A stretch of DNA of 56,495 nucleotides, taken from contig CALWBB010000003.1 in the NCBI GenBank assembly GCA_944375885.1, positions 1 to 56,495 on the forward strand, read 5' to 3'. Below are positions 1 through 56,495 of this stretch, piece by piece. The stretch is from an uncultured Merdimonas sp. GTDB lineage: Bacteria; Bacillota; Clostridia; Lachnospirales; Lachnospiraceae. The notes beneath the pieces are model-generated. The model was given only the letters and a program-made list of their open reading frames with translations, ran no database searches and was not told the origin of the DNA. Every line of letters starts with the position of its first letter. Position 1 is the stretch's first letter. Position numbers and translations under genes: made by a program.

Positions 1-188
1 CAGAGGGGATTGCGTTCCCCTTTGACTGGAAGAATCCAAAGAAACCGGTGGTTTCGTGGCACACGACTTTCCTTGGAAAGTCTAGTGTGTTATACCTTTG
101 CTTCCGGCTGACGCTGGAAAGGGGCTGGCCTCGTCATCTGTTGTGCAATCAGATTGCGGTTAACAGACACTTTTCGGCGGTAGTAGGA

Positions 189-249
189 CAGGCGGATTTT
201 GTGCGGCTATGGGCGAAATCAGGATTTGCCCAAAAGCAAAATCCGCCTG
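189..249. repeat. Imperfect long hairpin downstream of the sigma-like gene
   Basis: Two perfect 13-base arms (189-201 and 237-249) pair with each other, and an imperfect inner stem (about 211-218 with 224-231, GGGC...GCCC) lies between them. The rest of 1-305 shows no convincing gene on either strand. The hairpin lies beyond the 3' end of the minus-strand sigma-like gene, so it may end that transcript or be a structural site of the mobile element; no U-tract follows. The assignment is inference. Confidence 0.5.
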
Positions 250-305
250 ACCGGAAAAGGAAGCAGAGGTATATCAAAGCCACCGTTCCAACCCAGCGAA
301 ACGCA

Positions 306-971
306 CTAATACCACCACGGCAGTTCCAGCCAGAGGTTGTCCAGCGCCAACGCTTCGGTTGACCTTGCCCGGCTCTCACTGAGATGGAAGTGCAGAGCGG
401 TTCCCACCAAAGGATGTTCCATATCGTCCTCAAAACCAAAACGATAGATCAGATAAACCTGTTCCCGTTTTGAGATACGCCGCAGTCCTTCATACAGTTC
501 CTTCCGGTTTTCTTCTTCTACCATCATCTGTTCCGGCTCTGACGCATAGGGGTCGGCAATCAGGTCAGAACGCTGCATGGAATCCTCACCGGGAAGCAGA
601 TCATCCAGATTGATTCTTTCCATGGGGATACCGTCTTTGCCAGACTGCATCCGCTGTTCAAAAGCCGCAAAAGCCGAGGAAATCAAATCCATCATGGCGT
701 TTCGGATTGCTGGCCCCGCATAGGTCAGGAACTTTATTTTTTTTGCAGAATCATAAAGGGAGATTGCCCGAAGCAGGCCGACACTCCCCTCTTGGATCAG
801 GTCATCGTGGTCAATACCTAGCTCACTGTTCCCGAGACCAACGCTGGTGTACAATTCATTTGCAGTTTTCCGAATATACCCCAGATTGTTCTGCACCAGT
901 TGCTCCTGTGCCCGAATATCTCCTTTCTGTGCCAGAACACAGAGACGTTCATTGTCCATCCTTCTCACCAT
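306..971 (-). CDS. Sigma-70 family factor of a mobile element
   Basis: A 221-residue protein resembling small sigma-70 factors carried by Clostridia conjugative elements. Region 2 is visible at about residues 25-90 (IDHDDLIQEGSVGLLRA, then FLTYAGPAIRNAM). A region 4-like helix-turn-helix covers about 160-215 (ISKREQVYLIYRFGFEDD...LSESRARSTEALALD). The protein ends in a WWY tail. Its start overlaps the 3' end of the upstream broken gene; an ATG four codons later (959) is equally possible. It probably directs RNA polymerase to promoters of the element. Whether it still works is unclear because its operon partner is damaged. Confidence 0.75.
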   Translation of the reverse strand: MVRRMDNERLCVLAQKGDIRAQEQLVQNNLGYIRKTANELYTSVGLGNSELGIDHDDLIQEGSVGLLRAISLYDSAKKIKFLTYAGPAIRNAMMDLISSAFAAFEQRMQSGKDGIPMERINLDDLLPGEDSMQRSDLIADPYASEPEQMMVEEENRKELYEGLRRISKREQVYLIYRFGFEDDMEHPLVGTALHFHLSESRARSTEALALDNLWLELPWWY

Positions 972-1611
972 TTTGCCTCTGCTGCATATTTTCCATCATA
1001 TGAAGCAGAGCCCGCTGTAGTTCTGATAATGTTCCTTCTTCTGCCAGCCCCATCTGGGAGATTGGCTGCACAACCATGGCGGCAAGCTGCTCCGGGGAAA
1101 CGGACGGATGCCGGAGATCCTGCCCCTTTGTCAATTCTGAAAACATCTGCTCGGTAAGCTCTTTGGTCATATTCTGAGAAGTCCCCTTCTCGGAGACCAT
1201 GTCTTTTTTAATTTCCCGAAGAACCGCCATAAATTGGTTTTGAATATTGGTCAGATCAGACTGATAGACCGGAACTTTATTCAGGGCAACCGTCTGTGCC
1301 GCCTGCTGCGAGGCCTTTCGGATGTCCGGCTGTTCCTTTCATAGCACTTCACCTGCCGCTAAGAGCATGGAACTTAGTGACTGGAGAATCTGGTTCTGTG
1401 CCGCAAAGCCGGAGGCCATGGTTTCATCAAAATACAGGGCAATCATGTTGGTAAGCTGGGCAAAGCGGCGGTTTTCCAATAAACGGCTTATTACCTCTGG
1501 ATTTACCCGTCCCGTATAGAGGTTTCGTGCGGCTTCTGCGGAAAGCCCAAGCTCGGAAATGTCATAATTTGTTACTTCAAAAGAAATTCGGTTAAAAATA
1601 ACTGCCGAAAT
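949..1611 (-). pseudogene. Broken mobile-element gene with in-frame TGA
   Basis: One reading frame runs through this stretch but is cut by a TGA at 1341-1339 and begins after a TAA at 1614-1612 without a clear start codon. The part before the stop reads as a normal protein (FEVTNYDISELGLSAEAARN near its start). Reading resumes in the same frame after the stop (KEQPDIRKASQQAAQ). The last 93 codons from an ATG at 1230 could still be translated. I do not recognise the family, but its position next to the sigma-like gene points to an integrative conjugative element. It is truncated and interrupted, so the element end next to birA has decayed. Confidence 0.6.
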
Positions 1612-1614
1612 TTA

Positions 1615-1643
1615 TTGAACTCATAATGAAGGTAGTGTATGCT
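1615..1643 (+). promoter_or_regulatory. Probable birA promoter
   Basis: TTGAAC (1615-1620) and TATGCT (1638-1643) are separated by exactly 17 bases, a good sigma-A arrangement. It lies at the junction with the decayed mobile element and about 75 bases before the chosen birA start. Confidence 0.55.
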
Positions 1644-1718
1644 GGTCTTAGGACAGCAGAATCAACAGGCAGTCTGACCTTTTCAGCAAGAAAGCTAAAA
1701 CTAAGATGCGGAGGAAGA

Positions 1719-2720
1719 ATGAGACATACAGGTACAAAGGAAAGTGTACTCGCGTTATTTGAGGAAAACAGAGGAACTTATTTTTCAGGGGAAGAGATCG
1801 CGGCGCGGCTGTCCGTGTCCCGCGCGGCTGTGTGGAAGGCGGTGAAGACTTTGCGGGATGAGGGCTATGAGATAGACGCGGCGCCCAATAAAGGGTACTG
1901 TCTTTCTGCGGAGACGGACATCCTGTCTGCCCAGGGAATCCGAAAATATTTGAATCCTGCCTGCGCATTCCGCGACCTGCTGGTGCTGGAGGAGGCGGAA
2001 TCGACAAATGCCCTTTTGCGGGAGCAGGCATCTGCGGGAAGTCCGGAGGGCAGGGTCGTTGTGGCTGGCCGGCAGACGAAAGGCCGGGGGCGGCTGGGAC
2101 GAAGCTTTTATTCTCCGGCAGATACAGGGATTTATATGAGCCTTTTGCTCCGCCCTGCGAATTTATCCCCCGATCAGGCGGTGAGCGTCACGACGATGGC
2201 TGCCGTGGCGGCATGTGAAGCCATAGAAGAAGTTTCTGGGAAACAGGCAGGAATCAAGTGGGTGAATGATATTTATATGGAGGGGCGCAAGGTCAGCGGA
2301 ATTCTTACGGAAGCGGCCCTCAGCATGGAGAATAACCGGATTGATTTTATTGTGCTGGGTATAGGTATCAACGCATACGCGCCGGAGGGCGGTTTTCCGG
2401 AGGAGATCGGGGAGATTGCTGGGGCGGTGTTCAGCCGCAGGTGCGATGACGGAAAAAATGCCCTGGCGGCAGCTTTCCTAAACCGGTTCGCGGAGTATTA
2501 TGCCGCGCGGGAAAGTGGGGATTATGTGGAAAAATACCGGGATAGAAGCCTGGTGACAGGAAAAGAGATTCTTATATTGTCGCCTTCCGGCAAAAGGAGA
2601 GCGTTTGCGGAAGATGTAGACGGACAGTGCCGCCTGCTGGTCCGCTATGAAGACGGAAGCAGGGAAGCACTGTCGTCGGGGGAAATCAGCATCAGGTTTG
2701 GCTCTCGTATCCGATCATAA
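1719..2720 (+). CDS. birA: Bifunctional biotin--[acetyl-CoA-carboxylase] ligase / biotin repressor
   Basis: A cytoplasmic enzyme of 333 residues that makes biotinyl-AMP and transfers biotin to carrier proteins. The N-terminal winged helix (about residues 18-50, GEEIAARLSVSRAAVWKAV) marks it as the bifunctional repressor type. The catalytic domain shows GRGRLGR at about 122-128, the biotinyl-AMP loop, and a KWVNDIY segment. The ATG at 1719 is chosen because GGAGG lies four bases upstream and family similarity begins there; the frame is open 31 codons further up, across the predicted promoter. The 3' end overlaps the convergent degV gene by 29 bases. Confidence 0.93.
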   Translation: MRHTGTKESVLALFEENRGTYFSGEEIAARLSVSRAAVWKAVKTLRDEGYEIDAAPNKGYCLSAETDILSAQGIRKYLNPACAFRDLLVLEEAESTNALLREQASAGSPEGRVVVAGRQTKGRGRLGRSFYSPADTGIYMSLLLRPANLSPDQAVSVTTMAAVAACEAIEEVSGKQAGIKWVNDIYMEGRKVSGILTEAALSMENNRIDFIVLGIGINAYAPEGGFPEEIGEIAGAVFSRRCDDGKNALAAAFLNRFAEYYAARESGDYVEKYRDRSLVTGKEILILSPSGKRRAFAEDVDGQCRLLVRYEDGSREALSSGEISIRFGSRIRS

Positions 2721-3528
2721 GGCCGCCTGCTTCCGCGTAGAAGCTGCACAGAGCCGTCATCGGTCCTACGGTGACGTCGCCCTCCGGAAATTCTCCCAGG
2801 ATGAGCTTCCGGAATTCCTGCGCGGCAGCTTCGTTCTGACAGTGGACGATCCGCACCTTTCCGCCCTGGTATCCGTTCTTTTTCATCTCCGAGAGCATGA
2901 TTTTCAGGGCTTTGGCTGTACCGCGGCTCTTGTGGAGCGGCTGCAGGGTGCCCTCGCTGCTGGCCTGGCCTACGATGCGGATGCCCAGCAGGCCGCAGGC
3001 TTTGGCGACCAGGGGGGATACACGGCCGTTCTGCGCCATGTTGTTCAGGCTTTCCAGAGTGAAAATCAGGCGGGTCCTCTTCATATAGCTGCGGATCTCT
3101 GCTTCAATCTCATCAAAGGCTTTGCCGGCCTTGATGAGCTCCCGCAGCTTCTCCGCGATCACGACCAGCTCAGGGCCGGCGGACAGGCTGTCCAGACAGC
3201 AGACCCGGCGTCCCGGATGCTCCGCCTCATAATGCTCCTTGGCCTGGACCGCCGCGTTATAGCAGCCGGAAAGGCTGCTGGTGATGGTCAGGGCAAATAC
3301 GCCGTCGGCGTCTCCGAAGGCGTCCAGCCACTCCTGAATATTAGGGCAGGAGGTGCCGGAGCGTCCCTTGTAGGAGGCGAGATAGGAGAGCATTTCCTCC
3401 AAGTTCAGCTGCGGATCATCCACGAATTCCTTCTGGTCGGTGATGATCTTCAGAGGCACGCTGGAAAAGCTGGCGTCCTCCATGGAAAAAATGTTGGAAG
3501 AAGAATCTGTTACAATCTTAAAATTCAT
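2692..3528 (-). CDS. DegV family fatty-acid-binding protein
   Basis: A 278-residue DegV protein. In characterised relatives (FakB) the protein holds a fatty acid for phosphorylation by FakA. Family landmarks are the N-terminal IVTDSSSN, the TSCPN loop that corresponds to the lipid-contacting TSxPS loop, and a glycine-rich C-terminus. The ATG at 3528 follows GAGGTGG at suitable spacing; the longer open frame upstream lacks family similarity. It converges on birA with a 29-base overlap of coding ends. No FakA kinase is present nearby, so its partner must be elsewhere. Confidence 0.92.
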   Translation of the reverse strand: MNFKIVTDSSSNIFSMEDASFSSVPLKIITDQKEFVDDPQLNLEEMLSYLASYKGRSGTSCPNIQEWLDAFGDADGVFALTITSSLSGCYNAAVQAKEHYEAEHPGRRVCCLDSLSAGPELVVIAEKLRELIKAGKAFDEIEAEIRSYMKRTRLIFTLESLNNMAQNGRVSPLVAKACGLLGIRIVGQASSEGTLQPLHKSRGTAKALKIMLSEMKKNGYQGGKVRIVHCQNEAAAQEFRKLILGEFPEGDVTVGPMTALCSFYAEAGGLMIGYESQT

Positions 3529-3639
3529 ATTGCCACCTCGATATCGACAGGCTCCGCCTGCCAGATCTTGATTTTGATATTTTATCATCAGTTTTTCAAA
3601 AACCGATAACATGGTACTATATATTCTATAAAAAGTCAA

Positions 3640-3686
3640 TACCCTCAATTGACAAGAGGCGTGTGTGTCCTTGTCAATCGAGGGTA
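3640..3686. repeat. Hairpin repeat A in a divergent intergenic region
   Basis: Arms of 17 bases (3640-3656 and 3670-3686) pair with one mismatch around a 13-base loop. The flanking genes diverge, so it is not a terminator for either. Its inner part (ACAAGAGGC...CCTTGT) resembles the hairpin at 54287-54329, suggesting a dispersed palindromic element whose outer stem varies. It could also be an operator. Confidence 0.55.
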
Positions 3687-3695
3687 ATTCCAGAA

Positions 3696-3724
3696 TTGAA
3701 TTTCAGGAGAATTGATGCTATACT
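3696..3724 (+). promoter_or_regulatory. Probable promoter of the DUF1836-aminotransferase operon
   Basis: TTGAAT (3696-3701) and TATACT (3719-3724) are 17 bases apart, just downstream of hairpin A and 48 bases before the first start codon. Confidence 0.55.
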
Positions 3725-3771
3725 TTTTACGTCGTCCGGCAGCTGGCCGGGCGGCAGAATGAGGTGGAAGA

Positions 3772-4338
3772 ATGACAGATGAATGCAGGGAACAGGCGGC
3801 TTCTGCAGTCCGCAGCTTCCGGCTTCCCCGTTACCGGGAGATTCCGGAGGTGGGGCTTTACCTGGAACAGACGGCGAAGTATCTTTCCGAATACCTGGGG
3901 GGCCTGATGGAGAATGGCATGACGGCCTCCATGATCTCCAACTATGTGAAGAAACGGCTGATTGAAAGCCCCAGGAAGAAGCAGTATGGACGGGAGCAGA
4001 TTGCGGATCTGTTCTTTATCGCGGTGATGAAGAGTGTGCTGAGCCTGGACGATTTGAAATATTTTCTCGGTATCCAGAGAGAGACCTATCCGGCTGAGCG
4101 GGCCTACAATTATTTCTGTGAGGAGCTGGAGAATATTCTGGCCTTCGTGTTCGCGCTGAAGGAGAAGCCGGAGGAGATAGGAAAGGATTCGAGCGACGAG
4201 AAGCTGCTTCTGCGAAGCGCTATTATTGCCGTCTCCTATAAAATCTATCTGGAGAAATGCTTTGACGCCATGCGCGCCGGAGCGGAGGCGGAAGAGAAAA
4301 GAAGGGAAAGGAAAAAAGACGATGATACAACGGCATAA
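3772..4338 (+). CDS. DUF1836 domain protein
   Basis: A 188-residue protein of the DUF1836 family, which often looks like a MerR-like DNA-binding module in Firmicutes. The pattern includes RYREIPEVGLYLEQTAKYL, then MTASMISNYVKKRLI, which resembles a recognition helix, and a helical effector-like C-terminus. The C-terminus is charged (EEKRRERKKDDD) and overlaps the next start codon by 17 bases, so the two are co-translated. No function is established for the family; a transcription regulator of the downstream aminotransferase operon is a reasonable inference. Confidence 0.8.
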   Translation: MTDECREQAASAVRSFRLPRYREIPEVGLYLEQTAKYLSEYLGGLMENGMTASMISNYVKKRLIESPRKKQYGREQIADLFFIAVMKSVLSLDDLKYFLGIQRETYPAERAYNYFCEELENILAFVFALKEKPEEIGKDSSDEKLLLRSAIIAVSYKIYLEKCFDAMRAGAEAEEKRRERKKDDDTTA

Positions 4339-5092
4339 TACAGACGAGACCACCATGGCTTATATCAATCTCTACGCGGTGCTGGGCGCGCTGGAGAATC
4401 TGGTTCAGATGGACGAGGAGGCCAAGGCCCTGATTGCGGATAAGAAAATCAGTGTAGGCTTCGCGGTGGCGGGCGGCCCGGCGGCTGCGCTTTGCTTCGA
4501 CCATGGGACCTGCACGCTGAAAAGCGGGGTGGAGCGCTGCGATATTAAGCTGCCTTTCTCCAGCCCTGCGAAGTTCAACGGCATGATTGACGGTACGGTG
4601 ACGCCGATTCCGTCGAAGGGCTTTACGAAGATCCGGTTCCTGCTGAAGGATTTTACGAAGCTTACGGATATTCTGACCCGCTATCTGCGGGCGTCAGAGG
4701 AGGATCTGAAGGATCCGGAATTTTTTGAAAAGAGTACGGCGCTGATGTTCTATACGATTGTGTCGGCCATCAGCCAGATCGGAAACCATGATCAGGTGAG
4801 CCGGACCAGCGCCTCTTATATGAAGGACGGCATTATCCGGGTGGCCATCGCGGGCGGCCCTGTGGCCGCAGTCTGCGTGAAGGACCACCGGCTGCGGACA
4901 GTCAAGAAGGCGCCGAAGGCCCCGGACGCCCAGATGGAGTTTGGCAGCCTGCAGATCGCCCGGGATCTGTTCGACGGGCGCGTGAATTCCCTGGCCTGTG
5001 TGGGCACGGGAGATATCCGCATGGGCGGCATGATTTCCATGATTGACAACATGAACCGGATTCTGGATCGGGTGGCCCTGTACCTGGCATAG
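4322..5092 (+). CDS. SCP2-like putative lipid-binding protein
   Basis: A protein of 256 residues from the ATG at 4322, which overlaps the DUF1836 gene. The region with FNGMIDGTVTPIPSKGF and the C-terminal GDIRMGGMISMIDNMNRIL are reminiscent of SCP2-type sterol/lipid carrier folds. Two similar glycine-alanine segments (VAGGPAAALCF and IAGGPVAAVCV) suggest an internal repeat. There is no signal peptide or membrane segment, so it should be cytosolic. The assignment rests on pattern only and could be wrong. It sits between a DUF1836 protein and a class III aminotransferase, and hairpin B starts at its stop codon. Confidence 0.5.
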   Translation: MIQRHNTDETTMAYINLYAVLGALENLVQMDEEAKALIADKKISVGFAVAGGPAAALCFDHGTCTLKSGVERCDIKLPFSSPAKFNGMIDGTVTPIPSKGFTKIRFLLKDFTKLTDILTRYLRASEEDLKDPEFFEKSTALMFYTIVSAISQIGNHDQVSRTSASYMKDGIIRVAIAGGPVAAVCVKDHRLRTVKKAPKAPDAQMEFGSLQIARDLFDGRVNSLACVGTGDIRMGGMISMIDNMNRILDRVALYLA

Positions 5093-5134
5093 CGTCGGTG
5101 TACGAAGGGCGTATTGCCCCTTGTACACCGACGC
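5092..5134. repeat. Hairpin repeat B
   Basis: Two 19-base arms (5092-5110, 5116-5134) with two mismatches around a five-base loop. It matches the hairpin at 42488-42530 at 37 of 43 positions, so it is a dispersed palindromic element rather than a gene-specific terminator. It lies inside the presumed operon and lacks a U-tract. It may stabilise or attenuate the message. Confidence 0.7.
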
Positions 5135-5206
5135 CAGCGCAGGCAGAGGATGGGACGGCAGGAAGACGGCAGGACGGATGGATATAGAGGAGGAGCGTAG
5201 AAGAAT

Positions 5207-6475
5207 ATGAGAGAGCTGAATACCTATACAAAGAGCAGAGAGGCCTTCGCGCGGGCCGTGAAGGTGATTCCTTCGGGCGTGTACGGCCATCTGGGGCCGG
5301 CGGAGGGCTGCTTTATCCCGGTGAACGCGTTTCCCCTGTTTGGAGAGCGGGCGAAGGGAAGCTACCTCTGGGACGTGGATGGCAACCGGTTTATCGACTA
5401 TATGTGCGCGTATGGCCCCAATGTGCTGGGCTACTGTGACCCGGACGTGGACGCGGCGGCCAGGGCTCAGATGGAGCGCGGCAACTGCATGACCTCGCCC
5501 TCCACGAAGATGATCGATTTCGCGGAGCTTCTGGTGGACACGGTGCATTCGGCGGACTGGGCGTTCTTCGCCAAGAACGGCGGCGATGTGACGACGCTGG
5601 CGGTCATGACGGCGAGAGCCTATACCCATAAAAAGAAAATCGTGTTCTTTAAGGGATACTACCACGGCGTCGCGCCCTGGACCCAGAAGCTGGACTACGC
5701 GGGCGTCCTGGAGGAAGACGTCTGCAATAATATCTACGTGGACTGGAATGATTACGAGGCTCTGGAGCGCGCCTTTGAGGAAAATAAGGATGAGATCGCG
5801 GCGGTGATTTCCCAGCCCTATATGCACGGCAATTTCGCGGACAACGAGATGCCCGCGGAGGGCTTCTGGCAGAAGGTGCGGAAACTCTGCACGGAAAAGG
5901 ACGCGGTGCTGATTATCGATGATGTGCGGGCGGGCTTCCGTATGGATATCGCGGGATCCGACCATTATTTCGGTTTCGAGGCGGATCTCATCTGTTTCTG
6001 CAAGGCCCTGGCCAACGGCTACAACGTGTCTGCCCTCTGCGGAAAGGATTTCCTGAAAAATACGGTCAGCGGCATCTCCTACACGGGAAGCTACTGGATG
6101 AGCGCCGTGCCTTTCGCGGCGGGCATCGCCTGCATTGAGAAGATGAAGAGGCTGGACATCGCGAACCTGCTGAATGAAAAGGGAACGAAGGTGAAGGAGG
6201 CCCTGATCGCAGCGGCGGAGAAATTCGGCTTCGATCTGCGCGTGACCGGGATGCCCTCTCTGTTCTACCTGCGGATCGCGGACGATCCGACGCTTGCCCT
6301 CCACCAGGAATGGGTGGCGGAGTGCGTAAAGAGGGGAATCTTCTTTACGAACCATCACAACCATTTCCTGAACGCTTCCCTGACGGACGCGGATATCGCG
6401 GAGACCGCCGCGGTGGCGGAGGAGGCCTTTGAGGTGGTCAGAAAAAGGCACCCCATGGAGGAGCAGTATGATTGA
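5207..6475 (+). CDS. Class III (PLP-dependent) aminotransferase, glutamate-1-semialdehyde aminomutase-like
   Basis: A 422-residue fold-type I PLP enzyme. The phosphate-binding NGGDVTT segment, the cofactor aspartate in IIDDVRAGFR and the Schiff-base lysine in FCKALANGYN are all present, so it should be active. The overall layout (WDVDGNRFIDYMCAYGPNVLG) is that of the hemL/class III family, but there are no tetrapyrrole genes near, so a role in haem synthesis is not supported. The substrate is unknown. A DUF1836 regulator and an SCP2-like protein precede it and a small conserved protein overlaps its end, so the four genes form one unit. Confidence 0.85.
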   Translation: MRELNTYTKSREAFARAVKVIPSGVYGHLGPAEGCFIPVNAFPLFGERAKGSYLWDVDGNRFIDYMCAYGPNVLGYCDPDVDAAARAQMERGNCMTSPSTKMIDFAELLVDTVHSADWAFFAKNGGDVTTLAVMTARAYTHKKKIVFFKGYYHGVAPWTQKLDYAGVLEEDVCNNIYVDWNDYEALERAFEENKDEIAAVISQPYMHGNFADNEMPAEGFWQKVRKLCTEKDAVLIIDDVRAGFRMDIAGSDHYFGFEADLICFCKALANGYNVSALCGKDFLKNTVSGISYTGSYWMSAVPFAAGIACIEKMKRLDIANLLNEKGTKVKEALIAAAEKFGFDLRVTGMPSLFYLRIADDPTLALHQEWVAECVKRGIFFTNHHNHFLNASLTDADIAETAAVAEEAFEVVRKRHPMEEQYD

Positions 6476-6764
6476 TCTGCACGGGCAGGCGGGCCTGCCC
6501 TATGTGAATAAAGGAATTTACACGGGAAGCTTCCAGGGAATGCGCTACCGCCTCCGCAAGAAGGAGGAAGGGGAGGAGAAGCTTCTGGAGGCTGTGATTT
6601 ATCCGGAGCCCTTCTGCTTCGAGAAGACGGCGGAGGAAGAAAAGCAGTTTCGCGATTTTCCGTTTACAGGCGAGGGCTTCGAACAGGCGGTCGCCTGGCT
6701 GAATGAGCGGTACGAGGCGCAGCAGGAGCGCTGGGAGAAGGCCCGGAAGGCGGCCTGGGTGTAG
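6468..6764 (+). CDS. Small hypothetical protein
   Basis: A protein of 98 residues whose ATG (6468) lies eight bases inside the aminotransferase gene, with GGAGGAG just upstream, so it is translationally coupled. It is acidic and helical toward the end (FTGEGFEQAVAWLNERYEAQQ). I do not recognise a family. Its fixed coupling suggests an accessory role to the aminotransferase. Codon use matches its neighbours. Confidence 0.65.
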   Translation: MIDLHGQAGLPYVNKGIYTGSFQGMRYRLRKKEEGEEKLLEAVIYPEPFCFEKTAEEEKQFRDFPFTGEGFEQAVAWLNERYEAQQERWEKARKAAWV

Positions 6765-6795
6765 GGCGGCCAGACAGAAGGAAACGAACCAGCAG

Positions 6796-6850
6796 AGAAG
6801 GGGCTGTCGCATGAGGAAGTGAACTGCTCCTCATGCGGCATGCCCCTTCT
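6796..6850. terminator. Bidirectional terminator-like hairpin
   Basis: A long stem starts with the perfect pair AGAAGGGGC/GCCCCTTCT and continues through GCATGAGGA/TCCTCATGC. It lies between convergent genes (aminotransferase operon and TSCPD operon) and is followed by TTTTC on the plus strand. Confidence 0.7.
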
Positions 6851-6914
6851 TTTCATACCTCTATGTTTGAGCACAAGCTGCCTTTGGACATATACAATAT
6901 TTTTTCCAATAATG

Positions 6915-7166
6915 CTATGCCGTCTCCTTCATGGCCTCCTCCAGCGCTCTGGACAGCTGGTCGGGGCAGGAGGTCGCCTTGCTGCCGCAGCGGATGCCCT
7001 TCAGCCTTGCGATGGCGTCCTCCGCCTTCATGCCCTGCACCAGGGACGCCACGCCCTGGGTGTTGCCGGAGCAGCCTCCGATGAATTCTACCTTCTGGAT
7101 GGTGTGGTCCGGCTCCAGATCTACGACGATTCCTACGGAGCAGGTTCCCTTTGTCTTATATAACAT
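6915..7166 (-). CDS. TSCPD domain protein (TIGR03905 family)
   Basis: An 83-residue protein with the C-terminal sequence TSCPDQLSRAL that names the TSCPD domain, and conserved cysteines at CSVG, GGCSGN and GIRCG. This domain occurs alone in Clostridia and at the C-terminus of some ribonucleotide reductases, where the cysteines may hold a metal. It is the last gene of a minus-strand operon; its ribosome site overlaps the end of the upstream yoaK-like gene. The function is not known. Confidence 0.9.
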   Translation of the reverse strand: MLYKTKGTCSVGIVVDLEPDHTIQKVEFIGGCSGNTQGVASLVQGMKAEDAIARLKGIRCGSKATSCPDQLSRALEEAMKETA

Positions 7167-7168
7167 AT

Positions 7169-7849
7169 TCAGATTCCTCCTAATTTAAAGATAACCGGAT
7201 GGCGTTCCTCACGCAGAGACATCATGACCAGCGGCGCTGCCAGAAGCGGCAGGCAGGCGTACATGCTCTGTACGCCGAAGAAGCGCAGGCAGGCCCAGCA
7301 GTAGAGAACGCCCAGGTGGAAGCAGAGCAGGGTTCCGGCGTAAAAGATACATTTACGTTTCTGCTCCGCCTTGTGTTCGTACAGGTACTCGCTTAAGGAA
7401 GCGAAGCACTGGCGCAGATTATTCGTGGAAAAGATGGTGGCGCTGTTGTAGCCTGCGGCGCCTGTGAAGGCCAGCCACTGTACGGCGGTGGCAAAGAACA
7501 TCGGGTACAGCGCCAGCACCGGATCCATCTGTTCCGGAAGACTGGCCAGCAGCAGGCAGGCCAGGATATCGATTCCGATGGAAATGTAATGAAAATCCGT
7601 CTTTTTCATCATTTTCGGCGTCAGAGTCGCAAACACGATTCCGGCGATATAGCAGGCCAGGGCTCCCAGCCGAATCAGAAAGGACTGCAGCGAGCCGGAC
7701 AGGCCGGCCGCCAGCAGAAAAATCAGGTTCGAGGTCTCCGAGGAGCCGAAGGTGCCGCCGCGGATTGTCAGGGCGTACATGCCGAAAAAGCCTCCGGTGA
7801 GCGCCATGACATGATGAATGGTAATTTCTTTTCGTTCATGGATGTCCAT
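7169..7849 (-). CDS. YoaK family (DUF1275) membrane protein
   Basis: A 226-residue polytopic membrane protein with about six hydrophobic segments. The N-terminal TGGFFGMYALTIRGGTFGSSETSN and the central AAGYNSATIFSTNN are the typical landmarks of DUF1275 proteins. No transport substrate is established for the family. It lies between the ABC-F gene (24-base gap) and the TSCPD gene (2-base gap), so all three are co-transcribed. Confidence 0.88.
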   Translation of the reverse strand: MDIHERKEITIHHVMALTGGFFGMYALTIRGGTFGSSETSNLIFLLAAGLSGSLQSFLIRLGALACYIAGIVFATLTPKMMKKTDFHYISIGIDILACLLLASLPEQMDPVLALYPMFFATAVQWLAFTGAAGYNSATIFSTNNLRQCFASLSEYLYEHKAEQKRKCIFYAGTLLCFHLGVLYCWACLRFFGVQSMYACLPLLAAPLVMMSLREERHPVIFKLGGI

Positions 7850-7873
7850 GACTGTATCTCAACTCCTGTATGC

Positions 7874-9514
7874 TTAGTTGTCTTCCTCGTCGCTGGCGGA
7901 TTTCGTGTAGACGGTCCGCTTTCTGGCCATGGCGTCGCTCTCCAGGTACTCGTCGTAGGTGGTGATCTTATCGATCATAGCGCCGTTGGGCAGAAGCTCA
8001 ATGATGCGGTTCGCCGTGGTCTGCACGATCTGATGGTCACGGGAGGAGAACAGAAGCACGCCCGGGAACTTGATCAGTCCGTTATTCAGGGCGGTGATGG
8101 CCTCCATGTCCAGATGGTCCGTAGGTTCGTCGAGGATCAGGATGTTCGCGCCGGAAATCATCAGCTTGGAAAGCATGCAGCGCACCTTCTCGCCTCCGGA
8201 CAGCACCTTGACCTTCTTCACGCCGTCTTCGCCGGCGAAGAGCATACGGCCCAGGAAGCCGCGCACATAAGTGGCGTCCTTGATCTCGGAATACTGGGTC
8301 AGCCAGTCCACGATGGTATCGTCGTTGTCGAATTCCCGGGAATTGTCCTTGGGGAAATAAGCCTGGCTGGTGGTCACGCCCCACTTGTAGGTGCCCTCGT
8401 CCGGCTCCATCTCGCCGGCCAGGATCTGGAACAGGGTAGTCTTCGCGAACTCGTTGCCGCCCACGAAGGCGACCTTGTCGTCGTGTCCCAGGATGAAGGA
8501 GATGTTATCCAGCACCTTCACGCCGTCGATGGTCTTGGAAATGCCCTCTACGGTCAGCACCTCGTTGCCGATCTCGCGGTTCGGACGGAAATCGATGTAG
8601 GGATATTTGCGGCTGGAGGGACGCAGCTCTTCCAGCTGGATTTTCTCCAGGGCCTTCTTACGGGAGGTCGCCTGGCGGGACTTGGAAGCGTTGGCGGAGA
8701 AACGGGAGATGAATTCCTGCAGCTCCTTGATCTTCTCCTCCTTCTTCTTGTTGGCCTCCTTCATCTGCCGGATCATCAGCTGGCTGGACTCGTACCAGAA
8801 ATCATAGTTTCCGGCGTAGAGCTGAATCTTGCCGTAGTCGATGTCCGCGATCTGGGTGCAGACCTTATTCAGGAAATAGCGGTCGTGGGAGACCACGATG
8901 ACGGTATTCGGGAAATTGATCAGGAACTCCTCCAGCCAGGCGATGGCGTCCAGATCCAGGTGGTTCGTGGGCTCGTCCAGCAGCAGGATGTCGGGATTTC
9001 CAAACAGGGCCTGGGCAAGAAGCACCTTTACCTTCTGAGCGCCCAGCAGATCCTTCATCAGCGTATAATGAAGCTCTGTCTCGATGCCAAGGCCGTTTAA
9101 GAGGGTCGCCGCGTCAGACTCCGCCTCCCAGCCGTTCATGTCGGCGAATTCCGCTTCCAGTTCGCTGGCCCGGATGCCGTCCTCGTCGGAGAAATCCTCC
9201 TTTGCGTAGATGGCCTCTTTTTCTTTCATAATCTCATAAAGCCTTGCGTTCCCCATGATGACGGTGTCCAGCACGGGATACTCGTCATACTGGAAATGAT
9301 CCTGCTTCAGGAAGGAGAGGCGCTGGCCCGGCGTGATGACCACGTCGCCCTTGGTGGAATCCAGTTCTCCGGAGAGAATTTTAAGGAAGGTGGATTTCCC
9401 GGCTCCGTTGGCTCCGATGAGGCCGTAGCAGTTGCCCTCGGTGAATTTAATATTCACATCCTCAAACAAGGCTTTCTTTCCGATTCGTAAGGTTACGTTA
9501 TTTACACTAATCAT
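7874..9514 (-). CDS. ABC-F family ATPase (YkpA/YbiT type)
   Basis: A 546-residue protein with two ABC ATPase domains and no membrane segments, so it acts on the ribosome rather than in transport. Domain 1 has an intact Walker A (GANGAGKST), a degenerate signature (LLGAQ) and Walker B with LLLDEPTNHLD. The linker (about 240-300) is lysine-rich. Domain 2 has an altered Walker A (GGNEFAKTT, alanine replacing the usual glycine), a normal signature (LSGGEK) and ILILDEPTDHLD. Thus one ATP site is canonical and one degenerate, which I recall as typical for this subgroup. A promoter-like pair lies upstream at 9633-9606. Confidence 0.92.
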   Translation of the reverse strand: MISVNNVTLRIGKKALFEDVNIKFTEGNCYGLIGANGAGKSTFLKILSGELDSTKGDVVITPGQRLSFLKQDHFQYDEYPVLDTVIMGNARLYEIMKEKEAIYAKEDFSDEDGIRASELEAEFADMNGWEAESDAATLLNGLGIETELHYTLMKDLLGAQKVKVLLAQALFGNPDILLLDEPTNHLDLDAIAWLEEFLINFPNTVIVVSHDRYFLNKVCTQIADIDYGKIQLYAGNYDFWYESSQLMIRQMKEANKKKEEKIKELQEFISRFSANASKSRQATSRKKALEKIQLEELRPSSRKYPYIDFRPNREIGNEVLTVEGISKTIDGVKVLDNISFILGHDDKVAFVGGNEFAKTTLFQILAGEMEPDEGTYKWGVTTSQAYFPKDNSREFDNDDTIVDWLTQYSEIKDATYVRGFLGRMLFAGEDGVKKVKVLSGGEKVRCMLSKLMISGANILILDEPTDHLDMEAITALNNGLIKFPGVLLFSSRDHQIVQTTANRIIELLPNGAMIDKITTYDEYLESDAMARKRTVYTKSASDEEDN

Positions 9515-9605
9515 TTTATACTCCTTGCAGCTGATATCCTTCTTCCGGAAGCCGGAAAAATGCCTTTTCTGGCCGGAAAAAGGGTATTGACTTGAAACCT
9601 CTTCT

Positions 9606-9633
9606 ATTTTACAGGAAAAAAAGGATTTTGCAA
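9606..9633 (-). promoter_or_regulatory. Possible promoter of the ABC-F operon
   Basis: Read on the minus strand, TTGCAA (9633-9628) and TAAAAT (9611-9606) are 16 bases apart, about 90 bases before the ABC-F start. Confidence 0.4.
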
Positions 9634-9823
9634 GACCTTTGTGGAAGTTTTTCGGCGGGCTTTTGGCGGTGAATTTACATAAATTTTATATAGAGTTTAC
9701 GTCGGAGGGGTACAATTTTTATACTGCTGTAAAAAAAGGACAGAGGCGCGGGAAAGGCTTCTGCGCGGACGGCGGGAGAATCCGATAGAGTCTAATATAA
9801 AATAAAATTTGAGGTGGAAGAGA

Positions 9824-10489
9824 ATGGAAAGAATCACAGTGAAGGATGTCATGAAAAATGAATACGTGGAGCAGCTGATCGCCCGGGGCAATGAAATGCT
9901 GGGCGTGCTGGGCTATACGGAGCATTCCAAAATACATGCCGGCAGGGTATCGGCCAGGGCGGGAATGATTTTGAAGCAGCTGGGCTATCCGAAGCGGCAG
10001 ATTGAGCTGGCCCGCATCGCCGGGTATATGCACGATGTCGGCAACGCCGTGAACCGACACGACCATGCCCATTCCGGGGCGATTCTGGCCTTCCAGATCC
10101 TGCGGGACATGGGGATGGGGCCGGTGGAGACGGCGGTGGTGATGAGCGCCGTGGGGAATCATGACGAGAATACGGGTACGGCCTTTGACCCGATCTCTGC
10201 GGCGCTGATTCTGGCGGACAAGACAGACGTGCGCCGGGATCGGGTGCGCAACAAAGACATGTCCACCTTCGACATCCACGACCGGGTCAATTACGCGGCG
10301 AAAAGCGCGGAACTGACGGTCAATGTGGAAAAGAAGATCATTCACCTGGATATCAATCTGGATGACGAAATCTGTTCCATGTTGGATTATTTTGAGATTT
10401 TTATGGAGCGAATGCTGATGAGCAGGCGGGCGGCGGAGATAATGGGCACCCGTTTTAAGCTGCCGGCCAACGGAAGCAAAGTGCTGTAA
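9824..10489 (+). CDS. HD domain phosphohydrolase
   Basis: A cytoplasmic protein of 221 residues. The metal-binding HD signature is seen as EHSKIHAGR, then AGYMHDVGN with the H-D pair, then the HDHAHSG histidines and the later LADKTD. These metal-dependent enzymes hydrolyse phosphate esters, often of nucleotides, but the substrate cannot be told from sequence. The ATG at 9824 is preceded by GAGGTGGAAGAG and is preferred to an ATG five codons earlier. It is probably monocistronic. Confidence 0.88.
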   Translation: MERITVKDVMKNEYVEQLIARGNEMLGVLGYTEHSKIHAGRVSARAGMILKQLGYPKRQIELARIAGYMHDVGNAVNRHDHAHSGAILAFQILRDMGMGPVETAVVMSAVGNHDENTGTAFDPISAALILADKTDVRRDRVRNKDMSTFDIHDRVNYAAKSAELTVNVEKKIIHLDINLDDEICSMLDYFEIFMERMLMSRRAAEIMGTRFKLPANGSKVL

Positions 10490-10640
10490 ACATTTTGATG
10501 CGATAGTTTTCCGCAAAGAGTCTTCCAACAAAAACGCGTATATGCTACACTATAAAAAACAGGAAAATTCGTGCGATACCAGGAAGGCCGCCATACCAGG
10601 AGAAGGAAAAAAATTTTTGCCCAGGGGGAGGGAAAAGCAG

Positions 10641-12407
10641 GTGGAGACAGAGAAGAAGCAATATGATTTCTGCCCGAAATGCGGGGCGCTGATGGAGGGC
10701 GGATACTGCCAAAGCTGCGGGTACCGGACGCATGAAAACAGAGTAGATACCGTGCTGGGAAAGCAGAAAACGCCCGGAGGAAAGGGCAGGGGGAAAGGGC
10801 GTATCGTGTGCCTGGCAGTCCTGCTGTCTGTGGCAGCGGCTGCCTTGGGCGTTCATGGGATCCGCACGCTTTTGGGAACGGTGGGACGGTATGTACAGAT
10901 GGCGGAAAAAGCAGGGAAACCCGGGAAACAGGAGCCGTACAGAGGGGAAGACAGGGAAGAAGAGCTGGAGACAGACGAACTGTGGGATGGCTCCCTGATC
11001 CGCTCCCAGCGCTATCCGGCTTTTGAACTGCTGTATGGAAATTACAGCGTGGCCGGAGGGCGCCCGGCGCTTCCGGCCGTCACCTCCCTGACATACGAGC
11101 CAAAGCCGGAGGATGATTTTTACCGCTGCCTGACGGATGCGATCGAGTACGATCTCAGCTACTCGGTCCAGTGGGAGTCGATGCCAGTCCCGGACGCAGA
11201 GGGAGGCGAGGTGGAGTGTACGGTGCCCCAGGTGGAGATGGAGGATAAGGAAAAGGAAGAGCGGATTAACGCCGGGATCCTGGAGCTGCTTTCAGGCAGG
11301 GACGAAAGGGAACTGCGGGGGATGGAGGTTTATGTGACCTACATGAGCGAAGAAATTTTAAGTATAGCAGGAAAGGAACTGGCCTACTATTCCGGGCAGG
11401 ATTTCCATCCCTTTTCTTTGTCGGCGGTCAGCTTTGACATGTCTACAGGCGGGACGCTGGCCCCGGAGGACATGATTGAGATGACTCCGGGATGGGCCTC
11501 GCGCTTCTGGGGGCTCTGTGCTTATGAGCATCCGGATGATCAGGTGGTTGACACGTTCTCGTACGCGGAGCCGGAAGAGGTGGAAGAGGCCGGAAGCGTG
11601 CTTCTTGCAAATCTGAACGCCCTTTCGGAGAAAATCATGGATCCGGAGACGGGAATCCTCTTCTATACGCCGGTAGGGCTGGAGGCGGGCTTCAACCATC
11701 CCGACGGCTTTATCACCGTGACCTTTGACAGGGAACAGTCCCTGCCCTTTTACCGCTACTGGCTGGAAGAGCCGGATTATGAGCCGATGGCCTCAGATCC
11801 GTATTACAGGCAGCTGGTAAATGCCATCCAGGACGACTTAAGTTACCAGGTGGAATTCGAGTCCTTCAGTCTGGAGGATGAGACGGGGCGCTATCACTAT
11901 ACGTATCCGCAGCTTTCCGGCGCAGGAATCCCGAACCTGGAGGAAATCAATGCGAGGATCCAGGAGGTATGCTGCGTTCATGCGGAGGAAGCCGCAGCGG
12001 GCGCTTCGGGGGGCATGGAGATCCTCTCCTATGTCACCTATATGGATGAAGAGGTGATCAGCATTGTGGCGGAGCATCTGCCTTACACGCTCAATTCAGA
12101 AGGGCTCTGGCAGAGTTCCTCGTCGATTGACAGTATTACCTTCGATCTGGTAAATGGCAGGGAAATCCCAAAGAACGAGATTGTGGAGATGGATCTGGAG
12201 CTGGCAAAGCAGTTCCAGAGGCTGGCAGGAGAGCAGGAGAAGAAGAACGGGGATGTGTCCCTGCTCCAGGTCATGAACCCGGAGGATCTGCTGAAAAATG
12301 ATCTGGTGGATGAAAACCACAATTTTGTATTTTATACCCCTGCGGGAATCGAAGTGGGCTACAATGAGATTCAGCAGAGTTATTCTGTGACGATAAAGGA
12401 GGAGTAG
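10641..12407 (+). CDS. Zinc-ribbon, single-pass membrane protein with two RsiV/DUF3298-like repeats
   Basis: A protein of 588 residues from a GTG at 10641 that follows GGGGGAGGG. An earlier in-frame ATG at 10542 lies in a TACACTAT promoter-like stretch without a ribosome site and is less likely. The N-terminus holds a zinc ribbon (CPKCGALMEGGYCQSCG). A basic stretch and one membrane helix (IVCLAVLLSVAAAALGVHGI) follow. Outside are two homologous domains of about 220 residues, each with a YxxLxxAIxxDLSYxVxxES start, a VTYMxEEIxSI core and an ILFYTPxGxExGxN end, like the sensor part of RsiV-type anti-sigma factors. A ligand-sensing or envelope role is inferred. Confidence 0.75.
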   Translation: METEKKQYDFCPKCGALMEGGYCQSCGYRTHENRVDTVLGKQKTPGGKGRGKGRIVCLAVLLSVAAAALGVHGIRTLLGTVGRYVQMAEKAGKPGKQEPYRGEDREEELETDELWDGSLIRSQRYPAFELLYGNYSVAGGRPALPAVTSLTYEPKPEDDFYRCLTDAIEYDLSYSVQWESMPVPDAEGGEVECTVPQVEMEDKEKEERINAGILELLSGRDERELRGMEVYVTYMSEEILSIAGKELAYYSGQDFHPFSLSAVSFDMSTGGTLAPEDMIEMTPGWASRFWGLCAYEHPDDQVVDTFSYAEPEEVEEAGSVLLANLNALSEKIMDPETGILFYTPVGLEAGFNHPDGFITVTFDREQSLPFYRYWLEEPDYEPMASDPYYRQLVNAIQDDLSYQVEFESFSLEDETGRYHYTYPQLSGAGIPNLEEINARIQEVCCVHAEEAAAGASGGMEILSYVTYMDEEVISIVAEHLPYTLNSEGLWQSSSSIDSITFDLVNGREIPKNEIVEMDLELAKQFQRLAGEQEKKNGDVSLLQVMNPEDLLKNDLVDENHNFVFYTPAGIEVGYNEIQQSYSVTIKEE

Positions 12408-12410
12408 AGT

Positions 12411-13262
12411 ATGCGGCACACATTTACATTGGCCAACGGTGTGGAGATCCCGGCCGTGGGCTTTGGCACCTACAAAGCGGCGGACAGCCAGGATGAGCGG
12501 ATCATCAGCGAGGCCATCCGCCAGGGCTATCGGCACTTGGACACGGCTGCCTTCTATTTTAATGAGGAAGCGGTGGGGAAGGCTGTGCGGGAGAGCGGAA
12601 TCCCCAGAGAGGAATTTTTTATCACCTCAAAGGTCTGGAGGGACAGGCTGGGCTATGAGGCTGCCCTGGAGGAATTCGAGATGTCCTTAAAGAAGTTGGG
12701 GACGGATTACCTGGATCTCTACCTGATCCACTGGCCCAGGCCCTTTGACCTGAACGCGGAGTGGAAGGATCTGGACGTGGAGACCTGGAAGGCTCTGGAG
12801 GAGCTGTACCGGGCGGGAAGGGTGCGTGCCATCGGCGTCAGCAATTTCCTCCCGCATCACCTGAATAACCTGATGGAGCGGACGGGGATCGTGCCCTTGG
12901 TGAACCAGCTGGAATTCCATCCGGGCTATATCCAGAAGGCCGCCGTGGACTTCTCCCAGCGCCTGGGAATCCAGGTGGAGGCCTGGAGCCCCATCGGCCG
13001 CGCCCGCGTGTTAAAGGAGCCGCTGCTTCTGGAGCTGGCTGAAAAATACCAGGTGTCCGAAGCGCAGATCTGTATCCGCTTCGCCCTGCAGTGCGGCGTG
13101 CTGCCTCTGCCGAAGTCTTCCTCCGCCGAGCGTATGCGCCAGAACCTGGACGTCTTTGATTTCCAGATCGAGGACGACGACATGCACCGGCTGATGACGC
13201 TGCCGCAGATCGGCTGGTCCGGCGAGCATCCCGACCGGGAGACGGTTCCGCCCGAGGTGTAG
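12411..13262 (+). CDS. Aldo/keto reductase
   Basis: A 283-residue TIM-barrel oxidoreductase that reduces aldehydes or ketones with NADPH. The catalytic tetrad is complete: Asp in HLDTAAFY, Tyr in the same segment, Lys in ITSKVW and His in LIHWP. The cofactor motif LPKSSSAERMRQN is at the C-terminal end. The ATG is four bases after the stop of the membrane protein gene, with GGAGGAG overlapping that end, so they are probably co-transcribed although functions look unrelated. A strong hairpin follows. Substrate unknown. Confidence 0.93.
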   Translation: MRHTFTLANGVEIPAVGFGTYKAADSQDERIISEAIRQGYRHLDTAAFYFNEEAVGKAVRESGIPREEFFITSKVWRDRLGYEAALEEFEMSLKKLGTDYLDLYLIHWPRPFDLNAEWKDLDVETWKALEELYRAGRVRAIGVSNFLPHHLNNLMERTGIVPLVNQLEFHPGYIQKAAVDFSQRLGIQVEAWSPIGRARVLKEPLLLELAEKYQVSEAQICIRFALQCGVLPLPKSSSAERMRQNLDVFDFQIEDDDMHRLMTLPQIGWSGEHPDRETVPPEV

Positions 13263-13271
13263 AGGCCAGAA

Positions 13272-13321
13272 AGCGGGCCGGGACTTTGGAGCCTTTTACG
13301 GTTCCAGAGCCCCGGCCCGCT
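13272..13321 (+). terminator. GC-rich hairpin terminator after the aldo/keto reductase
   Basis: Arms of about 22 bases with few mismatches start with AGCGGGCCGGG and end with CCGGCCCGCT. No long U-tract follows, so termination is probable rather than certain. Confidence 0.6.
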
Positions 13322-13424
13322 GCGTCGTGAGCTTTACAGAGGCTTAACCGGAAGTTTAAAGAAGCGTGATAGAAGCAGTGTCTCCTTGGATGGTATCATA
13401 AAGAAAAACATCCGGGGAGGTACT

Positions 13425-14801
13425 ATGAAGAAGACGTATGTACTGGACACCAATGTGCTGATTCAGGCGCCTTACGCGCTGCACTGCTTCGAGGAACACA
13501 CCGTGGTTCTGCCTCTGGTGGTCTTAGAAGAGCTGGATGGGCTGAAAAAAGCGGAAGGGGAGCGGGGAGCGAACGCCCGCACTGCCATCCGTATGCTGGA
13601 GGAGCTGCGCTTAAGCGGCGATCTGTTCACGGGAACAAGGCTGCGGGAGGGCGGCCTTTTGCGCGTGGAGAAAAACTTCGTGCATGTGGAGCTGCCGCCG
13701 GATCTGCCGGAGGATAAGGCAGACAACCGGATCCTGATGGTCTGCCGCGGGCTTAAGGATCAGGACCCGGAGAGCCGGGTGGTGCTGGTGACCAAGGATC
13801 TGGTGCTGCGGATCAAGGCAGATATCCTGGGGATTCAGGCGGAGGATTTCACGACGGAGCAGGTAAGCCCTGACGACGCGCTCTACACGGGCCGGGCGGA
13901 GGTCTACCTTCCGGAGGAGCTGGCAAAGGAATTCAAGAAAAGCGGCGTTCCCCTGGAAGCCGTCTACCAGGTGGATGCGGACGGCGAAAGAATCGAGCCG
14001 GAGCTCGTGGAAAATGAATTTCTGGTGCTGAAGCTGGATCAGTCGTCGAAAAAGACCCTGCTGGGCCGGGTGGAGGGAAGCCGTATCGTGCCCCTTGTCT
14101 ATAAGAAAAGCAAGCCCTACGGCGTGACGCCCCGCAATGTGGGCCAGTATTTTCTCCAGGAGGCCCTGATGACGGGGGCGGAGAAAGCACCTCTTGTCAT
14201 CATCAAGGGCATGGCCGGGACCGCCAAGACCTTTTATTCCCTGGCGGTGGGGCTGGAGAAGCTGTATAATAACCCCAACGGCGAGTACCGCCGGATTGTC
14301 ATCAGCCGTCCCAATGCGCAGTTTGACGAGGACATCGGTTTCCTGCCCGGGGATGAGCAGGAGAAAATCGCGCCGCTTATGCGCCCGGTCATCGACAATC
14401 TGGAGCAGCTTCTGGATTCCGACGAGGGAAAGCGCTATGAGAATGAGCTGCTGCTTGGCGACAAGGTCAGCGAGATTTTCGAGCGGGGGCTGATTCAGAC
14501 CGAGGCGCTGAATTTCATCCGGGGGCGTTCCATCGTGAAGACCTATCTCATCATTGACGAAGCCCAGAATATGACGCCCAACCAGGTCAAGGGAATCATC
14601 ACCCGGGCCGGGCAGGGCACGAAGATCATTCTTTTGGGGGATCCCCAGCAGATAGACCGGCCGTTTCTGAATGAGCGTACCAATGGCTTAAGCTATGCGG
14701 CCAAATATATGAAGGGAAGCCCGCTCTGCTGGCAGATAAGCCTCTCCGCCCAGGAGTGCGAGCGCTCTGCGCTGGCCATGGACGCGGTGAAGCGGCTGTA
14801 A
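13425..14801 (+). CDS. PhoH family protein: PIN domain plus PhoH-like ATPase
   Basis: A 458-residue protein of the PhoH2 type. The N-terminal PIN nuclease domain (KTYVLDTNVLIQAP, conserved acids in EELDGLKK, DNRIL and VTKD) precedes a PhoH ATPase with Walker A-like KGMAGTAKTF and Walker B TYLIIDEAQNM. PhoH2 proteins are reported to unwind and cleave RNA. The ATG at 13425 follows GGGGAGG. It is followed by an untranslated stretch leading to the CIRCE site, so it ends its own unit. Confidence 0.92.
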   Translation: MKKTYVLDTNVLIQAPYALHCFEEHTVVLPLVVLEELDGLKKAEGERGANARTAIRMLEELRLSGDLFTGTRLREGGLLRVEKNFVHVELPPDLPEDKADNRILMVCRGLKDQDPESRVVLVTKDLVLRIKADILGIQAEDFTTEQVSPDDALYTGRAEVYLPEELAKEFKKSGVPLEAVYQVDADGERIEPELVENEFLVLKLDQSSKKTLLGRVEGSRIVPLVYKKSKPYGVTPRNVGQYFLQEALMTGAEKAPLVIIKGMAGTAKTFYSLAVGLEKLYNNPNGEYRRIVISRPNAQFDEDIGFLPGDEQEKIAPLMRPVIDNLEQLLDSDEGKRYENELLLGDKVSEIFERGLIQTEALNFIRGRSIVKTYLIIDEAQNMTPNQVKGIITRAGQGTKIILLGDPQQIDRPFLNERTNGLSYAAKYMKGSPLCWQISLSAQECERSALAMDAVKRL

Positions 14802-14860
14802 AAGGCGAAAATATTATGATAATTACACAAATATAAAAAATCTAAACAATTTATTAAATG

Positions 14861-14887
14861 TTAGCACTCGTACTTGACGAGTGCTAA
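14861..14887. promoter_or_regulatory. CIRCE element (HrcA operator)
   Basis: The sequence is TTAGCACTC, nine bases, GAGTGCTAA: a perfect match to the consensus bound by the HrcA repressor. It overlaps the -35 box of the promoter for hsp20. It shows directly that this operon belongs to the class I heat-shock regulon. Confidence 0.97.
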
Positions 14888-14902
14888 CAAGAGTGGTATA
14901 AC
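14874..14902 (+). promoter_or_regulatory. Heat-shock promoter of hsp20-dnaJ
   Basis: TTGACG (14874-14879) and TATAAC (14897-14902) are 17 bases apart. The -35 lies inside the CIRCE palindrome, so HrcA binding would block polymerase. The leader to the start codon is about 140 bases with no obvious further structure. Confidence 0.85.
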
Positions 14903-15047
14903 ATACTCAGAACGAAGGAAGGGAACCAAGGAGGTCCGGGAAAAAGGATTTTCAGAGGAACTCCAGAGGAACACTTCTGAACCGTTCCCTGAAGACAATT
15001 GCTGATGAAGCGGCGGAGGAGCCGCAGAAAATAAGGAGGAATGAGTT

Positions 15048-15491
15048 ATGTTAATGCCGAGTATTTTTGGAGAAAGCTTACTGGATGATTTTATGGATGA
15101 TTTCGCATTCCCGTATACAGGAACGAGAACCTACGGAAAGCAGGCAGTGAATCTGATGCGCACCGACGTGAAGGATACGCCTTCCGCTTATGAGCTTGAG
15201 ATTGAGCTTCCGGGCGTGAAGAAAGAGGATGTCAAGGCAGAGCTGAAGGACGGCTACCTTACCATCACCGCTTCCACCGACAGTAAGAAGGAAGAGAAGC
15301 AGGAGAACGGAAGCTACATCCGCAGAGAGCGCTACGCGGGAACCTGCAGCAGAAGCTTCTATGTGGGCGACGATATGAAGCAGGAGGATATCAAGGCGAA
15401 GTTCGAGAACGGCGTCCTGAAGGTGACGGTGCCGAAGAAGGAAGAAAAGCCCGTAGTGGAGAACAACAGCTACATTACCATCGAGGGATAA
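15048..15491 (+). CDS. Small heat-shock protein, Hsp20/alpha-crystallin family
   Basis: A 147-residue ATP-independent chaperone that holds unfolding proteins. The alpha-crystallin domain spans about residues 40-140, with ELPGVKKEDVKAELKDGYL and the C-terminal-side GVLKVTVPKKE. AAGGAGGA lies seven bases before the ATG. It is controlled by the CIRCE operator and is followed by a hairpin and then a dnaJ-like gene, so chaperone holding and J-domain delivery to DnaK are linked. Confidence 0.95.
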   Translation: MLMPSIFGESLLDDFMDDFAFPYTGTRTYGKQAVNLMRTDVKDTPSAYELEIELPGVKKEDVKAELKDGYLTITASTDSKKEEKQENGSYIRRERYAGTCSRSFYVGDDMKQEDIKAKFENGVLKVTVPKKEEKPVVENNSYITIEG

Positions 15492-15517
15492 CCTCCCTTT
15501 GGTGCAAAGGACAGGAG

Positions 15518-15552
15518 AACGGGGATGCGGGCAGGTGCCCGCGTCCCCGTTT
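15518..15552 (+). terminator. Hairpin between hsp20 and the dnaJ-like gene
   Basis: AACGGGGA...TCCCCGTT with an inner GCGGGC/GCCCGC stem, very stable. It may end most transcripts after hsp20 and let a fraction read into the dnaJ-like gene, setting their ratio. Confidence 0.65.
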
Positions 15553-15654
15553 GCTGAAATGAGAAGACAGGAAGACGACTGGAAAGCAGAAAAGCAGGAA
15601 AGAGCAGAAAAGAGCAGGCGCGGACAGCGGCGCCCGGGCAGGAGGTGATGATAC

Positions 15655-16773
15655 ATGAAGAGAGATTATTACGAGGTGCTCGGTATCGGAAAACAGGCAG
15701 ACGAGAAGGAGATTAAGAAAGCGTACCGGAAGCTGGCGAAAAAGTATCATCCGGACATGAATCCGGGCGACAAGGCGGCCGAGCAGAAATTTAAAGAAGT
15801 GACCGAGGCCTACAATGTCTTAAGCGACCCGGAAAAGAAGAAATTGTACGATCAGTTCGGCTTCGCGGCCTTTGACGAGACAGGCGGGGCGAGGAGCTCC
15901 GGCGCGGGAGCAGGCGGTTCCGGCTTTTACGGAGGTTTCGGAAGTGGCGGCTATGGAAGCGGAGGCTTCGGCCAGGGCGGCTTTGGCACCGGCAGCTACC
16001 GTTCCAGCGACGGTACCTATCGTGAATTCCATTTCGATGGAAACGCCAATATGGACGATATGTTTGGAGATATTTTCGGAAATATCTTTCATGGCGCCCA
16101 CGGCGGCCAGAGCGGCTTCAGCGGCGGCGCGGGCTCCGGTTTCCAGGGCGGCTTCGGAGGAAATGCAGGCTCCGGCTTTGGAGGCTCCGGCTTCCGGCAG
16201 AGAAGCGCTGCCTTCCGGGGCGAGGATCTGCGAGCGGATATCACCGTGGGCTTTGACGAGGCGGCCTTTGGCTGCGACAAGATGGTGCATATTCAGGCGG
16301 CAGACGGAAGCGGCGGGGTGCAGTCCTTAAGCGTGCATATCCCGGCAGGCATCGACGAGGGACAGAGCGTCCGCCTGCGGGGCAAGGGCCATCCGGGAGC
16401 CGGAGGCGGAGAAAACGGCGACCTGCTTCTGAAGGTGCATATCGCGCCGAAGGCGGGCTATGAGCGCAAGGGCATGGATGTCTACACGACGGCGGACATC
16501 CCGTTTACGACAGCCGTGTTTGGCGGGGAGGTCAGCTTCCCGACCCTCTACGGCAATGTGATGTGCAAGGTTCCGGCCGGAACGCAGTCCGGAAAGAAAA
16601 TCCGTCTGCGGGGCAAGGGAATCGTCTCTATGAAGGATGGCAGCGTCCATGGAGATCAGTATGTGACCATACAGATCCAGGTGCCCACACGGCTGACGCC
16701 GGAGGAACGGCAGAAGCTGAAGGAATATGAAGCCCTCACGAAGGGAAAAGGACGCGGCGGAAGAGCCGCTTGA
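15655..16773 (+). CDS. DnaJ-like protein without zinc finger (CbpA type)
   Basis: A 372-residue J-domain protein. The J domain is at residues 1-70 ([11 protein letters not shown] at about 33-35). A long glycine/phenylalanine/serine-rich stretch spans about 78-182. The two C-terminal substrate-binding domains follow, with [18 protein letters not shown] and [19 protein letters not shown]. The four CxxCxGxG repeats of true DnaJ are absent, so it is a class B co-chaperone for DnaK. GGAGGTGATGATAC precedes the ATG. It shares the CIRCE-controlled unit with hsp20. Confidence 0.93.
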
Positions 16774-16799
16774 TATAGATGAGATATAGATGAGATAAG

Positions 16800-16841
16800 A
16801 CAGGCTCTGTGAGATCCGGCGGAGGATCCGGCAGGGCCTGT
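16800..16841 (+). terminator. Terminator-like hairpin after the dnaJ-like gene
   Basis: ACAGGC...GCCTGT closes a stem with an inner GATCCGGC/GGATCC part, followed by TTTCTT. It separates the heat-shock unit from the ECF module. Confidence 0.65.
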
Positions 16842-16940
16842 TTCTTATGGGTGAATTTCGCAAATTTTCATGCCGTTTGCGCCGCTTCCAATCGCTTTTT
16901 CCTTGCAAAACCTGTACAGATAGTATAAAATAAGCTGACG

Positions 16941-17043
16941 CAGATTAGGAAAGACAGATTAGGAAAGACAGATTAGGAAACACAGACAGCAAACGTAGAT
17001 AGAAGAGATGTAGATGGAAGAGACGCGGATGGAAGACAGACAG
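16941..17043 (+). repeat. Tandem short repeats across the ecfA1 leader and start
   Basis: Three adjacent 14-base units (CAGATTAGGAAAGA, with AAACA at the end of the third) occupy 16941-16982. A second series of about 15 bases (GTAGATAGAAGAGAT, then GTAGATGGAAGAGAC, then GCGGATGGAAGACAG) follows directly and contains the start codon. Each later unit supplies an ATG and a purine-rich ribosome site. This looks like expansion by slippage in the initiation region. Confidence 0.75.
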
Positions 17044-17892
17044 AATATGATTCAGGCCGACAGGCTTGCGTACAATTATGTAAAATACGATGAGGAGGGC
17101 CGGGAGAAGGAGACGATCCGGGCGGTGGACGGCGTGAGCTTCGAGGTGCAAAAGGGCGACTTCGTGGCGATCCTGGGGCACAATGGCTCCGGAAAGTCCA
17201 CCCTCGCCAAGCATATCAACGCCCTTCTTACGCCAAGCGAGGGCACGCTCTGGGTGAACGGCATGGATACCAGCGACGAAGACCGCCTCTGGGACGTGCG
17301 CCAGAGCGCGGGCATGGTGTTCCAGAACCCGGACAACCAGATTATCGGTTCGATAGTGGAAGAAGACGTGGGCTTCGGGCCGGAAAACATGGGCGTGCCC
17401 ACTGAGGAGATCTGGCAGCGGGTGGAGGAGAGCCTGAAGGCGGTCAATATGCTGAAATACCGGCACCATTCTCCCAACAGGTTGTCTGGCGGCCAGAAGC
17501 AGAGGGTGGCTATCGCCGGCGTCGTGGCCATGCACCCCAAATGCATCGTGCTGGACGAGCCCACAGCCATGCTGGATCCCAACGGCCGGAAGGAGGTCAT
17601 CCGGGCGATCCGGGCCTTAAACCAGGTGGAGGATATCACGGTCATCCTGATCACCCATTATATGGAAGAAGTCATTTACGCAGATAAGGTTCTCGTGATG
17701 GACGACGGAAAGGTAGTCATGCAGGGAACGCCCCGGGAAATCTTTTCCCAGGTGGAGACGCTGAAATCCTACCGTCTGGATGTGCCCCAGGCGACGCTTT
17801 TGGCCTGGGAGCTGAAAAAGGCAGGCCTTGATCTGCCGGACGGAATTCTGACGAGAGAGGAACTGGTGGAAGCCTTATGTCGATTGTATTAG
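17014..17892 (+). CDS. ecfA1: Energy-coupling factor transporter ATPase EcfA1
   Basis: A 292-residue ATPase that powers vitamin and metal uptake by ECF transporters. Walker [10 protein letters not shown], signature [13 protein letters not shown] and Walker [14 protein letters not shown] are intact. The first of three closely spaced ATGs (17014, 17029, 17047) was chosen; all follow purine-rich sequence inside the tandem repeats, so the true start is uncertain. It overlaps ecfA2 by 16 bases. No S-component is encoded here, so the module serves substrate-binding subunits encoded elsewhere. Confidence 0.95.
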
Positions 17893-18740
17893 AACATGTC
17901 AGCTATACCTACAGCCCGGAGACGGCCTATGAGATCCACGCGCTGAAGGATGTGAACCTGGAGATCCCGGACGGCCAGTTTATCGGCCTTATCGGGCACA
18001 CCGGTTCTGGAAAATCCACGCTGGTCCAGCATCTGAATGGGCTGGTGCGGGCCACCTCGGGACATATTTATTTCAATGGGGAAGATATTTACGCCAAGGA
18101 TTACGATATGCGCAGGCTCCGCGGCAAGGTGGGCCTGGTCTTCCAGTACCCGGAGCATCAGCTCTTTGAGGTGGACGTCCTAAGCGATGTCTGCTTTGGC
18201 CCGAAGAACCAGGGACTTTCCCCGGAGGAGGCGAAAGAGCGGGCCAGGGAGGCCCTGCGCATGGTGGGAATCTCAGAGGAATATGAGAAGCAGTCGCCCT
18301 TCGAGCTGTCCGGAGGCCAGAAGCGCCGGGTGGCCATCGCGGGCGTGCTGGCCATGGAGCCGGAGGTGCTGATTCTGGACGAGCCCACGGCGGGCCTGGA
18401 TCCCAAGGGCCGGGATGAGATTCTGGATGAAATCAGCTATCTCCATAAGGAGCGGGGAATTACGGTCATTCTCGTCTCCCACAGCATGGAGGACGTGGCA
18501 AAATACGTGGAGCGCATCATCGTCATGAACCAGGGCGAGGTTCTGCACGACGGCGCCCCCAGAGAGGTGTTCCGCCACTATAAGGAGCTGGAGAGCGTAG
18601 GCCTTGCGGCTCCCCAGGTGACGTATATCGTACACACCCTGAAGGATAAGGGCTTTGACGTGGACGGGGACGCCACGACGATAGAGGAGGCGAAGGAGAC
18701 GATCCTGGAGGCCTTCCGGAAGAAGGGAAGGAAGCTATGA
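17877..18740 (+). CDS. ecfA2: Energy-coupling factor transporter ATPase EcfA2
   Basis: A 287-residue second ATPase of the ECF module that pairs with EcfA1. Walker [10 protein letters not shown], signature [13 protein letters not shown] and Walker [15 protein letters not shown] are intact. The start lies inside ecfA1 and the stop overlaps ecfT as ATGA, so the module is translationally coupled and made in matched amounts. Confidence 0.95.
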
Positions 18741-19540
18741 TAAGAGACATCACGCTGGGCCAGTATTACCCGGCAGATTCCATTCTCCATAGGCTGGATC
18801 CACGGGTGAAGCTTATGGGAACCATCCTGTTCCTGGTGGGGCTTTTCCTGATCAAGGGCTGGGCAGGCTATGCCGTGGCGACGGTCTTTCTCTTTGCCAT
18901 GATCCGGATTTCGAAAGTGCCCTTCCGCTTTATCGTGCGGGGACTGAAGACAATCTTTATTATCCTTCTGATTACACTGGTGTTCAATCTGTTCCTGACG
19001 CCGGGCGACCGGGTGCTGGTGCAGATCTGGAAGCTGCAGATTACGGATAAAGGCCTGAATACGGCGATATTTATGGCGATCCGCCTGATTTACCTGATTA
19101 TCGGCTCTTCGCTTATGACTCTGACTACGACGCCAAACGACTTGACGGATGGCCTGGAGACGCTTCTTGGGCCGCTTAAGAAACTTCATGTGCCGGTACA
19201 CGAGGTGTCCATGATGATGTCCATCGCCCTGCGGTTCATTCCGATCCTGCTGGAGGAGACGGATAAAATTATGAAGGCGCAGATGGCAAGGGGAGCGGAT
19301 TTTGAGCACGGCAATCTGATCCAGCGGGCGAAGAGTCTGGTGCCTTTGCTGGTGCCGCTTTTTATCTCCGCGTTCCGGCGCGCCAGCGATTTGGCCATGG
19401 CCATGGAAGCGCGCTGCTACCGGGGCGGCGAAGGGCGGACGAAGATGAAGCCCCTCGCCTATGCCCGGAGGGATTACTGCGCCTACGGGATCCTGATCCT
19501 GTTCCTGGCGGTCATTATCGCGCTGAGGGTGCTGCTGTGA
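18737..19540 (+). CDS. ecfT: Energy-coupling factor transporter transmembrane protein EcfT
   Basis: A 267-residue membrane subunit connecting the ATPases to exchangeable S-components. Family features are YYPADSILHRLDPRVKL at the N-terminus and two coupling-helix alanine-arginine motifs near ARGADFEHG and SDLAMAMEARCYRGG. Several hydrophobic helices are visible. It overlaps ecfA2 by four bases and truA by four (GTGA), the standard arrangement in Firmicutes. Confidence 0.95.
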   Translation: MIRDITLGQYYPADSILHRLDPRVKLMGTILFLVGLFLIKGWAGYAVATVFLFAMIRISKVPFRFIVRGLKTIFIILLITLVFNLFLTPGDRVLVQIWKLQITDKGLNTAIFMAIRLIYLIIGSSLMTLTTTPNDLTDGLETLLGPLKKLHVPVHEVSMMMSIALRFIPILLEETDKIMKAQMARGADFEHGNLIQRAKSLVPLLVPLFISAFRRASDLAMAMEARCYRGGEGRTKMKPLAYARRDYCAYGILILFLAVIIALRVLL

Positions 19541-20421
19541 GCGGGGCTTCGGGCGCGGCTGCAGGGGCGGAAATGGGAACTGCCGGGAGAAACAGCGCAG
19601 ACGCGGCTGCGGGCACCGGCACGAGCGGGCGCAGGCGGATCCTGCTTATCACAGCCTACGATGGGACGAATTACTGCGGCTGGCAGGTGCAGAAGAACGG
19701 GGAGACCATCGAGGGCGTCCTGAACCGGGAGCTTTCCCGCCTGTTTGGCGCGGAGATCGCGGTCATCGGGGCGAGCCGGACGGATTCCGGCGTCCACGCC
19801 CTGGGAAACGTGGCGGTATTTGACACAGAGGCCCGGATGCCGGCCGACAAGGTGGCCTACGCGCTGAACAGCCGCCTGCCGGAGGACATCCGGATCCAGC
19901 GCTCCCTGGAGGTGCCGCCGGATTTTCATCCCCGGAAGACGGCCTGCGTCAAGACCTATGAGTACCGGATTCTGAATCGGGAATTTGAGCTGCCCTCGGA
20001 GCGGCTGAATTCTTATTTTTTCCGGAGAGAACTGGATGTGGAGCGTATGAAGGCGGCCTGTCCGTATTTTCTCGGAGAGCATGATTTCAAAAGCTTCTGC
20101 AGCATCCACACCCAGGCCGAGACCACCGTGCGCACGATTTACAGCCTGGAGGTTCTGGAGGAAGAGCTGCCGGACCTGGGCGGCAGGCGGATCCGCATCC
20201 GCGTGACCGGGAACGGCTTCCTTTATAATATGGTAAGAATCCTGGCGGGGACTCTCATTCAGGTGGGACTTGGGGCGTACGCGCCCGAGGATATGGAGCC
20301 TATGCTTATGGCCTGCGACCGGCAGGCGGCGGGGCCCACGGCCCCGGCCCAGGGACTGACGCTCATCGGGATGGAGTACCCGGAATATCCGCCGCAGGAC
20401 ACAGGCCGGAAAGGCTTTTGA
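19537..20421 (+). CDS. truA: tRNA pseudouridine(38-40) synthase
   Basis: A 294-residue enzyme that isomerises uridines 38-40 in the tRNA anticodon arm. The catalytic aspartate is in GASRTDSGVHALGNV, and YNMVRILAGTLIQVG is the C-terminal landmark. It starts with GTG overlapping the ecfT stop. The first 30 residues are a glycine/alanine/serine-rich extension before RRILLITAYDGTNYCGWQ; an internal ATG at 19573 lies within it, so the true start could be later. In most relatives rplM follows directly; here an 8-kb sugar operon intervenes. Confidence 0.94.
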   Translation: MSGASGAAAGAEMGTAGRNSADAAAGTGTSGRRRILLITAYDGTNYCGWQVQKNGETIEGVLNRELSRLFGAEIAVIGASRTDSGVHALGNVAVFDTEARMPADKVAYALNSRLPEDIRIQRSLEVPPDFHPRKTACVKTYEYRILNREFELPSERLNSYFFRRELDVERMKAACPYFLGEHDFKSFCSIHTQAETTVRTIYSLEVLEEELPDLGGRRIRIRVTGNGFLYNMVRILAGTLIQVGLGAYAPEDMEPMLMACDRQAAGPTAPAQGLTLIGMEYPEYPPQDTGRKGF

Positions 20422-20445
20422 CGCGGTCTGGAAAACAAAGCTGGT

Positions 20446-20486
20446 GAAAGAAGAGAATTAAAAGAAGAGAATTAAAAGAAGAGAAT
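20446..20486. repeat. Three 14-base tandem repeats after truA
   Basis: GAAAGAAGAGAATT, AAAAGAAGAGAATT and AAAAGAAGAGAAT follow one another. This AT-rich purine repeat marks the left border of the sugar operon and is immediately followed by a terminator. Confidence 0.75.
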
Positions 20487-20502
20487 AAAGAACGGATTGG
20501 CG

Positions 20503-20535
20503 AATTGGTATGCTTGAAAAAGCATACCAATTTTT
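20503..20535 (+). terminator. Rho-independent terminator of the ecf-truA unit
   Basis: A perfect 13-base stem (AATTGGTATGCTT paired with its complement) with GAAA loop is followed by a T-run. Confidence 0.92.
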
Positions 20536-20548
20536 AAATTGGGCAGAA

Positions 20549-20568
20549 ATTACAATAAATATTGTAAT
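20549..20568. promoter_or_regulatory. Palindromic operator candidate before the sugar operon
   Basis: ATTACAAT and ATTGTAAT form a palindrome around AAAT. A TATACA/TAATAT -10-like stretch lies 12-20 bases downstream. It is a candidate site for the GntR/UTRA regulator at the end of the island; that link is inference. Confidence 0.45.
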
Positions 20569-20627
20569 ACTAGGGATAATAATATACAATATGCACAAGA
20601 AATGAAGCGAGAAGAAGGAGGCATCCC

Positions 20628-21557
20628 ATGAAATATTATATTGGCGTGGATGGCGGAAGCACAAAGACCACGTTTGCCGCCGCAAAGGAAAATGGAGAAA
20701 CCATAAAGATGGTGACCAGAGGAGGCTGTTCCTATCAGTCTGTCGGTGTGGATGCAGCGGTACGGATGCTGAATAAGGAAATCAGAGGGCTTCTGGCATC
20801 ATTGAAGCTGGAGGAAGAAGGCTGTATCGGCTGCTGTATTGGGATGCCCTGTTACGGAGAGAATGAGAGCGTTGATCAGGTCATCTTTGCAACTGTTAAA
20901 AAGCTGCTGGCGCCCATTCCTGTTCATATGGTAAATGACGTGGAGGTAGGATGGGCAGGTTCCCTGGAATGCCAGGAAGGGATCCATGTGGCGGCGGGAA
21001 CCGGTTCAATAGCCTTTGGAAAAGGGAAAAACCAGCAGTCCATGCGCTGTGGAGGCTGGAATGAGTTTTACGGGGATGAGGGAAGCTGCTACTGGATAGG
21101 GCGTCAGGCCATGAGCCTTTTTTCCAAGGAAGCGGACGGCCGTATTCCCCGGGGGCCCCTGTATGACGTAGTAAAGCAGGAGATGGGGCTGATCAACGAT
21201 TTCTATTTTACAGATGTCATCAAGGAAAGCTGGGCTCCATACCGCTGGAAGGTGGCAGCGTTTCAGATGTATGCGTTTCAGGCTGTAAAAGAGGGTGACA
21301 GGTCTGTGGAAATTCTGTATAAAATGGCGGCCCATGAACTGGCGCTTATGGTGAAAACCATCAAAGAAAAGCTGCGGTTTTCCTCTGAGAGTATTTTCGT
21401 GTCTTATTCAGGAGGACTGTTTCAGGTGGGCGGATTGATTTTGGATCCGTTCAGGGAGGAAGTAGAGCGCCTGGGCTGTATATTGAAAAAGCCATCCTGT
21501 TCAGCGGCAGAAGGCGCCCTGCTGCTGGCGGCGGAGCATTTTAGGGGGGGATGTTGA
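20628..21557 (+). CDS. BadF/BadG/BcrA/BcrD family ATPase (N-acetylglucosamine kinase-like), copy 1
   Basis: A 309-residue ASKHA-fold kinase. GVDGGSTKTTFA is the phosphate-1 loop, AAGTGSIAFG the second, and GDEGSCYWIGRQ the signature shared with eukaryotic-type GlcNAc kinases; SYSGGLF is the adenosine segment. It probably phosphorylates the sugar brought in by the ABC importer encoded next. GAAGAAGGAGG precedes the ATG. It is the first gene of the island and a paralogue sits at 25397. Confidence 0.88.
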   Translation: MKYYIGVDGGSTKTTFAAAKENGETIKMVTRGGCSYQSVGVDAAVRMLNKEIRGLLASLKLEEEGCIGCCIGMPCYGENESVDQVIFATVKKLLAPIPVHMVNDVEVGWAGSLECQEGIHVAAGTGSIAFGKGKNQQSMRCGGWNEFYGDEGSCYWIGRQAMSLFSKEADGRIPRGPLYDVVKQEMGLINDFYFTDVIKESWAPYRWKVAAFQMYAFQAVKEGDRSVEILYKMAAHELALMVKTIKEKLRFSSESIFVSYSGGLFQVGGLILDPFREEVERLGCILKKPSCSAAEGALLLAAEHFRGGC

Positions 21558-21662
21558 AAAAGGCTGTTTAAAAAGGAAAAAGAAAACGCAGTGCGGGGCC
21601 GGTTTTTGCATCATCTGGAACCACCTGTACACAGGACAAGAGAAGGAAATGGAGGAAAGAAC

Positions 21663-22766
21663 ATGAGAAGACTACTTGCACTTTTTATTACACTTGCCAT
21701 GATACTTTCGCTGGCGGCGTGCGGACAGCCGCAGGCGGAGGATACAGAGTCCACGGAAAATACGGATACTGCCGAAACGGCTGCCGAGGAGCCGGCTGGA
21801 GAGACGGCAGAGGCGTCAGATGGCGGGCAGATGGTGTTTGGCTATATCACGCCTGGCCCCGATACCTGGTATCTTCGTGATGTGGAAGGTTTCCAGGCGG
21901 CGGCAGAACTGCTGGGCATAGAAGTCGTCGTGCTGAATTCAAATTATGATGTCAGCGAAGAACTGGCTAACATAGAAAATCTGATCAACCAGGGTGTGGA
22001 TGGCCTGAGTGTATTTTCCTTTAATGAAAGCGGAGCGATTACCTGCGCGGAACAGGGAGCGGCAGCAGGAATTCCGGTCGTCGCTACAGACAGTGTAGGC
22101 TCTGTATTTGACGCGGAGGCCGAAGTGGCGGCAGCTGTGGACTTTGACTGGAATGAGATGGGAATATCTTATGGGAATTGGATGGCTGATAATTATCCGA
22201 ATGAAGATTATGTGATCATCACTGGCAATTTCGAATCTGTTCCCTGTCAGACTGTCAACGCTTCCATGCAGGAGACTACGGAGAGCCGTGGAGTCAATGA
22301 ATGCCTTGCCATTGAAGATGGGGACTACACTCCTGCAGTAGCGGCAGATAAGGCAGAAGACCTTATTAATTCCGGCCTGGATTTCAAGATTATCTTTGTC
22401 ATGGATGAGGATATGGCTGCGGCAGTGAGGGTACGCCTGGAGGACATGGGAGTCGCTGATGACTATGTGATTATCTCCCAGAATGGCTCTGAGGTAGGCC
22501 TGGAGATGCTTCAGGCCGGCACTCTGGCCTATACCATTTCAAGTTCTCCTGGCTGGGAAGGTTTCGTAGCGTGCCTGGCCCTGTACCATGCCGCTGTAGA
22601 TCCGGAGGCCGAAATGGAGGTCAGCTACTATCTTCCTATCATTCCGCTTGATAAGGATACAGATACCAGTGACCCTATGCAGGTAGTTCCCTGGACAGTG
22701 GATGTGGACTGCTATAAGGAGCTGACTGCCCAATACTTCCCGGAACTGGCGGCGTATATCGAGTAA
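21663..22766 (+). CDS. Sugar ABC transporter substrate-binding lipoprotein
   Basis: A protein of 367 residues that captures a sugar outside the cell. The signal peptide ends in a lipobox (LSLAAC, Cys about residue 20). A negatively charged linker follows, then a type I periplasmic-binding fold of the ribose/galactose group (FGYITPGPDTWYLRDVEGFQ, LINQGVDGLSVFSFNE, IPVVATDS). The ligand is not predictable. The ATG at 21663 follows GGAGGAAAGAAC. It partners with the ATPase and permease downstream. Confidence 0.92.
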   Translation: MRRLLALFITLAMILSLAACGQPQAEDTESTENTDTAETAAEEPAGETAEASDGGQMVFGYITPGPDTWYLRDVEGFQAAAELLGIEVVVLNSNYDVSEELANIENLINQGVDGLSVFSFNESGAITCAEQGAAAGIPVVATDSVGSVFDAEAEVAAAVDFDWNEMGISYGNWMADNYPNEDYVIITGNFESVPCQTVNASMQETTESRGVNECLAIEDGDYTPAVAADKAEDLINSGLDFKIIFVMDEDMAAAVRVRLEDMGVADDYVIISQNGSEVGLEMLQAGTLAYTISSSPGWEGFVACLALYHAAVDPEAEMEVSYYLPIIPLDKDTDTSDPMQVVPWTVDVDCYKELTAQYFPELAAYIE

Positions 22767-22831
22767 CACAGAACGCAGGAAAGAGCCTTCAGCTCTTTCC
22801 TGCTGCCTGATAAAAGGGGAGACATTCTGAT

Positions 22832-24313
22832 ATGGATGCAGAAAAGCTATTGCAGTTAGAAGGAATCAACAAGGAATTTAACGGAATTCAGGTGCTGTTT
22901 GATGTCGGCCTGACCCTGTATTCGGGTGAGGTGCTTTGCCTGGTGGGAGAAAACGGAGCAGGAAAATCTACCCTGATTAAGATCCTGTCAGGCGCGGAAA
23001 CACCCAACAGCGGAACCATAGAGCTTTTTGGCAGGAAATATTATAAAGGGATACGCCTTTGGCAGGCAATTGCGGCAGGCGTCGCCACGATTTACCAAGA
23101 CGCGGATCTTGTGGATACCTTGACGGTGGCAGACAATGTATTCCTGGGAGAGGAATTGAAAAGAAGAGGCCTGATTGATCGGACAAAGCAGGAGAGGATT
23201 ACGCAGGAACTCATCGACGATCTGGGATTGAGACTGTCGGCGGACAGCCTGGTCGAAGACCTGTCCCCGGGACAGAAGCAATGCGTTCAAATTGTAAAGG
23301 CGATCAAAAGAGACGCAAGGCTTCTAATCATGGACGAGCCCACCTCTTCACTGGGCAGAGAAGAGACAGAGGCTCTGATGAAGCTGGTGCGCCGACTGGC
23401 TGATGAGGGCAGGGGCATCATTTATATTTCTCATTTTATGGAAGAAGTGTTTCGGATAGGGGACAGGGCGCTGGTTTTGAAGGATGGCCACTGTGTTTCC
23501 ACCAGAATCCTTTCTGACACAGAGCAGGAACAGCTTGTAATTGATATGGTAGGGCGCGCGGCCAGCAGTTTTTACAGCAGAAAAGAGATAGCAAAAGGGG
23601 AAGGGCTGCTAGAGATCCAAAACTACAGCGGAGGCGGGCTCGTAAAGGATGTGAGCTTTACTGTCAGACAGGGTGAAATATTTGGGTTGGGAGGCCTGGT
23701 AGGAGCTGGCCGGTCGGAACTGATGCGGCTGGTATTTGGCTGTGACAGAAAAGACAGCGGACGTCTTGTGCTGAACGGACATGAGATCACCCCTTCAAGC
23801 CCATCTGAGGCAGTCAGAAAAGGGATCTGCATGATCTTTGAGAACAGAAAGGAAGAAAGCATGTTTTCCATCCGTCCTGTCCGGGAAAACATCACGGTTA
23901 CGAGCAACGAAAAGCGCAAGCTTTTGAATCTTGCGAAGGAAGAACAGATTGTGATGGAACAGGTGGAAAAGCTTCATATAAAAATATTTGACAGTTCGCA
24001 GGAAGCTGGTAAGCTTTCCGGAGGAAATCAGCAGAAAATGGTTTTAAGCCGCTGGCTGGTGGAGGAAGGAGAGATCTACATCTTTGACGAGCCTGCAAAA
24101 GGGGTAGATGTGGGGGCAAAGGAAGAGATCTACAAGCAGATTCTGCGCCTTGCCGAAGCTGGAAAGTATATCATCGTAGTGTCTTCCGTGCTTCCCGAGC
24201 TTATTTCATTGAGCGACAGGATCGGTGTCATGCGGGGAGGAAGGCTGACCAGCATCATTGACCGGGCGGACGCTACGGAAGACAAACTGCTCAAAGAATT
24301 TATAGGAATATAG
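22832..24313 (+). CDS. Sugar ABC transporter ATP-binding protein, RbsA/MglA type
   Basis: A 493-residue protein with two fused ATPase domains. Domain 1 has GENGAGKST, the signature as LSPGQKQ and a normal LLIMDEPTSSLG. Domain 2 has the family-typical altered Walker A (GLVGAGRSE), LSGGNQQK and the Walker B segment YIFDEPAKGVDVGAKEE. So one ATP site is expected to be hydrolytic, as in ribose and galactose importers. GGGGAGACATTCTGAT precedes the ATG. Confidence 0.93.
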   Translation: MDAEKLLQLEGINKEFNGIQVLFDVGLTLYSGEVLCLVGENGAGKSTLIKILSGAETPNSGTIELFGRKYYKGIRLWQAIAAGVATIYQDADLVDTLTVADNVFLGEELKRRGLIDRTKQERITQELIDDLGLRLSADSLVEDLSPGQKQCVQIVKAIKRDARLLIMDEPTSSLGREETEALMKLVRRLADEGRGIIYISHFMEEVFRIGDRALVLKDGHCVSTRILSDTEQEQLVIDMVGRAASSFYSRKEIAKGEGLLEIQNYSGGGLVKDVSFTVRQGEIFGLGGLVGAGRSELMRLVFGCDRKDSGRLVLNGHEITPSSPSEAVRKGICMIFENRKEESMFSIRPVRENITVTSNEKRKLLNLAKEEQIVMEQVEKLHIKIFDSSQEAGKLSGGNQQKMVLSRWLVEEGEIYIFDEPAKGVDVGAKEEIYKQILRLAEAGKYIIVVSSVLPELISLSDRIGVMRGGRLTSIIDRADATEDKLLKEFIGI

Positions 24314-24340
24314 GATACAACAGGAAAAAGGACAATAGTG

Positions 24341-25330
24341 ATGAGAAAAAAATCGTTGAAAAAAACAATGAGGGATCTGTGGCTTTCTCAGTGGTTTATT
24401 CTTTTGCTGATCATCATTGCGATTTCGGCAGTGACAGCTGCTGTGAATCCCAGTTTTCTGAGATTTACCAACCTTCTGGCAGTTTTGAACCAGGTTGCAA
24501 GCCTGATGCTGGTGGCGATAGGAGCCACAATTATGATTGCTTCCGGACATTTTGATATTTCTGTCGGCGCAGTTGTAGGGCTGTCTGTCTGTGTGATGGC
24601 GAAATTGGTGCTGGGCGGCGTGAGCGATATCCTGGTATTTCTGGCAGGCGTATTGACAGCGGTGCTCTGCTGTGTACTCAACGGCGCGCTGTCCATAGCG
24701 CTGAAATCTCCTTCTTTCATTATTACAATGGCCACTACCAGCGTTTATTCTGGAATCGGCCTTCTGCTGACTAAGGGCGTCATTCAGACGATTACCGGGA
24801 AATTCCGTTTTTTCAGCGGGGTGAAATTATTTGGAACGATTCCTGTTATGCTTGTGATTGCACTGGGCGGTTATATTGCCGCGTTCTTGATGATGAAGCA
24901 TACGCAGACAGGGCGGCAGATTTATGCAATTGGAGCAAATCCCAACGCGGCATATCTGGCAGGCATCAATGTCAACAGAAGCAAAATCAAATTCTTTGCC
25001 ATAGATGGCCTGCTTGTGGGGATTGCGGCGGCTATGTATCTTTCCCGGCTGGGATCTGCCCTGCCCTCCTACGGTTCTGGAATGGAGATGGATGCGATGG
25101 GCGCGGTGGTAATAGGCGGAACGCCAATATCTGGAGGGAAAGGAAGCATAATAGGAACTCTTTTTGGAGTGCTTTTGATAGGGCTTATTTCCAATGCGCT
25201 TAATATGCTGCATGTGGATGCCTATTTTCAGGATATTGCTTCGGGCCTGCTGATAATAGTCGCGCTGGCTATTTCCGCTCTTCGCCAGGTTCTGGCGGCT
25301 GCCCAGCAGAGGCGGAATGCCGGAGAATAA
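24341..25330 (+). CDS. Sugar ABC transporter permease, RbsC type
   Basis: A protein of 329 residues with about nine to ten membrane helices. The family loop GANPNAAYLAGINVNRSK and the AMGAVVIGGTPISGGKGSIIGT segment are clear. It forms the channel for the RbsA-like ATPase encoded 27 bases upstream. An immediately preceding in-frame GTG (24338) is an alternative start. Confidence 0.93.
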   Translation: MRKKSLKKTMRDLWLSQWFILLLIIIAISAVTAAVNPSFLRFTNLLAVLNQVASLMLVAIGATIMIASGHFDISVGAVVGLSVCVMAKLVLGGVSDILVFLAGVLTAVLCCVLNGALSIALKSPSFIITMATTSVYSGIGLLLTKGVIQTITGKFRFFSGVKLFGTIPVMLVIALGGYIAAFLMMKHTQTGRQIYAIGANPNAAYLAGINVNRSKIKFFAIDGLLVGIAAAMYLSRLGSALPSYGSGMEMDAMGAVVIGGTPISGGKGSIIGTLFGVLLIGLISNALNMLHVDAYFQDIASGLLIIVALAISALRQVLAAAQQRRNAGE

Positions 25331-25396
25331 ATACAGGCAGGGAACGAAAAGGACAGCGGGAGGCTTTCAGGTGAAGAGAGAAGGTGAGCTTTTAAA

Positions 25397-26383
25397 ATGG
25401 GGATTATTATCGGCATTGACGGAGGTGGGACGAAAACCCGTTTTGCCGCCTACGATTTAATAGAAAAGAAATTGGCCGGAAATGTCGTTTTGGAAGGGAC
25501 AGACTACAAACAGGATGGTTTTGATGCGGTCGTTGAAAGAGTGAAGACGGGAACCCGCGCTCTCCTGGAAGCCTGTCAGCCTTCCAGGCTTGAAGCAGTC
25601 TGTTTTGGCATGCCGGGATATTCGGAGGCTCCGGCAGGTGATGAAGAGATGGCCCGCCGTCTGGCGGAAATATTTGTTCAGATCCCCTGTTTTTTATATA
25701 ATGACGTCTACGTAGCGCTGGAGGGGGCATTTTATGGAACGCAGGGTATTTTGGCTGTGGCCGGAACCGGCAGCCTCGCTTATGGCCGGAATAAAGCAGG
25801 TCTTGTGGATAGGTGCGGAGGATGGTCTGAATTTTTTGGGGACGAAGGGTCTGGGTTCTGGATTGGGAGACAGCTGCTGGAAATATTCTCAAAACAGAGT
25901 GACGGCAGGCTGGAGAAAAGCCGTCTTTATGAACTGACGAGGGCATATTTCGGGCTGCAGCCAGATGAAAATGATTTTCAGATACTGACGAGGGCGGAAT
26001 GCAATTCTGGCAGCCGGGCAGCGACAGCGGCTTTAAATATGGTTGTAAAGCAGGCGGCGGATCAAGGTGATCGGCAGGCAAGAAGTATTTTTGACAGGGC
26101 CGCGGGTGAGATTGCAGGTTTGATCTGCGCGCTGCGCAGCAAGCTGAATTTTCAGGGGATCACCCCGGTGGCTGTCTCGGGAGGCCTGTTCCATATGGAT
26201 CAATATATTACCAGGCCGATGACGGAGATTCTTCAGGAGAGATTTGAAGTATCTGTTTCAAAGCCGAGACTGGGTCCTTGCTGCGGGGCGATCGCCCTAG
26301 CCGCAGAAAGGATCGGGGGAAGAGGGATGGCGCTTTCGGTTTATGAAGCAATGTCGGAGGATGATGGGTGCAGGGGACTGTAA
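25397..26383 (+). CDS. BadF/BadG/BcrA/BcrD family ATPase (N-acetylglucosamine kinase-like), copy 2
   Basis: A 328-residue ASKHA kinase. GIDGGGTKTRFAAYD, VAGTGSLAYGRNKAG and the signature GDEGSGFWIGRQLLE match copy 1, but overall similarity is only moderate, so this looks like an old duplication with divided roles rather than a recent copy. It probably phosphorylates a product of the GH4 enzyme or the imported sugar. It lies 66 bases after the permease. Confidence 0.88.
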   Translation: MGIIIGIDGGGTKTRFAAYDLIEKKLAGNVVLEGTDYKQDGFDAVVERVKTGTRALLEACQPSRLEAVCFGMPGYSEAPAGDEEMARRLAEIFVQIPCFLYNDVYVALEGAFYGTQGILAVAGTGSLAYGRNKAGLVDRCGGWSEFFGDEGSGFWIGRQLLEIFSKQSDGRLEKSRLYELTRAYFGLQPDENDFQILTRAECNSGSRAATAALNMVVKQAADQGDRQARSIFDRAAGEIAGLICALRSKLNFQGITPVAVSGGLFHMDQYITRPMTEILQERFEVSVSKPRLGPCCGAIALAAERIGGRGMALSVYEAMSEDDGCRGL

Positions 26384-26416
26384 CCTGGAAAGGATTTGGC
26401 AGAGAGGAGAAGGGAT

Positions 26417-27832
26417 ATGTGTAAGGTTGCGATAATCGGGGCCGGCAGTCTGGTTTTTACAAAGCAGTTTTTAAACGATATGTTTGGTACGCCATGTATG
26501 GAAGGTTCCACCTATGCTCTTATGGGACCGACTATGTGGAAGCTGGAAAAAATGAAGCAGTATGCAGATCAGATCAGGGAAAAAAATAATATCGACGCCA
26601 ATATTTACTGCACGACGGACAGGAGAGACGCCCTGGAAGGAGCGGACTTTGTCGTTTTGACGTTTCTTATTGGAGGGAATGAAGCTTATAAATATGATAT
26701 TGATATTCCTCTCAGGTATGGAGTGGATCAGTGTATCGGCGATTCTCTGGGGCCAGGAGGCGTATTCCGCATGCTGAGGACAGCTCCGCTTATTATGGAA
26801 CTTGCCAGAGAGATAAAAGAGCTTTGCCCGGACGCATACGTTTTAAATTATGTGAATCCGATGGGGGCAGTCTGTACAGCCCTTCACCGCTGCGGCATTT
26901 CAAAGGCTGTGGGCCTGTGCCACGGTGTACAGACGACGCTGGATCTGATAGCTGGATATACAGATGTGCCCAAGGATGAGATTGATTACCTCAATGCGGG
27001 AATCAATCATATGGACTGGTTTCTCAAGCTGGAGCATAAGGGAAGGGATTTGTATCCGGTATTAAAAGAAAACATGGAAAAGCCGGAATATTTTAAGAAT
27101 GAAAAGGTGCGGGGAGAACTGATGCGGCACTGCGGTTATTTTATGACAGAGTCTTCCGGTCATCTAAGTGAGTATATCCCCTGGTTCCGCAGTTCGCAGC
27201 GTGCCCTGGACAGATACTGCGATGAGCCGATGTTTGGCGGCGAGACAGGAGCAGCCCTGAAGTTTAATGTAATGGTAGCAGAGAAGTTTAAAAATACGGA
27301 CGTCTTTTCTATTGAAAGCGGAGAACTGGAACAAAGAAGCAAGGAATACTGTTCGTATATTATGGAGGCTGTGATTACTGGAGTTCCATTTAAATTCAGC
27401 GGGAATGTGGCGAACGAAGGTTATATTAAAAACCTGCCGTCCACAGCCACTGTGGAGGTACCCGTATACGCTGATCGGGAAGGGTTCCATCCGTTTGTGA
27501 TAGGTGATCTCCCACCGCATCTGGCAGCGATGAATCTTAGTAATATTACTGTCCAGGATTTGGCTGTCAGGGCCGCCATGGAGGGAGATCCGGAAATGGC
27601 TTTCTGGGCGGTCGCCATGGATCCTCTTACATCCACCAAGCTGACCCTTGATGAATGCAGGAAAATGGTACAGGAAATGTTTGAAGCCGAGAAAAAATGG
27701 CTGCCGCAGTTTGAGGGAAAGTCCTTAAGGAAAGCGGAGCATATAGAGATCCCGGAAGGGACTGTTCCCAGAGAAGTGCCTTTGGATCCGGCTCTGGCTA
27801 TCAATAACCGGTTTTCCAAGCTGGCCGAATAG
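26417..27832 (+). CDS. Glycoside hydrolase family 4 enzyme (alpha-galactosidase/alpha-glucosidase-like)
   Basis: A cytoplasmic protein of 471 residues. GH4 enzymes cleave glycosides by an NAD-dependent redox-elimination route that needs a divalent metal. The Rossmann start is KVAIIGAGSLVFTKQF. The metal cysteine lies in LCHGVQTTLD, preceded by NYVNPMGAV, and GINHMDWF follows. CHGV rather than CN.P or CDMP indicates an unphosphorylated substrate, from my memory of the family. The ATG at 26417 follows GAGGAGAAGGG. Together with the kinases it would split an imported disaccharide and phosphorylate the parts. Confidence 0.88.
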   Translation: MCKVAIIGAGSLVFTKQFLNDMFGTPCMEGSTYALMGPTMWKLEKMKQYADQIREKNNIDANIYCTTDRRDALEGADFVVLTFLIGGNEAYKYDIDIPLRYGVDQCIGDSLGPGGVFRMLRTAPLIMELAREIKELCPDAYVLNYVNPMGAVCTALHRCGISKAVGLCHGVQTTLDLIAGYTDVPKDEIDYLNAGINHMDWFLKLEHKGRDLYPVLKENMEKPEYFKNEKVRGELMRHCGYFMTESSGHLSEYIPWFRSSQRALDRYCDEPMFGGETGAALKFNVMVAEKFKNTDVFSIESGELEQRSKEYCSYIMEAVITGVPFKFSGNVANEGYIKNLPSTATVEVPVYADREGFHPFVIGDLPPHLAAMNLSNITVQDLAVRAAMEGDPEMAFWAVAMDPLTSTKLTLDECRKMVQEMFEAEKKWLPQFEGKSLRKAEHIEIPEGTVPREVPLDPALAINNRFSKLAE

Positions 27833-27901
27833 CGTTGAAAAGGCAGGGACGGGAAAAGGAAACAGATTGTCGTGAAAGATGCTGCTGTCAGGAGGATGGG
27901 C

Positions 27902-28609
27902 ATGAAATCCATTCCATTGTATACGGAGGTTTACAATAAAATACGGGAAGGAATCCGAAACGGAGAGTATCCGGAAAGCACCCCTCTGCCAGCAGAACGC
28001 TTTCTGTGTGAAAAATATCACGTGAGCCGTTCCACACTCAGAACAGCGCTTATGCTTCTGAATAAAGAAGGACTGGTATATACAGTGGCGGGGGCGGGAA
28101 CCTTCGTGCAGCCTACTTATTTTATACAGCCAGTCAACCAACTGTATTCATTTGCGGATACGCTGAAAAAAGAAAATATTTCCATAAAAAATGACATTGT
28201 CAGCTACAACTTAGTCTGCGCAGATCAGACGCTGATACGGAAAACAAAGTGCCGGGAAGGGAGTGTTTTCCATAAATTAGTGCGCCTGCGGTATGCGGGG
28301 GAATGCCCGCTGATGCTGGAGGCAAGCCATCTTCCCCAGAGCCGTTTTGACCATATCGATCTGAATGAAATCACGAACGGCTCCATGTATGAGTTCCTTA
28401 GAAAGAATTACAGATTTATTCCAGGGCGGGCAACGGAACAGTTTCGGCCAGTGATGCCACTGCCCCATGAAAAGGAACTGCTTCAGATATACGGAAGCAT
28501 TCCCTGCATGCTTCTGGAGCGGTTTACTTATGAGGGAGACAGGCTTGCAGAGTATACCAGATCGATTGTCCGCGGGGACAAATATATTTTCAGTGTCGAT
28601 CTGGAATAA
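27902..28609 (+). CDS. GntR family regulator with UTRA ligand domain
   Basis: A protein of 235 residues. The winged helix is at about residues 5-70 (PLYTEVYNKIREGI, PAERFLCEKYHVSRSTLRTAL) and the UTRA effector domain follows, ending in YTRSIVRGDKYIFSVDL. UTRA domains bind phosphorylated sugars in relatives such as NagR. The ATG at 27902 is chosen because AGGAGG lies six bases upstream; earlier GTG and ATG codons exist. It closes the sugar island and probably controls it. Confidence 0.9.
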   Translation: MKSIPLYTEVYNKIREGIRNGEYPESTPLPAERFLCEKYHVSRSTLRTALMLLNKEGLVYTVAGAGTFVQPTYFIQPVNQLYSFADTLKKENISIKNDIVSYNLVCADQTLIRKTKCREGSVFHKLVRLRYAGECPLMLEASHLPQSRFDHIDLNEITNGSMYEFLRKNYRFIPGRATEQFRPVMPLPHEKELLQIYGSIPCMLLERFTYEGDRLAEYTRSIVRGDKYIFSVDLE

Positions 28610-28632
28610 CGTTTTCAAAAAAGAGCAGTATT

Positions 28633-28677
28633 AAGAAAAGAGGGAAAACAGAAAAATTCTGAATTCCCTCTTTTCTT
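28633..28677 (+). terminator. Terminator of the sugar operon
   Basis: A perfect 14-base stem (AAGAAAAGAGGGAA with its complement) around a 17-base loop with an inner CAGAA/TTCTG stem. It is followed by pyrimidine-rich sequence and isolates the island from rplM. Confidence 0.85.
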
Positions 28678-28767
28678 TTCCGGGTATTTGAATTAATATA
28701 GAGAGGCCAGGGTTCCATAGCCCCTGGATTTCAAGGGAAATTTGTACATTTTTCGCAGAAAAAACGG

Positions 28768-28796
28768 TTGACACACATGGGCGGGTGTAATATAAT
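28768..28796 (+). promoter_or_regulatory. Strong promoter of rplM-rpsI
   Basis: Consensus TTGACA (28768-28773) and TATAAT (28791-28796) with 17-base spacing. The roughly 90-base leader before rplM is long enough to hold an L13-type autoregulatory structure, which is known in other Firmicutes but which I could not verify here. Confidence 0.92.
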
Positions 28797-28892
28797 AATC
28801 CAATGTGACGTAGTGTGAAAATGTCTGAGCCACAGCCCCGGTAACGGCATTTTTCCATAGAAGTTTCAATTCATTTTTCAGGAGGAAAACCA

Positions 28893-29321
28893 ATGAAAAC
28901 TTACATGGCCAGCCCGGCAACAATCGAGAGAAAATGGTATGTAGTTGACGCTACAGGATATACATTAGGACGTTTGGCTTCGGAAGTGGCGAAGGTGCTC
29001 AGAGGAAAGAATAAGGCAGTCTTCACTCCCCACATTGATACCGGAGATTATGTAATCGTTGTAAACGCAGATAAGATCAAAGTAACCGGCAAGAAGCTGG
29101 ATCAGAAGATTTACTATCGCCATTCCGAGTACGTAGGCGGCATGAAAGAGACCACCCTGCGTGAGATGATGGCAAAGAAACCTGAGAAAGTCGTAGAGCT
29201 CGCTGTAAAGGGCATGCTTCCGAAGGGACCGCTGGGAAGACAGATGTACACCAAGCTTCATGTATACGCAGGTCCGGAGCACAATCATCAGGCTCAGAAG
29301 CCGGAAGCGTTAACGTTTTAA
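28893..29321 (+). CDS. rplM: 50S ribosomal protein L13
   Basis: A 142-residue ribosomal protein that binds 23S rRNA early in assembly. [20 protein letters not shown] and the [17 protein letters not shown] segment are diagnostic. GGAGGAAAACC precedes the ATG. The codon use is that of a highly expressed gene. It is followed after 30 bases by rpsI. Confidence 0.98.
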
Positions 29322-29351
29322 TTGAGAGAAAGTTGAAGGAGGAAATCTACA

Positions 29352-29744
29352 GTGGCTAATTCAAAATTCTACGGAACAGGCAGAAGAAAGAAATCTATCG
29401 CCAGAGTGTACCTGGTACCCGGTACAGGAAAGGTTACGATCAATAAAAGAGACATCGACGAGTATCTCGGACTTGAGACCCTGAAGGTTATCGTGCGCCA
29501 GCCCCTGGCAGCGACCGAGACCGCTGACAAGTTCGACGTTCTGGTAAACGTACGCGGCGGCGGCTACACCGGACAGGCAGGAGCCATCCGTCACGGCATC
29601 GCGAGAGCTCTGCTCCAGGCTGACCCGGACTACCGTCCGATCCTGAAGAAAGCTGGTTACCTGACACGTGACCCGAGAATGAAAGAGCGTAAGAAATATG
29701 GTCTCAAGGCAGCCCGTCGCGCGCCTCAGTTCAGCAAGCGATAA
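29352..29744 (+). CDS. rpsI: 30S ribosomal protein S9
   Basis: A 130-residue ribosomal protein whose C-terminal tail reaches the P-site t[22 protein letters not shown] and the terminal [17 protein letters not shown] are diagnostic. It starts with GTG after AAGGAGGAAA. It is co-transcribed with rplM and ended by a strong terminator. Confidence 0.98.
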
Positions 29745-29764
29745 TTTTAGTTCAAAACAGCTCA

Positions 29765-29802
29765 AAAACCCCGAAACCATGCGGTCTTCGGGGTTTTTTT
29801 TT
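29765..29802 (+). terminator. Rho-independent terminator after rpsI
   Basis: An 11-base perfect stem (AAAACCCCGAA with its complement) and a run of eight or more T bases. Confidence 0.95.
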
Positions 29803-29854
29803 CAGATTGTTTGCCCTGTTTTGGCATAGTCTGACCCGTTTTGAACCATTTTTT

Positions 29855-29917
29855 ATGGGTTAAATTAAGGACAACCACCCCCAAAACGGGGGCTAATGGG
29901 TTAAATCATAGGACAAC
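29855..29917. repeat. Direct repeat flanking a small hairpin
   Basis: ATGGGTTAAAT..AGGACAAC occurs at 29855-29875 and 29896-29917, on either side of a CCCCC/GGGGG hairpin (29878-29892). A further inverted pair, CTTGGTCA (29941-29948) and TGACCAAG (29962-29969), follows. No gene is visible between 29803 and 30082; the stretch looks like a border of inserted DNA or a regulatory region for the AlbA_2 gene. Confidence 0.6.
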
Positions 29918-30011
29918 TTTTTGCCCCTGCCCCCTCCCAACTTGGTCATTGCCCAAGTGTTTGACCAAGATGATTCGCCCATAATGTTGTACTTTTTCTT
30001 ACCGAATGGGT

Positions 30012-30040
30012 TTGATAATGCGTGAAAAATCCCGTATAAT
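30012..30040 (+). promoter_or_regulatory. Promoter of the AlbA_2 gene
   Basis: TTGATA (30012-30017) and TATAAT (30035-30040) with 17-base spacing, 43 bases before the start codon. Confidence 0.75.
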
Positions 30041-30082
30041 AAGAAAATACAAATCCAACATCGAAAGGGGGCTGTTGCTCCT

Positions 30083-31540
30083 ATGACAGAAGCCGAACTT
30101 CTGAGGCTGATTGAGGACGGTGAAAACATCCAGGTGGAGTTTAAGAAATCCACCACCGAGATCACAAAGGATGTTTACAATACTGTCTGCTCATTCTCCA
30201 ACCGGGACGGAGGAACGATTGTCCTGGGCGTCAAAGACAACGGGGAAATTTTGGGCATTGCGTCGGATGCGGTTGACCGCATGAAAAAGGACTTCGTGAC
30301 TTCCATCAACAATGGGCAAAAAATCAATCCGCCCCTGTATTTGCAGCCGGAAGCCTACACTGTGGAGGGGCGCATCCTGCTGGTCATTCATGTGCCCTCT
30401 GGCAGCCAGGTCTGCCGCCACCACGGGCGGATTTTTGACCGCAGCCATGAAGCAGATATAGACATCACCGATAACTCCGACCTGGTGTACCAGCTATACG
30501 CCCGGAAAAGCGGCAGCTACTTTGTCAACAAAGTGACCCGTTTCCAGATGAATGACTTGCGCCCTGACCTAATCGAGCGCGCCAGGGCTATGACGGCCAG
30601 CCGCACGGCCAATCACCCGTGGAAATCTCTCTCGGATGAAGAACTGCTGCGCAGCGCCGGACTGATTTTGAAAGACCCCGAACGGCAGATGGAAGGCATC
30701 ACCCTGGCGGCGATCCTCCTATTTGGCAAGGACTCCACGATCTTGTCGGTGTTGCCCCAGCATAAAACGGATGCCATCTTCCGGGTGGAAAACGTGGACC
30801 GTTATGATGACCGGGACGTGATTATCACCAATTTGCTGGAGACCTATGACCGCCTGATCGCTTTCGGTCAAAAGCACCTCAGCGACCCCTTTGTGCAGGA
30901 GGGCGTCCAAAGCGTCAGTGCCAGAGACCGCATCCTGCGTGAGATCTGCTCCAACAGCCTAGCCCACCGGGATTTTTCCAGCGGCTATGTAGCGAAATAT
31001 GTGATCGAGCGCGACCGGCTCTATACCGAAAATGCCAACCGTTCCCACGGGCATGGCACCCTGCACCTGTCCTCCTTTGAGCCGTATGCCAAGAACCCGC
31101 CTATCTCTAAAGTGTTCCGGGAGATCGGACTGGCAGATGAGCTGGGGTCCGGGATGCGGAATACTTACAAATACACGAAGCTCTATTCCGGCGGAACCCC
31201 GGAGTTTATCGAGGGCGATGTGTTCCGCACCGTGATTCCGCTTACCTCGATTGCGGTGGAGAAGGTCGGGCCGCAGAATGAAGGGAGGAGGCCCCCACAT
31301 GATACCCCCTATGACGCCCCACATGATACCCCACATGAGCGAATCCTTGCTTTTTGCACGGAGCCACGTTCCAAGACGGAAATCATGAGACATTGTGGCT
31401 ACCAGGATTCCAAACACTTCACGAAAAAATATCTCAAACCCCTGTTAGAATCTGGTCAACTGCAAATGACGTTGCCCGATAAACCCCAAAGCCGCAATCA
31501 GAAATATGTAACCGCACAAAAATCCACACCAGAAAACTAA
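30083..31540 (+). CDS. Schlafen-AlbA_2 / ATP-binding / winged-helix protein, copy 1
   Basis: A 485-residue protein of the group annotated as RNA-binding AlbA_2 domain plus HATPase_c_4-like domain. The AlbA_2 part is at about 14-120 (EFKKSTTEITKDVYNTVCSF, GGTIVLGVKDNG). The ATPase-like part (REICSNSLAHRDFSSG, GLADELGSGM) spans about 285-395, and a C-terminal winged helix (RSKTEIMRHCGYQDSKHF) follows. Between the last two lies a repeat of four-residue units (HDTP-YDAP-HDTP-HE). These proteins are often called transcription regulators but their biochemistry is unsettled. It is likely monocistronic and accessory. Confidence 0.82.
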   Translation: MTEAELLRLIEDGENIQVEFKKSTTEITKDVYNTVCSFSNRDGGTIVLGVKDNGEILGIASDAVDRMKKDFVTSINNGQKINPPLYLQPEAYTVEGRILLVIHVPSGSQVCRHHGRIFDRSHEADIDITDNSDLVYQLYARKSGSYFVNKVTRFQMNDLRPDLIERARAMTASRTANHPWKSLSDEELLRSAGLILKDPERQMEGITLAAILLFGKDSTILSVLPQHKTDAIFRVENVDRYDDRDVIITNLLETYDRLIAFGQKHLSDPFVQEGVQSVSARDRILREICSNSLAHRDFSSGYVAKYVIERDRLYTENANRSHGHGTLHLSSFEPYAKNPPISKVFREIGLADELGSGMRNTYKYTKLYSGGTPEFIEGDVFRTVIPLTSIAVEKVGPQNEGRRPPHDTPYDAPHDTPHERILAFCTEPRSKTEIMRHCGYQDSKHFTKKYLKPLLESGQLQMTLPDKPQSRNQKYVTAQKSTPEN

Positions 31541-31662
31541 ACCCAATCAGGGGGCCGGAGAAATTATTCAATCCGTCCCCCTGGTTTTCTTTATGTCTCT
31601 GATGGATACAGAGTTTACTTTCATGCTAAGCGAAGAAATGGTCCTTATCAAAATGTACACTG

Positions 31663-31923
31663 TCAATACCATCTAGGGAGGGCGTCAGCAAATATTTCGG
31701 TTATATTCAAAACCACGTTAAGGAGTGAATCAGATTTATTAAATCCAGCCAAGGGGTTTTTGTTTACCTCAAAAATGGATCTCAGCTCATCTTCCTCGTC
31801 AAAGTTAAAATAAACATAGCTTTCATAGCAGCTCTGGCCGAACTCTTTCATGAGCCAGGTCTCATGCGGCAGAGAGAACGGGAGCTTGCCTGCCCAGTCA
31901 GGATTGTGGTATACTGAATGCAC
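31663..31923 (-). pseudogene. Relic of an AAA ATPase (AAA_14/DUF4143 type)
   Basis: The 86-codon frame contains TWLMKEFGQSCYESYVYFNF and then RSIFEVNKNP. This closely recalls the segment just after the Walker A loop of DUF4143-type ATPases (GKTWLMKEFG...YVNFD). Here the expected GxxxxGKT is replaced by LPFSLPHE and both ends lack family sequence, so it is a broken fragment. It overlaps the promoter region of the histidine kinase gene on the other strand. Confidence 0.5.
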
Positions 31924-31947
31924 TGTGTATTTGGGAGTGAGGGAAAA

Positions 31948-33312
31948 ATGAGTTTAACGTTTCGTCTTGGCACCGTTGCCTTTATCATGGGCATGATGGC
32001 CCTGGCCCTGTATATCCTGACCGCGGGTATCCTGGGGCGAAAGCTTCACTGGAAGTCTCTGGGGCTCTTTTTCGTCTGTGGAGAGCTGTTCCAGTGGGCG
32101 GCAATGCTTCTGTACCTTCTTTACACCGTGATGACCGGTCAGGAGGATCTGCCATCCGCAGTCTTTGACACTGCCTGCTATCTGCTGATGGCCCTTGTTT
32201 TGGGCATTATGATGTCAAAAATCCATCGCCTCCCGCTGCTGCATACCTTTACGGCGGCCATTCTGTGTACTTTTGTGGTCAATACGGCCAACAACACCAT
32301 GCTGTATGTGGTGGAGGAGTATTCGCCGCTGTTTGACCGGCAGCATTTCCTGGCCTTCGTGCGTCTGTACGTGCCCTATATGCTGACTGTCGGGGTGGCC
32401 CTGCTGGTGGCGGCCATTTTGAAACGATCCGGGTTCTACCGCTATTTTGCGGCCATGTTCCGCAGCCGGGCCAGAGGACTTCTGACCCTGGTGGTCTGCC
32501 TGGCCCTTACGCTCATTATGCCCCTGCAGCAGCTTTTGTTCCCGGATCTGACGCCGGACGCCAGCTACGCCACCTTCTTCTTTGCGCTGATTGTGGCAGG
32601 CGTGTTCCTGCTTCAGTTCGCGGCCATGTACGCCGCCGGACAGGACCGCATCCGGGCCCAGGAGGAGACGATCCTGCAGCAGCAGGCCCACATGGCCCTG
32701 CTGGAGGAGCTTCAGCAGGAGATCCGGGCCTTCCGCCACGACTTTACGAACCTGTTTTCCGGCCTGACGCTTCAGGCCCAGGAGGGGGACCTGGCGGGCA
32801 TCCAGGATTTCATGAGGCGTACCAGCAGCTATTTTGACGAGAAGCTGGGAAGTGAGATCGCCCAGATGGACGGGCTCAATAACATTGAGATTTACCCCTT
32901 GCGCAGTCTCCTTGCCACCAAGCTGGCCAGGATGCGGCAAATGCGGATCAAGGGGGTTCTGGAGGCCATGAAGCCGGTGAACGGCCAGCTGGGCATGGAT
33001 ACCGACGACCTGCTCCGGGCCCTGGGCATCCTGCTGGACAACGCCATCGAGGCTGTTCCCAGGGAGGAAGGCCAGGTACGGGTGGTACTGCTAAAGGAAG
33101 AAAAGGAGCTCTACCTGGCGGTGGCGAATAACTATGAAAAGGCGCCGGATCTCTCCTCTCTGACGAAGAAGGGCTACACCACCAAGGGATCCGGCCACGG
33201 CACAGGACTGGCCAGCTACCGGCGTATCGTGGCCCGGTGCCGGGGCTGCGCTGCCCGTACCTGCCTGAAGGATGGGATGTTCATTCAGGAGCTGCATATT
33301 CCGGCGGTCTGA
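31948..33312 (+). CDS. LytS/AgrC-like sensor histidine kinase (GHKL type)
   Basis: A protein of 454 residues. The N-terminal 230 residues form about six to seven membrane helices. A short coiled segment (ETILQQQAHMALLEELQQEI) leads to the phospho-acceptor box FRHDFTNL. The ATPase part has the N-box DNAIEAV and KGSGHGTGLAS. This is the kinase type that pairs with LytTR regulators in Gram-positive peptide sensing. The ATG at 31948 follows GAGTGAGGG. A promoter-like TTGCCT/TATACT pair with 18-base spacing lies at 31886-31915. No peptide precursor gene was seen. Confidence 0.88.
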   Translation: MSLTFRLGTVAFIMGMMALALYILTAGILGRKLHWKSLGLFFVCGELFQWAAMLLYLLYTVMTGQEDLPSAVFDTACYLLMALVLGIMMSKIHRLPLLHTFTAAILCTFVVNTANNTMLYVVEEYSPLFDRQHFLAFVRLYVPYMLTVGVALLVAAILKRSGFYRYFAAMFRSRARGLLTLVVCLALTLIMPLQQLLFPDLTPDASYATFFFALIVAGVFLLQFAAMYAAGQDRIRAQEETILQQQAHMALLEELQQEIRAFRHDFTNLFSGLTLQAQEGDLAGIQDFMRRTSSYFDEKLGSEIAQMDGLNNIEIYPLRSLLATKLARMRQMRIKGVLEAMKPVNGQLGMDTDDLLRALGILLDNAIEAVPREEGQVRVVLLKEEKELYLAVANNYEKAPDLSSLTKKGYTTKGSGHGTGLASYRRIVARCRGCAARTCLKDGMFIQELHIPAV

Positions 33313-33332
33313 CCGCCCAGGAGGTGATTTCT

Positions 33333-34058
33333 ATGATTCCAGTCTACATCTGTGATGACGAGCTGCCCATCCGAAGGAGCCTGGAGCAGATCGTCAGTAA
33401 TCAGATTCTGATTCTGGACAGCGATATGGGGCCGGTGCGGGCCCTGGAGGATCCGGAGAAGCTGCTGGAGCTGCAAAAGCAGGACTCAGTTCCGGCCATC
33501 TATTTTCTGGACATCGACTTCCCCGGCAGAATGAGCGGCCTTGAGCTGGCCCAGAAGCTGCGGCAGTACGATCCCCGGGGCTTCATCGTGTTCATCACGG
33601 CTCACAACGATCTTGCCTTTGAGACCTTCCGCCTGCGTCTGGAGGCCCTGGATTACATCGTCAAGGGCAGCCGCGACGCCATGACCATGCGGGTACAGAG
33701 CTGCCTGGAAAGCATCCGGGAGCGGATGGAGGCCCAGCGCCCCGGCCAGAGCAGTTACTGTACGGTGAAGATCCTGGATACCGTGCGGCATATTCCGATA
33801 GACAGCATCCTGTATCTGGAGGCGGTGGGACTGCGGCATACGCTACAGCTGCATCTGGACAATGAGCTGCTGGAGTTCAACAGCAGCCTCGACCATTTCG
33901 CCCGGCAGCTGGGGGAGGGCTTCTGGCGGTGCCATCGGAGCTTTCTGGTCAACCGTTCCCGCATCCGGGCGGTACACTTAAAGGAGCAGACGGTGGAGCT
34001 GGACAACGGGGAGACCTGCCTCATGTCCCGAAAGGCGAAAAGTGAGTACAGGGATTAA
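33333..34058 (+). CDS. LytTR family response regulator
   Basis: A protein of 241 residues. The receiver domain has the acidic pair ICDDE, phospho-acceptor aspartate in FLDIDFPG, the FITAH threonine and the IVKG lysine. The LytTR DNA-binding domain is at about 140-241 (ILYLEAVGLRHTLQLH, GEGFWRCHRSFLVN). The ATG follows CAGGAGGTGATTTCT, 20 bases after the kinase stop, so kinase and regulator are co-expressed. LytTR regulators bind paired direct repeats; such a pair exists at 34735-34768. Confidence 0.93.
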   Translation: MIPVYICDDELPIRRSLEQIVSNQILILDSDMGPVRALEDPEKLLELQKQDSVPAIYFLDIDFPGRMSGLELAQKLRQYDPRGFIVFITAHNDLAFETFRLRLEALDYIVKGSRDAMTMRVQSCLESIRERMEAQRPGQSSYCTVKILDTVRHIPIDSILYLEAVGLRHTLQLHLDNELLEFNSSLDHFARQLGEGFWRCHRSFLVNRSRIRAVHLKEQTVELDNGETCLMSRKAKSEYRD

Positions 34059-34081
34059 CCGCAGGAACCGCCATGTGAATA

Positions 34082-34119
34082 CCCGTTGCTTGCGGCAACG
34101 GGCCCTTTGGTCCTACAAT
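34082..34119 (+). promoter_or_regulatory. Hairpin overlapping a promoter before the Xre gene
   Basis: CCCGTTGC and GCAACGGG (34082-34102) form a hairpin that could end the two-component transcript. The same stretch offers TTGCGG (34090-34095) and TACAAT (34114-34119), 18 bases apart, for the next gene. Confidence 0.5.
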
Positions 34120-34154
34120 AACGGCAGCAAAGGACAAAAAGGAGGTTATTTCTC

Positions 34155-34673
34155 ATGCTCAACGAAAATATTCGGGCCATCCGGAAGGCCCGGGGCCTTT
34201 CCCAGCAGGAGCTGGCCGTACAGCTGAATGTGGTGCGGCAGACTCTCTCAAAATGGGAGCAGGGACGGTCTGTCCCGGACGCCGACATGCTGATCGCATT
34301 ATCTCAGGCTCTGGAGACTCCGGTGAGTACTCTGCTGGGGGAAACGGTGTCCCCGCCTGCGGCTGAGGATATGAAGGCAATCGCGGCCAAGCTGGAGGTC
34401 GTCAATCTGCAGCTGGCCAGACGGAAGTGTGTCTTACGCTGGTGGGCGCAGGGCGCGCTGGCGGCAGTCTGCGCCGCCCTGCTGCTGGGCTTTGTCCTTC
34501 TGGCTCTGTGGGGCAGCCCCTATCTTGGGTGGGATTACGGCGATCCGGAAACCGCCGTGATCGGCGTCGGGCTTCATGTGCTGGAGTGGATTTTTATCCG
34601 GGCGGCGCCAGTGCTCCTGATTGCAGCGGCAGCAGGAATTTTTCTGGTTCGCAGGAAAAAGACAGAGGAATAA
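34155..34673 (+). CDS. Xre family HTH protein with two membrane helices
   Basis: A 172-residue protein. The Xre helix-turn-helix is at about 5-60 (RAIRKARGLSQQELAVQLNV, RQTLSKWEQG). A coiled segment then leads to two hydrophobic helices (ALAAVCAALLLGFVLLALWG and APVLLIAAAAGIFLV). Such membrane-tethered regulators are common in Clostridia and may sense envelope state. AAAGGAGGTTATTTCTC precedes the ATG. Confidence 0.85.
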   Translation: MLNENIRAIRKARGLSQQELAVQLNVVRQTLSKWEQGRSVPDADMLIALSQALETPVSTLLGETVSPPAAEDMKAIAAKLEVVNLQLARRKCVLRWWAQGALAAVCAALLLGFVLLALWGSPYLGWDYGDPETAVIGVGLHVLEWIFIRAAPVLLIAAAAGIFLVRRKKTEE

Positions 34674-34697
34674 AAAGGCAGCGGAATCAAGAGACAG

Positions 34698-34730
34698 CGC
34701 GGCAGATCCTAAAGGATCTGCCGCGTCTTT
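34698..34730 (+). terminator. Terminator after the Xre gene
   Basis: A perfect 13-base stem (CGCGGCAGATCCT with its complement, AA loop) followed by TCTTT. Confidence 0.88.
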
Positions 34731-34734
34731 GCAT

Positions 34735-34798
34735 TTGGCGAAGGAAATCTGACCATTGGCGAAAGAAACGGCCGCTGCCCCTGATTGTCTGCTATACT
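34735..34798 (+). promoter_or_regulatory. Predicted LytTR binding-site pair and promoter
   Basis: TTGGCGAAGGAAA (34735-34747) and TTGGCGAAAGAAA (34756-34768) repeat directly with a 21-base period, two turns of DNA. A TATACT -10 box lies at 34793-34798, but no -35 consensus is present. Paired direct repeats just upstream of a weak -35 are how LytTR regulators such as AgrA activate. The linked regulator at 33333 is the obvious candidate. Confidence 0.65.
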
Positions 34799-34864
34799 CA
34801 TACCATCAAAGATACACCAAAAGCAAAACAAGAATAAAACAAAAATAAAAAGGAGATGTCTGTT

Positions 34865-35365
34865 ATGCCTGCTGAAAAATTTGTCACCAAGTATGTTAAG
34901 GAAGCTGGTTTCACCCCAATCCCGGACCGCGCTATTATCGTCACCTACGCTCCCGCCAATAAGAGCGAGCGGATCGCCAGGCTCTTTTCTAACGAGTTTT
35001 TTGCCCTGCAGATGTGCCAGGACTCCCTGGTGCTGCTTCCCTTCGGCCGAATGTCCTTTATGCTGAAAAAGGACGTGGCCCTGGAAATTCCCTACAAGAC
35101 CATTCATAAGGTGGAGATTAAGGAGGACATGCTCAACTGGCGCATCGAGCTGGACACCGACAAGGGACGGATCGCCCTGTCCGCCCAGCAGAAGGAGCTG
35201 AGCGAGTGGCGCCATTCCGGCACGCTGTCCGTGGGCATGAGCGGCTTGGGCTCCGGTATCCTGGGCTCTGGCCCGCTGAAGATCGCCAACTGGCACAGGG
35301 CCAACCTGGACGCTACTCTGGCGGCCCTGAAGGCCCTGCCCGGAAGAAAGGAGGAGATCGCATGA
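34865..35365 (+). CDS. Hypothetical PH-like domain protein
   Basis: A protein of 166 residues with no signal peptide or membrane segment. The alternating strands (RAIIVTY, SLVLLPFGRMSF, HKVEIKEDMLNWRIELDT) suggest a PH-like beta barrel, but I do not recognise the family. A glycine-rich stretch (VGMSGLGSGILGSG) lies near residue 125. AAGGAGATGTCTGTT precedes the ATG at 34865. It is the first gene behind the predicted LytTR sites and overlaps the DUF3267 gene by four bases. Confidence 0.7.
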   Translation: MPAEKFVTKYVKEAGFTPIPDRAIIVTYAPANKSERIARLFSNEFFALQMCQDSLVLLPFGRMSFMLKKDVALEIPYKTIHKVEIKEDMLNWRIELDTDKGRIALSAQQKELSEWRHSGTLSVGMSGLGSGILGSGPLKIANWHRANLDATLAALKALPGRKEEIA

Positions 35366-35934
35366 ACCTGGAAGCCTTCACGGCCCAGGGCTGGCGGGCA
35401 CAGCGCCATACCCTGACCGCCGCCCAGACCTATCTGTGGGGGAGTCTGTCCGCCCTTCCCTTCGTGTTGCTGGCCGGGGGACTGTACCGGATGCTCCTCT
35501 TTCGCCGGGCTGTGCTGCTGGAGCACACCGGCCTCATCCTGCTGGCGGTTATCGTGATCAGCGTGCCTCTGCACGAAGCTCTGCATGGCCTTGGCTGGAA
35601 GCTGGCCGGCCGGCTGCAAAAGGGCGATGTGGCCTTTTTCCTCCGCGGCGGCATTCCCATGTGCGCCTGCCGGACGGTTCTCCCTGCCAAAGCCTATCTG
35701 ATAGGCACGCTTCTTCCTTTCCTTGTCCTGGGCGGCGGCAGCTTTTTGCTTCTGTTTCTCTTTCCCGGCACAGTATCGGTGCTGGCGGCGCTTGTGAACC
35801 TGATGCTTCCTGGCGCGGATCTGGAAATTTCCTGGCGTGTGCTGAAAAGCGAAGCGGCTTTGATTGCGGACAGCCCGGATGGAGCCGGATTTATCGGGCT
35901 GGTAAGAGGTGGGGAAAATGTTAAAAACCTTTGA
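35362..35934 (+). CDS. DUF3267 putative membrane metalloprotease
   Basis: A protein of 190 residues with about four hydrophobic helices. HEALH (an HExxH zinc motif) lies at about residue 73, after the second helix, as is typical of DUF3267 proteins, which are predicted zincins. RRGGIPMCAC-like sequence follows. It is translationally coupled (ATGA) to the PH-like gene. In the context of a LytTR system it may process or respond to an envelope or peptide target; this is inference. Confidence 0.82.
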   Translation: MNLEAFTAQGWRAQRHTLTAAQTYLWGSLSALPFVLLAGGLYRMLLFRRAVLLEHTGLILLAVIVISVPLHEALHGLGWKLAGRLQKGDVAFFLRGGIPMCACRTVLPAKAYLIGTLLPFLVLGGGSFLLLFLFPGTVSVLAALVNLMLPGADLEISWRVLKSEAALIADSPDGAGFIGLVRGGENVKNL

Positions 35935-36104
35935 GAAAATAACATCTTTCTACTGGATCATGGGAAGGATTTGTGCTATGCTAAAGTGGATAGCGATTGC
36001 AGGGCCATATCGTGTTTTTTCTGCGTTCATACATAGGCTGAAGAGGGTAAAAACAGATAAGGAAAAGGCTCGCGAATCATTATGATATTAAGGAAGGTGA
36101 GCAA

Positions 36105-38066
36105 TTGGAGAACTATACCAAGTACAGGCTGAAAGATAAAGAGGAACTGGTGTCGTTATTGGCCGGTAAGGACAACCTGTTCATCATTGCCTGTAACAAA
36201 TGCTTCAAAGAATTTGAGACGGTTGACGAACCGGAGTGCGCTGAATTTGAGAAGCTTGCCGCAGAGAACGGCAAGACGGTTACGGGAAGCGCGAGGGTAG
36301 ACTTCCTCTGCAACAAGACGCAGACGGAGAAGAAGCTTCAGGATATGCTCCCGGAGGGCACGGAGAATGTCATCGTGATTTCCTGTGGACTGGGTATCCA
36401 GACTGTGGCGGATCTGGCAGGAAAACCCGTATATGCGGCCAGCAATTCCCTGAATTACAGAGGAAAGCACGGCATGGCGCTGACAGAGCGCAAGTGCGAC
36501 GCCTGCGCCCAGTGTTACCTGAATGTGACCGGCGGCATCTGCCCCATCGTGGACTGCTCCAAGAGCCTGGTGAACGGCCAGTGCGGCGGCGCGAAGGACG
36601 GCAAGTGCGAAGTAGATGAAAGCAGAGACTGCGCCTGGGAGAAGATCTACCAGAGACTCAAAGCCCAGGGACGTCTGGAGGAGTTTTTAAATCAGCCGGT
36701 ACAGCTGCGCGATTACTCTAAGGTAAGCCATAAGTTTGTCAATGATTATGTAAAGTCCATCCGCGAGAACCGTCTGGACGGCTACTATGGCGGTGTTCAT
36801 CCCACAGAGCGCAAGGAGCGCACCGAGCACCTGGCGCTTAAGAGTTTCCCGGATCCGGCGGAGGTCGTGATTCCCCTTTCCATGCACGCAGGCGCTCCTG
36901 CAAATCCTGTGGTGCAGGTGGGAGATACGGTCAAGGTGGGACAGAAGATCGGCGAGCCGGCGGCCTTTATCAGCGCCCCGGTACATTCCAGCGTGAGTGG
37001 AACGGTGACCGCCATCGAAGAGCGCGGACATGCCACCAGAGGCACCTGCCTGTCTGTGGTGATTAAATCGGATGGAAAGAACACCCTGGACGAGTCCGTA
37101 AAGCCCCACAAGTCCCTGGAGGAGCTGACTCCGGACGAGATTGTGGAGATTGTAAAAGAGGCTGGAATCGTCGGCATGGGCGGCGCGGGCTTCCCCACGT
37201 CTGTGAAGTTAAAGCCTGCCAAGCCGGTGGATACCATCCTTCTGAACGGCTGCGAGTGCGAGCCGCTTCTGACGGCGGATCACAGAGTGCTTCTGGAGTT
37301 CGCGGATGACGTGATTTACGGTCTGAAGGCGATTCTGAAGGCCGTGGGCGCCGAGAAGGGTGTGATTGTCATCGAGGATAACAAGCCGGACGCTATCGAG
37401 CTGATGAAGGAAAAGACCGCGGCTCTGGAAAATATCGAAGTGGTTGTGGCGAAGACGAAATATCCCCAGGGCGCTGAGAAAATGCTTATCAAGCGCGTGA
37501 CGGGAAGAAAGGTTCCCAGCGGCGGCCTGCCGGCGGATGTGGGCTGCGTTGTGAGCAACATCAGCACCACCAAGGCCATTTCCGACGCCATCCAGAAGGG
37601 CCTGCCCCTGATCGAGCGTGTGGTGACTGTGACCGGCGAGCATGTGAAGAACCCGGGCAACTTTATCGTAAAGATTGGTACGAATACCGGAGATCTGCTG
37701 AACTACTGTGACGCGGAGCTCGGAGAGGATATCACCGTCAAGGCCGGCGGCCCGATGATGGGCTTCGTGCTTTCGGATGTGAACGTGCCGATCATGAAGG
37801 GCTCCAACGGCATCATCGCCGTAGACACCGATCACACGGTGGAGCAGCCCTGTATCAAGTGCGGCCGCTGCATGGACGTATGTCCCATGGAGCTGTCCCC
37901 GCTGTATTTCGCGAAATACGCGGATGAGGAGAACTGGCAGGGCATGAAGGAGAAGAATGTCATGGACTGCGTAGAGTGCAGGTGCTGTGAGTATATCTGC
38001 TCCTCCAAGATTCCGCTGGTTACGAAGATTAAGGCCGGAAAAGCGGCGGTAAGGGGGATGAAGTAA
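36105..38066 (+). CDS. RnfC2-like electron-transfer subunit with N-terminal MetV-like domain
   Basis: A 653-residue protein. Residues 1 to about 205 match the stand-alone MetV encoded next: CNKC near 30, then CDACAQC at 131-137 and KSLVNGQCGGAKDGKCEV. From about 225 an RnfC-type NADH:ferredoxin module follows (GYYGGVHPTERKERT, GMGGAGFPT, two cluster motifs CIKCGRCMDVCP and CVECRCCEYIC). In Acetobacterium woodii MetF, MetV and RnfC2 form the methylene-THF reductase that takes electrons from NADH. The start is TTG after GGAAGGTGAGCAA; no ATG fits. Its metV and metF partners follow directly. Confidence 0.9.
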   Translation: MENYTKYRLKDKEELVSLLAGKDNLFIIACNKCFKEFETVDEPECAEFEKLAAENGKTVTGSARVDFLCNKTQTEKKLQDMLPEGTENVIVISCGLGIQTVADLAGKPVYAASNSLNYRGKHGMALTERKCDACAQCYLNVTGGICPIVDCSKSLVNGQCGGAKDGKCEVDESRDCAWEKIYQRLKAQGRLEEFLNQPVQLRDYSKVSHKFVNDYVKSIRENRLDGYYGGVHPTERKERTEHLALKSFPDPAEVVIPLSMHAGAPANPVVQVGDTVKVGQKIGEPAAFISAPVHSSVSGTVTAIEERGHATRGTCLSVVIKSDGKNTLDESVKPHKSLEELTPDEIVEIVKEAGIVGMGGAGFPTSVKLKPAKPVDTILLNGCECEPLLTADHRVLLEFADDVIYGLKAILKAVGAEKGVIVIEDNKPDAIELMKEKTAALENIEVVVAKTKYPQGAEKMLIKRVTGRKVPSGGLPADVGCVVSNISTTKAISDAIQKGLPLIERVVTVTGEHVKNPGNFIVKIGTNTGDLLNYCDAELGEDITVKAGGPMMGFVLSDVNVPIMKGSNGIIAVDTDHTVEQPCIKCGRCMDVCPMELSPLYFAKYADEENWQGMKEKNVMDCVECRCCEYICSSKIPLVTKIKAGKAAVRGMK

Positions 38067-38067
38067 T

Positions 38068-38691
38068 ATGTTGATTACAGAAATGAAAGCAAAAGAAACC
38101 CTTGCGTCGCTGACAGACGGAAAGAAGGTCTTTATCATCAACTGCGAGGGCTGCAAGGAGGTTCATTTCCCGGGAAAAGAGGCAAAGGAGTTCCAGAAGG
38201 AGCTTTCCGAGGCCGGAAGCGTGACGGGAAGCATCACCACAGATTATATCTGCAACCCGGACAATATGAAGCTTCGCCTGTCGAAGCATATGGCTGAGAT
38301 CGAGGCTGCCGACGCGGTGCTGGTATTCTCCTGCGGCGTGGGCGTGCAGACCATCTCCGCTTACCTGGAGGACAAGCCGGTCTACGCGGCCTGCGACACC
38401 TATCCGCTGCCGGGCTTCCAGGGCGTGACCCCGCTGGAGTATGAGTGCGACCAGTGCGGCGAGTGCTGGCTGAACCTGACCGGAGGCATCTGCCCCATCA
38501 CGGCCTGTTCCAAGAGCCTGGTGAACGGCCAGTGCGGCGGCGCCAAGAACGGCATGTGCGAGGTGGACAATACCATGGAGTGCGGCTGGGAGCGCATCCA
38601 TCGGCGGCTGGCGCAGATCGGACGTCTGGACGCGCTGAAGAGCCCGGTACGGGTCCGTAATTTTGCGACGGATGACGAGGTTTCCAAATAG
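38068..38691 (+). CDS. metV: MetV, small subunit of methylenetetrahydrofolate reductase
   Basis: A 207-residue cysteine-rich protein of the MTHFR C-terminal-like family. CEGC near residue 26, CDQCGEC near 129 and GICPITACSKSLVNGQCGGA hold iron-sulfur or zinc sites. It starts one base after the rnfC2-like stop, so the genes are coupled. MetV passes electrons to the flavin of MetF in acetogen enzymes. It is strongly similar to the first 205 residues of the preceding protein, implying duplication within the operon. Confidence 0.9.
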   Translation: MLITEMKAKETLASLTDGKKVFIINCEGCKEVHFPGKEAKEFQKELSEAGSVTGSITTDYICNPDNMKLRLSKHMAEIEAADAVLVFSCGVGVQTISAYLEDKPVYAACDTYPLPGFQGVTPLEYECDQCGECWLNLTGGICPITACSKSLVNGQCGGAKNGMCEVDNTMECGWERIHRRLAQIGRLDALKSPVRVRNFATDDEVSK

Positions 38692-38722
38692 AAAATATTG
38701 ATGATTATAGGAGCGATGTAAA

Positions 38723-39601
38723 ATGAAAATTACGGAGTTATTTGAGCGTGGTGAATTTGTTGTTTCTGCGGAAGTAGGACCGCCCAAGGGCTGCCATGTG
38801 GAGCAGCTTCTGGAGGAAGCGAAGACATACTTAAGCGGCGTGCACGCCGTGAACGTGACGGACAACCAGTCTTCCGTTATGCGTCTGGGTTCCCTTGCCA
38901 TGTGCAAGGCCTTAAAGGACGAGGGACTCAATCCCATTTTCCAGCTGGCCTGCCGCGACCGCAACCGTATCGCGCTGGAGTCTGACCTGTTAAGCGCCGC
39001 CATGTTCGGCATTGACAATGTGCTCTGCCTGACAGGCGACCACACCAAGCTGGGCGATCATCCCCAGGCGAAGCCGGTCTTCGATCTGGATTCCGTATCC
39101 CTGCTTCACACCGTAGCGAAGCTGGAGGAAGGCGAGGATCTGGGCGGAAACAAGCTGGTAGGCGAGCCGCCGAAGTTTGCCAAGGGCGCGGTCGTGTCTC
39201 CCTGCAGCGATTCCGTAGACGCGCAGCTGGCGAAGATGGAGAGAAAGGTAGCCGCAGGCGCCGAGTATTTCCAGACCCAGGCAGTCTTCGAGCCGGAGAA
39301 GTTTATCAAATTCATGGAGAAGGCGAAGCAGTTTGGCAAGCCGGTTCAGGTAGGCATCATCATCCCGAAGTCTGCGGGCATGGTGCGGTTCATGAACAAT
39401 AACGTGGCCGGCATCCATGTACCGGACGAGATGATCGAGGAGCTGAAGAAGGATCCGGAGAAGACCAAGGCAGGCGTCACCGGCGTGGAGATCGCCGCCC
39501 GCATCATCAAGGAGTGCAAACCCTACTGCCAGGGCGTACATATCATGGCCCTTGGCTGGGAGTCCAAGGTGCCGGCCCTTCTGGAGGCAGCCGGAATCTA
39601 A
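38723..39601 (+). CDS. metF: Methylenetetrahydrofolate reductase catalytic subunit
   Basis: A 292-residue TIM-barrel flavoprotein that reduces 5,10-methylene- to 5-methyl-tetrahydrofolate. VSAEVGPPKG, VNVTDNQSSVMR and GDHTKLGDH are family segments. The methyl-folate feeds methionine synthesis or, in acetogens, the methyl branch of the Wood-Ljungdahl pathway. Other pathway genes are not in the window. It lies 31 bases after metV with GGAGCG upstream. Confidence 0.95.
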   Translation: MKITELFERGEFVVSAEVGPPKGCHVEQLLEEAKTYLSGVHAVNVTDNQSSVMRLGSLAMCKALKDEGLNPIFQLACRDRNRIALESDLLSAAMFGIDNVLCLTGDHTKLGDHPQAKPVFDLDSVSLLHTVAKLEEGEDLGGNKLVGEPPKFAKGAVVSPCSDSVDAQLAKMERKVAAGAEYFQTQAVFEPEKFIKFMEKAKQFGKPVQVGIIIPKSAGMVRFMNNNVAGIHVPDEMIEELKKDPEKTKAGVTGVEIAARIIKECKPYCQGVHIMALGWESKVPALLEAAGI

Positions 39602-39650
39602 ACCGGGTAAACCGGAGGAAATGGAAAAAACGGGGACGGATATCCCTTGT

Positions 39651-39745
39651 CACCCCACCCACATAAGCAGCAGTCTCAGCTCCGTAAGGAGCGGGACGGG
39701 AACGGAAGTTTCGAAGAGGCGGCAAGTGCGCATGTGGGTGGGGTG
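39651..39745 (+). ncRNA. Candidate structured RNA or compound hairpin after metF
   Basis: Perfect 14-base arms (39651-39664 and 39732-39745, CACCCCACCCACAT) close a 95-base structure. An inner hairpin GCTCC-GTAA-GGAGC at 39679-39692 has a GNRA-class loop. No known RNA family was recognised. It may be a small RNA, a processed 3' region of the metF message or a DNA-level element. Confidence 0.35.
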
Positions 39746-39770
39746 GCTGTGAATAATAAGAACAGAAAGA

Positions 39771-39837
39771 AACGAAAAAGAGTACCGGATCCGGGCGGCA
39801 AAAAGCCTGGGTTCGGTGCTTTTTCGTTCCGTTTTTT
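39771..39837 (+). terminator. Terminator downstream of the metF locus
   Basis: AACGAAAAAG pairs with CTTTTTCGTT around an inner imperfect stem ending in GGGC/GCCT, and GTTTTTTC follows. Confidence 0.8.
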
Positions 39838-39845
39838 CAGAGATG

Positions 39846-39984
39846 TGATATAATGCCGATAGACATTATATCCGCGCTGCCCCGGGACGCCCGGAGGGCG
39901 GCAGATTTCCCTGCCGGGGCATGCGCATCCAAAGCGGAGCGTTCATGTCCAGAGGACATGATATAATGCGGATAGGACATTATA
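39846..39984 (+). promoter_or_regulatory. Duplicated palindrome with extended -10 boxes before the zinc-finger gene
   Basis: TATAATG-N8-CATTATA (39849-39870) and TATAATG-N9-CATTATA (39962-39984) recur 113 bases apart. Each is preceded by TGA, giving an extended -10 (TGATATAAT). Between them lie inverted GCCCCGG/CCGGGGC segments and a CATGTCC/GGACATG hairpin. The second copy is 15 bases before the start codon, so it may be operator and promoter at once. Confidence 0.5.
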
Positions 39985-39999
39985 ACAGGAGGGAAGGAA

Positions 40000-40791
40000 A
40001 TGGCTGTACAAACGAAAGGCTTCTGTAAATACTGCGGCAGAGCATTCACGCGCGGCGGAATGCTGCGGCATCTGGAAAGCTGTAAGGAGCGGGCTATAGC
40101 CTTAGAAGCAGAGAGAGGAAAACGGAAAGCCGGATATTTTCAGCTGGTTCTCACGGGACGGTATAGGAAGGACTACTGGCTGATTATTGAAATGCGCGAT
40201 TCGGCGATGCTGGAGGAGCTGGATCAGTTTATTCGAGACATCTGGGTAGAATGCTGTGGCCATATGAGCTGTTTTAAGATTCATGGAAAGCAGTATGAAC
40301 CTTCGCGCATGTTTGGAGATAGCTGGGGATACAGGGCGGAAAGTATGAGGATCAGCTTGAGTAAAGTGCTTTCTCCAGATATGGAATTTACTTATGAGTA
40401 TGATTACGGTTCTACTACGGAACTGGCGGTGAAGGTGGAGGGGTACCGTACGGGATTCTGGAAAGAAGAGGCAGTCACAATTCTTTCCAGGAATAACCCT
40501 CCGGAGATTCTGTGCAGCTGCTGCGGAAACAATTTGGCAGAGTGGGTGGATCCGCAGGGGTATTATGACGGGACGCCCTATTGGTGTGAGGAATGCCTTG
40601 AGGAGCAGTACGAAGATCCGGAAGAAGCACGGATCCTTCCGATCTGCAATTCTCCGAGAATGGGCGTCTGCGGATATGGAGGAAGCGAGATTTATCCAGA
40701 TCAGTTTGAACCGGATAAAAAATATGTAGTAAAGCTTAAAGCAAGGAAGAGGACTGGAACGGAAGAAACTGTAGGTAAAAAGAAGGAGTAG
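40000..40791 (+). CDS. Zinc-finger protein with pRiA4b ORF-3-like domain
   Basis: A 263-residue protein. An N-terminal C2HC finger (FCKYCGRAFTRGGMLRHLESC pattern) is followed by a domain resembling pRiA4b ORF-3/IS1096 passenger proteins at about 45-165 (KDYWLIIEMRD, LDQFIRDIWVECCGHMS, FTYEYDYGSTTELAVKVEGY). A second zinc-binding cluster (CSCCGNNL...YWCEECLEE) comes near 180-210. The ORF-3-like family has no settled function. AGGAGGGAAGGAA precedes the ATG. Base composition is lower in GC than the metF locus, consistent with transfer. Confidence 0.78.
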   Translation: MAVQTKGFCKYCGRAFTRGGMLRHLESCKERAIALEAERGKRKAGYFQLVLTGRYRKDYWLIIEMRDSAMLEELDQFIRDIWVECCGHMSCFKIHGKQYEPSRMFGDSWGYRAESMRISLSKVLSPDMEFTYEYDYGSTTELAVKVEGYRTGFWKEEAVTILSRNNPPEILCSCCGNNLAEWVDPQGYYDGTPYWCEECLEEQYEDPEEARILPICNSPRMGVCGYGGSEIYPDQFEPDKKYVVKLKARKRTGTEETVGKKKE

Positions 40792-40794
40792 ACA

Positions 40795-42463
40795 GTGAAT
40801 TTTAGAGAGTATATGGCGGCAGTGGATAAGAAAACCGGGCAGATGAATGAGGAGCAGCTGCGATCTTGGATTCATAATTATGCCCGCCAGCAGTCGGAAG
40901 GAGGCCGGGATAGTTTTCTTAAGAGCCTGGAGCTTCCGCCTGCCCGGGAGCAGGATGCCAGAGATTTAGAAAAGCTGAAAAAATGGCTGGAGGAGATGCG
41001 CCAGGAAAAGTATAAGCTGTTCTATAGCGAGTATGAGGATTAACAGCACTGGCTGCTGGGACGCTGACTGGATACAGGAGTATGAAGATCCAGACGGAAT
41101 TGGAGAAGTCATAGACTGGGCATATGAACTGGCCGGGAAGTGGGTATTTGAGAAAAAATATAAAGACGCAGAATTTATTTACAGCAGGCTGAATCAGATG
41201 CTGGTGTACGCGCGGGGCGGCGATGGTGATGTAATCGAGCTGGACGTAAGAGATTTGGAGGAGGAAGGGATTGTCAGCACAAATCTGGAAAAGGTGGCAG
41301 TTCTTACGATGTATACGCTGTATCAGACACATGCAAATATGAAAGAACGGGTGGAGGCCATATCCTTCTGCTTTCACTGGGAGCCAGCTCGAAAAATAGG
41401 AATTGGGGATATGCTGACGGCAGGACCAGAGGAGCTGCCGGATACGGAAGGTTTTTTGGAAGCATGGATTCCCTGGCTGGAAAAGCAGAATACTCCCAGG
41501 GATTTGGAACTTCTGGAGGATGCGGTTCTGTGCCGGGATGGAGAAAAAGGTCTGCTGACATATGCCCGTGAAAATGTCCGGGAGCATCCCTCTTTTATCC
41601 AAAAGGAGCTGCAGAAATTATTTGACCAGGCGGACTATCCGAAGGTCTTAAAGCTGGGCGCGGAAGCTGTGCGAAAGATGCACAGTGACTGGGAGATTCG
41701 GGGAAGAGTGGCAGAATTGGCATTTCGGGCGGCGAGACAGGCGGGGAACAGGGAGGCAGAACGGGAAATGCTGTTCTGCGCCTGCTGTTCCAGGCCAACG
41801 ATGATGAATGAGTTAAGATGGTTCGCAGAGGATGAGAAGGAGAAAGAAAAAACGCAGCTGCTGGTGGAGCGGGTAAAGCGTATAAAAGGCTGGCGGAAGA
41901 CGCCTTGTTCTTTTCGGGAAACCGATGAGAAGAGACGATATTATAGAAGCGGAAAAGAGGAAATGTTTGAGGAGCTTCTTCTGGGAAATTATACGAAGCT
42001 TTTGGAATGGTGTAGAAATCCGAAGGACTCCCAGGAATCGTCCTCTCTGCATCATCCAGCTGAGCTCGGAGAGCGCCTTCTTCTGCTTGGTCTGTACCGG
42101 GGAGAAGAGTTTGGAAAAGCCCTGCAGGCGCTGTGCGGCAGCCTGGCGGGTGACGCAGGTCTTTATGATGAAGAGAGGCGCGCGGAATTTCAGGATCTTA
42201 TTATAAAATGGAAAAAGAAAAATCCATTTCCGGTAGCTCAGCAGGCGGCCTGCGCGGCGTATCTGGAAAGAACGGTAGATATCCGAGTATGTGGGATCGT
42301 TTCCGAGCAGCGCAGAGAAAGCTACGCCAGGGCGGCGCTTTTGGCAGCGTCTCTGGGAGCGGTTCTGAAGAGCCTTGGAGACAGGAAAGATATCGTACAG
42401 CTATATCATAGAAAATTTCCCAATCACAGATTATTTCGGTCAGAACTGCGAAAATATGAATAA
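40795..42463 (+). pseudogene. Probable single gene split by a one-base frameshift
   Basis: Two frames abut: 40795-41043 (GTG start after AAGGAGTAGACA, 82 residues ending FYSEYED) and 41033-42463 (476 residues). Removing one A from the TTAAC at 41040-41044 would join them as SEYEDYSTGCWDADW, which reads naturally into QEYEDPDGIGEVIDWAYELA. The first part is helical and charged; the second looks like an alpha-helical repeat protein with several cysteines. I do not recognise a domain. It may be a true frameshift, a sequencing error, or two proteins translated by coupling through the ATG at 41033. Confidence 0.55.
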
Positions 42464-42487
42464 ACCTGTAATACCTACGGGGTTAGA

Positions 42488-42530
42488 GCGTCGGTGTACC
42501 AAGGGTGTATTTCCCTTTGTACATCGACGT
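42488..42530. repeat. Hairpin repeat C
   Basis: Two 18-base arms (42488-42505, 42513-42530) with few mismatches and a TGTATTT loop. It matches hairpin B (5092-5134) at 37 of 43 positions; most of the changes are C to T. Confidence 0.7.
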
Positions 42531-42573
42531 TATTATTATCAGGAACTTATTATCAGGAACCCTGCAGGCAAAA

Positions 42574-42654
42574 TGACAAGAAAAGTTGTCAAAAAGGTGT
42601 TGACAAATAAAGTTGTCAATGGTATGCTGTATTTGACAAGAAAAGTTGTCAAAT
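42574..42654 (+). promoter_or_regulatory. Promoter with three TTGACAA-N6-TTGTCAA operators
   Basis: Palindromes at 42574-42591, 42600-42619 and 42631-42654 share TGACAA and TTGTCA with a six-base spacer (GAAAAG, ATAAAG, GAAAAG). The second contains the -35 TTGACA (42600-42605), with TATGCT (42623-42628) 17 bases away, and the third covers the expected transcription start. This is a textbook autorepression layout for the downstream Xre gene. Confidence 0.8.
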
Positions 42655-42711
42655 TTCCATGGAAACGATTAAAAGAACCGAAATTATCAAAAGCAGCAGG
42701 GGGAATGCAGA

Positions 42712-42924
42712 TTGCCATTGATGAATTATTTGAAAGAACACCGATCCAGGCTGGGGATTAACCAGACGGAGCTGGGGAAGCTGGCGGGCGTGTCCAGGCA
42801 GACTATCAGCCTGATTGAGAGGGGGGATTATTCGCCGTCCGTCACGCTGGCCCTGAAGCTGGCCCGGATCTGCCAGGCCACAGTCGAAGATATTTTTGTG
42901 TATGAGGAGGATGATGAGAAATGA
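42712..42924 (+). CDS. Small Xre-type regulator (YgzD-like)
   Basis: A 70-residue helix-turn-helix protein (INQTELGKLAGVSRQTISLIE) ending in the family-typical ICQATVEDIFVYEEDD. The TTG at 42712 is preferred as start because AGGGGG lies eight bases upstream; an ATG three codons later is too distant from that site. It overlaps the DUF3169 gene (ATGA). It very probably binds the three operators upstream and represses its own operon. Confidence 0.88.
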   Translation: MPLMNYLKEHRSRLGINQTELGKLAGVSRQTISLIERGDYSPSVTLALKLARICQATVEDIFVYEEDDEK

Positions 42925-43712
42925 AGAGCCGGATATCAAATGCCTACGTGAAAATTTTTCTGTATATGCTTGCAGGCGCGGCGGTCGGGGCCGTGGCTGG
43001 AGCAGGAATCTATATGCTCCTGGACGGAAGGGGACAGAAACTCGAAGGAGCAGCTGTGCAGGCTTTCGGCGCGCTGCAGGGAGAGATTCTGCCGCTTTTG
43101 TCTGCGCTGCTGGTGCTTTCCGTGCTGGCAGGAGAATTCACCTGCCGGAAGCTGAAGGCGGCAGCAATCCGTCTTCCGGAGGCGGACGACGAGGAATCCG
43201 ATCGGCTGGAGTATGAGGAGGAAAAATGGGGAGCCCTCTCCTTAAACCTGAATATTGTCTCGCAGGTATTGAATATCATCATCCTGGCGGCCGGATATTC
43301 CTCCAATTATCTGGGGAGCTCCGACGCGGCCAGAAGCAGTTTCCTCTATGCCTGCGTGGTCTTCGTCATCTGCATGGCCTATGACGGCATCTGGCAGATC
43401 CGGTATGTGAAGCTGGTGCAGCTGGGACACCCGGAAAAGATCGTAGATCCGTCCGATAGGAATTTTCAGAAGGCGTGGCTGGAAAGCTGCGATGAGGCGG
43501 AGCGGGAGGTGATTTACCGCAGCTCTTATAAGGCTTATCTTGCCATGGGGAAGCTGGTTCCAGCTCTGCTGATTGTCACCATGCTGGGAAACCTGTTCTT
43601 TAACACAGGCATGCTGGCGGTGGTGATCGTGGCGGTCATCTGGCTGGCGGTTACGCTGACCTATACGCGTTCCTGCGTGGCCCTGAAGGGGGAAAAGGCG
43701 CTGCTGAAGTAA
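42921..43712 (+). CDS. DUF3169 family membrane protein
   Basis: A 263-residue protein with about six membrane helices in pairs. This family is regularly encoded next to YgzD-like small Xre regulators in Firmicutes. It carries LPEADDEESDRLEYEEEKWG between the second and third helices and PSDRNFQKAWLESCDEAER later. Function unknown; membrane stress or immunity roles have been guessed. It is translationally coupled to the regulator. Confidence 0.85.
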   Translation: MKSRISNAYVKIFLYMLAGAAVGAVAGAGIYMLLDGRGQKLEGAAVQAFGALQGEILPLLSALLVLSVLAGEFTCRKLKAAAIRLPEADDEESDRLEYEEEKWGALSLNLNIVSQVLNIIILAAGYSSNYLGSSDAARSSFLYACVVFVICMAYDGIWQIRYVKLVQLGHPEKIVDPSDRNFQKAWLESCDEAEREVIYRSSYKAYLAMGKLVPALLIVTMLGNLFFNTGMLAVVIVAVIWLAVTLTYTRSCVALKGEKALLK

Positions 43713-43767
43713 AGAAGAAGGGCAGGCTGCTGCCCTGGCTTCGTACAACTCAGCTTTCGGGACAGCG

Positions 43768-44038
43768 TTTGGACATATAGGAAATAATTTTTCCGCAGTA
43801 TCCAATTTCAGCAGGAAAATGTGGGCTTATGTGGCAAAAAAGGTCTACATGACGGGTATATTTTCCATATACAGAAAAAGTTGCTGCGTATATCCAAAGA
43901 TCAGCGAAATTTTGGACATGGCAGACTGAAAATTTTCCATATATACAATTTAGGCATTATTTCCTTGAAAAAGAGGGGTTCTGGGCCTGTCGGCACATGA
44001 TTTTGTATATCAGAGCAGAAAAAAATTGTATATGTCCA
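43768..44038. repeat. Intergenic TTTGGACATATA-type repeat cluster
   Basis: No gene is visible between 43713 and 44100. TTTGGACATATA near 43769 and its inverted counterpart TATATGTCCAAA near 44030 bracket the stretch. Related pieces (TATATCCAAAGA, TTTTGGACATGG, TTTTCCATATATACAATTT) lie between. A similar motif with ACAATATTTTTTCC occurs near 6890. The function is unknown. Confidence 0.5.
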
Positions 44039-44076
44039 AAATGGGGCAGCCGCACGAATCTGCGGCCGCCCCATTT
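44039..44076 (-). terminator. Terminator of the thioredoxin-polyferredoxin operon
   Basis: AAATGGGGC.GCCGCA pairs with TGCGGC.GCCCCATTT. Read on the minus strand it lies 25 bases after the polyferredoxin stop and is followed by TTGGACATATACAATTTTTTT. Confidence 0.8.
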
Positions 44077-44100
44077 GGCTGCGTCACAGGAAAAATCCCA

Positions 44101-45081
44101 TCAATCGGAAAGACTCTCCCGCTCCTTCCATCCGCAGGAGATTGCCCCGGCGGGGCAGGCCTTTTTGCAGAGTCCGCAGCGGATGCATTCTGGGTCGTTG
44201 GAATTTTTCACAGGATCACAGTTCATCTTGCAGGCCCTGGCGCAGGCCCCGCAGCTTACGCATTTGTCCGGGTCTGTCCGGTACCGGAAGACCGAGATGG
44301 GGTTAAACACCGAGTAGACCGCGCCCAGCGGGCAGAGATACTTGCAGAAGGGGCGGTAAATGACGATGGAGGCTAAGATGATAGCGCTCAGCAGCACATT
44401 CTTCCAGGCGTAGAGCCAGCCAATGGCGCTTCGCATGGCAGAATTTAAGAACACTAAAGGAATGCCGCCCTCCAGCGTGCCTGCGGGGCAGATGAGCTTG
44501 CAGAACCAGGGAGAACCCTGGCCCAGGATGTCTGTGAGGAACATGGGCAGCAGGATCACAAAGAGGATCAGGATGGCGTATTTCAGCTTCCGCAGCAGCC
44601 TGTCACTCCGGAAGGTCCGCAGCTTTTTCGGGAAAGGGATCTTGTGAAGCAGATCCTGGATGAGGCCAAAGGGGCACAGGAAGCCGCAGACGAAGCGCCC
44701 CACGAGGGCTCCCACGAAAATCAGGAAGCCGGATACGTAGAAGGCCCACTGGTAATTCCGGCTCCCGATGACTGCCTGCAGGGCGCCGATGGGACAGGAT
44801 CCCAGGGCGCCCGGGCAGGAATAACAGTTGAGGCCGGGGACACACAGGTTTTTCAGTTTTCCCTCATAGATTCTGCCCTGGAGAAAGCCGGCCAGGTAGC
44901 TGTTGGTGATAAGGGCCCAGAGAAGCTGGATCCCGTGGCGGGGCCATTCGCTGGGCTGGCGGCCTGTTTTCCCAGCCAGCTTTTTCTTCTGGTTTCCTTC
45001 CTTATCTGATTTTTTATCCCACTTCTTATTTGACACTTTAACTGATGTCTTATCAATGTCCTTGTTTAATTCTTTATCCAA
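44101..45081 (-). CDS. NapH-like membrane polyferredoxin (4Fe-4S)
   Basis: A 326-residue membrane electron carrier. A basic N-terminus is followed by about four to five membrane helices. Cysteine motifs in loops include NCYSCPGALGSCPIGAL, CGFLCPFG and CKYLCPLG, and two C-terminal ferredoxin motifs are CVSCGACARACKMNC and CIRCGLCKKACPAG. It starts with TTG eight bases inside the 52-residue CXXC gene. It probably carries electrons between the cytosol and the lipoprotein thioredoxin outside. Confidence 0.88.
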   Translation of the reverse strand: MDKELNKDIDKTSVKVSNKKWDKKSDKEGNQKKKLAGKTGRQPSEWPRHGIQLLWALITNSYLAGFLQGRIYEGKLKNLCVPGLNCYSCPGALGSCPIGALQAVIGSRNYQWAFYVSGFLIFVGALVGRFVCGFLCPFGLIQDLLHKIPFPKKLRTFRSDRLLRKLKYAILILFVILLPMFLTDILGQGSPWFCKLICPAGTLEGGIPLVFLNSAMRSAIGWLYAWKNVLLSAIILASIVIYRPFCKYLCPLGAVYSVFNPISVFRYRTDPDKCVSCGACARACKMNCDPVKNSNDPECIRCGLCKKACPAGAISCGWKERESLSD

Positions 45082-45232
45082 TTCCGATACACTCCATACA
45101 GATTCTTACCGCTTTTTCAAAGACGATGTCCATCTCGCCCCGAAAGACGCCGTATCCCATCAGGCAGAGGCCGGCAGCCGCCAGAAGAAGGCCGATCCGC
45201 CGGGAACGGCCTTGAAGACCAGGGCGGCTCAC
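45074..45232 (-). CDS. CD1871A family CXXC motif protein (52 residues)
   Basis: A very short gene starting with GTG that overlaps the thioredoxin stop (GTGA) and whose TAA overlaps the polyferredoxin start. One hydrophobic helix (IGLLLAAAGLCLMGYGVFRG) is followed by EMDIVFEKAVRICMECIGIG, with the CMEC pair at the end. This matches the small CXXC proteins found next to thioredoxin and polyferredoxin genes in Clostridia. A membrane redox relay is inferred. It is easily missed by gene callers. Confidence 0.85.
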   Translation of the reverse strand: MSRPGLQGRSRRIGLLLAAAGLCLMGYGVFRGEMDIVFEKAVRICMECIGIG

Positions 45233-45909
45233 TGGGCCGCCTCCAGAGCTTCCAGCTCCTGATTTACGATTTCCGTCCAGTCCTCCAGGGAACGGCTGCC
45301 TGTGTAGACGTTTCCTACCAGGTTCCCGTCACTGTCCACGAAAAAGGAGGTGGGAACGGCCTGGACGCCGGTGAGAAGGCCATTCATCAGCCCGGCGTCT
45401 GGGATCAAGAAGGGATAGGTGGCGCCCGTCTCCTCCGCCAGAAGCTTGGCGGTTTCCAGGGCCTCCGGGTCGGCCCCGCCCTCGCCGTCAGCAGTGTCCA
45501 GCACGATGCCGACCACATTGACGCCCTTATCCTTCATGTTCTGGTGGAGCTCCTCCAGGTCGGGGATCTCCCGGATGCAGGGAGAGCACCAGGTGGCGAA
45601 GACATTCACGAAGGTCAGGTCATAATCGGCGAAGCTGTTTTCGGTGAAGAGATTGCCGTCGATATCCTCCATGGAAAAGCTTCCAAGAGGGATCGGATCC
45701 CGGCTTTCGGTTTCCGCAGCGGATTCTTCCTCTGCGCCGTTTTCCTCTGCGGAATCGGCAGAAGAATCTGTGTCAGCTGCGCTTTCGCTGTTTTCTTTCG
45801 CTGCCGGACTGTCTCCGGAGCCTTCCTTAGAAGAGCAGGCGGCCAGGAGCGTGCCAAAAAGCAGGATGGAAAGGAAAAGAATCAGGTTTTTTCTCATTTT
45901 GCGTTTCAT
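45229..45909 (-). CDS. TlpA/ResA-like thioredoxin lipoprotein
   Basis: A 226-residue protein with a lipoprotein signal (FGTLLAACSS, Cys at about residue 25). An acidic, serine-rich linker runs to about residue 70. The thioredoxin fold has the active site TWCSPCIREIP and cis-proline segment QAVPTSFFVD. It acts outside the membrane as a reductase or oxidase of disulfides. It is first in an operon with the CXXC protein and the polyferredoxin, which would feed it electrons. Confidence 0.93.
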   Translation of the reverse strand: MKRKMRKNLILFLSILLFGTLLAACSSKEGSGDSPAAKENSESAADTDSSADSAEENGAEEESAAETESRDPIPLGSFSMEDIDGNLFTENSFADYDLTFVNVFATWCSPCIREIPDLEELHQNMKDKGVNVVGIVLDTADGEGGADPEALETAKLLAEETGATYPFLIPDAGLMNGLLTGVQAVPTSFFVDSDGNLVGNVYTGSRSLEDWTEIVNQELEALEAAQ

Positions 45910-46014
45910 AGTCGTCTTTCACCTCAGTTTCAAAATTTGATGTATGTCTATCATACCAGAGAGCGGAGAAAATTTCAGTAACAAGATCACGAAAAATATA
46001 ATTTTATGGATTTA

Positions 46015-46043
46015 TCGACTTATTCCTTTCTCTGTGTTATGAT
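46015..46043 (+). promoter_or_regulatory. Probable promoter of the AlbA_2/GTPase-nuclease operon
   Basis: TCGACT (46015-46020) and TATGAT (46038-46043) are 17 bases apart, 86 bases before the chosen start. Confidence 0.5.
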
Positions 46044-46128
46044 AGAGACTGTATGGCTCTTGTTTGGGCTAGACATAAATGATTTGGAGCAGCTGTGTAA
46101 AACATGATTCCGTCGTGAGGTGAAGTCT

Positions 46129-47622
46129 GTGAATTTTGACATTTCTCAATTTGATTCTTATCGGGAAGATAACCGCAGAGAAGTTAAAAAGGCCCAGGGA
46201 GGAATCCCTTTGTCGCTGTGGGAAACGTATTCTGCTTTTGCTAATTGTTATGGCGGAGTCATTATCTTAGGCGTGAAAGAAAATAAGGACGGAAGCTGGC
46301 AGATGACAGGTTTGGAAAACGCTTCAAAGCTTCGGAAGGATTTCTGGGATACAGTTAACAATAAAAATAAGGTTTCAGTAAATCTGCTGACAGACAATGA
46401 TGTGGAGATATTTGAAGAAAACAGCGGCGTCATAATGGTTATCCACGTACCAAAGGCAAAGCGTGAACAGAAGCCGGTATATATAAATGGAGATATGTTT
46501 AGCGGCACTTTCCGCAGAAACTGGGAGGGAGATTATCATTGTGACCGCGGCGAAGTGCTTGCTATGCTCCGGGATCAGCCGGAAGAAACCACAGACATGA
46601 AAATCTTACAGGATATGCCTCTTGATGTTCTTAATTCAGAGACCGTACATGCCTATCGCAACAGGCATATGGCGTATCGGACAGAACACGTGTGGGAAAG
46701 GCTGAGTGATGAAGAGTATTTGGAGAGAATAGGGGCTGCGAAGCTGTCTGCCAGAGACCATACTTTACATCCCACGGCTGCCGGCCTTCTTATGTTTGGA
46801 GAAGAGTATAAGATTTTATATGAATTTCCTGAGTATTTTCTTGATTATCGGGAAGATCTCGATCCGACAATCCGTTGGACGGACAGGCTGCAGTCCAGCT
46901 CAGGCGATTGGACGGGGAATCTGTTTGATTTTTTCTTCCGGGTTTACGGGAAGATAGTGAAAGATCTGAAAATTCCTTTCAAGCTGGAAGGAATAACCCG
47001 TATAGATGATACTCCTGTACACAAGGCGTTGAGAGAAGCTTTAGCAAATTGCATCGTAAATACAGATTTTTATTTTCCGAGAGGGATTGTGATTCGGAAG
47101 GACACGGAGTCTATTGTAATGGAGAACCCGGGAAGCATTCGCACTGGGAAACAGCAGATGTTGAAAGGCGGTATTTCAGATCCGAGAAATAAGGCTTTAA
47201 TGAAGATGTTTAATCTTATCGGCATTGGAGAGAGGGCTGGCAGCGGGGTTCCAGATATATATGCCGTGTGGGATTCGCAGGGATGGAAGGAACCGGAGGT
47301 AGTAGAAGAATATGGGCCTGATAGAACAATCCTGAAATTATCTTTTTTGAAAAAAGCGGCGATAAAAAATGGCGATAAAAAAATGGCGATAAAAAACGGC
47401 GATAATGATTCTGTAAACCCCAAGACGGCGCAGCAATTAGAAAGAATTCTTAAGTATATGGAATCAGAACGAGAGTATAGAACAAAAGAAATGGCAGAAA
47501 TCCTTGGTGTAAAGGAGTCCAGAGCGAGGGCGCTGATAAGTGAACTTGTCAAAAGGGGAAAGGTACAAGCGATAGGGAAGAATAGAGGCCGCAAATACAA
47601 AAAGACGGAAAGAGGCATTTAG
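46129..47622 (+). CDS. Schlafen-AlbA_2 / ATP-binding / winged-helix protein, copy 2
   Basis: A protein of 497 residues from the GTG at 46129, which follows GTGAGGTGA; a GTG three codons earlier is possible. The AlbA_2 part is at about 15-125 (LWETYSAFANCYGGVIILGVKEN). The ATPase-like part holds HKALREALANCIVNTDFYF and IGIGERAGSGVPDI, and a winged helix ends the protein (EMAEILGVKESRARALISELV). The linker contains an AIKNGD repeat encoded by A-rich units of 13, 14 and 13 bases. It is only distantly related to copy 1. It ends directly before the GTPase-nuclease gene and is more AT-rich than it, so it may have joined the operon later. Confidence 0.82.
   Translation: MNFDISQFDSYREDNRREVKKAQGGIPLSLWETYSAFANCYGGVIILGVKENKDGSWQMTGLENASKLRKDFWDTVNNKNKVSVNLLTDNDVEIFEENSGVIMVIHVPKAKREQKPVYINGDMFSGTFRRNWEGDYHCDRGEVLAMLRDQPEETTDMKILQDMPLDVLNSETVHAYRNRHMAYRTEHVWERLSDEEYLERIGAAKLSARDHTLHPTAAGLLMFGEEYKILYEFPEYFLDYREDLDPTIRWTDRLQSSSGDWTGNLFDFFFRVYGKIVKDLKIPFKLEGITRIDDTPVHKALREALANCIVNTDFYFPRGIVIRKDTESIVMENPGSIRTGKQQMLKGGISDPRNKALMKMFNLIGIGERAGSGVPDIYAVWDSQGWKEPEVVEEYGPDRTILKLSFLKKAAIKNGDKKMAIKNGDNDSVNPKTAQQLERILKYMESEREYRTKEMAEILGVKESRARALISELVKRGKVQAIGKNRGRKYKKTERGI
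47369..47414 (+). repeat. A-rich tandem repeat inside the AlbA_2 gene
   Basis: GGCGATAAAAAAT, GGCGATAAAAAAAT and GGCGATAAAAAAC follow each other, then GGCGATAATG. The A-runs are six, seven and six long and the units are not multiples of three. Loss or gain of a unit or an A would remove the C-terminal winged helix. Confidence 0.8.
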
Positions 47623-50376
47623 ATGGCACAAGCATCTTTGAAGCATAAACAGAAAAACTTCTCCCGCCGGGTGACGCTGGGTATCATCGCTCACGTAGAC
47701 TCCGGGAAGACGACCCTGGCGGAGGCCATGCTCTACCAGTGCGGCAGCATCCGCCGGGCCGGGCGGGTGGATCACGGAGACGCCCATATGGACAGCCACG
47801 AGCTGGAGCGGGCCAGGGGAATTACGATCTTTTCCAGCCAGGCGGAGCTTGTCCTGGAAAAGCCGGGGAAAACGCCGGGCTGCGAAGAGGAAGAGCCCAT
47901 CCGGGCCGCACTTCTGGACACGCCGGGCCATGTGGATTTCTCGGCGGAGATGGAGCGGACCCTGTGGATTCAGGACTACTGCATCCTGGTCGTCAGCGGG
48001 GCGGACGGCGTCCAGGGTCATGTGCGGACGCTCTGGAGGCTTTTGAAGCAGCAGCGGATCCCGGTCTTCCTTTTTATTAATAAGATGGATCAGCCGGGGA
48101 CGGATCGGGAAGCCCTGATGCGGGAGCTGCGGGCGGAGCTGGACGAGGGCTGCGTGGATTTCTCAGCGGAGCGGGCAGACAGCGAGCTGTGGGACGACCT
48201 GGCAGTCTGCGACGAGGAGCTTCTGGAGGCTTTTCTGGAGAACGGAGAGCTGACAGACGTCGAGATCGCCCGCAAGATCGCGAAGCGTCAGGTCTTTCCC
48301 TGCTATTTTGGGTCGGCGCTTCGGGGCACGGGCGTGAAAGAATTTCTGGAGGGGCTGGGGCGCTTCCTGATTTGCCCGGAATACCCGCAGGAATTCGGAG
48401 CCAGGGTCTATAAAATAGGAAGGGACGCCTCCGGGAACCGCTTAAGCTTTCTCAAGGTGACGGGAGGAAGCCTGAAGGCCCGGCAGGTTCTGACAGGAGA
48501 GACAGACGGGGAGGCCTGGGAGGAGAAGGCGGATCAGCTGCGGCTCTATTCCGGGGGAAGCTTTCAGCCTCTGAATGAAGCCCCTGCCGGAGCGGTCTGC
48601 GCGGTGACTGGCCTTTCCCGGACGCGGGCCGGAGAGGGGCTGGGCTTCGAGGCGGACGGCCCGGTTCCGGAGATGGAGCCTGTGCTGACCTACCAGCTTC
48701 TGCCGCCGGAGGGCAGCAATGTCCACGAGGTGATCGCCAAGCTGCGGCTTCTGGAGGAGGAGCTGCCGGAGCTTCATGTGGTCTGGAGGGAGGAACTCTC
48801 GGAGATTCATGTGCGGGTCATGGGCCAGGTGCAGCTGGAGATCCTGAAAAGCCTGATGGAGGAGCGGTTTGGCTTCACGGTGGATTTCGGGCCGGGAAGT
48901 ATTGTATATAAGGAAACGATTACGAACGCCGTGGAAGGCGTGGGACATTTCGAGCCCTTGCGGCATTACGCGGAGGTACATCTTCTGCTGGAGCCGGGAG
49001 CGCCGGGCAGCGGCCTGGTATTTGAAAGCCGCTGCAGTGAGGATGTGCTGGATCGGAACTGGCAGAGGCTGATTCTCACCCATTTGCAGGAGCGGAGCCA
49101 TCCGGGCGTGCTGACGGGCTCGGATATCACGGATATGAAAATCACGCTGCTGTCGGGAAAATCCCATCCGAAGCATACGGAGGGCGGGGATTTCCGGCAG
49201 GCCACCTACCGGGCGGTGCGCCAGGGCTTAAAGCAGGCGGAGTCTGTCCTTCTGGAGCCCTTTTATGATTTCCGCCTGGAGGTGCCGCCGGATCGGATCG
49301 GCCGCGCCATGACGGATCTCCAGAAGATGGGCGGAAGCTTTTCGGAGCCTGAGCAGGAGGGAAGGCTGATGCTGCTCACCGGCTCAGCGCCGGTATCGAA
49401 GCTGCAGGATTACGGCTCGGAGGTCACAGCCTACACCAGGGGCGAGGGACGCTTCTCCTGTGTGCTGGGCGGCTATTACCCCTGCGCGGAGGCGGCGGAG
49501 GTGATCGCGGCCTCGGGCTACGATTCGGAGCTGGACGCGGCCAATCCCACAGGATCGGTGTTCTGCGCCCACGGGGCGGGCTTTTACGTGCCCTGGAACC
49601 AGGTCTTTTCCTATATGCACCTGGACAGCGCCCTGCAGCCAAAGAGGGAAGAGGCCCATGCGGGGCTGGCATCCGCCAGGCAGAGCCGGGCGTCCCTGGG
49701 AGCTGCCGATCCCAAGGAGCTGGAGGAAATCTTTGTGCGCACCTACGGGCCCATCCGGCGGGACCGCCAGGGAGTGGGGCGCAAAGAGCGGGTCTTTCAG
49801 CCAGAGCCCCAGGAGGAGCCCGTGCGGAAAATCAAGAGCCGAAAGGGGCAGAAGGAGTATCTCCTGGTGGACGGCTACAATATCATTTTCGCCTGGGACG
49901 AGTTAAAGGAGCTTTCGGAGATCAATCTGGAATCGGCCAGAGGACGGCTTCAGGATATCCTCTGCGATCTGCAGGGTGCCCTTGGCTGCACGGTGATCCT
50001 GGTGTTCGACGCCTACCGGGTGGAGGGAAACCGGGGAGAGATATTTCAGTACCACAATATCCATGTGGTCTATACGAAGGAGGCAGAGACGGCTGACCAG
50101 TACATCGAGAAGACGGTTCATGAGATCGGCCGGAAGCACCGGGTGACGGTGGCCACCTCAGACGCACTGGAGCAGGTGATTATCCTGGGCCAGGGGGCGG
50201 CCCGGCTGTCCGCGGCCGGCCTTCATGAGCTGGTGCAGCTGACGAAGGAGCAGCTTCGGGAGACCATTTCCCAGAGAGAGACGGGCGGGAAAAACTACCT
50301 GTTCGAGCAGCTCTCCGGGGAGACGAAGCGGCTGATAGAGGAGATTTGTAAGGGAAAGGAAGAGGAGACTACCTAG
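47623..50376 (+). CDS. Tet(M)/EF-G-like ribosomal GTPase fused to a YacP/Rae1-like NYN nuclease
   Basis: A 917-residue protein. GTPase motifs are complete: AHVDSGKTT (23-31), RGIT (65-68), DTPGH (99-103), NKMD (153-156) and GSAL (230-233). EF-G-like domains II-V follow. APVS at 589-592 corresponds to the Tet(M) loop (YSPVS, from memory) that reaches the decoding centre. After a basic linker (about 708-743) an NYN nuclease domain runs from 745 to about 885, with acidic residues D750, D796, D825 and D847. B. subtilis YacP (Rae1) cuts mRNA in the ribosomal A site. The ATG follows the AlbA_2 stop with no gap, and DUF4317 follows with no gap. A ribosome-targeted nuclease is inferred. Confidence 0.88.
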   Translation: MAQASLKHKQKNFSRRVTLGIIAHVDSGKTTLAEAMLYQCGSIRRAGRVDHGDAHMDSHELERARGITIFSSQAELVLEKPGKTPGCEEEEPIRAALLDTPGHVDFSAEMERTLWIQDYCILVVSGADGVQGHVRTLWRLLKQQRIPVFLFINKMDQPGTDREALMRELRAELDEGCVDFSAERADSELWDDLAVCDEELLEAFLENGELTDVEIARKIAKRQVFPCYFGSALRGTGVKEFLEGLGRFLICPEYPQEFGARVYKIGRDASGNRLSFLKVTGGSLKARQVLTGETDGEAWEEKADQLRLYSGGSFQPLNEAPAGAVCAVTGLSRTRAGEGLGFEADGPVPEMEPVLTYQLLPPEGSNVHEVIAKLRLLEEELPELHVVWREELSEIHVRVMGQVQLEILKSLMEERFGFTVDFGPGSIVYKETITNAVEGVGHFEPLRHYAEVHLLLEPGAPGSGLVFESRCSEDVLDRNWQRLILTHLQERSHPGVLTGSDITDMKITLLSGKSHPKHTEGGDFRQATYRAVRQGLKQAESVLLEPFYDFRLEVPPDRIGRAMTDLQKMGGSFSEPEQEGRLMLLTGSAPVSKLQDYGSEVTAYTRGEGRFSCVLGGYYPCAEAAEVIAASGYDSELDAANPTGSVFCAHGAGFYVPWNQVFSYMHLDSALQPKREEAHAGLASARQSRASLGAADPKELEEIFVRTYGPIRRDRQGVGRKERVFQPEPQEEPVRKIKSRKGQKEYLLVDGYNIIFAWDELKELSEINLESARGRLQDILCDLQGALGCTVILVFDAYRVEGNRGEIFQYHNIHVVYTKEAETADQYIEKTVHEIGRKHRVTVATSDALEQVIILGQGAARLSAAGLHELVQLTKEQLRETISQRETGGKNYLFEQLSGETKRLIEEICKGKEEETT

Positions 50377-51561
50377 ATGAACAAAAAAGAGATATCCGAG
50401 ATCAAAAAGCAGCTGACGCCGGAGAACTGCGCGCTTACGCGCCTCTGCGCCTGCTACGTGGACGGTGAAAAGAATAAAAAGACTGAGATGAAGGAGGCCT
50501 TTCTCTCCCAGTCGGAGGAGGAATGCTTTAAATATTTTGAGATTTTCCGAAAGAGCCTGTCGGGGACGGTGGGGAAAAACCTGATCAATCTGGAGTTTCC
50601 GCTGGACGCGGAGCTGGAGGGCGGGGCCCAGGAATTTCTGCTGCGCCTCCGGGACAGCCGCCTGAAGGATGATGAGCTTCTGGAAGAATTTTATGACAAG
50701 GTGATAGAAAGCTTCGAGTACGGAGAAAATTATCTGATTCTCCTGGTTCACGGAGCCTATGACATACCAGGGAAGGCCTCGGACAACGAGGAGATGTTCG
50801 ACGCCTCCGACGAGGTCTACGAGTACCTGCTCGGCGCGGTCTGTCCGGTGAACCTGTCCAAGGCCGGCTTAAGCTACGATGCGGAGAACAACCGCTTCGG
50901 CTCCCGGGTGCGGGACTGGCTGGTGGAACTTCCGCTGGCAGGCTTCCTTTTCCCGGCCTTCCAGGATCGGAGCACGGATCTCCACAGCATGCTCTATTAC
51001 TCCAAGAACCCGGAGGAGCTGCGGGAGGGCTTCGTGCAGGGACTTTTCGGCTGCGGCACGCCCCTGTCCGCCGGGGATCAGAAGGAGACGTTTAACGCCA
51101 TGATCGAGGAGACCCTGGGCGAGGACTGCGATTACGAGGCGGTCCGCAATATCCACGAAAAGCTCCAGGAGCTGGTGGAGGAGCGGAAAGACGAGCCGGA
51201 GCCTCTGGTGCTCGACAAGGCAGAGGTGAAGCAGCTTCTGGCGGTCAGCGGCGTGGATGCGGAGAAGTTCGAGGAGCTGGAGGAGCGCTATGAGGAGACA
51301 GCCGGGGCCCAGACAGAATTTCTGGCCTCCAACGTGCTGAACATGAGAAAATTTGAGATCAAGACGCCGGATGTGGTGATCCAGGTCAACCCGGAGCGGC
51401 CCGACCTGGTGGAGACCCGGGTGATCGACGGCCGGCAGTGTCTGGTGATCCCGGTGGACGATTCCGTGGAGGTCAACGGGATTTCCGTGCGGGCGCTGAG
51501 CAGAAGGGCCTGCGGGAAGGAAATAGAAAAGGAAATAGAAAAGAGGGATTGGGATGCGTGA
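50377..51561 (+). CDS. DUF4317 family protein
   Basis: A 394-residue cytoplasmic protein of a Clostridia family with unknown function (MNKKEISEIKKQLTPENCALTRLCACYVDGEKNK pattern at the start, in pieces; DIPGKASDNEEMFDASDEVY in the middle). It is acidic and has no signal or membrane segment. The ATG directly abuts the GTPase-nuclease stop, with GGAAGAGGAGA upstream. The C-terminus (KEIEKEIEKRDWDA) overlaps the GreA-like start by eight bases. Its position suggests a partner of the ribosome-directed protein, but this is only inference. Confidence 0.85.
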   Translation: MNKKEISEIKKQLTPENCALTRLCACYVDGEKNKKTEMKEAFLSQSEEECFKYFEIFRKSLSGTVGKNLINLEFPLDAELEGGAQEFLLRLRDSRLKDDELLEEFYDKVIESFEYGENYLILLVHGAYDIPGKASDNEEMFDASDEVYEYLLGAVCPVNLSKAGLSYDAENNRFGSRVRDWLVELPLAGFLFPAFQDRSTDLHSMLYYSKNPEELREGFVQGLFGCGTPLSAGDQKETFNAMIEETLGEDCDYEAVRNIHEKLQELVEERKDEPEPLVLDKAEVKQLLAVSGVDAEKFEELEERYEETAGAQTEFLASNVLNMRKFEIKTPDVVIQVNPERPDLVETRVIDGRQCLVIPVDDSVEVNGISVRALSRRACGKEIEKEIEKRDWDA

Positions 51562-52051
51562 GCAGCTGACAAAGCAGGATGTGCAGAAGATTGAGCAGGA
51601 GATTGAGCACCGGAAGCTGGTGGTGCGCAAGGAGGCCATCGAGGCCGTAAAGGAGGCCCGCGCCCAGGGAGACTTAAGCGAAAATTTTGAATATTACGCG
51701 GCCAAGCGGGAGAAGAACCAGAATGAGAGCCGCATCCGCTATCTGGAGAGAATGCTCAAGACGGCGCGGATCATCGAGGATGACGCCAAGGCGGACGAGA
51801 TCGGCCTCAATACCCGCGTGGAGCTTTATTACGAGGATGAGGAGGAGACGGACTGGGTGAAGCTGGTGACCTCCATCCGCGGCAACTCCATGGAGGGGCG
51901 GATCAGCATCGAGTCGCCTCTGGGAAAGGCTATCCTGGGCCATAAGGCCGGGGATCGGGTTCATGTGACGGTGGGAGACGGAGGCTACGACGTGGTGATC
52001 CGCTCCATCGAAAAGGACGCCGGGGACGAAGATGAGATTCGGAAATTTTAG
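51554..52051 (+). CDS. GreA/GreB family transcription elongation factor
   Basis: A 165-residue protein with the N-terminal coiled coil (about 1-80; AQGDLSENFEYYAAKREKNQ, which carries the acidic tip DLSEN) and C-terminal FKBP-like domain (ESPLGKAILGHKAGD). These factors enter the polymerase secondary channel and restart stalled complexes by RNA cleavage. Its place in an operon with a ribosome-directed nuclease links arrest of transcription and translation. It may be the main GreA or a second copy; the window cannot tell. Confidence 0.93.
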   Translation: MREQLTKQDVQKIEQEIEHRKLVVRKEAIEAVKEARAQGDLSENFEYYAAKREKNQNESRIRYLERMLKTARIIEDDAKADEIGLNTRVELYYEDEEETDWVKLVTSIRGNSMEGRISIESPLGKAILGHKAGDRVHVTVGDGGYDVVIRSIEKDAGDEDEIRKF

Positions 52052-52069
52052 AAAGAACGGGGAGAGAGG

Positions 52070-52936
52070 ATGAGTACACCAAATACAGCAGGAATGGTTC
52101 CCTTTGTAAAATGGGCCGGCGGAAAGCGGCAGATGCTGGAGCAGCTGACGCTGCGCATGCCGGAGAAATACGGAACCTACTACGAGCCCTTTGTGGGCGG
52201 AGGAGCCCTGGCCCTTTATCTGGAGCCCAGGCGGGCCTTCTTAAACGACATTAACCGGGAGCTGGTGCATACCTACACCGAGATCCGGGACCACCTGGAC
52301 ACGCTTCTGGTGCTTCTGGATTCCATGGACAAGGTCACCTGCACGAAGGAATATTACTATGAGATGCGCAGCCGCTACAATGAAAAGCTGCGCCTTGGGG
52401 ATTACGATCCGGAGATGGCTGCTCTGTTCATCTATCTGAACAAGCACTGCTTCAACGGCCTGTACCGGGTGAACACCCAGGGCGAGTTCAATGTGCCCTG
52501 GAATCAGAAGCAGCTGGTGCGTTCCATGGACATGGAAAATATCAAGCGGATATCCGCTTTTCTGAAATCGGTAACCCTCACTTGCCAGGATTTTGAGGCG
52601 GCTCTGGAGGGGATTCAAGAGGGAGATTTCGTCTATTTCGACAGCCCCTACGCGCCCTTAAATCCCGCTTCCTTTGATTCCTACACCAAGGAGGGCTTCG
52701 CGGAAGAGGAACACCGCCGCCTGGCCGGCCTGTTTCGCCGCCTGGCGGAAAAAGGCGTATACTGTATGCTGACGAACCACAATACGGAGCTCATCCGGGA
52801 GCTGTACGACGGCTTCCTGATCGAGGAAATCGACGTGCGCCGGGCTATCAACTCCGATCCAAAGAAGCGGACCGGCAAGGAGGTCATTATCCGCAGCTAC
52901 GGAAAAGCCATAGATGACACGGAGCAGCAGGCATGA
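52070..52936 (+). CDS. Dam-like DNA adenine N6-methyltransferase, DSPY variant
   Basis: A 288-residue class alpha (Dam/DpnM) enzyme. PFVKWAGGKRQ at 11-21 and PFVGGGAL at 40-47 bind S-adenosylmethionine. The catalytic motif IV is DSPY (191-194) rather than the common DPPY. HCFNGLYRVN and GEFNVPW are family segments; GATC is the usual target of the group but is not proven here. No restriction endonuclease lies near, so it is a solitary methylase. It starts 18 bases after the GreA-like stop and overlaps the next gene by four bases. Confidence 0.9.
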   Translation: MSTPNTAGMVPFVKWAGGKRQMLEQLTLRMPEKYGTYYEPFVGGGALALYLEPRRAFLNDINRELVHTYTEIRDHLDTLLVLLDSMDKVTCTKEYYYEMRSRYNEKLRLGDYDPEMAALFIYLNKHCFNGLYRVNTQGEFNVPWNQKQLVRSMDMENIKRISAFLKSVTLTCQDFEAALEGIQEGDFVYFDSPYAPLNPASFDSYTKEGFAEEEHRRLAGLFRRLAEKGVYCMLTNHNTELIRELYDGFLIEEIDVRRAINSDPKKRTGKEVIIRSYGKAIDDTEQQA

Positions 52937-53241
52937 AGGCAGTTCTGGATGAGGAGCTGATTTATGAGATCCTGTCCGTGGTGGAGGAAATCCCGGAAGG
53001 AAACGTGGCCACCTACGGGCAGATCGCCCGCCTCATCGGCCGGGAGCGGAATTCCCGGCTGGTGGGAAGGGTCTTGAGCATGGCAGAATACTATGGAAGC
53101 TATCCCTGCCACCGGGTGGTGAACCATGCGGGCCGGCTGGTGCCTGGCTGGCGGGAGCAGGAGGAGCTCCTGGCAGACGAGGGCGTGGAATTAAAAGGAA
53201 ATGGCTGTGTGGATCTGAAGAAATATCAGTGGGAGTGCTGA
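52933..53241 (+). CDS. MGMT family protein (short alkyltransferase)
   Basis: A 102-residue protein made only of the C-terminal domain of O6-alkylguanine transferases. VATYGQIARLIG forms the DNA-binding start and PCHRVV the acceptor-cysteine motif. Because the cysteine is present it may transfer alkyl groups, unlike the ATL proteins where it is replaced. It is coupled to the methylase gene (ATGA) and ends the operon before a terminator. Confidence 0.9.
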   Translation: MKAVLDEELIYEILSVVEEIPEGNVATYGQIARLIGRERNSRLVGRVLSMAEYYGSYPCHRVVNHAGRLVPGWREQEELLADEGVELKGNGCVDLKKYQWEC

Positions 53242-53254
53242 AGGCAGAGCGGGG

Positions 53255-53285
53255 GAGACGATCTGAAGGGATCGTCTCTCTTTCT
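53255..53285 (+). terminator. Terminator of the six-gene operon
   Basis: GAGACGATC and GATCGTCTC pair around TGAAGG, followed by TCTTTCT. Confidence 0.85.
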
Positions 53286-53371
53286 ATATGCTCATTTTCC
53301 TGTTCACAGGATGGAGATAGGCTGCATACCTTAGTCTTGAAGAATGTACTTTCAGTTGATAAGGAGATTGT

Positions 53372-54250
53372 ATGGCGACAAAAATCGTAGTAGACGCCGG
53401 ACATGGCGGGAGCAATCCGGGAGCCACCTACCAGGGCCGCCGGGAGAGCGACGACGCCCTGCGCCTTGCCATGGCGGTAGGGCAGATTCTGGAGGAAAAC
53501 GGCTACGACGTCATTTACACGAGAACCTCGGATGTGAGCCAGTCCGTCGGGCAGAAGGCGGCTATCGCCAACGAGGAAGGGGCGGATCTCTTCGTCTCGA
53601 TCCATCGGAACGCGGCGGAATACCCCGGAAAATACAATGGCGTCCAGACCCTGATCTATGACGATTCCGGCATCAAGAAGGAAATCGCCCAGAACATCAA
53701 CGCGAACCTGGAGCGCCTGGGCTTCCGGAACGCCGGGATCAGCATCCGGCCCAACCTGGTGGTGCTCAACAGCACTCAGATGCCGGCCCTCCTGGTGGAG
53801 GCAGGCTTCATCGACAGCGACAAGGATAACCAGCTTTTTGATTCCCGTTTTCAGGCTATGGCCCAGGGAATCGCGGACGGCATCATGGAGACACTGGAAA
53901 ACCAGAATGTATCAGGAGGAGGAAATATGAACGGAAACTCTATGGGAAATGGAATGGGAAACAATGCCGGAAACGGGATGGGAGGCGGACATAACTGCCC
54001 CGTATGCCCCTCCATGCCGGAGGACGGCGGACAGGAGGAGCTTTACCGAGTGCAGGCAGGCGCCTTCCGCGACCGGCAGAACGCTGACAATCTTTTGAGC
54101 CTTTTGGAAAATGATGGCTTCCCGGCCTACATCATCTATCAGGACGGTCTGTACAAGGTACAGGTAGGCGCTTACGCCCGCTTGAGCAACGCCATCGCCA
54201 TGGAGCGGGAGGTACGCCAGAAGGGCTACAATACTTATATCACCACCTAA
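53372..54250 (+). CDS. N-acetylmuramoyl-L-alanine amidase (CwlC-like) with SPOR domain
   Basis: A 292-residue Amidase_3 zinc enzyme. VDAGHGG (His about 10), ESDDALRLA, SIHRNAA and LLVEAGFIDS carry the zinc ligands and catalytic glutamate. A low-complexity linker rich in Gly, Asn and Met (about 185-215) includes CPVC. The SPOR domain at about 222-292 binds peptidoglycan with stripped peptides. There is no signal peptide, as in B. subtilis CwlC, which lyses the mother cell after sporulation; the same role is likely. GATAAGGAGATTGT precedes the ATG. Confidence 0.92.
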   Translation: MATKIVVDAGHGGSNPGATYQGRRESDDALRLAMAVGQILEENGYDVIYTRTSDVSQSVGQKAAIANEEGADLFVSIHRNAAEYPGKYNGVQTLIYDDSGIKKEIAQNINANLERLGFRNAGISIRPNLVVLNSTQMPALLVEAGFIDSDKDNQLFDSRFQAMAQGIADGIMETLENQNVSGGGNMNGNSMGNGMGNNAGNGMGGGHNCPVCPSMPEDGGQEELYRVQAGAFRDRQNADNLLSLLENDGFPAYIIYQDGLYKVQVGAYARLSNAIAMEREVRQKGYNTYITT

Positions 54251-54286
54251 GCTTAAATTGTAAAAACTTCCTTTTGGAAAGAACAG

Positions 54287-54329
54287 AGCCGGCGTACCAG
54301 AGGCACAATATGCCCTTGGTACGCCGGCT
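54287..54329. repeat. Hairpin repeat D
   Basis: Two 19-base arms (54287-54305, 54311-54329) with two mismatches around CAATA. The core GTACCAGAGGCA...TGCCCTTGGTAC resembles hairpins A-C. It follows the amidase gene and may end its transcript, though no U-tract follows. Confidence 0.6.
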
Positions 54330-54451
54330 TTCTGCAGTCACGCGACCTTTTGCCGGATTTACAATCTATGTTTTTAATCTCCGTCTTGTGAAAACAAAAA
54401 AGATCGTGTATAAATAAATGGAAAATGTGCAACAGAAAGGATTTGTATAGA

Positions 54452-55186
54452 ATGAAAGCAAAATGCGCGGTGATCACGGGGGCTTCCCGTGGAATCGGGG
54501 CCGCCGTGGCAGAGCGGTTCGCGGCCGGAGGCTGGAGCCTGGCGCTTTCCTGCCGCCGCTCGGCCGAAAGGCTGGAGGAGCTGGCGGCCCGGCTGCGAAG
54601 GGAGTACGGCGTCCAGTGTCTTACGTATGCCGGAGACATGGGGGACGAGGCCTGCGTCCGGGAATTTTTCCGCCAGGCGGAAGGGGCTTTTGGCGGCGCG
54701 GACGTGCTGGTGAATAACGCCGGGATTTCCCGGGTGGGGCTTCTGCAGGACATGCCCCTTAGCGAATGGGAGGAGCTGATGCGGACGAATGTGACCTCCG
54801 TTTTCCTGTGCACCAGGGCTGCCCTTCCCTTTATGATCCACCAGAAATCTGGCTCCGTCATCAATATTTCCTCGGTCTGGGGCTGCGTGGGGGCCTCCTG
54901 TGAGGCTGCCTATTCGGCCTCCAAGGGAGCGGTAAACGCCTTTACGCAGGCCATGGCGAAGGAGCTGGCCCCAAGCGGCGTCGCGGTGAACGCGGTGGCC
55001 TGCGGCGCGATTGATACGGAGATGAACGCCTGCTTTACCACCGAGGAGCGGGAGGCCATCGCGGAGGAGATTCCGGCGGGCCGCTTCGGGCTTCCGGCGG
55101 AGGCGGCAGAGCTGGTGTGGGCGCTTGCGGCCCAGTCCCCCTACCTGACGGGACAGATCATCCGCCTGGACGGCGGCTGGATCTGA
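54452..55186 (+). CDS. Short-chain dehydrogenase/reductase (FabG-like)
   Basis: A protein of 244 residues. The cofactor loop GASRGIGAAVAERFAAGG, the NNAG segment and the catalytic SSVWG...YSASKGA set (Ser, Tyr, Lys) are complete. It resembles 3-oxoacyl-ACP reductases, but no fatty-acid genes are near, so it may be a homologue with another substrate. The ATG at 54452 is chosen because AAAGGA lies ten bases upstream. It ends 65 bases before the LrgA-like gene. Confidence 0.9.
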   Translation: MKAKCAVITGASRGIGAAVAERFAAGGWSLALSCRRSAERLEELAARLRREYGVQCLTYAGDMGDEACVREFFRQAEGAFGGADVLVNNAGISRVGLLQDMPLSEWEELMRTNVTSVFLCTRAALPFMIHQKSGSVINISSVWGCVGASCEAAYSASKGAVNAFTQAMAKELAPSGVAVNAVACGAIDTEMNACFTTEEREAIAEEIPAGRFGLPAEAAELVWALAAQSPYLTGQIIRLDGGWI

Positions 55187-55251
55187 ATTTCAGGCTCCAA
55201 ACCTATGAAAAAGCTTTGCCGCCGGGGACGGCGGCGGGAGGGAGATACGTT

Positions 55252-55620
55252 ATGAAAATTATCAAACAGTTTGGGATTATCTTTTCCCTGTGCTGGCTGG
55301 CCACGGTGATCGAGGGTCTTTTGCCTATCGCGTTTCCGGCCAGCGTCATTGCTATGCTGCTGCTTCTTGTCTGCCTGCTTGCAGGCGTGCTGAAAATCGA
55401 TCATATCCGGGAAAAATCCGATTTCCTGCTGGCGAATATGGCCTTCTTTTTTATTCCAGCGGGCGTCAATATGATCAACTATCTGGACATCCTGAAGGAG
55501 AACTGGCTGCCCCTTCTTCTGATCTGCGTGATTACGACGGTGGTTACCTTCGCGGCCACCGCTTACAGCGTCCGGCTGGCGATGCGTCTGCTGTCCGGGA
55601 AGAAAGGAGTGGAAAAATGA
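55252..55620 (+). CDS. CidA/LrgA family membrane protein
   Basis: A protein of 122 residues with four membrane helices. FPASVIAMLLLLVCLLAG and FFFIPAGVNMINY are the family landmarks. LrgA/CidA proteins are holin-like and influence cell lysis or carry small organic acids such as pyruvate. The ATG at 55252 follows GGAGGGAGATACGTT. It overlaps the LrgB gene by four bases. Confidence 0.9.
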   Translation: MKIIKQFGIIFSLCWLATVIEGLLPIAFPASVIAMLLLLVCLLAGVLKIDHIREKSDFLLANMAFFFIPAGVNMINYLDILKENWLPLLLICVITTVVTFAATAYSVRLAMRLLSGKKGVEK

Positions 55621-56309
55621 GTAATATGAGCGAGGTCTTTGCCTCTCCGTTTTTCGGAATTGCCTTAAGCATCCTGGCCTTCTGGCTGGGAACCCTGATC
55701 CAGAAAAAACTGAAATCCGTGATTTTTAACCCGCTGCTGATCGCGATCCTTCTGACGTCGGCCGTGCTGCTGGTGTTTGACATTCCCTATGAGAGCTACA
55801 ATGAGGGCGGGGCTGTGATCAACATGTTCCTGACACCGGCCACGGCCTGCCTGGCAGTCTCGATTTATACAAAAATCCAGATCCTGAAGAAGAACAGCAT
55901 CCCGATCCTGGCGGGCTGTACGGTGGGCTCCCTGGCGTCCATGGGCAGCGTCTGGCTCCTCTGTCGGCTGTTCGCCCTGGATGACGCCATGACGGCGTCC
56001 CTGATCCCGAAGTCGATCACCACTCCTATCGCCATGGGGGTCTGCGAGGCCCACGGCGGTATCGTGCCGGTGACGGTGATCGCCGTGATTTTCACGGGAA
56101 TCCTGGGAAGCATCCTGGCCCCCTTCCTCATCCGCCTGTTCCGGGTGGAGGATTCCATGACCGCAGGCCTGGCCATCGGCGCCTGCAGCCATGCGGTGGG
56201 CACCTCCCGCGCCCTGGAGCTGGGAGAGACGGAGGGTGCTATGAGCGGTCTGGCCATCGGCGTCTGCGGGATTATCACGGTACTCGTGTCTATGGTGCTT
56301 TTGCCATAA
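55617..56309 (+). CDS. LrgB family membrane protein
   Basis: A protein of 230 residues with about seven membrane helices. FLTPATACLAVSIY, LIPKSITTPIAMGV and IGACSHAVGTSRALELGE are the strongly conserved LrgB segments. It works with the LrgA-like partner encoded upstream, with which it is translationally coupled. In B. subtilis and Streptococcus relatives the pair moves pyruvate. A second ATG three codons in is possible. Confidence 0.93.
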   Translation: MSNMSEVFASPFFGIALSILAFWLGTLIQKKLKSVIFNPLLIAILLTSAVLLVFDIPYESYNEGGAVINMFLTPATACLAVSIYTKIQILKKNSIPILAGCTVGSLASMGSVWLLCRLFALDDAMTASLIPKSITTPIAMGVCEAHGGIVPVTVIAVIFTGILGSILAPFLIRLFRVEDSMTAGLAIGACSHAVGTSRALELGETEGAMSGLAIGVCGIITVLVSMVLLP

Positions 56310-56390
56310 AAAAGCCTGGACAATATTTATCTATAAATTTGTATCTAAAGGTTTCTGTTTACAGATGATTCAGAAATAGGAGTTGATTTT

Positions 56391-56495
56391 TTGGAGAATA
56401 AATGGCTTAATATCGGAAAAGACCGTATTATGGACGGTTATGTGAAAACAAATGATATTTTTAAAGATATGTGCGGGATTATCGAGTCATCACAG
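56391..56495 (+). CDS. Partial gene at the window edge, possibly DUF1016/YhcG nuclease family
   Basis: An open frame of 35 codons runs off the end, starting with TTG after AATAGGAG. It reads KWLNIGKDRIMDGYVKT and then DIFKDMCGIIESSQ. The second piece recalls the start of DUF1016_N proteins, which are PDDEXK nucleases with defence or mobile-element links, but too little is visible to be sure. Confidence 0.4.
   Translation, partial: MENKWLNIGKDRIMDGYVKTNDIFKDMCGIIESSQ

Follow-up and report, generated by a model that had tools for sequence, protein, structure and literature searches.

A Tet(M)-like GTPase joined to a Rae1/YacP-family nuclease in Clostridia, a candidate tethered form of Rae1

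Rae1, the YacP protein of Bacillus subtilis, is described in passages of two papers as an mRNA endonuclease that acts in the ribosomal A site (PMC12320835, PMC6613710) and in a passage of a third as a protein proposed to enter stalled ribosomes (PMC10100781); its gene is co-transcribed with yacO, a homologue of rlmB (a passage of PMC6613710). In the ribosomal protection protein Tet(M), Pro509 of loop III is the residue that overlaps and displaces the drug (passages of PMC8161019 and PMC7456112), and triple-alanine mutants of the Ser-Pro-Val tip of this loop can remain active (a passage of PMC4750697). Chains that combine the two architectures, Tet-NYN fusions, were noted in ten Clostridiales and read as possible RNase-based antibiotic resistance in passages of Atkinson 2015 (PMC4342817). 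The window analysed here, the whole 56,495-nucleotide stretch of DNA from an uncultured Merdimonas sp., encodes such a chain.

The fusion gene occupies 47623..50376 on the forward strand, with an ATG start, no internal stop codon and 917 codons for an EF-G/Tet(M)-type GTPase body, a linker and a YacP/Rae1 NYN nuclease domain. The earlier note had claimed a complete EF-G/Tet(M)-like body with G1 to G5 and a C-terminal NYN domain in one chain of this length, and the reading frame, Pfam and the alignment all confirm it. Pfam places GTP_EFTU at residues 16-245, EF-G domains II, III, IV and V at 258-339, 352-423, 426-540 and 542-623, and NYN_YacP at 747-908. In the G domain (residues 16-245; 47668..48357, forward strand) G1-G5 and DTPGH are intact, and across 47 fused rows, the window protein counted, the GKT, DTPGH and NKxD motifs are kept in every one and G2 and G5 are near-invariant. 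With these motifs and EF-G domains II-V the body belongs to the translational GTPases of the EF2 family, domains II and III scoring about 3 bits below their Pfam cut-offs. Domain IV (residues 426-540; 48898..49242, forward strand), delimited by Pfam and by conservation over fused relatives, is the best-conserved part of the chain, with a mean identity to the window protein of 79% over 46 fused relatives; the other folded parts average 57-65% over the same relatives. A C-terminal extension of the body (residues 624-668; 49492..49626, forward strand) is common to unfused homologues, most of which end there. Tet(M) (3j9y) aligns structurally with the body as far as residue 659; the structural alignment of the full-chain model covers residues 1-659 at most, and the NYN part was folded separately. 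The G domain of the window protein also contains an insertion, KPGKTPGCEEEEP (residues 80-92; 47860-47898), that is absent from relatives such as P0017 and is modelled with lower confidence. A chance or assembly join as the origin of the chain was considered and rejected, since each of the 15 further genomes of the genus that were searched has the same chain in an uninterrupted reading frame, 910-1009 aa long.

The linker (residues 669-744; 49627..49854, forward strand) is predicted to be flexible at 674-694 and 714-741, has a median length of 75 residues among fused rows and averages 34% identity to the window protein. It holds a short helix (residues 697-708; 49711..49746, forward strand), found in the predicted model and in the alignment, in which E699 and I703 occur in 47/47 fused rows and T707 in 93%; pLDDT is under 50 on both sides of it. 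The NYN_YacP (Rae1) domain follows at residues 745-908 (49855..50346, forward strand), as placed by Pfam, alignment and fold match. It matches PF05991 with an E value of 3e-49 and 167.7 bits (curated cut-off 24.6), and, folded alone, finds B. subtilis Rae1 (5mq9/5mq8) as its top three PDB matches, with E values from 3.7e-12 to 9.1e-12. Four predicted metal ligands on the forward strand, D750 (49870..49872), D796 (50008..50010), D825 (50095..50097) and D847 (50161..50163), are each Asp in 47/47 fused and 27/27 stand-alone rows, so the earlier note was right to call all four acidic residues in place. The sequence comparisons support descent of the fusion nuclease from Rae1/YacP, and the models predict a domain fold, a flexible leash with a short conserved helix, and working GTPase and nuclease sites. 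R861 (50203-50205), which aligns with Arg118 of B. subtilis Rae1 (position counted on the alignment), is invariant in 60 free YacP rows and is Leu or Val in 13 of the 47 fused rows, a hint that constraint may have relaxed after tethering.

The genes around the fusion say little about its role. A 538.7-bit DUF4317 protein (50377-52051, forward strand) starts right after the fusion stop codon and GreA comes next; among 12 same-genus loci (L003-L014) DUF4317 is downstream in 11 (the flank of L008 is cut) and GreA in 10 (the flanks of L008 and L014 are cut). Neither was seen beside ten other fused loci (L015-L021 and L032-L034, the flanks of L015-L021 being at most 1.5 kb), and six neighbours of three of these ten loci carry unlike domains. 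A conserved neighbourhood was therefore rejected as a functional clue, the DUF4317-GreA order being kept in the genus and not seen in the ten fused loci outside it. On the reverse strand at 44101-45909, a NapH-like 4Fe-4S membrane protein beside a TlpA/ResA-like thiol-disulfide lipoprotein is likely a redox pair.

The NYN domain of the fusion is the sole YacP domain found in its own genome. A family sample of 200 genomes, one per genus, has a YacP domain in 180, in a frame of at least 700 aa in 163, of less than 220 aa in 11 and of a length between in 6, frames of 220-700 aa being assigned to neither the fused nor the free class. YacP was found in 128 of the 196 genomes of a class sample, fused in 67, alone in 58 and in an intermediate frame in 3, and none had both forms above the cut-off; one second YacP match below it (G372; 21.3 bits over 47 positions) is excluded from this count. 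By GTDB family the class sample has the fusion in 21, the free form in 23 and both forms in 3. A phylum sample of 249 genomes gave a YacP match in 134, with 16 fusions above the cut-off, some of them in other classes; a match of 21.4 bits, below the cut-off (G465), is not among the 16. Less clean cases are a partial second YacP copy at a contig edge (G078) and YacP rows that resemble split or doubled fusions (G115, G169, G193, G212, G369 and G647). The first refuting outcome named in the earlier note, a fusion confined to this genome, does not hold, and the fusion is conserved as a unit through the genus, family, class and phylum samples. These counts show that nearly every YacP-bearing genome sampled appears to carry a single YacP domain in one of the two states, and no genome clearly holds the two together.

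The GTPase body was searched for in the same 196 class genomes as YacP. A body match above 250 bits is present in all 67 fusion genomes; 50 of the 58 free-YacP genomes have none and 8 have one, at 43% identity or more in five (G305, G357, G381, G403 and G424) and at 32-35% in three (G287, G353 and G383). An unfused body occurs without any YacP row in G267, G272, G299, G315 and G418; a sixth genome, G367, is cut by a contig end. Body and YacP are separate genes in four order-level relatives (G042, G046, G049 and G059). Unfused relatives of the body in genomes without a YacP match lie at loci L063-L065, L068 and L069; this GTPase subfamily has a life of its own.

Free yacP has a characteristic position, with rlmB and sigH both adjoining in 19 of 27 stand-alone loci, one of them in 7 and neither in 1 (20 of these loci are from the 58 free-YacP class genomes, drawn from two-state families with strong matches first, and 7 from the genus/order and family searches). 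The genome of the window has the order cysS-mrnC-rlmB-sigH, with about 68 nt from rlmB to sigH and yacP absent between them. We surveyed the rlmB loci of 30 other chosen fusion genomes as well; rlmB and sigH lie within 1.5 kb in 16, and sigH is beyond reach in 14. Not one of the 17 fusion genomes with a testable slot (our own and the 16) has an intact yacP there. The rlmB-sigH gap measures 10-85 nt in 10 of the 17 and is longer in 7, and three of the longer gaps contain a decayed yacP in the expected place and strand, scoring 70.1 bits (G263), 39.3 (G391) and 35.8 (G348), values reached by no shuffle in 200 each; the remnants lie at L120 2218-2848, L111 1217-1503 and L119 2218-2594. A fourth gap (G395) gave 21.9 bits, matched or exceeded by 3 of 200 shuffles, and in the other three longer gaps no yacP remnant was found. 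Among the loci with sigH beyond reach, L115 has a stretch with weak similarity to NYN (E 2.7e-4). The G263 genome consists of a single contig; G297, of the same genus, carries free yacP intact and gave no match to the GTPase body at E 1e-30. We read the decayed slots and the G263/G297 pair as what appears to be gene replacement caught part-way.

Phylogenies of the two halves bear on how this came about. In the body tree, from which 8 rows (7 near-identical fused rows and the EF-G row) were omitted beforehand, the fused bodies form one clade (SH-aLRT 100) that excludes both the unfused homologues and three RPP-like rows. The NYN tree, in which all 74 rows were used, has the fused domains in one group except that the free L025 falls inside it with weak support, and a single NYN clade for all fused rows narrowly escapes rejection (AU p 0.053). 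The fusions of families f2, f21, f31, f45, f46, f50, f72, f76 and f86 cluster together in both trees, near fused rows of the window's own family, and in the NYN tree this cluster also takes in one divergent f1 row; f2 and f21 belong to the window's own order and the other seven to other orders. AU tests reject the grouping of fused with free NYN domains of the same family for f46, f50 and f45; these three groups follow the GTDB family and were named after the tree had been seen. The cross-order clustering together with the rejected same-family groupings suggests that the fusion moved as a unit and displaced the resident yacP, and on these alignments the fusion seems to have arisen once and spread across orders by transfer. 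An extended form of this history, to which we give tentative and less than even credence, is that a fusion born about once swept the Clostridia by transfer, that each arrival killed the resident rae1, and that tethering then freed residues such as Arg861, which free Rae1 requires for reaching the ribosome unaided.

If the fusion arose once, spread and displaced yacP, it most likely does Rae1's work; the apparent replacement of Rae1 makes the same activity the most likely one for the NYN part. We consider it probable, with room for doubt, that the fused protein now does what free Rae1 did, with a body that seats on ribosomes with an open A site and a nuclease, on its predicted leash, that cuts the mRNA there. 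The fusion would have spread as a unit by transfer, and the resident yacP would have been lost. The body would bind the ribosome at the EF-G/Tet(M) site, its domain IV pointing at the decoding centre. Since Rae1 would need the A site as well, the two should exclude each other there, and we favour a leashed nuclease that alternates with domain IV in that site, probably switched by GTP hydrolysis. A tethered hand-over of this kind would fit the flexible linker better than both parts in the A site together. The cut mRNA would then enter decay and rescue of the tmRNA/SmpB type; no secure tmRNA turned up in the genome of the window, where RF00023 gives 25.2 bits against a cut-off of 47 and ARAGORN finds none in two loci. 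Obligate coupling of GTPase and nuclease is a different matter, and the occurrence of each half without the other counts against it. For the same reason the GTPase would be an aid or regulator of cutting, not a condition for it, and we infer GTPase-coupled A-site cutting in this sense.

The occurrence of each half alone in other genomes also agrees with an alternative in which the halves work apart, ordinary RNA cleavage by Rae1/YacP and a separate translation job for the GTPase, with the fusion securing joint expression only. The linker, long and mostly unconserved (34% identity) with low model confidence on either side of its helix, would suit this arrangement too. However, fused chains occur in 21 of the class sample's GTDB families and also in phylum members outside the class, and the linker helix with its two invariant residues and the transferred subclade in both trees argue for a working unit; we hold this alternative to be unlikely while still giving it some weight. 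It is improbable, to our minds, that the NYN domain instead works in rRNA or tRNA maturation at or close to the ribosome, with the GTPase as an assembly or recycling factor. YacP-like NYN domains were first proposed to mature rRNA and tRNA (so cited in a passage of PMC4342817) and free yacP is mostly near the rRNA methylase gene rlmB, but the solved relative is Rae1, described in passages of PMC12320835 and PMC6613710 as an A-site mRNA endonuclease.

The reading in print, that of Atkinson 2015, makes the fusion a ribosomal protection protein against tetracycline to which an RNase has been added, and some databases name its close relatives tetracycline-resistance proteins. The counterpart of the drug-displacing loop III of Tet(M) lies in domain IV at residues 512-525, GKSHPKHTEGGDFR (49156..49197, forward strand). 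Here the alignment puts Pro-Lys-His in place of the Ser508-Pro509-Val510 tip of Tet(M)/Tet(O), Lys517 and His518 standing for Pro509 and Val510, while His515 aligns with a His of an EF-G row. Lys517 is present in 97% and His518 in 100% of the 47 fused rows, against three RPP-like rows from class genomes that retain Ser-Pro-Val. Sixteen unfused homologues of the body have a very similar loop III, which marks it as a feature of this GTPase subfamily. The earlier note had offered APVS at residues 589-592 (49387..49398, forward strand) as a Tet(M) hallmark; the residues are there as claimed, but they fall within domain V and not in the tetracycline loop, and APVS was dropped as the drug loop in favour of 512-525, which has no Ser-Pro-Val tip. 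The fusion scores below every listed cut-off of the NCBIfam RPP models, at best 407.9 against 775, the Otr(A), Tet(Q), Tet(M/W) and Tet(M) models giving lower scores against higher cut-offs. Four fusion genomes (G388, G286, G264 and G273) have separate RPP-sized genes of 643-644 aa and 28-31% identity, both copies in G388 keeping Ser-Pro-Val, and the fusion itself is present in most genera of the family sample, as a core gene would be. Because Tet(M) triple-alanine mutants can stay active, the loop sequence by itself does not exclude resistance activity; because Pro509 of Tet(M) is Lys in the fusion, a body that ejects tetracycline is unlikely, and with the rest of this evidence we judge a resistance protein with an added RNase to be very improbable. 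An anti-phage or stress-suicide enzyme, the defence role of the earlier note, is not supported and hardly deserves credence. In its favour, translation could be halted by a nuclease that cuts mRNA on the ribosome, and a 500-aa Schlafen-type AlbA_2/HATPase_c_4 gene (46120-47622, forward strand) abuts the fusion with its stop codon directly before the fusion start. Against it, that gene was seen upstream at a single one of the 12 same-genus loci (L003 of L003-L014), the best PADLOC family is mad8 at 17.2 bits, a partial match in the GTPase part, and throughout the family sample the fusion takes the place of a housekeeping gene.

The statement in the earlier note that this fusion has no described function holds in that we found no tested function, and fails in that the architecture is in print (passages of Atkinson 2015, PMC4342817). 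What we believe to be new is the one-per-genome exclusivity, the empty or decayed slot, the transfer and the case against resistance, none of which we found in the open-licence literature searched. The Rae1 paper reportedly dates from 2017, later than the first notice of the fusions. With a Rae1 bolted to a ribosome-seating GTPase in 67 of 196 class genomes, the fusion looks like a natural answer to how Rae1 finds ribosomes. If that is true, a common gene whose relatives some databases label tetracycline resistance would serve core mRNA quality control. Surveys of the resistome based on loose Tet models might then overcount, and free and tethered Rae1 together would offer a natural experiment on the selectivity of an A-site nuclease. 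Because of the decayed yacP genes, the claim of replacement can be tested before the mechanism is known.

Among known systems the fusion is, in our reading, Rae1 in tethered form. It shares with Rae1/YacP of B. subtilis (5mq8, 5mq9) the NYN domain, the four acidic residues, the fold and one copy per genome; it differs in that Rae1 is a free protein (a PDB chain of 181 residues), whereas the window NYN domain forms the C-terminal part of a GTPase encoded at a different locus. With Tet(M)/Tet(O) it has in common the five-domain GTPase body and the C-terminal extension, at 26% identity over 610 structurally aligned residues, but its loop III lacks Ser-Pro-Val, it stays below the RPP cut-offs and it separates from the three RPP-like rows at SH-aLRT 100. 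It departs from EF-G in the rest of loop III (KHTEGGDFR) and scores 251.7 against the cut-off of 659.4 of the NCBIfam EF-G model. RelE-type endonucleases have an unrelated fold and are not known to carry a GTPase. The fusion would likewise cut mRNA in the A site, as RelE does (a passage of PMC12320835). The Tet-NYN fusions of Atkinson 2015 match its architecture by their wording; the replacement of yacP is not mentioned in the passages concerned (PMC4342817).
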